40,125 nt of DNA from Clostridia bacterium (GTDB taxonomy: Bacteria > Bacillota > Clostridia > Oscillospirales > CAG-272), in contig JAFTTS010000028.1 of the NCBI GenBank assembly GCA_017466685.1, positions 1-40,125 on the forward strand, read 5' to 3'. The notes below the pieces were generated by a model. That model was not told where the DNA came from and made no database searches. It saw nothing but the letters and a program-made list of their open reading frames with translations. Shown here one piece after another: positions 1 through 40,125 of this stretch. The translations under genes were made by a program, and so were the position numbers. Each line of letters opens with the position of its first letter. Position 1 is the first letter of the stretch.

Positions 1-339
1 GAGATATCCATCGGCGACTATGTACTTACGGGCGGTGAACTGCCTGCCTGCGTGCTTGTTGACTGTGTTTCGCGCATGCTCGAGGGCGTACTTACAAACG
101 AGGACTGTTGGCGCGGTGAGAGTATCGCATCGGGAATGCTTGAATATCCGCAGTATACGCGGCCTTACGATTTTCGCGGCAGACTTGTTCCCGAGGTGCT
201 TTTATCGGGGCATCATGCGAATATCGAAAAATGGCGTCACGAGGAAGCTCTCAAAAAGACACGTGAGTGCCGTCCCGATCTGCTTTCGGCGGACACCGGG
301 ATAAGCTCACATAATGATGGAGACGAAAATGGAAATTAA
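1..339 (+). CDS. trmD: tRNA (guanine-N1-)-methyltransferase, C-terminal part (truncated by window edge)
   Basis: Open reading frame entering from the left edge in frame 1 and stopping at 337-339. It begins inside the hallmark TrmD segment: the first residues read [16 protein letters not shown], matching the SAM-binding trefoil-knot motif GDYVLTGGE. It continues with a typical TrmD C-terminal helical domain ([22 protein letters not shown]). TrmD methylates G37 of tRNAs with SAM and prevents +1 frameshifting. The start codon and N-terminal knot lie outside the window. The last 11 bases overlap the preferred start of murJ, which suggests co-transcription. The identification is firm because of the knot motif and the SGHH.I..WR segment. 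Confidence 0.93.
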
Positions 340-1900
340 CGAGAGCAAAAAGGGCGCACGTGCCGTCAGAACGGTTGCCGTTATGATGGGTGCGACTGTT
401 ATCGCAAAGCTGCTCGGTATGCTGCGCGGTGTGCTTCAGGCTAACGCTTACGGTACATCATTTGAAGCGAACGCCTTTACTGCGGCGTCAAAGTTACCGC
501 TTGCATTTTTCGATATGTTTCTTGCGGCGGCGGTGCTTGGGTGCTTTATACCGGTTTACAACAGCTTTAAAGAAAAGGATACAGACGGCGTATCAAGCCA
601 TGAGGCAGACCGCTTTGCCTGCATATTCCTTAATTTTATAATGCTTCTTTGCGGCGTACTCGCGATCATCGGTATCATCTTTGCCGAGCCGCTGATACGT
701 CTTATAACCCAAGGACTTGACGAGGGTACGATCTCGCTTGCGGTGACGCTGACGAGGATAATGTTTCCGCTTGTGATATTCACAGGCTCGGCGTATACGC
801 TTGTCGGTGTGCTTCAATCAAAGGGATCTTTCATTGCGCCGGCACTTATCAGCGCGGTTTCAAATGCAGGTGTTGTGCTGTATCTTGCGGTGTTCAATGC
901 GCCGCTTGGTGACAAGGGTATATACGGTCTTGCCGTGGCATATCTGCTGTCTTGGCTGATACAGCTGCTCACCCTTATCGTACCGCTTTGGCGCAAGGGC
1001 TTTTCATATAAATTATTACTCGATTTCAAAAATCCGGCACTCATACGTGCAATAAAAATGGCACCGCCTATTATGATCGGTTCATGGCTTGCTCCTGCAG
1101 GTACACTTCTCGGACAGTATTTTGCCGCGAATGTCACAGCGCAAGGCGTGCTTTCAGGTGCGACAACGGTTTTTGATTATGCAAACAATATTTACATCAT
1201 CATTGCAGGAACGCTCACATACAGCATCTGCAATTATACATTCCCGAAAATATCAAGACTTTCGGCAAGCGGCGACAGTGAAGAGTTCTGTTCCACCGTC
1301 AGAAGCGGACTCACCTCGGCACTCTTTATAACAATACCGTTCATGGCGGCGGCGATGGTACTTGCAGGTGAGGGAATATCTATCGTATATATGCGAGGAG
1401 AGTTTAACGCCGAGGATGCTTATTACACGTCACGTGCACTTCGTTTTATCCTGCCTGCGATGCCGCTTTTCTGTGTGACTGAGCTGTTTTCGCGTGTCTT
1501 TTATGCGAAGAATATGCCGCGTGTACCGATGTATGCCGCACTCGGTGGAATTATCGCGAATGTTGCTGTCGGTGCGATTCTTACGGGTACACGGTTGTTT
1601 GACATCGGTGCAGTCGGTGCTGCCAATGCCGCAGGACAGGCTGTATCTGCGCTTATTCTGATCGTGTTCGCGGCGAAGCGTATCCCCGGTATGTTTAATC
1701 GCAGCTTCGTTTTGTCGCTTGTGAAGATCATAATCGGCGGCGTTATCGTTTTTTCTGCCTGCACGGTCGTTTCATGGCTTATCGGAAGTGAGCCTTATAC
1801 GGCGTCGTTTATTAAAAATGTTGTTAATGCAGTCATTATTTTTGCTCCGTCACTTGGGTTGTATCTTGTTTTCTCTAAGCTGACGAGAGTTAAATTTTAG
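329..1900 (+). CDS. murJ: MurJ/MviN lipid II flippase
   Basis: About 523 residues, highly hydrophobic, with the many membrane segments expected for the 14-helix MOP-superfamily flippase. The N-terminal stretch [22 protein letters not shown] and the [13 protein letters not shown] loop are typical of MurJ/MviN. MurJ moves lipid II across the cytoplasmic membrane for peptidoglycan assembly. In-frame ATGs occur at 314, 317 and 329. I chose 329 because GGAG (319-322) sits 6 bases before it, although 314 is possible. The gene overlaps the trmD stop and is followed 17 bases later by an O-antigen-ligase-like gene. The family also contains polysaccharide-linked flippases, so lipid II as substrate is inferred from family knowledge. 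Confidence 0.88.
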
Positions 1901-1917
1901 TAAAATGATGGGAGGTT

Positions 1918-3828
1918 ATGCGTTTGAATAATACCCGAAACGGAAGTAACAGTCCGGGGAAACGAAGGAATATATTTTCTTCCTCGATTATAATTTCCAC
2001 GCTCGGAAAGGTTTCGTCATGGATAATGCGTAAGCTTTCGGGCGGACTTGTCGGAACTGCTTTTTCTTCTTATAAACGTGAAAATAATGCGCTTTCGGAA
2101 AGTGCTCTTGTAACTCAATCAAAGCGGCTTGATCTTTCGGGACGCCTATTTATGCCGGCAAAAAGAGCCACCTCACGTGCCATTGAAACAAGTGCCGTTT
2201 TAGGATGGATACGCGACAGACTTAAGCGTATGATGTCTGCCTCGATGAAGGCATACGGTATATTCACCTTTTCGTTTGCACTTTACAGTACGCTGATATA
2301 TCTTTTCCGTGTGTTCTATTTCGGAGCAGAGAATATTGACTATGTTATGATACTCTCGCTTCTTATGATGCTTGTTGCGTCTGTTATGATGATATCTTCG
2401 CGTCATTCGCTTGCGAGTGCACTGCTTTCAAGTCCTGCCTCGAGGTTCTTCCTCTTTAAGGTGGTTGGAATACGGCGCGAGGTGCTTGAGGGAATACGGC
2501 GAGAGGGTGAGGGACGGTTCAATATCGCTTTTATTTGCGGAATTATTTTCGGTGTTGCCTCGTTCTTTGTTCATCCGCTGATCCTGCTTTGCCTGATCGG
2601 TGGTCTTGTCGGGCTTTATCTTGTTCTCATCAAGCCCGAATTCGGTGTTCTTGCCATAATGTGTGCGCTTCCGTTCGCGCCGACTATGGTGCTGGTTGCG
2701 GCGGTGCTTTATACGGCACTTTGCTATATGCTCAAGGTTCTTTGCGGAAAGCGGTCGATAAAGTTTGAACTGCTTGACGTTATGGTTGCCGTATTCTTTG
2801 TTCTGATGGCGTTCGGCGGTGTTGTTGCCGTGTCATCGGGAAGCATGAAGCCTGCACTTGTGTTCTGTGCGTTTATGCTCGGTTATTTCCTGGTCGTCAA
2901 CCTGATACGCTCGAGGGAGTGGGTGATGCGCTGTATTGTCGGTCTTATTTCTTCCTGTACGATCGTCTCACTTTACGGACTTTTCCAGAACTTTTTCGGT
3001 CTTTCCGTTGCAACATGGCATGACAAAGAAATGTTCGGAGACATCGAGGGACGTGTCGTTTCAACCTTTGAAAATCCCAACGTGCTTGCCGAATATCTCA
3101 TTATGATAATTCCGCTTTGCGTCGCGATGTTTATAATAACCAAGCACCCGAGAGCGAAATTGATACTCGGCTTTGCGGCACTTGCTTCGTGCGGATGTCT
3201 TGTTTACACATGGTCGCGCGGTGCATGGCTCGGATTTATACTCGGTATGCTGATCTTCTTCCTTATGTACCATCGGCATACGCTTACGGCACTTCTTTTC
3301 GGTATGCTCGGTGTACCGTTCCTGCCGTTCGTTCTGCCGGACAGTATAATACAGCGTTTTGCAAGCATCGGTGATTTACGTGATACCTCAACGGCTTACC
3401 GCGTTAACATCTGGAAAGCGGTTGCCAAAATGATCAGCGATTTCTGGCAGACAGGGGTCGGCGTTGGTGAAGCGTCCTTCAAGCCGGTCTACAGCCTGTA
3501 TGCTCTTTCGGGAATTGAAACCGCGCCTCATTCGCATAATCTTTATCTGCAGATCGCACTTGAGCTTGGCGTTGTCGGACTTGTTGTATTCATTGCGATG
3601 CTGTTTGTCTGGGCGCAGAGTAACTTCACGCTTCATAAAAATGAGAGCCGTCCCGAAAAGCTCTTGTCTGCGGCGGTCTTCTGCGGTATACTTGCCGTGC
3701 TTGCGCAGGGACTTACGGATTATATCTGGTATAATTACCGTGTGTTCTTCATGTTCTGGCTGGTGCTCGGTCTCGGTTCTGCAATACGCAAAACTCTTGA
3801 TTCCACAGCCAAAACCGAAGTCTTTTAA
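1918..3828 (+). CDS. O-antigen ligase/Wzy-type polytopic membrane protein
   Basis: 636 residues. Residues 1 to about 110 are hydrophilic and basic/serine-rich. From about 113 onward there are roughly a dozen hydrophobic segments. Near residue 432 there is WSRGAWLG followed by a membrane helix. Near residue 540 there is a PHSHNLYLQIALELG loop, the signature region of the Wzy_C (O-antigen ligase/polymerase) family. Such proteins ligate or polymerise undecaprenyl-linked glycans outside the membrane. In a Gram-positive cell the likely product is a wall or capsular glycan, which is inference. The RBS GGGAGG lies 5 bases before the ATG. The next gene starts 15 bases after its stop, so it is in an operon with murJ and the two DUF4330-like genes. 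Substrate unknown. Confidence 0.8.
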   Translation: MRLNNTRNGSNSPGKRRNIFSSSIIISTLGKVSSWIMRKLSGGLVGTAFSSYKRENNALSESALVTQSKRLDLSGRLFMPAKRATSRAIETSAVLGWIRDRLKRMMSASMKAYGIFTFSFALYSTLIYLFRVFYFGAENIDYVMILSLLMMLVASVMMISSRHSLASALLSSPASRFFLFKVVGIRREVLEGIRREGEGRFNIAFICGIIFGVASFFVHPLILLCLIGGLVGLYLVLIKPEFGVLAIMCALPFAPTMVLVAAVLYTALCYMLKVLCGKRSIKFELLDVMVAVFFVLMAFGGVVAVSSGSMKPALVFCAFMLGYFLVVNLIRSREWVMRCIVGLISSCTIVSLYGLFQNFFGLSVATWHDKEMFGDIEGRVVSTFENPNVLAEYLIMIIPLCVAMFIITKHPRAKLILGFAALASCGCLVYTWSRGAWLGFILGMLIFFLMYHRHTLTALLFGMLGVPFLPFVLPDSIIQRFASIGDLRDTSTAYRVNIWKAVAKMISDFWQTGVGVGEASFKPVYSLYALSGIETAPHSHNLYLQIALELGVVGLVVFIAMLFVWAQSNFTLHKNESRPEKLLSAAVFCGILAVLAQGLTDYIWYNYRVFFMFWLVLGLGSAIRKTLDSTAKTEVF

Positions 3829-3843
3829 GGAGGATTTTTAAGT

Positions 3844-4344
3844 ATGGAAAATAAAACTCTCAAAAAACGCAAATTCAACGCCATAGATGCGGTGATACTT
3901 CTTGTAATTGTCGCGGCTGTTGGCGTTGCGGTGTTCCTCTTTTCGTCGGAGGAGGTTGAAATGCCGATGAAAAAGGTGAAGCTTGAATATGTTGTTGAGA
4001 TAAAAGCTCTTTCGGACGATATTGCGGCTGAATTCAATATCGGCGATAAAATGGTCGATTCGGTTCAGAAATATAACCTTGGTGAGATAATCGCGGTTGA
4101 ATATGACAATGCGGTTTATTACGGTAAGGATATCGTTAACGGAAAATCGACCGCATACGATTATCCCGATCATCAAAAGGTGACGCTCACAATGCTTGCC
4201 GATGCAACGCTCGACAGTAACGGACGTTATCTTATCGATGGCGGATATGACATTTCGACCGGTACGACGGTTTATATACGCTTGCCGGGCTTTAACGGAA
4301 TCGGATACTGTACAGCATTCAGCAAACCGGAGGTGACCGAATAA
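3844..4344 (+). CDS. DUF4330-like membrane-anchored protein (first of a pair)
   Basis: 166 residues. A short basic N-terminus (KTLKKRKFNAID) is followed by one membrane helix at about residues 15-33 and then an extracytoplasmic beta-rich domain of about 130 residues. The FNxIDxVILLVIVAAVG pattern before the helix resembles the DUF4330 family. No catalytic motif is visible. AAGGAGG lies about 10 bases before the ATG. Its last base is shared with the start of the next gene, which encodes a diverged paralog, so translational coupling is likely. Position after an O-antigen-ligase-like gene suggests a role in surface glycan assembly or export, but that is only context. Function unknown. Confidence 0.72.
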   Translation: MENKTLKKRKFNAIDAVILLVIVAAVGVAVFLFSSEEVEMPMKKVKLEYVVEIKALSDDIAAEFNIGDKMVDSVQKYNLGEIIAVEYDNAVYYGKDIVNGKSTAYDYPDHQKVTLTMLADATLDSNGRYLIDGGYDISTGTTVYIRLPGFNGIGYCTAFSKPEVTE

Positions 4345-4859
4345 TGAGCGAGAAGAACATAAAAATCAAAAAGGAAAGAAAATTCAAGCCGAATATAATC
4401 GATTTTCTGATCGTTGTTATAGTGATCGGCGTTGTTGCCGGAATCGTGATGAGAATGGGCGTTATTGAGAAGATCACGGTCGGTAATCGACTTGAGGAGG
4501 CAAGAATATCGTTCATAGTCAAAGACATCAGCGGTGAATCCGAGAGCTATTTCAAGAACGGTGATTCATTTAACAGCAAAACTCACAACTGTCACATCGG
4601 TACGCTTGAAACGATAAATTCGCGACGTGCCGTGAAATATATTGAAAATGAAAACGGCAGAATGGTGAAAACCGAGAGTGCCGATAACCGCGTTGATATG
4701 TTGTGCACATTGATCGGCGAGGGTACTTTTACATCGGAGGGATTTTTCCTCGGCGGTTCAACCTATATCGCACCGGGTTCGGAGATCAATTTTAACAGCC
4801 AGAACATTGTCGGAATCCTCACGATAACCGATATTCAGCCGGTTGACGGAACAAAATAA
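4344..4859 (+). CDS. DUF4330-like membrane-anchored protein (second of a pair)
   Basis: 171 residues with the same architecture as the upstream protein: a lysine-rich cytoplasmic leader (KNIKIKKERKFKPNIID), one membrane helix (about residues 20-37), then a soluble exterior domain. The two share the K.F..N.ID..IV.VV layout and probably arose by duplication. The ATG overlaps the upstream TAA (TAATG), a classic coupling arrangement. A terminator follows directly, so this is the last gene of the trmD-murJ transcript. Function unknown. Confidence 0.72.
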   Translation: MSEKNIKIKKERKFKPNIIDFLIVVIVIGVVAGIVMRMGVIEKITVGNRLEEARISFIVKDISGESESYFKNGDSFNSKTHNCHIGTLETINSRRAVKYIENENGRMVKTESADNRVDMLCTLIGEGTFTSEGFFLGGSTYIAPGSEINFNSQNIVGILTITDIQPVDGTK

Positions 4860-4866
4860 TTTTATG

Positions 4867-4907
4867 GGAGCTGCCTCGGTTTATGCTGAGACGGTTCCTT
4901 TTTATTT
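4867..4907 (+). terminator. Rho-independent terminator after the murJ operon
   Basis: The arms GGAGCTGCCTCGG and CTGAGACGGTTCC pair with three G-U pairs and one mismatch, followed by TTTTTATTT. It lies 8 bases after the stop of the second DUF4330-like gene. Confidence 0.82.
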
Positions 4908-5024
4908 GACGTTACAGGTGAGAATTGGTAATATTTGTAAAAAACAGAGTGATTTTTTGTGAAAACACCCGAAAATGGCAGAGAAAATGCACTGCGACAA
5001 GTAAATTTATATGCAAAAAAACTA

Positions 5025-5053
5025 TTGATTTTATTATAAAAATTTGATATACT
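5025..5053 (+). promoter_or_regulatory. Sigma-A promoter of HPr gene
   Basis: TTGATT (5025-5030), 17-base spacer, TATACT (5048-5053). This predicts a transcript start near 5060 and a leader of about 125 bases before the HPr start. The rest of the 325-base gap 4860-5184 holds only the upstream terminator, AT-rich DNA and the leader structures listed next. Confidence 0.75.
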
Positions 5054-5085
5054 ATAAACAGTATTATTCAAAATCGGAGTCATAG

Positions 5086-5151
5086 CCGACGCTGTAAATT
5101 ATGAATCCTCGCGTCGGTAATAGATTAAAACAAAATTTTACCGTATTTTTT
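5086..5151 (+). promoter_or_regulatory. Structured HPr leader: two mutually exclusive hairpins, second terminator-like
   Basis: Hairpin 1: CCGACGC (5086-5092) pairs perfectly with GCGTCGG (5111-5117). Hairpin 2: CGGTAA (5115-5120) pairs with TTACCG (5138-5143) and is followed by TATTTTTT (5144-5151). The arms share CGG at 5115-5117, so the two cannot form together. This is the layout of an attenuator. The second stem is only 6 bp, so termination may be weak. Confidence 0.4.
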
Positions 5152-5184
5152 CAATATTCAATTTTAATGTTAGGAGCGTATTCT

Positions 5185-5448
5185 ATGATTTCCCGTAATG
5201 TTACTATTCAGAACAACGTCGGTCTGCACGCAAGACCTGCAACCTTCTTCATCCAGAAGGCTAACTCTTTCCAGAGCTCTCTTTGGGTTGAAAAGGAAGA
5301 CAGACGCGTTAATGCAAAGAGCCTTCTCGGCGTTCTTTCCCTCGGAATCACAAAGGGTATGACCATCACCCTTATTGCAGACGGAAGCGATGAGAATGAG
5401 GCACTTGACGGTCTTTGCGAGCTTATCGATACCGGCTTCGGTGAATAA
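5185..5448 (+). CDS. ptsH: HPr family phosphocarrier protein
   Basis: 87 residues, the normal HPr length. The active-site motif GLHARPAT places the phospho-accepting histidine at residue 15. Ser46 lies in NAKSLLGV, the HPr-kinase target site of Firmicutes, so this looks like a full HPr rather than Crh, which lacks His15. It relays phosphate from Enzyme I to sugar EIIA proteins and, as P-Ser-HPr, serves as CcpA corepressor (family knowledge). I chose the ATG at 5185, with TAGGAG 8 bases upstream, rather than the in-frame ATG at 5101, which would add 28 unconserved residues over the leader hairpins. It is transcribed alone from its own promoter. Codon choice looks like that of a highly expressed gene. 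Confidence 0.93.
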   Translation: MISRNVTIQNNVGLHARPATFFIQKANSFQSSLWVEKEDRRVNAKSLLGVLSLGITKGMTITLIADGSDENEALDGLCELIDTGFGE

Positions 5449-5519
5449 TAGCGACTCGGTGGGCTATCGCTCACAAATCGCTGATGTGCGGACGTTTTCC
5501 GCAGGAGCTTAATAGTTTT

Positions 5520-5567
5520 GACGAGTCGTAGTTTGCTGCTGCAGCGAGGGCTCGTCTTTGCTTTTTT
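5520..5567 (+). terminator. Terminator after HPr
   Basis: GACGAG (5520-5525) pairs with CTCGTC (5551-5556), with further pairing inside the loop, followed by TTTGCTTTTTT. Two more small hairpins lie between it and the HPr stop (5459-5474 and 5487-5503). Confidence 0.65.
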
Positions 5568-5596
5568 AACGATTATTTTTAAGGTACGGTGGGCGT

Positions 5597-7462
5597 ATGA
5601 ACAACGAAGAAATACAAATGAATAAAAACGACCGCCGTGCAGAGCTGCTTGAGAAGGCGAACAGTCTGCCGCAGCGTCCGGGCGTTTATATCATGCGCGA
5701 TAAGGGCGGCAAGGTCGTTTATGTCGGTAAGTCACGGTCACTTAAAAACCGTGTTTCACAGTATTTTCACGAGGCGGCGCATCATAACGAAAAAACTCGC
5801 CGAATGGTGATGAGCGTTCATTCCTTCGATTATATCCTGACCGATACCGAGATCGAAGCTCTGTCGCTCGAAAACAGCCTTATAAAGCAGTATACGCCGA
5901 AGTATAATATCAGATTAAAGGATTCAAAATCATACCCGTATATAAAAATGACGGTGAACGACGAATATCCGCGCCTGTCGGTTACAAGACGCAGACTTGC
6001 TGACGGTGCGAAATATTACGGTCCGTATTCGAGTATCTCGGCGGTTTACAGTATCCTCGGAACGATACAGAAATCATTTGGTATCGCTTCCTGCAATAAG
6101 GAATTCCCGCGTGACATCGGAAAGGGAAGACCGTGCCTTAACCGTCATATCGGACTTTGTTTGGCGCCGTGTACAGGTGAGGTAACGTCCGAGGAGTACC
6201 GTGCGATCTTCAAGGAGATAAACAGCTTTCTTCGCGGTTCGTTCCGTGAATGTGAACAGTCGCTCCGTGAGAAGATGGAGTATGCCTCGGAGAATCTTAT
6301 GTTTGAAGCTGCGGCAAGATACCGTGACCGTATTGAGGCACTCTCGAAGCTGTGGCAGAGACAAAAAGTCGTTGGCTCACCCGATGCCCAGCAGGACGTT
6401 ATCGCGCTTTATACGGACGATATCTGCTCTTGTATTTCCGTTTTCTATATCAGAGGCGGTACTATCACGGATAACGAGCATTTTCTCTTTCCTGCCGAGC
6501 AGATCATCGACGAGGAGAATATGTCGGCGTTTTTGTCCGAGCTTTATAATATCCGCGAGTACGTTCCGCATGAGATAATACTTGATTTCACTCTCCCCGA
6601 TGAAGAGCTTGATACGCTTGCTGAAACGATACGTATGCGAGTCGGTTATAAGCCCGATATACGCACACCCGAGCGTGGTGACCGCCGCAGACTTTGCGAG
6701 ATGGTTTACGATAATGCCAAACAGCAGGCACTTCTTTATAAGGCGCAGTCGGAAAAGGACAACAAGATACTTGTAAAGCTTGCGTCCATGCTTGCGCTGG
6801 AGGTCGTGCCCGAGCGTATTGAGGCTTATGATATTTCGAATTTCGGCAAGGACAACATTACCGCAGGTATGATCGTCGCAGAAAACGGCAAGCTCAAAAA
6901 GTCCGATTACCGTACGTTCAAGATAAAAACGACCGACGGTATTGACGACTACGGAGCAATGCGAGAAGCACTGTCACGCCGACTTGCACATCTGACTGAC
7001 GAATCGTTTGGCGCAGCACCCGATCTGATACTGCTTGATGGTGGACGCGGACACGTTTCAGTGATTCGTGAGCTGATGGCGGAGCTTGGCTGTGAGATAC
7101 CCGTTTTCGGCATGGTCAAGGATGAGTTTCACAAGACACGTGCGCTGACGGATGACGTGAATGAGATCAGTATCGCACGTGAGCAGGCAGTGTTTGTATT
7201 CGTATATAAGCTTCAGGAGGAAGTACACCGCTATACCATCGGAAGAATGGAAAGCGCAAAATCAAAGACACTCAAGCATTCAACGCTTGAAGAAATAGAT
7301 GGCATCGGTACGATAAAGGCAAAGAGCTTACTTGCACATTTTCGCAGTATTGCCGCTATAAAAAAGGCTGATAAGACCGAGCTTATGAGGGTTTCGGGAA
7401 TCACTGCGGCAAACGCCGATGCTATAATTCAATTTTATGAAAACAAGGAGAAACAAAAATGA
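5597..7462 (+). CDS. uvrC: Excinuclease ABC subunit C
   Basis: 621 residues, the usual UvrC length. Domains in order: GIY-YIG nuclease near residues 15-95 (RPGVYIM then VVYVGKSRSLKNRV); a cysteine-bearing linker; a UVR motif near 210-240; the RNase H-like endonuclease with acidic motifs YDISN (about 411), LILLDGGRGH (about 477) and the histidine of DEFHKTRAL (about 511); and a C-terminal helix-hairpin-helix pair (from about 565, EEIDGIGTIKAKSLL). UvrC makes the dual incisions around bulky lesions with UvrAB. The start at 5597 has a weak RBS (GGTGGG), and a second in-frame ATG lies 8 codons in. The stop overlaps rsmD by ATGA. Confidence 0.95.
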   Translation: MNNEEIQMNKNDRRAELLEKANSLPQRPGVYIMRDKGGKVVYVGKSRSLKNRVSQYFHEAAHHNEKTRRMVMSVHSFDYILTDTEIEALSLENSLIKQYTPKYNIRLKDSKSYPYIKMTVNDEYPRLSVTRRRLADGAKYYGPYSSISAVYSILGTIQKSFGIASCNKEFPRDIGKGRPCLNRHIGLCLAPCTGEVTSEEYRAIFKEINSFLRGSFRECEQSLREKMEYASENLMFEAAARYRDRIEALSKLWQRQKVVGSPDAQQDVIALYTDDICSCISVFYIRGGTITDNEHFLFPAEQIIDEENMSAFLSELYNIREYVPHEIILDFTLPDEELDTLAETIRMRVGYKPDIRTPERGDRRRLCEMVYDNAKQQALLYKAQSEKDNKILVKLASMLALEVVPERIEAYDISNFGKDNITAGMIVAENGKLKKSDYRTFKIKTTDGIDDYGAMREALSRRLAHLTDESFGAAPDLILLDGGRGHVSVIRELMAELGCEIPVFGMVKDEFHKTRALTDDVNEISIAREQAVFVFVYKLQEEVHRYTIGRMESAKSKTLKHSTLEEIDGIGTIKAKSLLAHFRSIAAIKKADKTELMRVSGITAANADAIIQFYENKEKQK

Positions 7463-8016
7463 GAATAATTACAGGAAGTGCACGCGGTACAAAGCTTGCA
7501 ACACTTGAAGGAGAAGCAACACGTCCGACCGCAGAGCGCGTTAAAGAAGCGATATTCAGCATGATACAGTTTGACCTGCCCGATGCACATATACTTGACC
7601 TTTTCGCAGGAAGCGGTCAGCTCGGACTCGAAGCACTCAGCAGAGGTGCAGAAAAGGCACATTTAGTTGACCGAAGTGCCGATGCGACGGCTATAATCAA
7701 ACAGAACGCACAGAAAACCCATCTTTGGGATCGCTGCCGTGTTGTAACAATGGATTTTGCCGATTATATTCGCGGTACAAAGGGCGAGAAGTTTGACTTT
7801 ATTTTCCTTGATCCGCCGTATGGAAGCGGTATGCTTAAGACAGCACTCGAAAAGCTTGCCCAAAGTGAAATTGTTGCCGATGGTGCTTGGATTTTCTGCG
7901 AGGATGAAACCGATGATATTTTCGGCGGTGATGAAGCTCTTGCAGAGAAATACAATGTCGAAAAGCAGAACCGTTACGGTCGTGTTTACATCACTGTTTT
8001 GACTTTGAAAAAATAA
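7459..8016 (+). CDS. rsmD: 16S rRNA (guanine(966)-N(2))-methyltransferase RsmD
   Basis: 185 residues, typical size. The N-terminus MRIITGSARGTKLATLEG and TRPTAERVKEAIFS are hallmarks of RsmD. The SAM-binding DLFAGSGQLGLEALSRGA lies near residues 47-64 and the catalytic DPPY near 118. It methylates G966 (E. coli numbering) of 16S rRNA. The ATG overlaps the uvrC stop (ATGA), and coaD follows within a few bases, the common rsmD-coaD pairing. Confidence 0.95.
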   Translation: MRIITGSARGTKLATLEGEATRPTAERVKEAIFSMIQFDLPDAHILDLFAGSGQLGLEALSRGAEKAHLVDRSADATAIIKQNAQKTHLWDRCRVVTMDFADYIRGTKGEKFDFIFLDPPYGSGMLKTALEKLAQSEIVADGAWIFCEDETDDIFGGDEALAEKYNVEKQNRYGRVYITVLTLKK

Positions 8017-8029
8017 GGAGATTATGATT

Positions 8030-8521
8030 ATGCTTAACCCTAAAAAAGCTCTTATTCCCGGCAGCTTCGATCCTCCGACTGTCGGTCACTATGATATTGT
8101 TGCACGTGCGGCGGCGATGTTTGACGAGGTGTATGTTGTTGCATTTGTCAATTCATCGAAGCACGAGCGTTTTTCCGTTTCGGAAAGACTCAAAATGCTC
8201 CATGCGGCATTTGACGGCATTAAGAATGTCCGTGTTGACGTTTCACAGGAGCTGCTTGCGGATTATGCGGCGGAGCACGGTCTCGGAACTATCGTAAAAG
8301 GTGCTCGCTCGGCGACCGATTTTGACTATGAAATGTCGCTTGCACTTATCAACCGTTCGATAAATTCAGGTCTTGATACCGTCATCATTCCGACCAAAGC
8401 GGAGTATATGCACGTAAGCTCGACGATGGTTCGCGAGATGATACGTTACGGCTGTGATTACAGTAAGGCTGTTCCTTCGGGAGTGGCTGATCTGATCGGT
8501 GAATTTTCGAAGAATCAATAA
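8030..8521 (+). CDS. coaD: Pantetheine-phosphate adenylyltransferase
   Basis: About 163 residues. The nucleotidyltransferase motif GSFDPPTVGHYDIV at residues 11-24 contains the T/HxGH signature (TVGH). The second nucleotide-binding motif VSSTMVREMI lies near 129. CoaD adenylylates 4'-phosphopantetheine in coenzyme A synthesis. ATGs occur at 8024 and 8030. GGAG (8017-8020) is only 3 bases from the first but 9 from the second, so I prefer 8030. It is last in the uvrC-rsmD-coaD array. No strong terminator is visible before the mraZ promoter. Confidence 0.94.
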   Translation: MLNPKKALIPGSFDPPTVGHYDIVARAAAMFDEVYVVAFVNSSKHERFSVSERLKMLHAAFDGIKNVRVDVSQELLADYAAEHGLGTIVKGARSATDFDYEMSLALINRSINSGLDTVIIPTKAEYMHVSSTMVREMIRYGCDYSKAVPSGVADLIGEFSKNQ

Positions 8522-8635
8522 CCATATTTTGGAAGTAAAAACATATATTAGTAGAACATACAAAAACGTGGTCGAATAATCGGTAAAAAGTGAAAAAATA
8601 ATTTGCATATCTGCAAAAAAATCTCTCAAAACCTA

Positions 8636-8664
8636 TTGCATTTATTTGAAAGATGTTGTATAAT
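8636..8664 (+). promoter_or_regulatory. Promoter of the dcw cluster (mraZ)
   Basis: TTGCAT (8636-8641), 17-base spacer, perfect TATAAT (8659-8664). GTGGT words follow at 8666, 8669 and 8689, where MraZ autoregulatory sites are expected in many bacteria. Confidence 0.8.
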
Positions 8665-8733
8665 AGTGGTGGTGAATTTAGGTTCAAAGTGGTTTAAATT
8701 TCCACAAAAGAGGTGCGAGAGGGGTGAGCATAG

Positions 8734-9153
8734 ATGTTGACAGGCGAATATTTACACACAATCGACGTGAAATCGCGTGTATTCGTTCCGGCGAAGCTGC
8801 GTGAATCGCTCGGTGAAACATTTGTGCTTTCACGTGGACTCGACGGTTGCCTTTCGCTTTACCATCTTGATGAATGGCAGAAGTTCAGCGAGAAGCTGGC
8901 AGCCCTCCCCAATTCGCAGACAAAAAATATCAAACGATTCCTTTTCACTTTTGCGTCCGAGGTAACACCCGATGCACACGGACGTATAACCATCCCTCAG
9001 GGACTTCGCGAATATGCGATGCTCTCAAAGGAAGCGGCATTCCTCGGTGTCGGCGATCATGCCGAGATCTGGGATGCGGAACGTTGGAACACTATGAAGA
9101 GTGGCGATGACGCTGCAATGATCGAAGAGCAGATGAAGGAGCTTGGACTGTAA
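8734..9153 (+). CDS. mraZ: Transcriptional regulator MraZ
   Basis: 139 residues with two SpoVT/AbrB-like MraZ units: residues about 1-50 (TGEYLHTIDVKSRVFVPAKLRE) and about 75-125 (VTPDAHGRITIPQGLREY). The first matches the family's conserved opening, in which D-x-K/R-x-R precedes the strand. MraZ is a ring-forming DNA-binding protein that represses its own dcw operon in E. coli and acts on the mraZ promoter in other bacteria. The RBS GAGGGGTGA lies upstream of the ATG. The gene is first of the cluster and rsmH starts 3 bases after its stop. Confidence 0.94.
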   Translation: MLTGEYLHTIDVKSRVFVPAKLRESLGETFVLSRGLDGCLSLYHLDEWQKFSEKLAALPNSQTKNIKRFLFTFASEVTPDAHGRITIPQGLREYAMLSKEAAFLGVGDHAEIWDAERWNTMKSGDDAAMIEEQMKELGL

Positions 9154-9155
9154 AA

Positions 9156-10106
9156 ATGGATAACATGGCACCTGCCTTTTCGCATTACTCGGTGCTGCTT
9201 GATGAATCGGTAGACGGACTCAGTATAAAGCCTGACGGTATTTACGTTGACTGTACGCTTGGCGGCGGCGGTCATTCGGAGGCGATTGCTTCACGCCTTA
9301 ATAAGGGCGGACGTCTCATTTCCATCGACCAGGACACAGCGGCGATCAGAGCTTCTAAAATAAGACTTGAAAAATATGCCGACCGTATCGAATTTGTACG
9401 TGATAATTTCCGCAATGTCGGAGACGTACTTACAAGGCTCGGCATCGATAAAATAGACGGCGCTATAATTGACCTTGGCGTTTCGTCATACCAGCTTGAC
9501 ACTCCCGAGCGTGGCTTCTCGTATATGCATGATGCACCGCTCGATATGCGTATGGATCCCGATGCGGCACTTGATGCACGTGAGGTGGTCAACACCTATT
9601 CGGAGGAACAGCTTAAAAAGATAATATTCGAATACAGCGAGGAAAGGTTTGCGGGACGCATCGCGGCGAAGATCTGTGATGTACGCGAGAGAAAGAGCAT
9701 TGAAACGACCTATGAGCTTGTTGATATAATCAAATCCGCGATACCTGCAAAAGCTCGCGAGGACGGTCCTCATCCTGCAAAGCGTACGTTCCAGGCGATA
9801 CGCATAGAGGTCAATTCGGAACTGTCGATCATCGAACCGACGCTTGATGCGCTTATATATGCGCTCGGTGTAGGCGGCAGACTTTCGGTTATAACCTTCC
9901 ATTCGCTTGAGGATCGCATCGTAAAGCAGACGTTTGCAAAGGCGTCACGCGGATGCACCTGCCCGAGTAATTTCCCGGTCTGCGTTTGCGGAAACAAACC
10001 GAAGATAAAAACAGTCACTCACAAGCCGATCTTACCCTCGGAGCGTGAGCTTGACGAAAATCCGCGTTCCCGAAGCGCGAAATTAAGAGTTGCAGAAAAG
10101 CTCTGA
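9156..10106 (+). CDS. rsmH: 16S rRNA (cytosine(1402)-N(4))-methyltransferase RsmH (MraW)
   Basis: 316 residues, full length. HYSVLLDESVDGL opens the protein, the SAM-binding motif VDCTLGGGGHS lies near residue 31, LGVSSYQLD near 108, and the family signature FQAIRIEVNSEL near 213. The C-terminal cysteine group (RGCTCPSNFPVCVCG) is common in Gram-positive RsmH. It methylates C1402 N4 in the ribosomal P site. It follows mraZ directly in the standard dcw order. Confidence 0.96.
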   Translation: MDNMAPAFSHYSVLLDESVDGLSIKPDGIYVDCTLGGGGHSEAIASRLNKGGRLISIDQDTAAIRASKIRLEKYADRIEFVRDNFRNVGDVLTRLGIDKIDGAIIDLGVSSYQLDTPERGFSYMHDAPLDMRMDPDAALDAREVVNTYSEEQLKKIIFEYSEERFAGRIAAKICDVRERKSIETTYELVDIIKSAIPAKAREDGPHPAKRTFQAIRIEVNSELSIIEPTLDALIYALGVGGRLSVITFHSLEDRIVKQTFAKASRGCTCPSNFPVCVCGNKPKIKTVTHKPILPSERELDENPRSRSAKLRVAEKL

Positions 10107-10136
10107 TATTAAAAAACATTTCAGGAGGTACGGCAA

Positions 10137-10913
10137 ATGACCGAAGCGGCATTCAAAAAGAAAAAGAATACTCAGGCGTCAAGTGGTGAACGTATCTCCA
10201 CACATCCGTCCTATACGGAATATTCATGGGATACGCTCGTTGCCGGCAAACAGGGCGCACAGTCGTCAGCAGCGGCTTCAACGGTTGCACAGACCCGTCG
10301 TCCCACAGCGGCACAGTCAAGCGCGGCAGTACGTCGTCCGTCACCTGTGTCACAGCCTGCGGCAAAACGTGGCGTTGCAGGAAAGACCGTCTCCGGTGCG
10401 GAAAATAAGACACAGGAGCAGTCAGGTGTACGTACCACGGCTGCAGTGAACGTTAAAGAAACTGCGGCAGTTAAGAAGAAAACCAAATCGGTCGTAAAGA
10501 TACACACAATTACTGCCGAAAAGAAATATGCTTTCCCGATGTCGCTTGTTATCATTGCGCTTGCCTTTACGGTGCTTATCATGTCGATCGTTACAACGCT
10601 TGTACAGGTCAGCGAGATAACAACCGAAAATTCCTCACTGCAGAGACAGTATAATTCGCTTGTTTCCGAGGAAAATGAGCTTCGTCTGCGTCTTGAAACA
10701 CGTGATGATCTTCGCGTTGTTGAGGCAATGGCTAAGGACGAGCTCGGAATGGTTAAAAAGGACCAGGTTGAGCGTTATTATTTAACGGTACATAAAGAGG
10801 ACAGAATCGAGATCGTTGAAGAAGCTCCCGAGGAGAAGAACAGCATCGTTGATAACATCATGAGCTTCGGCGGCTCACTTGTTGAACGTATAAGAAACGC
10901 GTTCGGCTTCTAA
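10137..10913 (+). CDS. ftsL: FtsL-like septum formation protein with long low-complexity N-terminus
   Basis: 258 residues, about twice the usual FtsL length. Residues 1 to about 125 are low-complexity (Ala, Ser, Thr, Gln, with basic residues). One membrane helix spans about 131-156 (YAFPMSLVIIALAFTVLIMS). A coiled-coil stretch (about 157-190, heptad-like LQRQYNSLVSEENELRLRL) and the conserved DDLRVVEAMAKDELGMVKKDQ then lead to an acidic tail and a terminal amphipathic segment. FtsL/DivIC bitopic proteins link FtsQ to the septal synthase. Assignment rests on topology and position between rsmH and the class B PBP. FtsL and DivIC are hard to separate by sequence. Confidence 0.8.
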   Translation: MTEAAFKKKKNTQASSGERISTHPSYTEYSWDTLVAGKQGAQSSAAASTVAQTRRPTAAQSSAAVRRPSPVSQPAAKRGVAGKTVSGAENKTQEQSGVRTTAAVNVKETAAVKKKTKSVVKIHTITAEKKYAFPMSLVIIALAFTVLIMSIVTTLVQVSEITTENSSLQRQYNSLVSEENELRLRLETRDDLRVVEAMAKDELGMVKKDQVERYYLTVHKEDRIEIVEEAPEEKNSIVDNIMSFGGSLVERIRNAFGF

Positions 10914-10963
10914 ACCGCGTATTAATTCCGGTTTACATTAATATAATTACCATAAGAACAAGC

Positions 10964-11004
10964 TTCGGAGAGTAGGCACCATTTTTCAGCGCTTACTCTC
11001 CGAA
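10964..11004 (+). other. Perfect 11-bp hairpin between ftsL and the PBP gene
   Basis: TTCGGAGAGTA (10964-10974) and TACTCTCCGAA (10994-11004) pair perfectly around a 19-base loop. No T-tract follows (ATTTCCCG), so it is not a standard terminator. It could be an RNA stability or processing element. Confidence 0.7.
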
Positions 11005-11038
11005 ATTTCCCGTATTTACAGTAGTTTTGGAGGTAAAA

Positions 11039-13366
11039 ATGCCGCTTTTTTCACATCGGAATCAAATGTCAATCCGCATGATCGCGTTTGTTCTGTTTGT
11101 TATTTTATGCTGGGTACTCTTGCTTTTCAGACTTTTTAATCTCCAGGTCGTTGAGAATGATAAATATCAGGAGATAGTCCTCAATCAGCTTACTCGTGAA
11201 GTGCCGACAACGCCCGAGCGCGGTAAGATCTTTGATACAAATATGAACCTTCTCGCGACAAATACGACCGTTTACCGCGTATTTATTTCTCCCAAGGCGA
11301 TATACGATTTTGAGGAGGAAAGCGAGGAATACGGCTCCGGTGCGGCTGCGGCAAAGATCGCAAACAAGCTCGTCGAGGTTCTCGGCGTTGACTACGATAC
11401 GGTTATTGAGAAATCGAAGAAATTAAACCGTCAGGATGAAACCATAAAGAAAAATGTTGATCCCGAAACAGCGGAAATACTCCGTGCGTTCATAAACGAA
11501 AACGGTTTTACGGGAATGCTCAATCTCGCGGCGGAATCGAAGCGTTACTATTGCTACGGTGACCTTGCCTGCCATCTTATCGGTTTTACAAATGCCGACG
11601 GTGACGGTGTTTACGGTGTTGAGGCGACTTATAACACCTATCTCAAGGGAACTGCAGGTAAGTACATAACCGCGAAGGACGCACTCCAGAAGGATATGCC
11701 GTTCAAATATGAAAGCTATGTCGGCGCGGAAAACGGCGCAAATCTTGTTACGACCATTGATATGCGTCTGCAGTATGAGCTTGAAAATCAGGTTCTTGCC
11801 GCGTATGAATCGGCACAGGCAGGTAACCGTGTCTGCGGTATCGTCATGGACGTTAACACGGGCGGTATACTTGCGGCATCGGTTTATCCGAACTATGACT
11901 GTAACGATCCCTATGCGCTCGATGAGGAGCATCTTCAGAAGTTAGCTGATTCGGGACTCGAAGAGGGTAGTGACGAGTATAATAAGCTTCGCACAGAGCT
12001 TATTTATGAGATGTGGAACAACAAGATCGTCAGCGAGCCTTATGAGCCGGGATCGACCTTTAAGATCATCACCTCTGCCATTGCGCTTGAGGAAGGCGTT
12101 GTAACTCCCGATGACTCTTTCACCTGCCGTGGCTCATATGTACCCAAGGGCTACAATCTACCTATTTCATGCCACCGTACATGGGGACATGGAACGGTTA
12201 CATTCGCACGCGGACTTCAGCAGTCCTGTAACCCTCTTATGATGAACACCATCGAAAAGATCGGCAGAGATACATTTTATAAATATTTTGAAGCACTCGG
12301 ATATACAGGTAAGACCGGCGTTGACCTGACCGGTGAGGCAAGCAGTATTTCGCTTGGCAAGGAATCGATGAATGTTGTCGAGCTTGCGGTATATTCGTTC
12401 GGTCAGACATTCAAGGTGACGCCATTACAGCAGCTTACCGCGATATGTACCGTTGCTAACGGCGGTTATCTTGTAACGCCTCATGTGCTCAAGGAAATGG
12501 TTGACGATGACGGAAATGTTATCGAAACCTATGAAACCAACGAGAAGGTGCAGATCTTCTCCGAGGAAACCTGCAAAACGGTAACAAGCATCCTTGCAGA
12601 GGGTGTTGCAACGGACGGCGGCGCGAAAAACGCATACACAAAGGGCTACAGCGTTGCCGCAAAGACCGGTACATCACAGAAGCAGGATAAGTGGGTATAC
12701 TACGATGCAGAAGGTAATGTTGTATCGTTTGAGGACGAATGGGTGACCTCAGACCGTCCTTACCGCGTTGGTTCGACTGTTGCATATGCACCGGCTGACG
12801 ATCCTCAGATTGCGGTTATAATCATCGTTGATGAGCCGACCTCGGGTGGTTCGTTCGGAAGCATCGTTGCGGCACCGTATATTTCTAATTTTCTTTCGGT
12901 TGCAATGCCGTATCTCGGTTATGAGCCGCAGTATACGGAGGAAGAGCTTGCATCGATAGACGTTGGCGTTGCCGATTTCACAGGCTGGACGACCGAGGAT
13001 GCAACACTTCACTTAACAAACCGCAAGCTTTCGTTTAAGATCATCGGCGGAAACAAGGGCGTTATCGTTGCGCAGACACCTGCCGCCGGAAGCAGACTTT
13101 CAACCGATAACGGTGTCGTTTATCTGTACACGGGAGATGCACTGCCGTCCGATACGGTGACGGTCCCCGATGTTGTCGGTCAGACTGCAAACAATTGCAA
13201 TAAGGTGCTTATAAATTCAAAGCTTAATATAAAGATCGAGGGTGCGACAAACTATAATGTCGGTACGGGTGCGCAGGTTATATCCCAGTCGCCCGAGGCA
13301 GGAACCGAAGTCGCTCCCGGAACGATAGTTACAGTCGAATTCCGATATATGGACGGTACGGACTGA
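11039..13366 (+). CDS. Class B penicillin-binding protein with PASTA domains (FtsI/SpoVD type)
   Basis: 775 residues from the ATG at 11039, which has GGAGG 5 bases upstream; a TTG at 11027 overlaps that RBS and is unlikely. There is one N-terminal membrane anchor (about residues 13-34), a PBP dimerisation domain (about 50-230), and a transpeptidase domain with STFK (Ser339 nucleophile), SCN (396-398) and KTG (542-544). Two C-terminal PASTA domains run from about 645 to 770. It cross-links septal peptidoglycan with FtsW. PASTA domains occur in SpoVD and in some vegetative PBP2b/PBP2x proteins, so a vegetative or sporulation role cannot be told apart. No second class B PBP lies beside it, which favours a vegetative division role. 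Confidence 0.93.
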   Translation: MPLFSHRNQMSIRMIAFVLFVILCWVLLLFRLFNLQVVENDKYQEIVLNQLTREVPTTPERGKIFDTNMNLLATNTTVYRVFISPKAIYDFEEESEEYGSGAAAAKIANKLVEVLGVDYDTVIEKSKKLNRQDETIKKNVDPETAEILRAFINENGFTGMLNLAAESKRYYCYGDLACHLIGFTNADGDGVYGVEATYNTYLKGTAGKYITAKDALQKDMPFKYESYVGAENGANLVTTIDMRLQYELENQVLAAYESAQAGNRVCGIVMDVNTGGILAASVYPNYDCNDPYALDEEHLQKLADSGLEEGSDEYNKLRTELIYEMWNNKIVSEPYEPGSTFKIITSAIALEEGVVTPDDSFTCRGSYVPKGYNLPISCHRTWGHGTVTFARGLQQSCNPLMMNTIEKIGRDTFYKYFEALGYTGKTGVDLTGEASSISLGKESMNVVELAVYSFGQTFKVTPLQQLTAICTVANGGYLVTPHVLKEMVDDDGNVIETYETNEKVQIFSEETCKTVTSILAEGVATDGGAKNAYTKGYSVAAKTGTSQKQDKWVYYDAEGNVVSFEDEWVTSDRPYRVGSTVAYAPADDPQIAVIIIVDEPTSGGSFGSIVAAPYISNFLSVAMPYLGYEPQYTEEELASIDVGVADFTGWTTEDATLHLTNRKLSFKIIGGNKGVIVAQTPAAGSRLSTDNGVVYLYTGDALPSDTVTVPDVVGQTANNCNKVLINSKLNIKIEGATNYNVGTGAQVISQSPEAGTEVAPGTIVTVEFRYMDGTD

Positions 13367-13388
13367 TGTCATAATTACGCCGTTATCT

Positions 13389-13417
13389 GCGTAAATATCT
13401 TACAAAAGATATAACGC
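13389..13417 (+). other. Hairpin abutting the murE ribosome binding site
   Basis: ATATCTT-ACAA-AAGATAT (13395-13412) is flanked by GCGT/ACGC pairing (13389-13392 with 13414-13417). The murE RBS GGAGGG starts at the next base, so the stem could influence murE translation. Confidence 0.55.
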
Positions 13418-13428
13418 GGAGGGCTATT

Positions 13429-14955
13429 ATGGCAACTATCAAAGAACTGACAAAAAATGTCGGTATTATAAGAACAAATCTTGATTCTCTCGAGACCGAG
13501 TGCGGCAGACTTCGCACAAACTCTCTTGAGTGTACAAACGGGGACACATTCATCTGTATAAAGGGCGGCAAGGTTGACGGACACGATTTTATCTGTACGG
13601 CGGTCGAGCACGGTGCACGCATCATCGTTTGCGAACGTGTTACACCATATCTTGAGACTCATCCCGAGATAAAATATATCGTCGTACAAAACGCACGTCT
13701 TGCCTCGGCTCATATGTGGAACGAATATTGCCGCAGACCGTCTGATCGTATGATTTTAGTTGCGGTTACGGGCACTAACGGCAAAACCTCAACGACGTTT
13801 TTTCTGCGTGAGATCTTCAAGGCGGCAGGGTATGTCACGGGTGTTATCGGAACGGTGAAATGCCTTATCGGTGACGAAACCGATATCCTCTCTGACAGTC
13901 CCACGTCAAATGTCAACTCGATGACAACACCCTCACCCGAGGTATTATATCCCGAGCTTGAAAAAATGGCGGATGCAGGCGTCGAGATCGTCTTTATGGA
14001 AGCGTCGTCACATTCGCTCTCGCAGTATAGACTCGATCCGCTTCGTTTCACGGTCGGTATTTTCACGACCTTTACGCAGGATCATCTTGATTACCATGAA
14101 ACGATGGAGGATTATTACCTCGCAAAACGTCGGCTTTTTGAGCTCTGTGATGCGGCAGTCATAAACGCTGACACCCAGGTTTCCGAACGGCTTAGATCAG
14201 AGATAAGGATTCCGTCGGTTACATATTCGATCTGCTCGGATTCTGCCGATTATACGGCGAGGTCACTGCGCTCGGACAGTTTATGCGGAATAGCTTACGA
14301 TTTTTGTGACAAAAATGATATATGGAAGATAAGCTGTCCTGTTTCGGGACGGTTCATGGCATCGAACACACTTGCGGCTGTAAGCTGTGCACGTCTATTT
14401 AATATAAAACCCGAGGTGATCGCAAAGGCTCTTGCAAACTGTGCTCAGATTCCCGGACGAATGGAAAAGGTTGCGCTTCCAAAAGAATGTGATTTCGATG
14501 TGTTTATTGATTACGCACACACGCCGGATGCACTTGAAAATGTACTTCACACACTGCTTGCACTGAAAAAGCCGGGTGGCAGAGTTGTCGTGGTTTTTGG
14601 CTGCGGCGGCGACAGAGACAGAAGTAAACGTCCGATAATGGGACGTATTGCAACGACCATGGCAGGGCTGACGGTTATCACGGGAGATAACAGCCGAAGC
14701 GAAAATCCGCGTTCGATCATATGCGATATTCTCCGTGCTGCGGCAGAGGGTGCTGACTGCAAGGTTATAGAACGACGCGACAAGGCGATACGTTGGGTTA
14801 TCGAAAATCACCGTCCCGATGATATCATCCTGCTTGCAGGTAAGGGACATGAGGACTATGAGATTGACGAAACGGGCAAGCATCCGTTTTCTGAATCGGC
14901 GATAGTTCTTGACTGTGTCAGAAAATTATACGGCGAGAGTGCCGTTTCAGGTTGA
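13429..14955 (+). CDS. murE: UDP-N-acetylmuramoyl-tripeptide synthetase MurE
   Basis: 508 residues. The Mur ligase layout is an N-terminal UDP-binding domain, a central ATPase with VAVTGTNGKTST near 112-123, catalytic histidines (EASSHSL, QDHLDYH), and a C-terminal domain with FGCGGDRDRSKRP. MurE adds the third residue to UDP-MurNAc-L-Ala-D-Glu. The specificity loop reads DNSR at 420-423 where meso-DAP enzymes usually have DNPR. The arginine that contacts DAP is kept, so meso-DAP is the likely substrate. The RBS GGAGGG lies 5 bases upstream of the ATG. It sits between the PBP gene and murF, the standard order. Confidence 0.95.
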   Translation: MATIKELTKNVGIIRTNLDSLETECGRLRTNSLECTNGDTFICIKGGKVDGHDFICTAVEHGARIIVCERVTPYLETHPEIKYIVVQNARLASAHMWNEYCRRPSDRMILVAVTGTNGKTSTTFFLREIFKAAGYVTGVIGTVKCLIGDETDILSDSPTSNVNSMTTPSPEVLYPELEKMADAGVEIVFMEASSHSLSQYRLDPLRFTVGIFTTFTQDHLDYHETMEDYYLAKRRLFELCDAAVINADTQVSERLRSEIRIPSVTYSICSDSADYTARSLRSDSLCGIAYDFCDKNDIWKISCPVSGRFMASNTLAAVSCARLFNIKPEVIAKALANCAQIPGRMEKVALPKECDFDVFIDYAHTPDALENVLHTLLALKKPGGRVVVVFGCGGDRDRSKRPIMGRIATTMAGLTVITGDNSRSENPRSIICDILRAAAEGADCKVIERRDKAIRWVIENHRPDDIILLAGKGHEDYEIDETGKHPFSESAIVLDCVRKLYGESAVSG

Positions 14956-14991
14956 TTTTTGCGGTCATATTAAGAGAAAGGACTTTTAAAT

Positions 14992-16431
14992 ATGGGTATT
15001 AAGTATAATAAAGCGGTGTTTGATACAAGGGAAATTGCCCGTGTTTTGGGTGTGAGTACCTCGATTTGTGATGATATTACCGCTATTGTAACCGATTCGC
15101 GTGAGGCAGAGTCGGGAGCGTTATTCGTTGCGCTTAAGGGTGAGCGTTTTGACGGACACGATTATATTTCACAGGCATTGACACGCGGTGCTGCTATAGT
15201 TGTTGCCGAGCGTATTCCCGATGATATTGCCGAAGATCAGGCGGAACGTGTACTCGTTTGCGACAGCTCACTGGAGGCACTCGGTAAAATCGCCGCGGCT
15301 TACAAGGAGCGTATACATCCGAAAACTATCGCTGTCACGGGAAGCGTCGGCAAAACGACCACAAAGGAATTCGTTTATGCCGTGGCAGGTGCTAATTATG
15401 TTTCTCATAAGACAGAGGGTAACTTCAATAATGAGATCGGTATGCCGCTTTCGGTTCTGATGATGCCCGAGAGCTCACAGGTCTGCGTGCTTGAGATGGG
15501 TATGAGCGGACTTGGTGAAATTTCGCGTATGACGCACACTGCAAAGCCTGACATTGCCCTGATCACCAACATCGGAAACTCGCACATCGAAAATCTTGGT
15601 TCACGCGAGAACATCTGCAAGGCAAAGCTTGAAATTGTCGAGGGTGTTCCCGAGGACGGTTATGTTATACTCAACGCCGACGAGCCGATGCTTTTTGCAC
15701 AGAAGGGTAAGCTTAAACAGAACATTATCTTTGTTTCGCTCCAGAATCCGCTTGCCGATTACCGTGCGCTTAATATACGCGAATATGAGGACAGCACGGA
15801 GTTTGATCTCGTTGCTGGAAAACGTGTTGTTACGAACGTCAGAATCCCGACGATAGGACGGCACAATGTTTACGATGCGACGTATGCGTTTGTTGTCGGT
15901 GTTCTTCTCGGAATGAGCGACGAGGATATCAAGCGAGGACTTATGTCTTTTCGCAATACGGGAATGAGACAGAATATTTACGAATACGGCGGTATCACGA
16001 TCATCGAGGACTGTTACAATGCAGGTCCCGAATCGATGAAGGCGGCGGTTGAAGTGCTTCGCCGTATGGCAGAGAAGAATAATTGCCGCAGTGTTGCGGT
16101 GCTTGGCGATATGCGTGAGCTTGGCGAATATTCAAAGCAGCTTCACATGGAGGTCGGAACGCTCGTTGCCGCAAGACATATTACAAATCTCGTCACGTTC
16201 GGACGTGAAGCGGAAAATATCGCGCTCGGTGCTATAAATCACGCAATGAAGCCCGAAAATATCAGCGTTAACACAAATACGGAGAATGTAAGTGCCGTGG
16301 CAAGGACGGTGTTTGATCTGCTTCGTCGCGGAGATGCCGTGCTTTTCAAGGCAAGCCGTGCGGTACGTCTTGAGCGTGTTATTGAGGAATTAAAGCGTCT
16401 CACAGACGAAAAAACAGAATCACAGGCGTAA
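14992..16431 (+). CDS. murF: UDP-N-acetylmuramoyl-tripeptide--D-alanyl-D-alanine ligase MurF
   Basis: 479 residues. The ATP-binding motif AVTGSVGKTTTKE lies near 115-127, followed by the diagnostic EGNFNNEIGMPLS. A Mur ligase middle motif (ALITNIGNSHIENLGS) and C-terminal EDCYNAGPESMKAA complete the family pattern. MurF adds D-Ala-D-Ala to make the UDP-MurNAc-pentapeptide. AAAGGA lies about 10 bases before the ATG. The gene ends 10 bases before mraY. Confidence 0.96.
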   Translation: MGIKYNKAVFDTREIARVLGVSTSICDDITAIVTDSREAESGALFVALKGERFDGHDYISQALTRGAAIVVAERIPDDIAEDQAERVLVCDSSLEALGKIAAAYKERIHPKTIAVTGSVGKTTTKEFVYAVAGANYVSHKTEGNFNNEIGMPLSVLMMPESSQVCVLEMGMSGLGEISRMTHTAKPDIALITNIGNSHIENLGSRENICKAKLEIVEGVPEDGYVILNADEPMLFAQKGKLKQNIIFVSLQNPLADYRALNIREYEDSTEFDLVAGKRVVTNVRIPTIGRHNVYDATYAFVVGVLLGMSDEDIKRGLMSFRNTGMRQNIYEYGGITIIEDCYNAGPESMKAAVEVLRRMAEKNNCRSVAVLGDMRELGEYSKQLHMEVGTLVAARHITNLVTFGREAENIALGAINHAMKPENISVNTNTENVSAVARTVFDLLRRGDAVLFKASRAVRLERVIEELKRLTDEKTESQA

Positions 16432-16441
16432 GGAGTCAGTC

Positions 16442-17422
16442 ATGATAGTATATTTCATCACAGCGCTTGTTTTAACATTCGCGCTCACAGCAATTTTTGC
16501 AAGAATACTTATCCCAAAGCTTCGCGGCATGAAAATGGGACAGAAGATACTCGATATCGGTCCGAGATGGCATAAGAGCAAAGAGGGCACGCCGACTATG
16601 GGCGGTATCTGCTTTATTGCGGCGTCGATATTTATCTTTGCCACCATGGCGATCGTTATGAATATAAACGGCGTGGACAATGGAATCATAACTGCCGTTA
16701 TCGTTATGATTTTTGCGCTTGCCAACGGTGCTATCGGTGTCGTTGATGACTTGACGAAATTCAAGAATCACAGAAATGAGGGACTTACCGCTGCACAGAA
16801 ATATCTTCTCCAGCTTATATCTGCGGGACTTTTCCTCGCGGCACTCAAATTAACGGGTAACATCACAACCGAGCTTTCGATTCCGTACACCGATATATCG
16901 CTTGATCTTGGCATATTCTATTATATTATATCGATACTTCTTATAACGGGCATCGTTAACGCGGTAAATCTCACGGACGGAATTGACGGTCTTGCTTCGA
17001 GCGTGACGCTTGCACTCGGTGCATTCTTCGCGGTGATCGGATTTACCTCGCTTGCACTGCCGACGGTTATTGTTTCGGCGATAACAATGGGTGCCTGTCT
17101 CGGCTTCCTTGTTTACAATTTCTATCCTGCACGCGTCTTTATGGGCGACACAGGTTCACTTTTCCTCGGCGGTCTTGCGATCGGTATGGCTTATATGATA
17201 AATGAACCGCTTATAATCGTTATAGTCGGTATTGTTTATATCTGTGAAGCCGCATCGGTCATGCTCCAGGTGGGATATTATAAGCTCACCAAGAAGCGAC
17301 TTTTCAAGATGGCGCCGATACATCATCATTTTGAAAAATGCGGATGGTCAGAATTAAAGATCGTCGGAGTTTTTTCGCTTGTGACCGTTATTGCAGGAAT
17401 AATCGCATATTTTGGAGTATAA
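16442..17422 (+). CDS. mraY: Phospho-N-acetylmuramoyl-pentapeptide-transferase MraY
   Basis: 326 residues, polytopic (about ten membrane helices). Catalytic motifs are VVDDLTKF (about 100), NLTDGIDGLA (about 178), MGDTGSLFLGG (about 234) and the APIHHHFE histidine cluster (about 292). MraY transfers phospho-MurNAc-pentapeptide from UDP to undecaprenyl phosphate, making lipid I. GGAG lies 6-7 bases before the ATG. In most dcw clusters murD would follow, but here ftsW does. Confidence 0.96.
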   Translation: MIVYFITALVLTFALTAIFARILIPKLRGMKMGQKILDIGPRWHKSKEGTPTMGGICFIAASIFIFATMAIVMNINGVDNGIITAVIVMIFALANGAIGVVDDLTKFKNHRNEGLTAAQKYLLQLISAGLFLAALKLTGNITTELSIPYTDISLDLGIFYYIISILLITGIVNAVNLTDGIDGLASSVTLALGAFFAVIGFTSLALPTVIVSAITMGACLGFLVYNFYPARVFMGDTGSLFLGGLAIGMAYMINEPLIIVIVGIVYICEAASVMLQVGYYKLTKKRLFKMAPIHHHFEKCGWSELKIVGVFSLVTVIAGIIAYFGV

Positions 17423-17443
17423 AAGAAAAAAGAGGTGATTTGT

Positions 17444-19021
17444 TTGCACGGGGATAACAGAAACTATCATTACCGTCAAACCGATAATACAGCACGGCGT
17501 GCAAGCAATACGCCGCAGAAAAATAACAGAGCGGCACAAAATCAGCCGCAGACCGCTCGTCAGCAGCAGACAATGCAGGCAAGACGCACGGTGAATCAAG
17601 GCTCCGGTAACGCTGCAGCACAGAATCGCCGTTATGCACAGGGACATCGTGCTCCGGCAAGAACGACCTACAGCGTACAGCAGTCAAGGGTGGCACAGAA
17701 GCAGCCCACGGTAAATTCACAGCAAACGCGGACCAATATGCGTCCTGTGCAGATGCAGAAAAACGTGACTGCCGCTCCTGCTCCGGAAAAGCCGGGAAAA
17801 ATCGCACAGCTTCGCGAATGGCTCAAGAAAAATTACACGGTCAATAAAAAAGCCGTTGCCCAGCGTGAGCTTGTGACGCATGATCTCGTTCGCGAAAAGG
17901 GAAGCATTGATTACGTGTTCTTCATCATCGTTCTGATACTTCTTGCATTCGGAACGATAATGGTTTACTCGGCGAGCTATGCTTATTCGAAAAATACATA
18001 CGGCGACAGCTATTATATCATTTTAAGACAGTTCGTTTTCGCAATCGGCGGTCTTATCGTAATGGCAGGCGTTATAAAATTCTTTCCGCCTGAGGTACTG
18101 CGTAAGCTGTCTGTTCCGGCGTTTCTTGTGTTCCTTGTTGTAATGATGATCGTTCCGCTTCCTATACCGGGACTTACCATCGAACATGGCGGCGCGAGAC
18201 GTTGGATCAACCTCGGTATCACGGAAATACAGCCCTCCGAGTTTATGAAGCTCGCTCTTGCGATGATGCTTGCGTGGTATTTTGACCGCTTTTATGAGCG
18301 TATCACTCCGCCTGCAAGTAAGCTCGAAAGATATAAATACGGCGTTTTCACTCCGCTTTTTATAACGGGTGTGGTTTGTGTGCTCGTTCTTCTTGAAAAG
18401 CACCTTTCGGGTACGATAATTATGGCACTTATCGGTGTTATACTGATTTATGCAAGCGGTGCACCGAGCTTCTGGATGGTTCCCGGAATTGGTGCCGGCG
18501 GTGCTATTCTTGCGATACTTGTAAGTGTTCTTCCGCACGCACAGCGTCGTTTTGATATCTGGCTTCATCCCGAAAATGATCCTCAGGGCGGTGGTTACCA
18601 AACCCTGCAGGGACTTTATGCAATCGGCTCCGGCGGATTTTTCGGTATGGGACTCGGAAACAGCTATCAGAAGCATATGTACGTTTCTCAGCCGCAGAAC
18701 GACTTTATATTCACGATAGTTTGCGAGGAGCTTGGATTTATCGGTGCAATAGCGGTGATACTTCTCTTTACGCTCCTTATCTGGCGTGGTATCGTTATTG
18801 CGATGAACGCTCCCGATATTTATTCGAAGTTGCTTGTTATGGGTATCATCGGTAAAATCGCGATACAGGCTGTACTCAACATCGCCGTTGTAACCAACTC
18901 CATCCCCAATACGGGAATTTCACTTCCATTCTTCTCATACGGCGGTTCATCCCTGCTCGTACTTCTTGCGGAAATGGGAATCGTTCTTTCAATATCGCGC
19001 TTTTCAAAACAGACAAAATAG
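17444..19021 (+). CDS. ftsW: FtsW septal peptidoglycan polymerase with long Gln/Arg-rich N-terminus
   Basis: About 525 residues from a TTG start at 17444, with AGAGGTG 6 bases upstream; the in-frame GTG at 17435 lies inside that RBS. Residues 1 to about 150 are hydrophilic and rich in Gln, Arg, Asn and Ala, not part of the SEDS fold. The first membrane helix begins near 156, about ten helices follow, and the hallmark NTGISLPFFSYGGSS lies near 487-501. SEDS proteins polymerise glycan strands from lipid II with a class B PBP, here the one upstream. RodA is the alternative, but the dcw position before murG argues for FtsW. Confidence 0.93.
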   Translation: MHGDNRNYHYRQTDNTARRASNTPQKNNRAAQNQPQTARQQQTMQARRTVNQGSGNAAAQNRRYAQGHRAPARTTYSVQQSRVAQKQPTVNSQQTRTNMRPVQMQKNVTAAPAPEKPGKIAQLREWLKKNYTVNKKAVAQRELVTHDLVREKGSIDYVFFIIVLILLAFGTIMVYSASYAYSKNTYGDSYYIILRQFVFAIGGLIVMAGVIKFFPPEVLRKLSVPAFLVFLVVMMIVPLPIPGLTIEHGGARRWINLGITEIQPSEFMKLALAMMLAWYFDRFYERITPPASKLERYKYGVFTPLFITGVVCVLVLLEKHLSGTIIMALIGVILIYASGAPSFWMVPGIGAGGAILAILVSVLPHAQRRFDIWLHPENDPQGGGYQTLQGLYAIGSGGFFGMGLGNSYQKHMYVSQPQNDFIFTIVCEELGFIGAIAVILLFTLLIWRGIVIAMNAPDIYSKLLVMGIIGKIAIQAVLNIAVVTNSIPNTGISLPFFSYGGSSLLVLLAEMGIVLSISRFSKQTK

Positions 19022-19036
19022 AAATGAGGAACCAAA

Positions 19037-20188
19037 GTGAAGGTCTTGATGACAGGCGGCGGCACCGGCGGACACGTTAATCCGGCTATTGCCATCGCAA
19101 ATAATATCAGAGAAAACATCCCCGGCTCGGTTATCGAATTTGTCGGAACCTCAAGGGGAATCGAAAATAAGCTCGTTCCAAAGGAAGGCTATAAGCTTCA
19201 CCATGTTGAGGTTCAAGGCTTTAAGCGCAAGCTGTCGTTTTATAACGTTAAGTCTGCGTGGCTTGCATTTACCTCTCCTAAAAAGGCGAAGAAGATCCTT
19301 CGTGAATTTGAACCGGATCTTGTTGTCGGTACGGGCGGTTACGTCTGCTGGCCTCTTTTAAAGGCTGCGGCATCTATGGGTATACCGACGGCGATACATG
19401 AATCGAACGCCATACCCGGTGTTGCGGTTAAGATGCTTGCAGGCTGTGTTGACCGTATTTATACGAATTTTGACGCTACGGCTGCCGCTCTCGGTGAAGC
19501 TTATGCAGATAAGATCGTAAAGGTCGGAAACCCGATAAAGCCGGAGTTTTCATCGCTCGAATACTCTGCGGCAAGAGAAAAGCTCGGTATTACGGGCAAA
19601 TATAAGTATTTGTTGCTTTCCTGCGGCGGAAGTATGGGCGCTGAAAAGGTCAACGATGAGATGCTCGATTTCATGCGTGACTATACGAAAAATCACCCCG
19701 AGCTTCTCCACATTCATTCAACAGGTGCGATCGAATACGAAGCGGCGAGTGCGAAGGCTCGTGAGTACGGACTTGACAAATGCGAAAATATCAGTGTTCG
19801 CGAGTATATATACAATATGCCCGAGCTTATGGCGGCGGCGGATATCGTTGTCAGCCGTGCAGGTGCGATGACACTTTCGGAGCTTGCGGCACTCGGAAAA
19901 TGCTGTGTGCTGATTCCGTCTCCTCACGTTGCGGATAATCATCAGTATAAGAATGCCAAGGTGCTTGCAGATGCAGGTGCGGCTCTGCTTTTTGAGGAAA
20001 AGGAGCTGACGGGCGGAGTTATCGGTGAGGCACTTGTGTCACTGCTTGAAAATGATGAGCGCAGGATGTCAATGTCGAAGAATATCGGAGCATTCGCGCT
20101 TCCGGATGCTAACCGCAGTATATATTTCGATCTTTGTGAGCTTGTTCGCGGTGCAAAGTCGAAAAACAGACGCAATATTAAAAAATAA
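19037..20188 (+). CDS. murG: UDP-GlcNAc:lipid I N-acetylglucosamine transferase MurG
   Basis: 383 residues with a GTG start at 19037 (GAGGA 6 bases upstream). The N-terminal MTGGGTGGHVNPAIAIA is the GT28 MurG glycine loop. GTGGYVCWPLLKAAASMGIPTAIHESNAIPG matches the lipid I binding region, and SRAGAMTLSELAALGKCCVLIPSPHVADNHQ is the UDP-GlcNAc site. MurG makes lipid II on the inner face of the membrane, the substrate for MurJ encoded at the start of the window. The C-terminal tail is lysine/arginine-rich. Confidence 0.96.
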   Translation: MKVLMTGGGTGGHVNPAIAIANNIRENIPGSVIEFVGTSRGIENKLVPKEGYKLHHVEVQGFKRKLSFYNVKSAWLAFTSPKKAKKILREFEPDLVVGTGGYVCWPLLKAAASMGIPTAIHESNAIPGVAVKMLAGCVDRIYTNFDATAAALGEAYADKIVKVGNPIKPEFSSLEYSAAREKLGITGKYKYLLLSCGGSMGAEKVNDEMLDFMRDYTKNHPELLHIHSTGAIEYEAASAKAREYGLDKCENISVREYIYNMPELMAAADIVVSRAGAMTLSELAALGKCCVLIPSPHVADNHQYKNAKVLADAGAALLFEEKELTGGVIGEALVSLLENDERRMSMSKNIGAFALPDANRSIYFDLCELVRGAKSKNRRNIKK

Positions 20189-20219
20189 TCAAATAATGAT
20201 ACAAATCGGTGCAAATTAC

Positions 20220-20249
20220 TTGACTTTTTGAAAGTAGTTATGCTATAAT
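20220..20249 (+). promoter_or_regulatory. Promoter upstream of ftsQ
   Basis: TTGACT (20220-20225), 18-base spacer, perfect TATAAT (20244-20249), in the 159-base gap after murG. It allows ftsQ and possibly ftsZ to be expressed separately from the upstream cluster. Confidence 0.7.
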
Positions 20250-20347
20250 ATTATAAAGGCGGTATTTTGGCTTTGCATTTGACTGTGTGAGGTCATATCA
20301 GTCGGTATTTTAAGGGAAAGGATACAGCTTTCGCGGGTGGCACCATC

Positions 20348-21220
20348 ATGAGCCGAAACAATGACCGCCGGGAGAGCAGATTCTTTACCGGCGATGAACA
20401 AGAGCTTTCGCAGATAAAAAGCAAGGAAAATCTGCAGAAGTTCGCAAGAAAGAAACGTAAACGAAAAAATCTGAAGCGATTCGCGTTTTTTATGATCTTC
20501 GCTGTGATCGTGGCGATTTTTGTTATTATATGTCTTGCAGTGTTCTTTCGCATTGAGGAAATCGAGGTCGTCGGTTCCTCGCGTTACACAAAAGAGGAAA
20601 TACTTGAGCTTTGCGGAATTGAGGAAGGGTTAAGCCTTTACGAGGTTTCGGATGAGGATCTTGAAATTCTCACACAGAAGCTCGCTTATATCAAGGATGC
20701 ACGTGTTGTTCGCAAACTTCCGCATACGCTCCTTATCAGTGTCACGGAGGATTCGCCGAGCTATATGTGCGAATTGTACGGGGAATATTTTGTTCTCTCG
20801 GATGCACTGCGTGTTCTTGACCGTGTTTACGATAGGGCAGAGCTTGACGGCTCGGGACTTATTGAGATCTTACTGCCGGAGATAGATTCGGTCGTCGTCG
20901 GCGGCGATGTTGAATTTGCGGCAGAGGTTTCAGAAAAGTATGTCACGGCTTATCTTGATGCACTTGAATCAAGCCATATGTATTCGCGCACGACGGCGTT
21001 TGACCTTCGTGACCGATTTAATCTTGCTCTGATATCGGACGGAATATATCTCATTGATTTCGGAAACGGTGATGAGCTCGGAACAAAGCTGACTGCCGTT
21101 GCAAGTATGCTCGATAATGCGGTTTTCGCGGACAAGATCCCGGCAACTATCGACGCAACTGACCCGACGCAGTGTCCGGTTATAAAAAATCCGGAGCTCG
21201 TTATCGCATTTGACGATTAA
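20348..21220 (+). CDS. ftsQ: Cell division protein FtsQ/DivIB
   Basis: 290 residues. A basic cytoplasmic N-terminus (residues 1-44, ending KFARKKRKRKNLKR) is followed by one membrane helix (about 45-67) and a POTRA domain (about 69-138: IEEIEVVGSSRYTKEEILELCGI through LPHTLLISVTED). The FtsQ beta domain has the expected YFVLSDALRVL motif. It forms the FtsQLB/DivIB-DivIC-FtsL complex with the ftsL product. GGGTGG lies 7 bases before the ATG. It directly precedes ftsZ with no ftsA between them. Confidence 0.9.
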   Translation: MSRNNDRRESRFFTGDEQELSQIKSKENLQKFARKKRKRKNLKRFAFFMIFAVIVAIFVIICLAVFFRIEEIEVVGSSRYTKEEILELCGIEEGLSLYEVSDEDLEILTQKLAYIKDARVVRKLPHTLLISVTEDSPSYMCELYGEYFVLSDALRVLDRVYDRAELDGSGLIEILLPEIDSVVVGGDVEFAAEVSEKYVTAYLDALESSHMYSRTTAFDLRDRFNLALISDGIYLIDFGNGDELGTKLTAVASMLDNAVFADKIPATIDATDPTQCPVIKNPELVIAFDD

Positions 21221-21275
21221 AACGGCGTTAAATATGCATTAATCGTAAAAAAATATTGAACTTTTTAAAAATCCC

Positions 21276-21304
21276 TTGCAAAAGACGCGATTTAATATTA
21301 TTAT
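21276..21304 (+). promoter_or_regulatory. Promoter of ftsZ
   Basis: TTGCAA (21276-21281), 17-base spacer, TATTAT (21299-21304), in an AT-rich gap. It predicts a leader of about 65 bases with a small ATCGAA/TTCGAT hairpin. Confidence 0.6.
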
Positions 21305-21375
21305 ATTATTATATAGATATTTTTATCGAAGGATTTCGATGATCGGACATAAAAATTCTTAGGAGGATAACAGAA

Positions 21376-22503
21376 ATGGCATTTGAACTTGACAACAATT
21401 TCGGCAATGTAAATATAAAAGTAATAGGAGTCGGTGGCGGCGGTAATAACGCTGTTAACCGTATGATCGCTGCTAACGTACGCGGCGTTGAATTTGTTGC
21501 TATCAACACAGACAGACAGGCTCTCGCAAAATCGAGTGCTGTTACCAAAATAGATATCGGCGAAAAGGTTACCAAGGGCCGCGGTGCCGGTGCTAATCCC
21601 GAAATCGGTGCAAGAGCTGCCGAGGAATCGATCGAGGAGATCAAGAAGGTTCTCGAGGGAACACATATGGTATTCGTAACCGCCGGTATGGGTGGCGGTA
21701 CCGGTACAGGTGCTGCTCCTATCGTTGCTAAGACTGCACGCGATATGGGTATTCTCACAGTCGGCGTTGTAACCAAGCCCTTCGCATTTGAGGGCAAGGT
21801 TCGTATGAATCAGGCTGAGGCAGGCATTAAGAACCTTATTGAGGTTGTCGACTCCCTTATCATCGTTCCCAACGAGAGACTCAAGCAGGTCTCCGACACA
21901 AGAATCACTCTCATCAACGCTTTCGAGGTTGCCGATGATGTACTTCGTCACGGTGTACAGAGCGTTGCCGAGCTTATTACTGTTGACGGTTTCATTAACC
22001 TTGACTTTGCAGACGTTTCCGCTATCATGCTTAACGCAGGTTATGCTCACATGGGCGTTGGAAATGCAACCGGCAAGGAAAAGGCAGAGCTTGCGGCAAA
22101 GGCTGCTATCTCGAGTCCCTTGCTCGAAACCTCCATCGCAGGTGCACGCGGTATCATTGTCAGCATCACAGCTTCTCCCGATATCGGACTTGAAGAAGTT
22201 GACGTTGCCTGCAGCATGGTTCAGAGTGAGGCTCATCCCGATGCAAACGTTATCTTCGGTGTTGCGTTCGATCCCAACCTTGAGGATGAAATGCGCGTAA
22301 CTGTTATTGCAACCGGTTTTGACACTGCTCCCAAGAGTATGCAGACTCCCGTTGCCGCTCAGGTTGAAAAGGCTGCTCCTGCTGCTCCCAAGGCTGAAAA
22401 GGCAGAGGAAGCTACCGAAGCTCCTAAGGAACAGGGTGACGAGCTCATTTCCGACGACGATTTTGATGAGCTTCTCGGAATTCTTCATAAGAACAATCAT
22501 TGA
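21376..22503 (+). CDS. ftsZ: Cell division GTPase FtsZ
   Basis: 375 residues. The tubulin signature GMGGGTGTG lies at 104-112 and the T7 catalytic loop NLDFAD at 208-213. [17 protein letters not shown] opens the nucleotide-binding core. After about residue 318 there is an Ala/Lys/Glu-rich linker. The extreme C-terminus reads [16 protein letters not shown], which lacks the usual D-IP-FLR type peptide that binds FtsA, SepF or ZapA-class partners. The RBS AGGAGG is strong. It has its own promoter and a terminator follows, and codon use suggests high expression. Confidence 0.97.
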
Positions 22504-22516
22504 ACATAATAATTTT

Positions 22517-22552
22517 CGGGATATCGTATTTTCGGTATCCCGTTTATATTTA
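22517..22552 (+). terminator. Terminator after ftsZ
   Basis: CGGGATATCG (22517-22526) pairs with CGGTATCCCG (22533-22542) over 10 bp with one G-U, followed by TTTATATTTA. It marks the end of the dcw cluster. Confidence 0.75.
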
Positions 22553-22554
22553 AA

Positions 22555-22586
22555 GGAGACAGCATAATTTGAGTCATGCCGCCTCC
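22555..22586 (-). terminator. Candidate terminator of the minus-strand ABC/LytTR operon
   Basis: On the minus strand GGAGGCGGCAT pairs with ATGCTGTCTCC over 11 bp with two G-U pairs that would be A-C mismatches on the plus strand. The tail (TTTAAATAT) is weak. It lies just downstream of the DUF3021 gene. Confidence 0.5.
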
Positions 22587-22603
22587 CATTTTTATATATT
22601 ATA

Positions 22604-23047
22604 TTATTTATCTTTCGCATTTTTTTGCTGCTCTCTTAACATTTCATTGACCTTGCCCGTATTCCTTTTGATTATGGAATAAATGATTGCCCAGACTGCC
22701 AGATAGCCGAGAACAAAAATGACGGAAAAAACCAAAATCGGAATAATACCGCGCTCCAGCCAGTCGTTGAGCAGATAGGTCACAAGATAACCGATATATA
22801 AAACGCAGCCGTGTATCAGAATTGCCACCATCAGTGGTAAGCGTTCGATCTGATATATGACGTTCATACCGCCGGCAACAAAGGCAAGGACGGATAAAGA
22901 AACGATCCCGATGCAGACCTCGTTGACTGTCAGGCTCTGAATACCGCATTGATGCTGTAAAATAAAATATAATATCGCCAAAACGAGCGGTCCGAAACCG
23001 AAGGCAAGCAGACCACGGCGGAAAAATTCCAGAACGATCTTTTTCAT
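22604..23047 (-). CDS. DUF3021 family membrane protein
   Basis: 147 residues with four hydrophobic segments and a charged C-terminal tail (KVNEMLREQQKNAKDK). The short cytoplasmic start (MKKIVLEFFRRGLLAFGFGPL) and four-helix layout match DUF3021 proteins. These are nearly always encoded beside a LytTR regulator and in known LytTR systems act as membrane-bound antagonists of it. The ATG overlaps the stop of the upstream LytTR gene by 4 bases. An inhibitory role is inference from that family pairing. Confidence 0.82.
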   Translation of the reverse strand: MKKIVLEFFRRGLLAFGFGPLVLAILYFILQHQCGIQSLTVNEVCIGIVSLSVLAFVAGGMNVIYQIERLPLMVAILIHGCVLYIGYLVTYLLNDWLERGIIPILVFSVIFVLGYLAVWAIIYSIIKRNTGKVNEMLREQQKNAKDK

Positions 23048-23487
23048 ATCCCTTCATACCTCCTTTTAATTTGCGCAAAGCACCGTCTTGAAACATACTC
23101 ACGGTAACCGCATCTGAATATCGCATCAACGCCGCCACTGAATGTTGCATCGAAACGCAGAATACGGTGTTCATTGGCAATGGCGGATTTATTGATGCGT
23201 ATAAAATAGGAGGGCAGAATGGATTCCAAATCGCGAAGTCTGTCACGGAGGTGATAGTGTTTTCCGTTCGTGTCAATGGCGATCACCTTTCTGTCAATAA
23301 CGGTAATACATTCGATCTCTGTGAATGTCAGCTTTCGTGTCTCATCGTCTCTATAGCCCATGATGTAGTCTGTACCCGAAAAGGAGCAGACAAGATTCTC
23401 AATTTGTTCCGTTAAATAGGACGGCGCATGGACCACCATAATTATTTCTTCTTCTGCATTTTTGTCGATAATGAGTTTGTATTTCAT
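23044..23487 (-). CDS. LytTR family DNA-binding transcriptional regulator
   Basis: 147 residues. The N-terminal 45 residues form a short alpha/beta segment without a receiver domain (no phospho-acceptor aspartate pattern). The LytTR domain spans about 50-147, with YIMGYRDDETRKLTFTEIECITVIDRKVIAID, LRDRLRDLE and FIRINKSAIANEHRI typical of the family. It lies 11 bases after the ABC permease stop and overlaps the DUF3021 gene. It probably controls this ABC operon, an arrangement known for LytTR-membrane inhibitor systems. Target sites were not found with confidence. Confidence 0.88.
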   Translation of the reverse strand: MKYKLIIDKNAEEEIIMVVHAPSYLTEQIENLVCSFSGTDYIMGYRDDETRKLTFTEIECITVIDRKVIAIDTNGKHYHLRDRLRDLESILPSYFIRINKSAIANEHRILRFDATFSGGVDAIFRCGYREYVSRRCFAQIKRRYEGI

Positions 23488-23498
23488 TGCTTCGATCC

Positions 23499-24230
23499 TT
23501 ACTGTTTTTTCATTTGCCGCAGGAAAGCGAACACTGCCACTGCGCTTATAAGCAAACTGTATAATAAAATCGGCAGGATATGTGCACCTGCAAGCTCGAA
23601 TCTACCGTTAAATAACGCTTTTTCCATTTCCGCTGCGTGGACAAAGGGAAGTGCATAGGCTATTTTCCCAAATAAACCGCCGACAAGCTCTAAATCAAAC
23701 CAAACACCCGAAAACCATGCGGATAGATTGGTAAGTAACGCTCCGCAAATGCCGCCAACCTGCTTGACGCTAAAGATGCTTCCGCATAAAAGTCCGAGTG
23801 AAATATTGAAGACTGCCATGGGTATCATCCCGATGACGGCATAAATAATATTCACGCTGACGGTTAATCCAAGCGGCACTGCAAACAAATAACAGATAAC
23901 AGTTTGTCCGAGCGCAATGGGGAGTAGCGGAAGCATATATCCCATGATAAAGTCGGAAGCCGTAAGCGGTGTTGTGTAAAGTCTCTGCAAGAGGGCGGTC
24001 TCACGGTCTTTTGCGATCAGAGTTGCGGAAAACAGTGTCATGAATGAGAGTCCGAATACGGTAATGCCCGGAGTGAGCGTGTCAATTTCAAAGAGGTTTA
24101 CGGGAATATTTGCCTGAATGGCACTGAGAAGCAAGAGCAGGACCAAAGGGAATCCCAGTCCAAAGCCGAGGTTTATCGGATCGCGCAGGATCTCTTTTGT
24201 ACACCTTTTTGCAAAAGTCATCATTCTCAT
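23499..24230 (-). CDS. ABC-2 type transporter permease
   Basis: 243 residues with about six membrane helices. An N-terminal amphipathic stretch (TFAKRCTKEILRDPINLGF) and the segment LIAKDRETALLQRLYTTPLTASDFIMGY are typical of ABC-2 exporters of the DrrB/NatB/YhfE kind. It is paired with the ATPase upstream by a 4-base overlap. Substrate is unknown; this class exports drugs, lipids or peptides. Its operon with LytTR and DUF3021 suggests a response to membrane or peptide stress (inference). Confidence 0.87.
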   Translation of the reverse strand: MRMMTFAKRCTKEILRDPINLGFGLGFPLVLLLLLSAIQANIPVNLFEIDTLTPGITVFGLSFMTLFSATLIAKDRETALLQRLYTTPLTASDFIMGYMLPLLPIALGQTVICYLFAVPLGLTVSVNIIYAVIGMIPMAVFNISLGLLCGSIFSVKQVGGICGALLTNLSAWFSGVWFDLELVGGLFGKIAYALPFVHAAEMEKALFNGRFELAGAHILPILLYSLLISAVAVFAFLRQMKKQ

Positions 24231-24955
24231 ACCGTTTCCTCCTTTACAATCGACACAAAAGCCGCTTCAAAGTCATCGCTCCCGGCTTTTTTCTTCAGTT
24301 CTTCGACTGTTCCGAGTGCAAGAAGTCTGCCGTGCTTCATGATGCCGATACGGTCGGAAAGTGCCGCGGCTTCTTCCATGTAATGTGTGGTCAGGATAAT
24401 GGTCACACTGCCCTTAAGAGATCGGATAGTATCCCACAGATCATGTCTTGCAATGACGTCAAGCCCGAGCGTCGGTTCGTCTAAAAACAGAATTTTCGGT
24501 TCACTGATGAGTGCCATTGCAATGCTGACACGTCGTTTAAGTCCGCCCGATAATCTGCCGACTTTTCTTTGTAAAACGTCATCAAGAGAGAACAGCCCGG
24601 AAAGCTCCTTGATCTTCATTTGCGTTTTTTCTTTTGTAAAGCCGTGAATACCGCAGAACAGCTCGAGGTTTTCTTTCACGGTAAGGTTCGGTGCAACTGC
24701 CGTTTCCTGCGGTGATACACCGATCAGACGCTTCACCTGCTCCGCTTCCTTTGTAATGCTGAATCCGCCGACAATCGCGTCCCCGTCTGTAGGCTTTGTC
24801 AGGCAGGAAAGCATTTTAAGGGTTGTGGTCTTTCCCGCACCGTTCACTCCGAGCAGAGAAAATAATTCACCCTGCTCGATTTCCAGGCAAAGCTTATTGA
24901 CGGCAGTCAGGTCTTTATAGCGTTTGACAAGATTGGTCGTTTTTATTGTTTGCAT
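24227..24955 (-). CDS. ABC transporter ATP-binding protein
   Basis: 242 residues. Walker A GVNGAGKT at 36-43, Q-loop in GVSPQETAV, signature LSGGLKRRVSIA near 133, Walker B ILFLDEPTLGLD near 156, and the H-loop in TTHYMEEA. It belongs to the multidrug/Nat-like ATPase group. GGAGG lies 9 bases before the ATG. It is first gene of the operon ATPase-permease-LytTR-DUF3021 on the minus strand. Confidence 0.93.
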   Translation of the reverse strand: MQTIKTTNLVKRYKDLTAVNKLCLEIEQGELFSLLGVNGAGKTTTLKMLSCLTKPTDGDAIVGGFSITKEAEQVKRLIGVSPQETAVAPNLTVKENLELFCGIHGFTKEKTQMKIKELSGLFSLDDVLQRKVGRLSGGLKRRVSIAMALISEPKILFLDEPTLGLDVIARHDLWDTIRSLKGSVTIILTTHYMEEAAALSDRIGIMKHGRLLALGTVEELKKKAGSDDFEAAFVSIVKEETV

Positions 24956-24990
24956 TTGTATTATCCTCCGTTTTGATTCTTGCTGATATT

Positions 24991-25019
24991 ATTATAGCAG
25001 ATAAAATCGGAGAAATGTT
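24991..25019 (-). promoter_or_regulatory. Possible promoter of the ABC/LytTR operon (good -10, poor -35)
   Basis: Minus-strand TATAAT at 24991-24996. The -35 position (25014-25019) reads AACATT, far from consensus. This would fit a promoter needing an activator such as the LytTR product. Confidence 0.4.
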
Positions 25020-25059
25020 GGCTTTTGTCTGTTCGGTCGCTTTGAGTGACTCATCGGCG

Positions 25060-25103
25060 AAAGACAGAAAAGGCGACGCTCGGTCATGAAACCAAGTATC
25101 GCC
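25060..25103 (-). terminator. Terminator of the AI-2E permease gene
   Basis: GGCGA (25072-25076) pairs with TCGCC (25099-25103), with inner pairing CTCGGT/ACCAAG. On the minus strand it is followed by TTTTCTGTCTTT. The plus strand has AATTTTTTT after it, so the hairpin may work both ways. Confidence 0.65.
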
Positions 25104-25110
25104 AATTTTT

Positions 25111-26538
25111 TTAGTTGTCTTTGTTGCTTTTGTTATCGTCGGAATCGGTCTTTTCTTTTTTCTTCAGCTTGTTTTTTAATTTGCTGCCGAGGGTTTGCTT
25201 TGTAATTGCATTTGTTGTATTTCTGATACGTGCAGCAAAGGAATGTTTATTATCGTCTTTTTCAACGAATTCCCGTTTTTCATGCTCGCAGTAGTAATCC
25301 TCGGTTGCGATCGGGAGCTCCTTGTCGCGCAGTCGTCTTTCAACATAAAGCTTTATGAGCATATAGATTATTGCGAAGATCGGAACGCTGATGAACATTC
25401 CGAAAAGTCCCCATAAGCCGCCGAAAACGGTTATTGAGAAGAGTACCCAAAGTGAAGAAAGTCCGGTTGTTTCGCCGAGTATTTTGGGAACGATGATGTT
25501 TCCGTCGATCTGCTGGATAATCACGTTGATGACGATGAACCAGAGCACCTTGGAGGGATCGACGATGAAGATGATAAGTACACCGGGGATTGCACCGATG
25601 AACGGACCGATGACGGGAATGACGTTCGTTATCGCGATTATAACGCTGAGAAGCGGTGCATAGGGGATTCTGAATATTGCAAACGCAATGAATATAACGA
25701 TACCGACAACGAGCGAATCGAGCACCTTTCCGAGAAGATATGCGCCAAAGGTCTTATTTGTGAAATGACCGAATTCAATGACACTGTTATAATGATGCTC
25801 GGAGAGGATGGCACGGAAGACCTTTTTTATCTGAGCGATCAGCTTTTCCTTGGATGCGAGAATATATATCGCAAAGAAAATTCCGAGGACGATATTGAGA
25901 ACACCGTTTGCAAGTCCTGCAAATGCGCTGAAAACGAGCGGCAAATAATTCTTTAAGATCATCACGGAGTTTGAAAGGAGCGAGTCGAGATTATTGGTTA
26001 TGAGATCAAGACTTGCAGAAATTCCGGAGAGCTCCTCGCCGAGAGTTGAATCGGTGAAGAAGTTCATAATTGTATCGAAGAAGTTTTCGATTGAAAGATT
26101 TGCGCTATCAAATATCGAATCGGGCAGGAAAGAGTCAAGCCATGCGAGGGTTTTTTCGATGTAGCCGCTCATTTTTGAGGCAAGGTCGGTAAGGCTTAAT
26201 ATTACCTGCGGTATGATGAGTAGGAAAAGTATTGTTAAAATGATCGCAAGCACGATAAGCGAAAGTGCGATTGAGAGTCCGCGTTTGAGATTCAGCCGCC
26301 TCTCTGTTGTCACTTTAAAGCGGAATATATGCTTCTCCGACATTTTCATGATCGGGTTTGCAATATACGCAACGGCAAGTCCGATATAGAACGGTGTCAT
26401 AATGCCGTTAACTGTTTTCAAAACCGCTTTTACGCCGTTAAAATTCAAAACCATGACACAAAGCAAAATGATCGCGAGTGCCGTGAGAATTGTATATACA
26501 GCGAGCGTTGTATATTTACGGTTCCAATCTATTTTCAA
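25111..26538 (-). CDS. AI-2E/PerM family transporter
   Basis: 475 residues with a TTG start at 26538 preceded by GGAGGG and a 6-base gap. There are about eight membrane helices, and the family hallmark near 330-400 reads QQIDGNIIVPKILGETTGL, then SLWVLFSITVFGGLWGLFG. An amphipathic soluble region sits between helices 3 and 4. The C-terminal 70 residues are charged and lysine-rich. The family includes E. coli TqsA (AI-2 export) and Na+/H+ antiporter members, so the name does not prove AI-2 transport. It is monocistronic, with a perfect promoter and its own terminator. Confidence 0.9.
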   Translation of the reverse strand: MKIDWNRKYTTLAVYTILTALAIILLCVMVLNFNGVKAVLKTVNGIMTPFYIGLAVAYIANPIMKMSEKHIFRFKVTTERRLNLKRGLSIALSLIVLAIILTILFLLIIPQVILSLTDLASKMSGYIEKTLAWLDSFLPDSIFDSANLSIENFFDTIMNFFTDSTLGEELSGISASLDLITNNLDSLLSNSVMILKNYLPLVFSAFAGLANGVLNIVLGIFFAIYILASKEKLIAQIKKVFRAILSEHHYNSVIEFGHFTNKTFGAYLLGKVLDSLVVGIVIFIAFAIFRIPYAPLLSVIIAITNVIPVIGPFIGAIPGVLIIFIVDPSKVLWFIVINVIIQQIDGNIIVPKILGETTGLSSLWVLFSITVFGGLWGLFGMFISVPIFAIIYMLIKLYVERRLRDKELPIATEDYYCEHEKREFVEKDDNKHSFAARIRNTTNAITKQTLGSKLKNKLKKKEKTDSDDNKSNKDN

Positions 26539-26570
26539 TTACAGCCCTCCTTCAAAGAGTCACTATATCA

Positions 26571-26600
26571 ATTATACTTCACCAAAATGTGTCTTGTCAA
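26571..26600 (-). promoter_or_regulatory. Consensus promoter of the AI-2E permease gene
   Basis: Minus strand: TTGACA (26595-26600), 18-base spacer, TATAAT (26571-26576). Both hexamers are perfect consensus. It is divergent from the aroB promoter. Confidence 0.82.
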
Positions 26601-26714
26601 GTCATTTTCGGGAATATGGCGAACTTTTTACATATTTTTTAAAGATAGTTTTTTTCTTTTTCATCATAAATATAAACCTTCTTTGAAGAAAATTAAAATT
26701 TATTATTTGTGTTA

Positions 26715-26743
26715 TTGCAAAATTACATGATCTGTGGTATGAT
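26715..26743 (+). promoter_or_regulatory. Promoter of aroB operon
   Basis: TTGCAA (26715-26720), 17-base spacer, TATGAT (26738-26743). The rest of the gap 26601-26714 is AT-rich with no gene seen. Confidence 0.65.
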
Positions 26744-26801
26744 ATTATAGGTATTTTATATTTTCAGGAAGTCTATGTGCTTCCCCCGAAAGGTTACATA
26801 T

Positions 26802-27842
26802 ATGAATAAAATCAATGTCACCCACTCATGCGGTAATTACAATATATACGTCGGAGAGAATATCCTCGCCGATGCACTTGCGGACGTTTTTGAAGATAAA
26901 AAATACGACCGTATATTTCTCGTTACAGACAGCAACGTGAACGAATTGTGGTCGGAGCATTTTATCTCGGAGCTTGCAAAATGTGCCAAAGAGCTTGCAG
27001 GGAGGTTCGTTTTTCCTGCCGGTGAAACCTCGAAAACGCTTGAAACCGTATCCGATATGTATGCGGCATTTGCAGGCGCGAAATTAACACGCGGCTCACT
27101 TGTTATCGCACTCGGAGGCGGTGTTTGCGGAGACATGACCGGCTTTGCGGCGGCGACATATTTACGCGGTGTCGACGTTATGCAGGTGCCGACAACTCTG
27201 CTTTCACAGATCGATTCGTCAATCGGCGGCAAGACGGGCGTTGACCTCGCAGTCGGTAAAAATCTTGTCGGTGCGTTCCATCAGCCCATTGCGGTCATTG
27301 CAGACAGCAGATTCCTTGAAACCTTGCCGCAGCGTTACATAGATGACGGTATGGGAGAGGCGATAAAATACGGTTGTATTGCCGACGCGGAGCTGTTTGA
27401 CGGTATCGCGGACCGCTCGATAAGTCGTGCGGATATGGTTTACAGATGTATGAAAATAAAGGCTCATGTCGTTGAGGTGGACGAGTTTGAGAGCGGACTT
27501 CGCATGATTCTCAATTACGGTCACACGCTCGGTCACGCAGTTGAAAAGCTTGGCGGTTTTACACGCTTCTCACACGGTGAGTCGGTTGGTATAGGTATGC
27601 TTTACGCGGCACGTATCGGTGCGGCACTCGGGTATGATAAGTCGATCGAGGCAAGGATACGCGCATCTCTTGAAGCGTGGTCACTGCCGACGGTGATGGA
27701 TTATAAAAAGGACGAGCTGCTCGCCGTTGTCGGTGCGGACAAGAAGCGCCGAGCCAATGAGATTTCCTTTGTTTTACTTGATGAGCTCGGCAAGGCGACT
27801 GTTAAGAAGCTTCCCCTTGAAGCTATTGGAGAACTTATATGA
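26802..27842 (+). CDS. aroB: 3-dehydroquinate synthase
   Basis: 346 residues from the ATG at 26802 (GAAAGG 8 bases upstream). An in-frame ATG at 26775 would add nine unconserved residues. NAD-binding motif LVIALGGGVCGDMTGFAAATYLRG near 100-123, substrate/metal site DSSIGGKTGVDLAVGKNLVGAFHQP near 137-161, and metal ligand motif NYGHTLGHAVEK near 238. It cyclises DAHP to dehydroquinate in the shikimate pathway. The stop overlaps aroA (ATGA). Confidence 0.96.
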   Translation: MNKINVTHSCGNYNIYVGENILADALADVFEDKKYDRIFLVTDSNVNELWSEHFISELAKCAKELAGRFVFPAGETSKTLETVSDMYAAFAGAKLTRGSLVIALGGGVCGDMTGFAAATYLRGVDVMQVPTTLLSQIDSSIGGKTGVDLAVGKNLVGAFHQPIAVIADSRFLETLPQRYIDDGMGEAIKYGCIADAELFDGIADRSISRADMVYRCMKIKAHVVEVDEFESGLRMILNYGHTLGHAVEKLGGFTRFSHGESVGIGMLYAARIGAALGYDKSIEARIRASLEAWSLPTVMDYKKDELLAVVGADKKRRANEISFVLLDELGKATVKKLPLEAIGELI

Positions 27843-29101
27843 AAAACATGACATTTACTCCCTGTGAAATAGCGGGAAAGGTGCGTATTCCTTCATCGAA
27901 AAGCCAGGCACACCGTGCGCTTATCTGTGCGGCTTTGGCAGGGGATTCGATCGTACGCGGTGTTGACTTATCAAACGATGTCAAGGCGACCGCAAATGCG
28001 CTTCGTGCTCTTGGTGCGACGCTTGATTATAACGAGGATGAGCGCACATTTTACATCGGCAAGCCATGTGCACGCGGTATATCTGCCGGCGAAGTGAACA
28101 GCGGCGAATCTGCGTCAACGCTTCGTTTCTTCATTCCGCTTGCGGCATCCCTCGGTGTTGATGTTACCTTCATTGGTGAGGGACGTTTACCGAAGCGTCC
28201 GACCGATATATACAAATCCATGCTCACATCAAACGGTGCGAGTCTTACATATCCCGAAAACGGCGATTTCTTACCGCTCAGTGTTTCGGGACAGCTCACG
28301 GCGGGCGAATACAGTCTGCGCGGTGACATTTCCTCGCAGTTTGTTACGGGACTTCTGTTTGCGTTGACTCAGGTTGACGGAGAGAGCAAAATAACGCTCA
28401 CCACGCGTCTTGAGAGTAAGCCGTATGCAGACCTCACGGTTGACGTGCTTCGTCGCTTTGGCGCGGATATAATTGAAACCGATACGGGTTATACGCTCAA
28501 AGGAACAAAGCTCGTTCCTCGTGATATCGACGTTGAGGGAGACTGTTCACAAGCGGCGTTTTTCGCGGTTGCGGCGGCAATTGGCGGTGACGTTACCATG
28601 ACGGGACTTCGCCGTGACACAAAGCAGGGCGATTTTGCACTGTTTGACATCGTGAGCCGTTTTGGTGCAGGCGTTACATGGGACGGTGATACTGTTACCG
28701 TGACACGCGCAGGCAAGCTTACGGCAAGCGATATCGACGCTTCGGATATACCCGACCTTGTACCTGCGCTTGCGGTTATGGCGGCGCTTTCACAGGGTAC
28801 GACACGTATTTACAACGCAGGCAGACTCCGCATAAAGGAAAGCGACAGAATCGCGACCACTGCGGCAATGCTCACCTCTCTTGGTGCAGATGTCAGTGAA
28901 ACCGAGGACGGACTCCTAATCACGGGCAAGGACAAGCTGATGGGTGGATGCGTTTGTTCCTATAATGACCACCGTATCGCAATGGCGGCGGCTGCGGCTT
29001 CGGCAGGCTGTGTCGGTGACGTTACCGTTGACGATATGAGCTGTATTAACAAATCATACCCCGAGTTTGTTCGGGATTTTACAAATGTGAGGGCGTTATG
29101 A
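27839..29101 (+). CDS. aroA: 3-phosphoshikimate 1-carboxyvinyltransferase (EPSP synthase)
   Basis: 420 residues. Substrate-binding SSKSQAHRAL at 19-28, the NSGESASTLRFF signature near 82-93, SSQFVTGLL near 165, and RIKESDRI near 330, all in the expected order. It joins PEP to shikimate-3-phosphate. It is coupled to aroB upstream and to the DUF362 gene downstream, both by ATGA overlaps. The motif reads GESAS where many enzymes have G-N-S/A-G-T, a variation seen in this family. Confidence 0.95.
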   Translation: MKNMTFTPCEIAGKVRIPSSKSQAHRALICAALAGDSIVRGVDLSNDVKATANALRALGATLDYNEDERTFYIGKPCARGISAGEVNSGESASTLRFFIPLAASLGVDVTFIGEGRLPKRPTDIYKSMLTSNGASLTYPENGDFLPLSVSGQLTAGEYSLRGDISSQFVTGLLFALTQVDGESKITLTTRLESKPYADLTVDVLRRFGADIIETDTGYTLKGTKLVPRDIDVEGDCSQAAFFAVAAAIGGDVTMTGLRRDTKQGDFALFDIVSRFGAGVTWDGDTVTVTRAGKLTASDIDASDIPDLVPALAVMAALSQGTTRIYNAGRLRIKESDRIATTAAMLTSLGADVSETEDGLLITGKDKLMGGCVCSYNDHRIAMAAAAASAGCVGDVTVDDMSCINKSYPEFVRDFTNVRAL

Positions 29102-30279
29102 CCTTTAATCCAAAGGAAGGCGTATGTCTTGACAGGGTTGAGAGTTATGACGTTGACCTGATTGAAAACCTGCTCAGATGTCAGCTTAATAAGCTTGGCG
29201 TCAAGGATATGTTCAATGACAAACGCGTTGTTATAAAACCGAATATGGTCATGAAAAAGAGTCCCGAAGCGGCGGCGACAACACATCCTGCCGTGCTCGA
29301 GGCCGTGATTCGCATATTAAAGGAAACTGCCGCAGAGATAATCATTGCCGAAAGTCCCGGTGGGCTTTATACAGCTCAGACTCTCAGTGCGGCGTATAAG
29401 GGATGCGGACTTTATGAGGTTGCCGAGAAATACGGCGTAAAGCTGAATTTTGACACGTCATCGAAAAATGTTAATGCACCTCTCGCAAAAACTTCAAAAA
29501 TGTTCGATATCATCTCGCCGATTCTTGATTCGGATGTTATCGTAAACCTTGCCAAGCTGAAAAGTCACTCCCTGACCGGTTACAGCGGTGCGGTAAAAAA
29601 TTATTTCGGTACTGTGCCGGGTGTAACCAAGTTTGAGATGCACGCAAGGTTTCCGGATTATAACGATTTTTCCTCAATGCTTGTTGACCTCTGCGAGATG
29701 CTTCACAGCGAAAAAAAGACGTTCAACATTCTTGACGGTATACTCGCAATGGAGGGTAACGGTCCGACGGGAGGTGAGCCGAGAAAGCTCGGATGTCTGC
29801 TCTCGGGTGTGAATCCGTTCACGGTGGATATCGTTGGTACGTCCATTATCAAAGCAGAGGGGATAATCATGCTTGAGGAGGGTGTACGGCGCGGATACTG
29901 TCCCGAAAAAGCAGAGGATGTGACGCTTATATGCGATGAGACGGTCGGAGATTTTACAGTCGATGATTTCGCAAAGCCCGACACCAAAAGAAAGGGCGGA
30001 AGCTCACTGCTTGCAAAGCTCCCCACAATGTTCGGCGGACGGCTCAACTCCTGGTTACAGCCGCGTCCCGTTATAAACAAAAAGCTGTGTGTCGGCTGCG
30101 GCGAATGTGAACGAAGCTGTCCGAAGCACACGATAGAAATCCGCAAAAATTCAAATGGTAAAAAACAGGCGTATATCATTGATGAAGCCTGCATCAAATG
30201 TTACTGCTGTCAGGAGCTTTGTCCCTTTAAGGCAGTAAAGATCAAGAAAAATCCGATAATAAAACTGATCGGGGGATAA
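29098..30279 (+). CDS. DUF362 domain protein with C-terminal 2x[4Fe-4S] ferredoxin module
   Basis: 393 residues. Residues about 5-290 form a DUF362 domain (VVIKPNMVMKKSPEAAATTHP, ILDSDVIVNLAKLKSHSLTGYSGAVKNYFG, and a G-rich EGNGPTGGEPRK loop). Residues about 330-381 hold two cluster motifs, CVGCGECERSCP and CIKCYCCQELCP. It is probably a redox or metal-cofactor enzyme, though the reaction is not known for this branch. Coupling to aroA by ATGA and a 3-base gap to ispE make it part of the aroBA-ispE transcript. No established step of either pathway requires it, so the link is by context only. Confidence 0.88.
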   Translation: MTFNPKEGVCLDRVESYDVDLIENLLRCQLNKLGVKDMFNDKRVVIKPNMVMKKSPEAAATTHPAVLEAVIRILKETAAEIIIAESPGGLYTAQTLSAAYKGCGLYEVAEKYGVKLNFDTSSKNVNAPLAKTSKMFDIISPILDSDVIVNLAKLKSHSLTGYSGAVKNYFGTVPGVTKFEMHARFPDYNDFSSMLVDLCEMLHSEKKTFNILDGILAMEGNGPTGGEPRKLGCLLSGVNPFTVDIVGTSIIKAEGIIMLEEGVRRGYCPEKAEDVTLICDETVGDFTVDDFAKPDTKRKGGSSLLAKLPTMFGGRLNSWLQPRPVINKKLCVGCGECERSCPKHTIEIRKNSNGKKQAYIIDEACIKCYCCQELCPFKAVKIKKNPIIKLIGG

Positions 30280-30282
30280 ATT

Positions 30283-31170
30283 TTGATTATAAAAACGACA
30301 TCATGTCATACACCGGCGAAGATAAATCTTTATCTTGAAATTAAAGCAAAACGTCCCGACGGATATCACGATATCGAAAGCGTCATGCAGACGGTCGGTA
30401 TATTTGATATACTGACGATTTCAAGGTGTCACGGTGAGGGACAGAATATATCCGTTGAATGTACCGACGAATCGCTGCCGTGTGATGAAACGAATCTTTG
30501 TCACCGTGCCGCGAAGCTGTTCTTTGACGCAGCCGGGATCGACAGCTACAATACTGTTATAAAAATCGAAAAGCATATTCCGATGGCGGCAGGACTCGGC
30601 GGCGGAAGCTCGGATGCTGCGGCGGTGCTCGTTCTTCTTAATGAGCTTTACGAAACCGCTTTTACCGAGGGGCAGCTCTGTGAACTTGGTTCAAAAATCG
30701 GCGCTGATGTACCCTTCTGCATAGTGCAGGGAATCAGTGTAACCCGTGGTATCGGAGATGTATTTTCGTCTTGTGCACGTCTTCCCGAATGTTATTTCGT
30801 GATCGCGTGTGCAGGGGAGGGTATATCAACACCCTGGGCATACAAACGTCTTGACGAAATGTACGATTTTGACTCACGTGACGTCTCTGCCGAAAGCTTT
30901 ATTGCAGCCCTTGAGCACGGTGAGTTTGACCGTATCGTTTCAGAGATGACCAATATATTTGAGACAGCCGTACTCCCCGAGCGTGAGATGGCACGACGCA
31001 TACGTGATATGCTGACAGATTGCGGCGCAGAAGGTGCAATGATGAGCGGAAGCGGACCGTCTGTTTTCGGCGTTTTTAAAACAGAACAGGCAGCAAGGAC
31101 CGCTGTCGGAAAGCTTCGTGGCGAGGGTATCATTGCCTATAACTGTAAGCCCTATTATCCTGCAAAATAA
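30283..31170 (+). CDS. ispE: 4-diphosphocytidyl-2-C-methyl-D-erythritol kinase
   Basis: 295 residues with a TTG start at 30283 preceded by GGGGG. GHMP kinase motifs: TPAKINLYLEIKAKRPDGYHDIESVMQTV (residues about 9-37), ATP loop PMAAGLGGGSSDAAA near 98-112, ADVPFC near 142, and GAMMSGSGPSVFGVF near 250. It phosphorylates CDP-ME in the MEP isoprenoid pathway, which leads to undecaprenyl phosphate used by MraY and MurG. It is the last gene before a 62-base gap. Confidence 0.95.
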   Translation: MIIKTTSCHTPAKINLYLEIKAKRPDGYHDIESVMQTVGIFDILTISRCHGEGQNISVECTDESLPCDETNLCHRAAKLFFDAAGIDSYNTVIKIEKHIPMAAGLGGGSSDAAAVLVLLNELYETAFTEGQLCELGSKIGADVPFCIVQGISVTRGIGDVFSSCARLPECYFVIACAGEGISTPWAYKRLDEMYDFDSRDVSAESFIAALEHGEFDRIVSEMTNIFETAVLPEREMARRIRDMLTDCGAEGAMMSGSGPSVFGVFKTEQAARTAVGKLRGEGIIAYNCKPYYPAK

Positions 31171-31232
31171 AAATTGCGGGTGGGAAATATAAATTTTGAA
31201 TCGCATAATACGCGAGGAAACGGAGATTAATT

Positions 31233-32426
31233 ATGAAATCAACCAAACTCATTGCGCTTTTACTGGCATCTGCCCTTATTGGCGCACAGCTTGCTTCCTG
31301 TGGAGGCTCTGACAAAGATGAGAGTGACACTACAGGCAGCTCAGAAACAGAAGAAACCACTGCATCGGACGAGACCGCGGCACCCGATGATTCCGAGGAA
31401 GACGAAAATGTTGTCGGTTACAGCAAGGGACTCGACCAAAACGGCTTTATAAAGGGAATTAAAGCAACAGATTATATATCTCTCCCTCAGTATAAGGGAA
31501 TTGACATTGACAAGTCTCTTGTTGAAGTTGATGAAGCCGATGTTCAGGCAGAGATCGATCAGATCCTTTCAAGATACGAAACCTATGTTGAGATCACCGA
31601 CGCAGATGCAACGATCAAGGATGGCGACACGGTTAATATCGACTATATCGGCTACGTGGATGAAGTACAGTTTGACGGCGGTAACACAGGTAAGCTCGGA
31701 ACTGACGTTACCATCGGTGTAACACAGTATATCGACGATTTTCTTGAGCAGCTTATAGGTCATCATCCGGGCGAGCAGTTTGATATTTACGTTACATTCC
31801 CCGAGGATTACGGCAAGGAGGATCTTAACGGTAAGGATGCAAGATTTGCTATCACCATTAACCACATCCACGGTGACATTATCAAGGCTGAAATGAGCGA
31901 CGAGATCGCAAAGGATTACGGCTTCAACACGGTTGACGAGCTGGTTGCAGATATCCGCGAGTTCCTTCTCGGTAACGAAAGATTCTATTTCTTCATTGAA
32001 GTTATAGAGGGTGCTGAGTGCAGTGAGATTCCGCAGGAGGTTATCGATTATATCAAGAATCTTGATATGATTTCCGCTGAGGAAACGGCTGCATCGTACG
32101 GCTATACGGCAGAGGAATATATTCTCCTCATGGGCGGATATGAAACCATTGAAGAATATTATGCTGCAGTACAGGAGCAGTATGAGACCGAGGCAAAGAA
32201 TTATCTTGCGGCACAGGCTATTGCGGAGATTGAGGGTATCACCGTTACAAGCGAAGAGGTTGTTAACGAGGGTTATTCCGGATATATCGAAACATTCGGC
32301 GAGCCTTATCTCAAGCAGTTCATTCTTTTCCAGCACCGTATCCCGGCTTTCATTGCAGAGCATGGTAATGTTGTTGAGAATGTAAGTGTTGAAGTTGAGG
32401 GCGAAGCTGACACCGAAGCAGAATAA
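31233..32426 (+). CDS. Lipoprotein FKBP-type/trigger-factor-like peptidyl-prolyl isomerase
   Basis: 397 residues. Signal peptide with lipobox LASC and the lipidated cysteine at residue 23. An acidic Ser/Thr/Glu linker (24-65) follows. The FKBP fold spans about 125-215 (DGDTVNIDYIGYVDEVQFDGG, then YIDDFLEQLIGHHPGEQFDIYVTFPEDYG). A trigger-factor C-terminal-like helical region covers about 220-385. The ribosome-binding N-domain of true trigger factor is absent. It probably acts as an extracytoplasmic folding factor (inference from the lipobox). GGAG lies about 8 bases before the ATG and a strong terminator follows. Confidence 0.88.
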   Translation: MKSTKLIALLLASALIGAQLASCGGSDKDESDTTGSSETEETTASDETAAPDDSEEDENVVGYSKGLDQNGFIKGIKATDYISLPQYKGIDIDKSLVEVDEADVQAEIDQILSRYETYVEITDADATIKDGDTVNIDYIGYVDEVQFDGGNTGKLGTDVTIGVTQYIDDFLEQLIGHHPGEQFDIYVTFPEDYGKEDLNGKDARFAITINHIHGDIIKAEMSDEIAKDYGFNTVDELVADIREFLLGNERFYFFIEVIEGAECSEIPQEVIDYIKNLDMISAEETAASYGYTAEEYILLMGGYETIEEYYAAVQEQYETEAKNYLAAQAIAEIEGITVTSEEVVNEGYSGYIETFGEPYLKQFILFQHRIPAFIAEHGNVVENVSVEVEGEADTEAE

Positions 32427-32442
32427 TTTATACGTAATAATA

Positions 32443-32484
32443 AAAGAACCGTTTCATTAAAGCGAAGCGGTTCTTTCGTTTTGT
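32443..32484 (+). terminator. Terminator after the FKBP lipoprotein gene
   Basis: AAAGAACCGTTTC (32443-32455) pairs with GAAGCGGTTCTTT (32464-32476), 13 bp with one G-U, followed by CGTTTTGT. Confidence 0.82.
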
Positions 32485-32520
32485 AAAAATCAATACATAT
32501 AAGAAAAACACTCAAAAATG

Positions 32521-32551
32521 AAAGAAAAAACCACCCAATTAAGGATGGTTT
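32521..32551 (-). terminator. Terminator of the zinc-ribbon/EF-Tu-barrel gene
   Basis: On the minus strand AAACCATCC pairs with GGGTGGTTT (one G-U) around TTAATT and runs into TTTTTTCTTT. It lies about 100 bases downstream of the minus-strand stop at 32653. Confidence 0.78.
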
Positions 32552-32592
32552 ATGTTGGAACTTACGCCTAATTTTAATACAACGATTTTAAG

Positions 32593-32603
32593 CGGTGCAT
32601 TTT
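32593..32603 (+). repeat. Left copy of the CGGTGCATTTT direct repeat flanking the zinc-ribbon gene
   Basis: An 11-base exact match to 34559-34569, about 1.97 kb apart, bracketing the AT-rich gene. It is too short to prove a transposition footprint. Confidence 0.45.
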
Positions 32604-32609
32604 CTCCCG

Positions 32610-32638
32610 AAGAAAAGTTTCACGGTGAAACTTTTCTT
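32610..32638. repeat. 29-bp perfect palindrome with one-base centre
   Basis: AAGAAAAGTTTCAC (32610-32623), G, GTGAAACTTTTCTT (32625-32638). The 14-bp arms are perfect. It stands 15 bases after the minus-strand stop at 32653, so it may act as a second terminator or be a mobile palindromic repeat. Confidence 0.8.
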
Positions 32639-32652
32639 TTAATAGTTAAATC

Positions 32653-34467
32653 TTATTCTGCTTTATAGTGTTTTCTGCCAAGATGTACGCACCCAGAAAC
32701 CCCAAACACTTTGTTTTCAGGGTGTTTTTTATAATCAATATAAGGTACTCCACAGTGCGGACAGTTGAAGGAATTATAATAGCGGAAGGTTTTACCTTCT
32801 GTTTCATATTTCCAAGATTCCTTATCAATGTCGTATGCAACAATTTCACAAACATCTAAGCCATCATCCGAATAAGCCACGTCGCTTTGTGCCATATAAA
32901 AAGCATATCCATGGAAAGCAAAGGATTTGCCACAATCAGGGCATATACCAATCAATCTAATATTGGCAGGTGTGGTGTAGCCTTGATATTTGAGTCCCTT
33001 CATTACCAAATCCTGACCACGCGAAGCATCACGCCTTTGTTTTGACAAATCACCACCGCACGCCAAAAGATGTCCTTCCATACGGTAACCAATATCGTTT
33101 GTGTTCATTTTTCTATCTTCAGATGTATCAGAAATAAAACCATCCATTTGCATTGTCGGAACAGAAGGATTGCCGGTGAAACCAACTCTGACGGAAATCA
33201 AGAAATACTTTCCTGTAAAATCTTCCTCGCCTTCTGTTTGCAAACAATATTCTACTGTTTTTACACCATCTTCATAGAAGGAAATAATCGGTTCTTTTTC
33301 CGCAAGAGGTATGTTGCCTGTAAATTCAAATTGCGGAGTTAACGGATGACAATTTTTCCATTCTAAAAAGACTTTTGAATTAAAGCAAATTGATGTTCCA
33401 TCGCATTTTATCGGATGAAGAGCGCTTTCATCATTTTCATATTTAAGAATTGCATCATGAATATAGTCCCGAAAATGCTGGATGTTTGTAGTGTGTTCGG
33501 ATTTGAGCACATTAGCGTAGTAATCCAAAACAATCCACGCTTTAAGTAACTCATCACATGAAGCTTCTTTTACTTTATTTATTAAAAACTCGGGGTTTAA
33601 AAAAGAAAGAGATTGGTTAACAGCTAAAATCGTTTCTACCAAAGCAGATTTGAAACGATTTTCTTTCATTTCATCAGGCATACCTTCGGGTATTTTCCAA
33701 GAAAGCTTTGTTTTCAATTCTATTACGCCTACATTCATTACACAGGATAATGATTTCAGTAATTCTAATTGTGCTTCAACCATTCTCAAATCAGTGGGCA
33801 TATAACGAATTGCTACTGCTTTGATTTTTTGTCTGTCATCATCTTCAAACGAGAAAGTTCCTAATTTAAAGTCTTTGCTCTCGAGTTTAGGTGAATTCTT
33901 GACATTTTCCCCATTATTTTCATTTACACCTTTATCAAAACATTCAGCACAAATGTCGTTCTTGTGAAGATATTTAAGAGTCAACTCTCTTTTGCACTTT
34001 TTGCACACAAAAGTATCTTTTGTCTCAGAAATCTTTTTAGGAGCGGAAACTATATCATCTCTTTTGAAATTCTGCGGATCAAAGGTTTCAATTAACAGCC
34101 CTATATTGTCACCTTCTTTCGCATTGTTCACAAGTTTTCGAAACATTTCAATTCCAATAACTTTATATTCTTTGTCATTAACAATTACCGTATCTCCGAA
34201 ACATACCGTTCCGCTACTAATTCTGCCTGTTAAAACAACTCCTTTGTTTTTGACAAAAAACACGTCTTCGACTGACATTTTAAAATCTCTGTGTTCTGAA
34301 AGATTTCCGCCATTTTGATTTTTAAGTGATATTTTTTTGGTATAGCATTCCTGACAGTACTGTTTACCGTCTATTTTCCAGTACTTTGTTTCGCCAACCT
34401 CTCTAAAGCATTGTGCACACTTGATGAACGAACGCTCTTTTTTCTTAAATAAATCAAAAAATCCCAT
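32653..34467 (-). CDS. Zinc-ribbon protein with an EF-Tu domain-II beta barrel and no GTPase domain
   Basis: 604 residues from the ATG at 34467, with AGGAGGAG just upstream; a longer frame to 34533 runs through the promoter. Zinc ribbon 1: C17-x2-C20 and C38-x2-C41. Residues about 62-143 match EF-Tu domain II closely (MSVEDVF, GVVLTGRISSGTV, then VIGIEMFRKLVNNAKEGDNIGLL). Zinc ribbon 2: C155-x2-C158 and C173-x2-C176. A long helical middle (about 210-400) and a C-terminal region with CPDC (about 508) and CPHC (about 568) follow. No P-loop or other GTPase motif is present. The gene is visibly more AT-rich than its neighbours and has its own promoter and terminator. I do not recognise the whole protein. 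Its function is unknown; binding of a ribosomal or RNA partner is one guess from the barrel. Confidence 0.85.
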   Translation of the reverse strand: MGFFDLFKKKERSFIKCAQCFREVGETKYWKIDGKQYCQECYTKKISLKNQNGGNLSEHRDFKMSVEDVFFVKNKGVVLTGRISSGTVCFGDTVIVNDKEYKVIGIEMFRKLVNNAKEGDNIGLLIETFDPQNFKRDDIVSAPKKISETKDTFVCKKCKRELTLKYLHKNDICAECFDKGVNENNGENVKNSPKLESKDFKLGTFSFEDDDRQKIKAVAIRYMPTDLRMVEAQLELLKSLSCVMNVGVIELKTKLSWKIPEGMPDEMKENRFKSALVETILAVNQSLSFLNPEFLINKVKEASCDELLKAWIVLDYYANVLKSEHTTNIQHFRDYIHDAILKYENDESALHPIKCDGTSICFNSKVFLEWKNCHPLTPQFEFTGNIPLAEKEPIISFYEDGVKTVEYCLQTEGEEDFTGKYFLISVRVGFTGNPSVPTMQMDGFISDTSEDRKMNTNDIGYRMEGHLLACGGDLSKQRRDASRGQDLVMKGLKYQGYTTPANIRLIGICPDCGKSFAFHGYAFYMAQSDVAYSDDGLDVCEIVAYDIDKESWKYETEGKTFRYYNSFNCPHCGVPYIDYKKHPENKVFGVSGCVHLGRKHYKAE

Positions 34468-34494
34468 AATTTCTCCTCCTAACATTTTTACATA

Positions 34495-34523
34495 ATTATA
34501 CAACAAAATATTATAATTTTCAA
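34495..34523 (-). promoter_or_regulatory. Promoter of the zinc-ribbon/EF-Tu-barrel gene
   Basis: Minus strand TTGAAA (34518-34523), 17-base spacer, TATAAT (34495-34500). It predicts a short leader of about 20 bases. A 14-bp hairpin abuts the -35 box. Confidence 0.78.
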
Positions 34524-34524
34524 G

Positions 34525-34569
34525 AAAATGCACCGTTTTGATGATGTTTTCTTATAAACGGTGCATTTT
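34525..34569. repeat. 14-bp inverted repeat upstream of the zinc-ribbon gene; contains CGGTGCATTTT
   Basis: AAAATGCACCGTTT (34525-34538) pairs perfectly with AAACGGTGCATTTT (34556-34569). The word CGGTGCATTTT at 34559-34569 also occurs at 32593-32603 on the other side of the gene in the same orientation. The hairpin may be a bidirectional terminator isolating the promoter; T-tracts are short. Confidence 0.65.
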
Positions 34570-34692
34570 AATTCAAAAAAGTTTCTGTGTGAAATAAGAA
34601 AACGCCCTTGAAGGCTATTTTGCACTTCATGGATGTATGAATGGTTCAATCGAAGGCTTATCTTTTTTGGATAATTCCTTTATTTAAGACTT

Positions 34693-36264
34693 TTACGGCA
34701 TAGAAAAGAACCGTAACTTTGTATCAAAATTACGGTTCTTTTTTGGTGACCCTATCCGGTCTACAGGCGAACACTCGTTTAGTGCACTTTCTACGTCTGT
34801 GATTGTAATATTTACTCCGCTGTGACCGCCTCCGGAGGGGTCAAACACGATTTTTGCATGATCATCGTACAGGTATATGGCTACTACAAAGTTTTTTATA
34901 AGATCCTCACGGTATTGTGGATCGTCTATATCACCGTTTCGGAATGACAGAAGAAATTCCTTTAGTTCATCTATATTGATTTCCGGTATATTAGCAGTGA
35001 GTTCGGCGAGCTGAACTTTGATTTTAGCTTGCTCCGATTCAAGCTCGAGCAGTCTGCTTTTTGTGGTATCTGTGAACACGCCTGCTTCTATCGCACGCAT
35101 GATATTTTGTATTGCCGTATCATTTGTTTTTTGCCGTTCTTCGAGAATTGCAATATCCGGGTTATCTCTTTGCTCATCAAAGTATCTGGCAACACCTTCG
35201 GCGATTTGCGTAATAACAGAATCATTCAAAATGTGTTGGTAAACTCCAAGAGCTATATCATGCTCAAGCTGATCTCGTCGGACGTCTTTCTTTTTGCATC
35301 CTCCACCCAATCGCTTGTCTCTGCACGTGTAGTAATGGTGTTTTATTCCCGATTTACTTGTGCCGCACATTCCAATCATAGGCTCTCCGCATTCTCCGCA
35401 AAAAAGAAGTCCGGTGAGAAGATACCTTTCATTGGTGCGACTTTTACCTCGTGGGTTCTTTTTATTTTTCAAAATATACTGTACCTCCTCGAATTGCCGT
35501 TTATCTATTATTTGAGGCATACCGCCTTCGACACGAATACCGTTGAAAACGTATGTACCTGTGTATCGCTCGTTTGATATGATGGTGGTGAAGCTGTTCT
35601 TGTTCCATTTGTTTCCTCGGCTATTTGGGATTCCTCGCGAATTAAGATCTCTAACGATACTTGTAAACATCTCGCCAGCCAAGACACGGGAGAAAATTTC
35701 TTTAACGATCGGGGCGGCAGCCTCATCTACCACAAAATGCCCGGTTTTATCCGATTTATACCCATACGGCGCAGGACCGTTGGCACGGCATTTGAGCGCA
35801 TTGTCGGCTTGATTACGCTTGATATCCTCGCTCAGATTCTCGCTGTAGAACTGATTGAGATTCATCATTGTACGCCGTGCGAATCTGCCTGAAGCGTTGT
35901 CTGCAAAGGCTTCTTTTGCGTAAAAGACTTGTATGCCGTATTTGTCCATTTCGCTTTCAAATATAAGTGCGTTGACCATGTTTCGGGCAATGCGGCTGGA
36001 TTTATAAGCGATTACGGCAGCAAAATTTCCTTTTTCGGCATCCCGGCGAAGCTTCTGATACTGCGGTCGGCGGTCAGAACGCCCGGACACTGCGCTGTCG
36101 GCATATACAGCCACGACTGAAAGATTATTGGCGGCGGCATATGCCTTGCACTCCGCGATTTGCTGTTCTATAGATTCTTCACGCTGATTATGTGATGAAA
36201 AGCGAGCATATATCACGGCAGGGATTTCGCCGAGAGGGAATGTTTGCTTTTTTGTTCGCGCCAT
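34693..36264 (-). CDS. Large serine recombinase (site-specific integrase)
   Basis: 523 residues from the ATG at 36264, with GAAAGGGGG about 6 bases upstream; a frame to 36291 would add nine residues through the RBS. Resolvase domain about 12-150: VIYARFSSHNQ places the catalytic serine at residue 23, followed by DSAVSGRSDRRPQYQKL and YKSSRIARN. The recombinase domain (about 170-275) includes PAPYGYK and FTTIISNERYTGTYV. The zinc beta-ribbon begins LLFCGECGEPMIG and continues with HHYYTCR and GGGCKKK. A coiled-coil segment (about 375-425) follows. It catalyses integration and excision of the element. The final 15 or so residues are encoded across a terminator hairpin and may not be native. Confidence 0.94.
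   Translation of the reverse strand: MARTKKQTFPLGEIPAVIYARFSSHNQREESIEQQIAECKAYAAANNLSVVAVYADSAVSGRSDRRPQYQKLRRDAEKGNFAAVIAYKSSRIARNMVNALIFESEMDKYGIQVFYAKEAFADNASGRFARRTMMNLNQFYSENLSEDIKRNQADNALKCRANGPAPYGYKSDKTGHFVVDEAAAPIVKEIFSRVLAGEMFTSIVRDLNSRGIPNSRGNKWNKNSFTTIISNERYTGTYVFNGIRVEGGMPQIIDKRQFEEVQYILKNKKNPRGKSRTNERYLLTGLLFCGECGEPMIGMCGTSKSGIKHHYYTCRDKRLGGGCKKKDVRRDQLEHDIALGVYQHILNDSVITQIAEGVARYFDEQRDNPDIAILEERQKTNDTAIQNIMRAIEAGVFTDTTKSRLLELESEQAKIKVQLAELTANIPEINIDELKEFLLSFRNGDIDDPQYREDLIKNFVVAIYLYDDHAKIVFDPSGGGHSGVNITITDVESALNECSPVDRIGSPKKNRNFDTKLRFFSMP
34704..34742. terminator. Bidirectional terminator hairpin overlapping the recombinase 3' end
   Basis: AAAAGAACCGTAA (34704-34716) pairs perfectly with TTACGGTTCTTTT (34730-34742) over 13 bp around a 13-base loop. 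The plus strand gives a T-tract within TTCTTTTTT; the minus strand gives TTCTTTTCTATG. It covers the last codons of the recombinase reading frame. Confidence 0.72.
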
Positions 36265-36281
36265 GTATACGCCCCCTTTCT

Positions 36282-36297
36282 CCGTCCACATGGACGG
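36282..36297. promoter_or_regulatory. Inverted repeat just upstream of the recombinase ribosome binding site
   Basis: CCGTCCA-CA-TGGACGG, 7-bp perfect arms. It lies 4 bases from the GGGGG of the RBS on the minus strand, so it could be an operator or an RNA stem limiting recombinase translation. It does not match the GTCAA-N5-TTGAC operators. Confidence 0.5.
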
Positions 36298-36354
36298 GAT
36301 TTTATTTTACGCTCTACCTATAACGCGACCGACACATTAATATTAATATAATAT

Positions 36355-36762
36355 TTACCTCGCAAAATAATACTCCAATGCCATACGCATGAAGTCCTCG
36401 GTTACTTCAAAATGTTCCGCAAGCTCCCACACGCTTATGTCGTTGTATTTTTTTATAATCTTTTTTAACTCATCCTCGTTGATGAGTTTTTTTATTGCGT
36501 AAACATTCGCCTTGCGCTCCACGTATCCGCGATTGTCTATCGGGGAATAGAGCGAATAAAATGCGCCCGTCATGCAGTGTCCAAGCTCATGAGCGAGATG
36601 TACACGTTCTTCGGCGCGAGTTTGCATCACCTTATCATCTATGCCGATGAACATATTGTCATCTATATTTAGCGACACGGATTTTGTTTCGGGCAACTTA
36701 ACTGTGCAATCAATTATAACGCCAGCCTTTTCCGCTTCGAGATACATTTTGTCCGATATCAT
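36355..36762 (-). CDS. ImmA/IrrE family metallopeptidase
   Basis: 135 residues. Zinc motif HELGH at 58-62 within ERVHLAHELGHCMTGAFYS, followed by ERKANVYA (82-89), which supplies the third ligand in this family. ImmA cleaves the ImmR repressor of ICEBs1 and IrrE/DdrO pairs work likewise, so this protein probably inactivates the repressor encoded directly upstream. The two overlap by ATGA, a strong sign of a working pair. An inducing signal such as DNA damage is inference from those relatives. Confidence 0.9.
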   Translation of the reverse strand: MISDKMYLEAEKAGVIIDCTVKLPETKSVSLNIDDNMFIGIDDKVMQTRAEERVHLAHELGHCMTGAFYSLYSPIDNRGYVERKANVYAIKKLINEDELKKIIKKYNDISVWELAEHFEVTEDFMRMALEYYFAR

Positions 36763-37298
36763 TTTTTCTCCTTAAGATATTTTGCCTTGACATAGTCTGC
36801 GAACTGCTTAACTTCATCCCACATTGCATCGGTAACTTCGCCGTCACCGCCGAACAGTGCGACTTTGACGTCGCTGTAGTCGGAGGGTGTGTCTTTTGTT
36901 TCTTCTCGACCGAGAAGATAATCGACTGATACGCCGAAAAAGTTTGCCAGCGTATCCAATTTGTTATTGAAGAAATCTCCATAACCGTCGCACCAAGCTT
37001 TTAGCGTTGCAATGCTGGTGCCAAACGTAGTTTCGATATCATCAAACGAGAAGTCGGTTTCATCTAACAGAGATTTTACACGTTGGCGTGCGATTGATAT
37101 TCCCTCGGAGTCAACGGATTCTCCCAAAAGATAGTCAAGCGAAATATTAAATATTTTTGCTATATTGTTAAGAACGTCAATGCTCGGTTCGCTTTGATGT
37201 GTTTCCCACATGGCTACCGTTGAGCGAGAAACATTTAATAATTCTGCCAATCTTTGCTGGCTACAATGATTAAATGTCCTGATTTCTTTCAAATTCAT
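36759..37298 (-). CDS. XRE-family phage repressor with two HTH-like units
   Basis: About 179 residues from the ATG at 37298 (a TTG at 37301 is also possible; GAGGTG lies 6-9 bases upstream). Unit 1 (about 1-60): LKEIRTFNHCSQQRLAELLNVSRSTVAMWE, then IAKIFNISLDYLLGE. Unit 2 (about 67-132) is degenerate, with SFDDIETTFGTSIATLKAWC and LANFFGVSVDYLLGRE. The unit ends are clearly related, so an internal duplication is likely. It is followed by the ImmA/IrrE gene with a 4-base overlap. It should bind the GTCAA-N5-TTGAC operators upstream, shutting the Cro-side promoter. Confidence 0.9.
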   Translation of the reverse strand: MNLKEIRTFNHCSQQRLAELLNVSRSTVAMWETHQSEPSIDVLNNIAKIFNISLDYLLGESVDSEGISIARQRVKSLLDETDFSFDDIETTFGTSIATLKAWCDGYGDFFNNKLDTLANFFGVSVDYLLGREETKDTPSDYSDVKVALFGGDGEVTDAMWDEVKQFADYVKAKYLKEKK

Positions 37299-37320
37299 CA
37301 ATTATATCACCTCTACTTAT

Positions 37321-37349
37321 ATTATAACGTCAATTTAATTGACAGTCAA
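37321..37349 (-). promoter_or_regulatory. Promoter of the repressor operon
   Basis: Minus strand TTGACT (37344-37349), 17-base spacer, TATAAT (37321-37326). Operator O1 fills the spacer. The predicted leader is only about 15 bases. Confidence 0.8.
37329..37343. promoter_or_regulatory. Operator O1 (GTCAA-N5-TTGAC)
   Basis: GTCAATTTAATTGAC, a 15-bp palindrome between the -10 and -35 of the repressor promoter. An extra GTCAA half-site lies at 37345-37349. Confidence 0.75.
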
Positions 37350-37369
37350 TATTTTTTTAAAATATTTTT

Positions 37370-37384
37370 GTCAAACATATTGAC
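37370..37384. promoter_or_regulatory. Operator O2 (GTCAA-N5-TTGAC)
   Basis: GTCAAACATATTGAC, overlapping the -35 box of the rightward promoter. Confidence 0.75.
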
Positions 37385-37408
37385 AAACAGAAAAGAGCGT
37401 GGTATAAT
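37380..37408 (+). promoter_or_regulatory. Rightward early promoter (Cro side)
   Basis: TTGACA (37380-37385), 17-base spacer, TATAAT (37403-37408). Perfect consensus, so it would be strong unless repressed. O2 covers the -35 and O3 the start point. Confidence 0.88.
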
Positions 37409-37411
37409 TAT

Positions 37412-37426
37412 GTCAAGAAACTTGAC
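37412..37426. promoter_or_regulatory. Operator O3 (GTCAA-N5-TTGAC)
   Basis: GTCAAGAAACTTGAC, 6-bp perfect arms around AAA, at the expected transcript start of the rightward promoter. Confidence 0.78.
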
Positions 37427-37441
37427 AAGAGAGGTGATGAA

Positions 37442-37645
37442 ATGCTTATAAAAGACAAAAGACTGTCATTGGGGTTGACACAAGAGGAGCTCGCTCAAAA
37501 GGTGGGTGTGCAAAGAACGACAGTAACTATGTGGGAAAACGGCGAAGCTTATCCGAGAGCAGACAAACTTGTGAAGCTGTCGAAGTTGTTCGGCTGCTCC
37601 ATCGATGAGCTTATGACAGACGCATCTGGCATAATGCCGGAGTGA
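37442..37645 (+). CDS. Cro-like small XRE HTH protein
   Basis: 67 residues, a single HTH_3 domain: LSLGLTQEELAQKVGVQRTTVTMWENGEAYPRADKLVKLSKLFGCSIDELM. It begins 16 bases after operator O3 and is divergent from the repressor, the classic Cro position. AGGTGA lies a few bases before the ATG. It probably binds the same operators and blocks repressor synthesis during lytic growth (inference from lambda-type switches). Confidence 0.88.
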   Translation: MLIKDKRLSLGLTQEELAQKVGVQRTTVTMWENGEAYPRADKLVKLSKLFGCSIDELMTDASGIMPE

Positions 37646-37685
37646 GATGTTGCATTTGTCAATATTTAATTAGGAGGTTTTATCT

Positions 37686-38462
37686 ATGAATCAAATTCAA
37701 ATTTTCAACAACGAAGAGTTCGGCGAAGTACGAACAATCACAGAGGGCGATAAGATGCTGTTCTGTGGAAGTGACGTGGCAAAAGCACTGGGCTATGCAA
37801 AACCCCGCAATGCTTTGAACGAACATTGCAAGGGAGCCCTAAAACGGGGCACCCCCACCGAAGGAGGAATGCAGGAGATGATCTTCATCCCCGAAGGCGA
37901 CGTCTACCGCCTCATCATCAGAAGCAAGCTTCCGTCTGCGGAACGTTTCGAGCGGTGGGTGTTTGACGATGTTATCCCGACCATTCGAAAGCACGGTGTT
38001 TACGCCATAGACGAGATGCTTAATAATCCGGATGCGTTGATTGCGGCACTTACCGAGTTAAAAGCAGAACGTGCAAAGCGTGTCGAGTTGGAATCTACTT
38101 GTGCGGTGCAGATACAGCAGATCGCAGAGCTACAGCCTAAAGCGAGCTATTACGACCTCATTTTGAATTGCAAGGATCTTATGAGCGTTACCAAGATCGC
38201 CAAAGACTACGGTAAATCTGCGATATGGCTCAACGATAAATTGCATGAGCTCGGTGTTCAGTTTAAACAGGGCGATATATGGCTACTCTATCAAAAGTAT
38301 GCTAACAAAGGCTATACCAGCACCAAGACACATGAGTTTCTCGGTACAGATGGTGCAAACCACGCAAGGGTATCTACTTATTGGACACAAAAAGGTCGGC
38401 TATTTATATATGACCTATTGAAAGGCTGTGGAGTTTTGCCGATCATAGAGCAGGTGAGTTAA
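37686..38462 (+). CDS. Phage antirepressor (Bro-N plus ANT/KilAC domains)
   Basis: 258 residues. Bro-N domain about 1-110 (IQIFNNEEFGEVRTITEGDKMLFCGSDVAKALGY and FERWVFDDVIPTIRKHGVYA). A short coiled coil covers about 118-150. The ANT/KilAC domain spans about 155-250 (SVTKIAKDYGKSAIWLNDKLHELGVQF, WTQKGRLFIYDLL). Such proteins counter the phage repressor or act as early DNA-binding regulators. AGGAGG lies about 8 bases before the ATG. A single GTCAA half-site sits in the short gap upstream. Confidence 0.92.
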   Translation: MNQIQIFNNEEFGEVRTITEGDKMLFCGSDVAKALGYAKPRNALNEHCKGALKRGTPTEGGMQEMIFIPEGDVYRLIIRSKLPSAERFERWVFDDVIPTIRKHGVYAIDEMLNNPDALIAALTELKAERAKRVELESTCAVQIQQIAELQPKASYYDLILNCKDLMSVTKIAKDYGKSAIWLNDKLHELGVQFKQGDIWLLYQKYANKGYTSTKTHEFLGTDGANHARVSTYWTQKGRLFIYDLLKGCGVLPIIEQVS

Positions 38463-38498
38463 ACGAAGATGTTACATAAGAAAAGGAGATGACACAAG

Positions 38499-38852
38499 AT
38501 GGAAAACAATGTACAAGCAGTCAATAACTCTGTGCACGATGTAATTTTCGAAGCCCAAGAACAATCCACCGAGCTTCTAATAGGGCTTCAACGTCTCAAG
38601 TCCCTTTTACATTTCCTCGGTGAATTATTCGAGCTTGAAACGCTGAATCCTAACAGTCCAAATGAGCGTACTCGTACACGGTCACAGTATGTGCTTGCGC
38701 ACTATCGTGAATATCAGAGCTTGTTTGAAATCGCATTTAACACAGTACATGATCTTAATTCGTCGGTGGATACGTTAAGTGACACAATTTCAGCGGCACT
38801 TGACGGTATGAAAAAAGAAACTCGAGAATTAATTACAAAAAAGGAGGACTAA
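38499..38852 (+). CDS. Hypothetical phage early protein, helical
   Basis: 117 residues, predominantly helical (ELLIGLQRLKSLLHFLGELFELETL, then a charged RTRTRSQYVLAHYREY and a helical C-terminus with DTISAALDGMKKETREL). No recognised domain, membrane helix or cysteine motif. AAAAGGAG lies 12 bases before the ATG. It is co-directional with the antirepressor (36-base gap) and with the next gene (3-base gap), so it is part of the early transcript. Function unknown. Confidence 0.8.
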   Translation: MENNVQAVNNSVHDVIFEAQEQSTELLIGLQRLKSLLHFLGELFELETLNPNSPNERTRTRSQYVLAHYREYQSLFEIAFNTVHDLNSSVDTLSDTISAALDGMKKETRELITKKED

Positions 38853-38855
38853 ACC

Positions 38856-39104
38856 ATGAAAAACAAAAAATCGCCATTACCGGAGCACGTTATTCGCGCT
38901 ATGCGGCGTGATGATGGCTACATCATTACCGAGGCATCGGAGAACGGAGTGCAGTACGTCGTCTACGTTCTCACCACAGATGGATACAAGCCGATGCGTA
39001 CCATTCCTGAATCCGATGTAAAGCGACTTTGGGACGAAGATACGATAAAGTACGTTGGTGACGGCAAGTGGAAGCTGACTGAGCCGAAAAAAGAGGAGGA
39101 TTGA
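38856..39104 (+). CDS. Hypothetical phage protein
   Basis: 82 residues. It looks like a small beta-rich domain (DGYIITEASENGVQYVVYVLTTDGYKPMRTI) with a charged lysine/glutamate C-terminus. GGAGG lies 8-9 bases before the ATG. It is packed between neighbours with gaps of 3 bases on each side. No recognised family. Confidence 0.75.
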   Translation: MKNKKSPLPEHVIRAMRRDDGYIITEASENGVQYVVYVLTTDGYKPMRTIPESDVKRLWDEDTIKYVGDGKWKLTEPKKEED

Positions 39105-39107
39105 ATC

Positions 39108-39284
39108 ATGGCAAGACCAATACCAGAAGTTAAAATGTTAGAGCCGGGTGAACAGTTGGAAATTAATCTCGATGTGTGGACGTCATGGAGACGTGATGGA
39201 CTTAATAAAGCTACTCTTGCCGCATTCCAACGTTGGAAAAAGGGCAGAGAAACAACAAAGAACCCCACGGAGGCAACAACATAA
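39108..39284 (+). CDS. Small hypothetical phage protein
   Basis: 58 residues, reading MARPIPEVKMLEPGEQLEIN, then LDVWTSWRRDGLNKATLAAF and a lysine/threonine-rich end. AGAGGAGG lies about 6 bases before the ATG. The TAA shares its last base with the ATG of the next gene (TAATG), which supports both being translated. Function unknown. Confidence 0.68.
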   Translation: MARPIPEVKMLEPGEQLEINLDVWTSWRRDGLNKATLAAFQRWKKGRETTKNPTEATT

Positions 39285-39523
39285 TGGCAGACATAATGAA
39301 AGAGCAGATTGAGAGTGAGCTTGAGAAGCTCCGTAGGGACAAGCCGAACGGTCAGTTGCTTGCACAGCGGTACAAGAAGGCGAAGCGTGCATCTGTGAAT
39401 GCAGTGCTCGATTCGGACGGCAAGGGCGATCATTTTTACGGTAATTCGCAGTTCGTTAATTATGCGGCGAAGACGGCGTGTCAGTTTTACGCAGTCGAAG
39501 TTGGTATCAACTTAAAGGAGTGA
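39284..39523 (+). CDS. Small hypothetical phage protein
   Basis: 79 residues from the ATG at 39284, preceded by GGAGG about 10 bases upstream; a longer frame from 39233 would overlap the previous gene widely. Basic N-terminal helix (QIESELEKLRRDKPNG), then GDHFYGNSQFVNYAAKTACQFYAVEVG. No recognised family. Start coupled to the upstream stop. Confidence 0.7.
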   Translation: MADIMKEQIESELEKLRRDKPNGQLLAQRYKKAKRASVNAVLDSDGKGDHFYGNSQFVNYAAKTACQFYAVEVGINLKE

Positions 39524-39528
39524 CTATC

Positions 39529-39705
39529 ATGAAAAAGAAATTTGGGTATAACGAAAAGGTGCTTGCACTGATCGCAACGGCGATACTTGCGGCAATGTTT
39601 ACGTTGCCGGTATGCGCGTGGGAACTGTGGTCAACTGTCGATACGGCGAGAGTGGACAAGCCGGTACATATTTGTGAAGTGTGCGGTTCGGAGGTGTCGG
39701 GCTGA
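39529..39705 (+). CDS. Small exported or membrane-anchored phage protein with CxxC
   Basis: 58 residues from the ATG at 39529 (AAGGAG about 10 bases upstream). A basic start (KKKFGYNEK) leads to a hydrophobic stretch (about 11-26, VLALIATAILAAMFTLP) ending in VCA, like a signal peptide or single membrane helix. The short mature part has CEVCG near the end. The stop overlaps the next gene (TGATG). Function unknown. Confidence 0.65.
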   Translation: MKKKFGYNEKVLALIATAILAAMFTLPVCAWELWSTVDTARVDKPVHICEVCGSEVSG

Positions 39706-40125
39706 TGAGATATACAGACGAGGACATATCCGAGATGCAGGGTATGATGCGAGGTGCGGCTGATCCTGCGGCACAGGTTGAAATCCTGGCGCAAATTTAC
39801 GGCGGTACGGCTGACGGTATCTGTATTGCGCTTGGTATTCCGCTTCTGCCGATTGAGCTTACGCCGAGTATGGTACGGCACGGTTGGACAGTTGAAACGA
39901 TAGTGACGATTCGTGAAATGTTCCGTATCGGGAAGTGTCAGCGAGAGATCGCGGCGGCTGTTGGTTTAAGTGAGCACGCGATTTACGGTTTCTTCAGTCG
40001 GCACAGAGGTATATTCCCGGAGAAGTACAGCAAGTGTGAGAATCCCAAGAGGTACAAATACAAGAAGATCACGCCGAAGGACATCGAGAGAATCCGTGGA
40101 CTCTTTCGAGAGGGCTGGAACATCA
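39705..40125 (+). CDS. HTH-containing phage protein, C-terminus cut by window edge
   Basis: Open frame from the ATG at 39705 to the right edge, at least 140 residues. The first 50 residues include a helical ...DISEMQGMMRGAADPAAQVE segment. A helix-turn-helix-like stretch follows: IVTIREMFRIGKCQREIAAA, then VGLSEHAIYGFFSRHRGIFP. A second similar start, ITPKDIERIRGLFREGWNI, runs off the edge. Tandem HTH units suggest a DNA-binding regulator or small terminase-like protein, but neither is proven. It overlaps the upstream stop by one base. Confidence 0.7.
   Translation, partial: MRYTDEDISEMQGMMRGAADPAAQVEILAQIYGGTADGICIALGIPLLPIELTPSMVRHGWTVETIVTIREMFRIGKCQREIAAAVGLSEHAIYGFFSRHRGIFPEKYSKCENPKRYKYKKITPKDIERIRGLFREGWNI

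Follow-up and report, generated by a model that had tools for sequence, protein, structure and literature searches.

An EF-Tu domain-2 barrel without a GTPase as an exchangeable head on a conserved cysteine-rich core in a Clostridia bacterium

The gene analysed here lies in a window of 40,125 nucleotides (the whole stretch of DNA that was studied) from a Clostridia bacterium, and encodes a protein that has an EF-Tu domain-2 barrel and no GTPase. Comparison of the protein sequence with its relatives indicates that the constant part of the chain is a cysteine-rich C-terminal tail, which is joined to varied heads in an uncatalogued bacterial family, and that heads and tail are exchanged by recombination. 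We give an even chance to the explanation that the protein is a modular adaptor: its barrel, an interchangeable head, would dock the conserved four-cysteine core to a partner and would not itself act in translation. Features of the gene and its surroundings are given in the Table.

Table. Positions of the gene, the segments of its product and the neighbouring features in the window
Feature	Position	Strand	Remarks
Gene, 604 aa	32653..34467	-	ATG at 34467, stop at 32653-32655
Start peptide MGFFDLFKKK, residues 1-10	34438..34467	-	low confidence in the model
First CxxC...CxxC ribbon, residues 17-41	34345..34419	-	LIM-like, below Pfam cut-off
EF-Tu domain-2 barrel, residues 60-147	34027..34290	-	Pfam, NCBIfam and PDB matches, AlphaFold2/Foldseek
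Second CxxC...CxxC ribbon, residues 155-176	33940..34005	-	HypA-like, below Pfam cut-off
Helical module, residues 200-346	33430..33870	-	in 51 of 145 core-bearing proteins (among matches listed)
Conserved C-terminal core, residues 352-604, with stop	32653..33414	-	
CPDC (509-512), first half of the core's predicted zinc ribbon	32932..32943	-	
CPHC (569-572), second half of the core's predicted zinc ribbon	32752..32763	-	
725-nt stretch 91% identical to L011	32575..33299	-	codon 390 to 78 nt past the stop
Second hairpin, perfect, downstream of the gene	32610-32638		
Terminator-like hairpin downstream of the gene	32528..32551	-	predicted
Sigma-70-like promoter, TTGAAA-17-TATAAT	34495..34523	-	consensus match 11/12
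Large serine recombinase, upstream of the gene	34693-36291	-	

The assignment of the barrel draws on both sequence profiles and a structure model. PF03144 matches residues 76-132 in Pfam with an E-value of 1.4e-9 and 38.7 bits (cut-off 30.3), and the NCBIfam EF-Tu models align at about residues 58-150 with scores far under their full-length cut-offs. Ninety-one distinct PDB sequences match the region; the best 60 of these 91 are EF-Tu, EF-Tu fusions, SelB/eEFSec or EF-1A, and within the same 60 the best-matching stretch starts at 58-61 and ends at 144-156 (ends read from the table of matches). An AlphaFold2 model of the window protein, calculated from a 58-sequence alignment, has a mean pLDDT of 89.6 and is placed by Foldseek on EF-Tu 8yly with an rmsd of 1.8 over 90 columns (E 1.8e-7) and on 1d2e with an rmsd of 1.8 over 88 columns, while most other Foldseek rows have larger rmsd values and alignments longer than the barrel. 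The predicted fold thus bears out the initial annotation, which had read residues of about 62-143 as EF-Tu domain II. Its claim that the chain lacks G motifs also holds: the P-loop and NKxD are absent from all 604 residues and PF00009 has no match in Pfam, and two DxxG strings (DNIG and DFTG) occur. EF-Tu domain 3 gave no PF03143 match at E <= 1 in the window protein.

Cysteine pairs are found, as had been noted, on both sides of the barrel and at the C-terminus. The three sets of CxxC pairs are at 17/20 and 38/41 on the N-terminal side of the barrel, at 155/158 and 173/176 on its C-terminal side, and at 509/512 and 569/572 in the core, where a zinc ribbon is predicted. The LIM-like match scores 18.7 bits in Pfam (cut-off 22.9) and the HypA-like match 20.0 bits (cut-off 28.9). 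A further 457 residues come after the barrel.

The initial annotation took the barrel as the centre of the protein, a view that does not survive comparison with the relatives. A homology search returned 454 proteins, of which the best 120 were examined (the first 98 precede the EF-Tu rows), and a search with an alignment of the core returned 349, again with the best 120 examined. Among the matches listed, the core is present in at least 145 of the 222 proteins collected, and its heads include the barrel in 14 of the 145 (window protein included), the helical module in 51 and an unrelated YLDD module in 60. Aligned relatives have residues 352-604 in common and differ in their upstream parts; the heads other than the barrel consist of transmembrane helices, ribbons and helical modules. 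Across the 145 core-bearing proteins among the matches listed, Cys 509, 512, 569 and 572 are kept in 143, 143, 142 and 141 (two gaps at 509/512), and R462, K490, R504, Y532 and S533 are kept in 143. The window protein is itself P0001, which is included in the counts of 145 and 14 and left out of the trees described below. The 14 family barrels other than that of the window include P0121, which is shortened, and P0097, which lacks the core; P0097 has an EF-Tu barrel, an MGFFDKFKKK start and an SseB domain in place of the core.

Heads were typed in 97 proteins, namely the first 96 (window included) and P0121, and 96 of the 97 have the core. The barrel is found in 14, the LIM-like ribbon in 16, the second ribbon in 16, the helical module in 39 and the YLDD module in 51; transmembrane segments are predicted in 71 and an MGxFD start is present in 17, with both in a single protein. 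A Pfam scan of 58 members at E <= 0.01 found the barrel in 11, LIM in 8 and any other family in three at most, and no clear fold match was obtained for the core. On these sequence comparisons the constant tail and its varied heads make up a bacterial family that is not covered by the Pfam and NCBIfam scans made here.

Heads and core recombine, as judged from the uneven identity along the chain and from the distribution of heads over the relatives. The window protein and P0002 are identical at 58 of 59 residues over positions 1-59, at 83 of 88 in the barrel and at 226 of 253 in the core, and at 77 of 146 in the helical module. The DNA match to L011, a locus from an Oscillospiraceae MAG, spans the last 215 codons, the stop and the hairpin; identity drops on both sides, abruptly so at codon 390. 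The two proteins have heads without relation to each other (E 0.071 for the best blastp hit), and the match points to a recent exchange of 3' DNA between the window gene and a gene with an unrelated head. L011 and L015 are in one genome and have heads that are unrelated to one another (best E 0.94).

Trees of the barrel and of the core show how closely the heads follow the core. The barrel tree has 83 rows and 99 columns, with many open forks and with seven EF-Tu-like fragments left out, and it places all 15 family barrels on one side of a branch (98/95). The short solo barrels take an intermediate position between family barrels and EF-Tu rows, apart from P0163, which is solo by length but falls with EF-Tu and is possibly a fragment of it. 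The core tree has 142 rows and was built by a quick method with three partial-core rows left out; 62 of its 139 inner branches are open. On this tree the 13 barrel rows need 12 changes against a mean of 12.6 in shuffles (163 of 500 shuffles are as low), and the well-supported branches force only three of these changes, not 12. The LIM and second ribbons need 15 changes against 17.3 in 100 shuffles. Ribbon and barrel heads thus look almost unlinked from the core, on a core tree that is poorly resolved. The helical module (23 changes against 40.7) and the YLDD module (22 against 45.8; 100 shuffles each) both follow the core beyond chance, and are therefore not freely swapped.

The predicted location of the core is the cytosolic side of the membrane. 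Among 94 core-bearing proteins with a transmembrane segment predicted before the core by a plain hydropathy window, the core side of the last segment is richer in Lys and Arg in 88, poorer in two and tied in four, and the number of predicted segments is even in 78. Predicted transmembrane segments before the core are missing from all 22 proteins that begin with MGxFD (under a different threshold, 1 of 17 has them), and this mutual exclusion has a Fisher value of 2.6e-12, uncorrected for relatedness. Another 29 proteins have neither a transmembrane segment nor the start by pattern, and several of these carry looser versions of the start (judged by eye). The MGFFDLFKKK start, of a kind similar to that of most short solo barrels, is possibly an anchor to the membrane surface that replaces a transmembrane anchor. 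We propose that the transmembrane heads of relatives hold the core at the inner membrane face, and that proteins of the window type would be kept at the membrane face or in the cytosol through their start peptide. The partner to which the constant core is delivered would differ with the head; the core would act on it by binding or scaffolding built on its predicted zinc ribbon, and swapping of heads by recombination would supply bacteria with new specificities.

EF-Tu domain-2 barrels without a GTPase also occur elsewhere. A search with residues 1-190 returned 54 proteins, EF-Tu pieces among them, and 40 of these are no longer than 165 residues; the start MG(L/F)(F/L/W)(D/S/N) is found in 32 of these 40 short solo barrels. 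A cysteine ribbon precedes the barrel in P0127 and P0146, so that the pairing of ribbon and barrel is also seen in short proteins. Among the matches listed, three proteins (P0127, P0154 and P0172) are named 'EF-Tu/IF-2/RF-3 family GTPase' in NCBI with no GTPase domain listed, and some GTPase-free barrels are thus filed under a misleading name. A barrel that lacks a GTPase is thus nothing unusual. A search of titles and abstract openings for stand-alone EF-Tu domain 2 found no paper on such proteins. Barrels are also found in larger proteins: two neighbouring genes of genome G103 (L063, 3490-8487 and 8551-10563) encode SLH and Ig-type domains together with EF-Tu domain 2 above the cut-off, domain-3 matches of 31.4 and 24.5 bits (cut-off 27) and no GTPase. 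Their starts resemble signal peptides by eye, and the proteins are predicted to be secreted. Two genes of L064 (434-1879 and 1913-3151) likewise encode predicted secreted SLH proteins with EF-Tu domain 2 and no GTPase. These cases show that bacteria reuse the EF-Tu domain-2 barrel as a building block, within the cell and probably also outside it.

The presence of this barrel raises the question of whether it still holds tRNA. The pocket description in PMC4329189 names I231, V237, E271 and L289 as the domain-2 residues of EF-Tu that hold A76, E226, D227, F229, T239 and N285 as those that hold the aminoacyl group, and R300 for the tRNA 5' phosphate. These residues were placed on our alignment via the motifs VEDVF and G(V/I)EM, and every named letter fits. 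The corresponding positions of the window protein are E67, D68, F70, V72, V78, T80, E107, N121 and L125, so that eight of the nine pocket residues are kept and the counterpart of I231 is Val; the counterparts of R274 and R300 are Arg. Retention was compared across 39 columns of the barrel that are conserved among 28 EF-Tu rows, nine in the pocket and 30 outside it. The window protein retains 0.89 of the pocket against 0.50 of the other columns (permutation 0.043), the window clade of five 0.84 against 0.51 (0.030), the other family barrels 0.61 against 0.37 (0.045) and the 40 solo barrels 0.91 against 0.72 (0.059), permutation values that are marginal and that take no account of burial. As a weak control we aligned other factors of the genome: L005 and L008, which we take to be TypA and IF-2, aligned at useful length and both lack the EMFRK motif, only short pieces of L007 and L010 aligned, and L003 (EF-Tu by place, in the wrong frame), L004 and L009 gave nothing useful.

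If the barrel keeps the grip of EF-Tu on the 3' end of aminoacyl-tRNA, the protein would serve to sense charged tRNA or to sequester it. The eight retained residues, their excess over other columns and the two arginines speak for this reading, but the same pocket is kept where it would have no such use. One of the two predicted secreted SLH proteins of G103 keeps nine of nine pocket positions and its neighbour keeps seven, and no aminoacyl-tRNA is expected outside the cell, so that retention of the pocket is not readable as tRNA binding; two further barrels of this type, in G215, keep two and one of nine. The key glutamate E271 is kept in none of the ten family barrels outside the window clade (seven have Asp and three another residue), and these barrels still retain pocket positions, which argues that part of the already marginal signal is not due to tRNA. 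Domain 1 of EF-Tu, with His67 and Lys90, is missing altogether. We dropped tRNA binding as the main reading once the predicted secreted barrels proved to keep the pocket, and consider it quite unlikely. The suggestion in the initial annotation that the barrel could target or mimic translation factors finds no direct support.

The surroundings of the gene bear on a different explanation. A GTG located 22 codons upstream of the ATG also opens the frame (626 residues), and the ATG is favoured: close relatives begin MG(F/L)(F/L)D, and AGGAGG lies just 5' of it. The gene looks monocistronic, with the end of the recombinase gene at 34693, a promoter-like site between the two genes and hairpins downstream; promoter-like sites are not enriched in the region as a whole, where seven were found and 7.8 were expected by shuffling. 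The gene is AT-rich as first described, with a GC content of 35.6% compared with 46.9% in positions 1-32426 and 44.7% in positions 34693-40125. The former flank holds cell-division, cell-wall and aro-type genes, read from their translations. The latter encodes a large serine recombinase, an ImmA/IrrE-type peptidase, a CI-type repressor and an Ant/KilAC antirepressor, and is the terminal part of a prophage or comparable element whose other end is outside the window. Short pieces of this flank match 26 phage records with 60-80% DNA identity. An imperfect 45-nt direct repeat is found on both sides of the gene (32586-32631 and 34552-34595), with 33 of 43 aligned bases identical by eye and a score of 40 that was reached by 2 of 500 mononucleotide shuffles. 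Its 15-base core has three single-mismatch copies on other contigs, and we do not claim it as an att site; a perfect inverted copy of this core gives a hairpin at 34525-34569.

The gene might accordingly belong to the neighbouring prophage, as a moron or defence gene that the phage carries, an idea suggested by its AT-richness beside these phage-type genes and by its absence from the five congeners searched. The gene that follows the chromosomal neighbour in the five congeners is a different one by their ORF lists, and no empty site could be defined. We regard a prophage origin as improbable given the distribution of relatives. None is encoded in 46 viral stretches that matched a pattern, and a search of 50,697 phage records gave 15 matches, with none extending over 80% of the query; the 10 listed of these 15 match the barrel only. 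PADLOC found no match (PADLOC-DB 2.0.0, no family at E <= 1), and loci L011-L020 hold mostly chromosomal-looking genes by eye. A serine recombinase does adjoin the gene, as the initial annotation had seen, but the link to a mobile element is one of adjacency.

Relatives of the protein are patchily distributed. A match was found in one of 146 related genomes, namely its own, and in two of 394 genomes of the order, its own included. The other is G264, which we count with the genome of L016 as one case because the match is at the same place with the same E-value. Thirteen loci were found in genome contigs, with goat and water-buffalo gut named for three, and the other 11 genomes tested have one match each (the genome of L011 and L015 has two). 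Core-only proteins of 267 and 269 residues are seen in the Bacteroidetes loci L021 and L022, a core fragment in a 150-residue frame in L023 (Bacteroidetes), and a core-only gene on the Persicobacter plasmid pPP2 (L099). Altogether 83 plasmid records match; among the 10 listed, pPP2 is core-only and the other nine are barrel-only. At L014 (7688-10672), three tandem genes with MGxGSYxAxDW-type starts lie beside a cysteine-rich protein near the core gene, and the one scanned has no Pfam match.

Patchy occurrence would also suit a function in immunity. Polyimmunity proteins, in the account given of them in PMC3482391, combine unrelated immunity domains in one chain, usually have no toxin genes in their operon, and include a large example from Clostridium sp. 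L2-50. By analogy, heads and core might each block a class of toxin, with the barrel serving as decoy against toxins that make use of EF-Tu domain 2. Such a decoy is conceivable because the CDI toxin NC101, in the account of PMC9086364, makes contact with EF-Tu domain 2, and the immunity protein of this toxin does so with domains 2 and 3. An immunity family lies near the core in two of four Bacteroidetes loci (core-only genes or fragments): L023 1199-1549 is the only Imm33-like gene of G467 (a 3.1-Mb genome) and is about 180 bp from the core fragment, and L022 1526-2251 is one of two SUKH-1 genes of G466 (5.4 Mb), 3.8 kb from the core in the same 8-kb locus. These families were chosen after the neighbours had been seen, however, and the scanned neighbours of L021 and L099 gave no recognised immunity family. 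Eight neighbours in five clostridial loci yielded VWA and methyltransferase domains and no immunity family. The window protein has no known immunity domain in Pfam or NCBIfam and no match in PADLOC. Immunity domains are also usually less conserved than this core. We consider the polyimmunity reading unlikely. Broader still, and in our estimation very improbable, is a scheme in which EF-Tu domain 2 has been freed as a decoy or lure, on head-swapping polyimmunity-like proteins inside the cell and, outside it, on S-layer proteins that carry both domain 2 and domain 3, and would soak up toxins or factors that grip EF-Tu; the core would then hold the decoy at the membrane.

The modular adaptor that we favour can be set beside several known systems. 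The binding partner of the barrel would tell whether the best-known contact surface of EF-Tu now serves as a decoy or simply as an adaptor. The window protein shares with EF-Tu the barrel fold, eight of nine tRNA-pocket residues and the EMFRK and GDN motifs, whereas it has neither the G domain nor domain 3 and has other modules attached. The short solo barrels are similar in the missing G domain and in the MGxFD-type start, but are 165 residues or less in length and have no core. In the SLH/Ig proteins of L063 the EF-Tu barrel is likewise reused without a GTPase, in contrast with a domain-3 match besides and a predicted location outside the cell. Polyimmunity proteins are also multi-domain chains of unrelated modules, with their large example from a Clostridium, although the window protein differs in having no recognised immunity domain. 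Overall, a constant tail with varying heads is the mirror image of polymorphic toxins, in a family in which recent exchange of DNA is visible.
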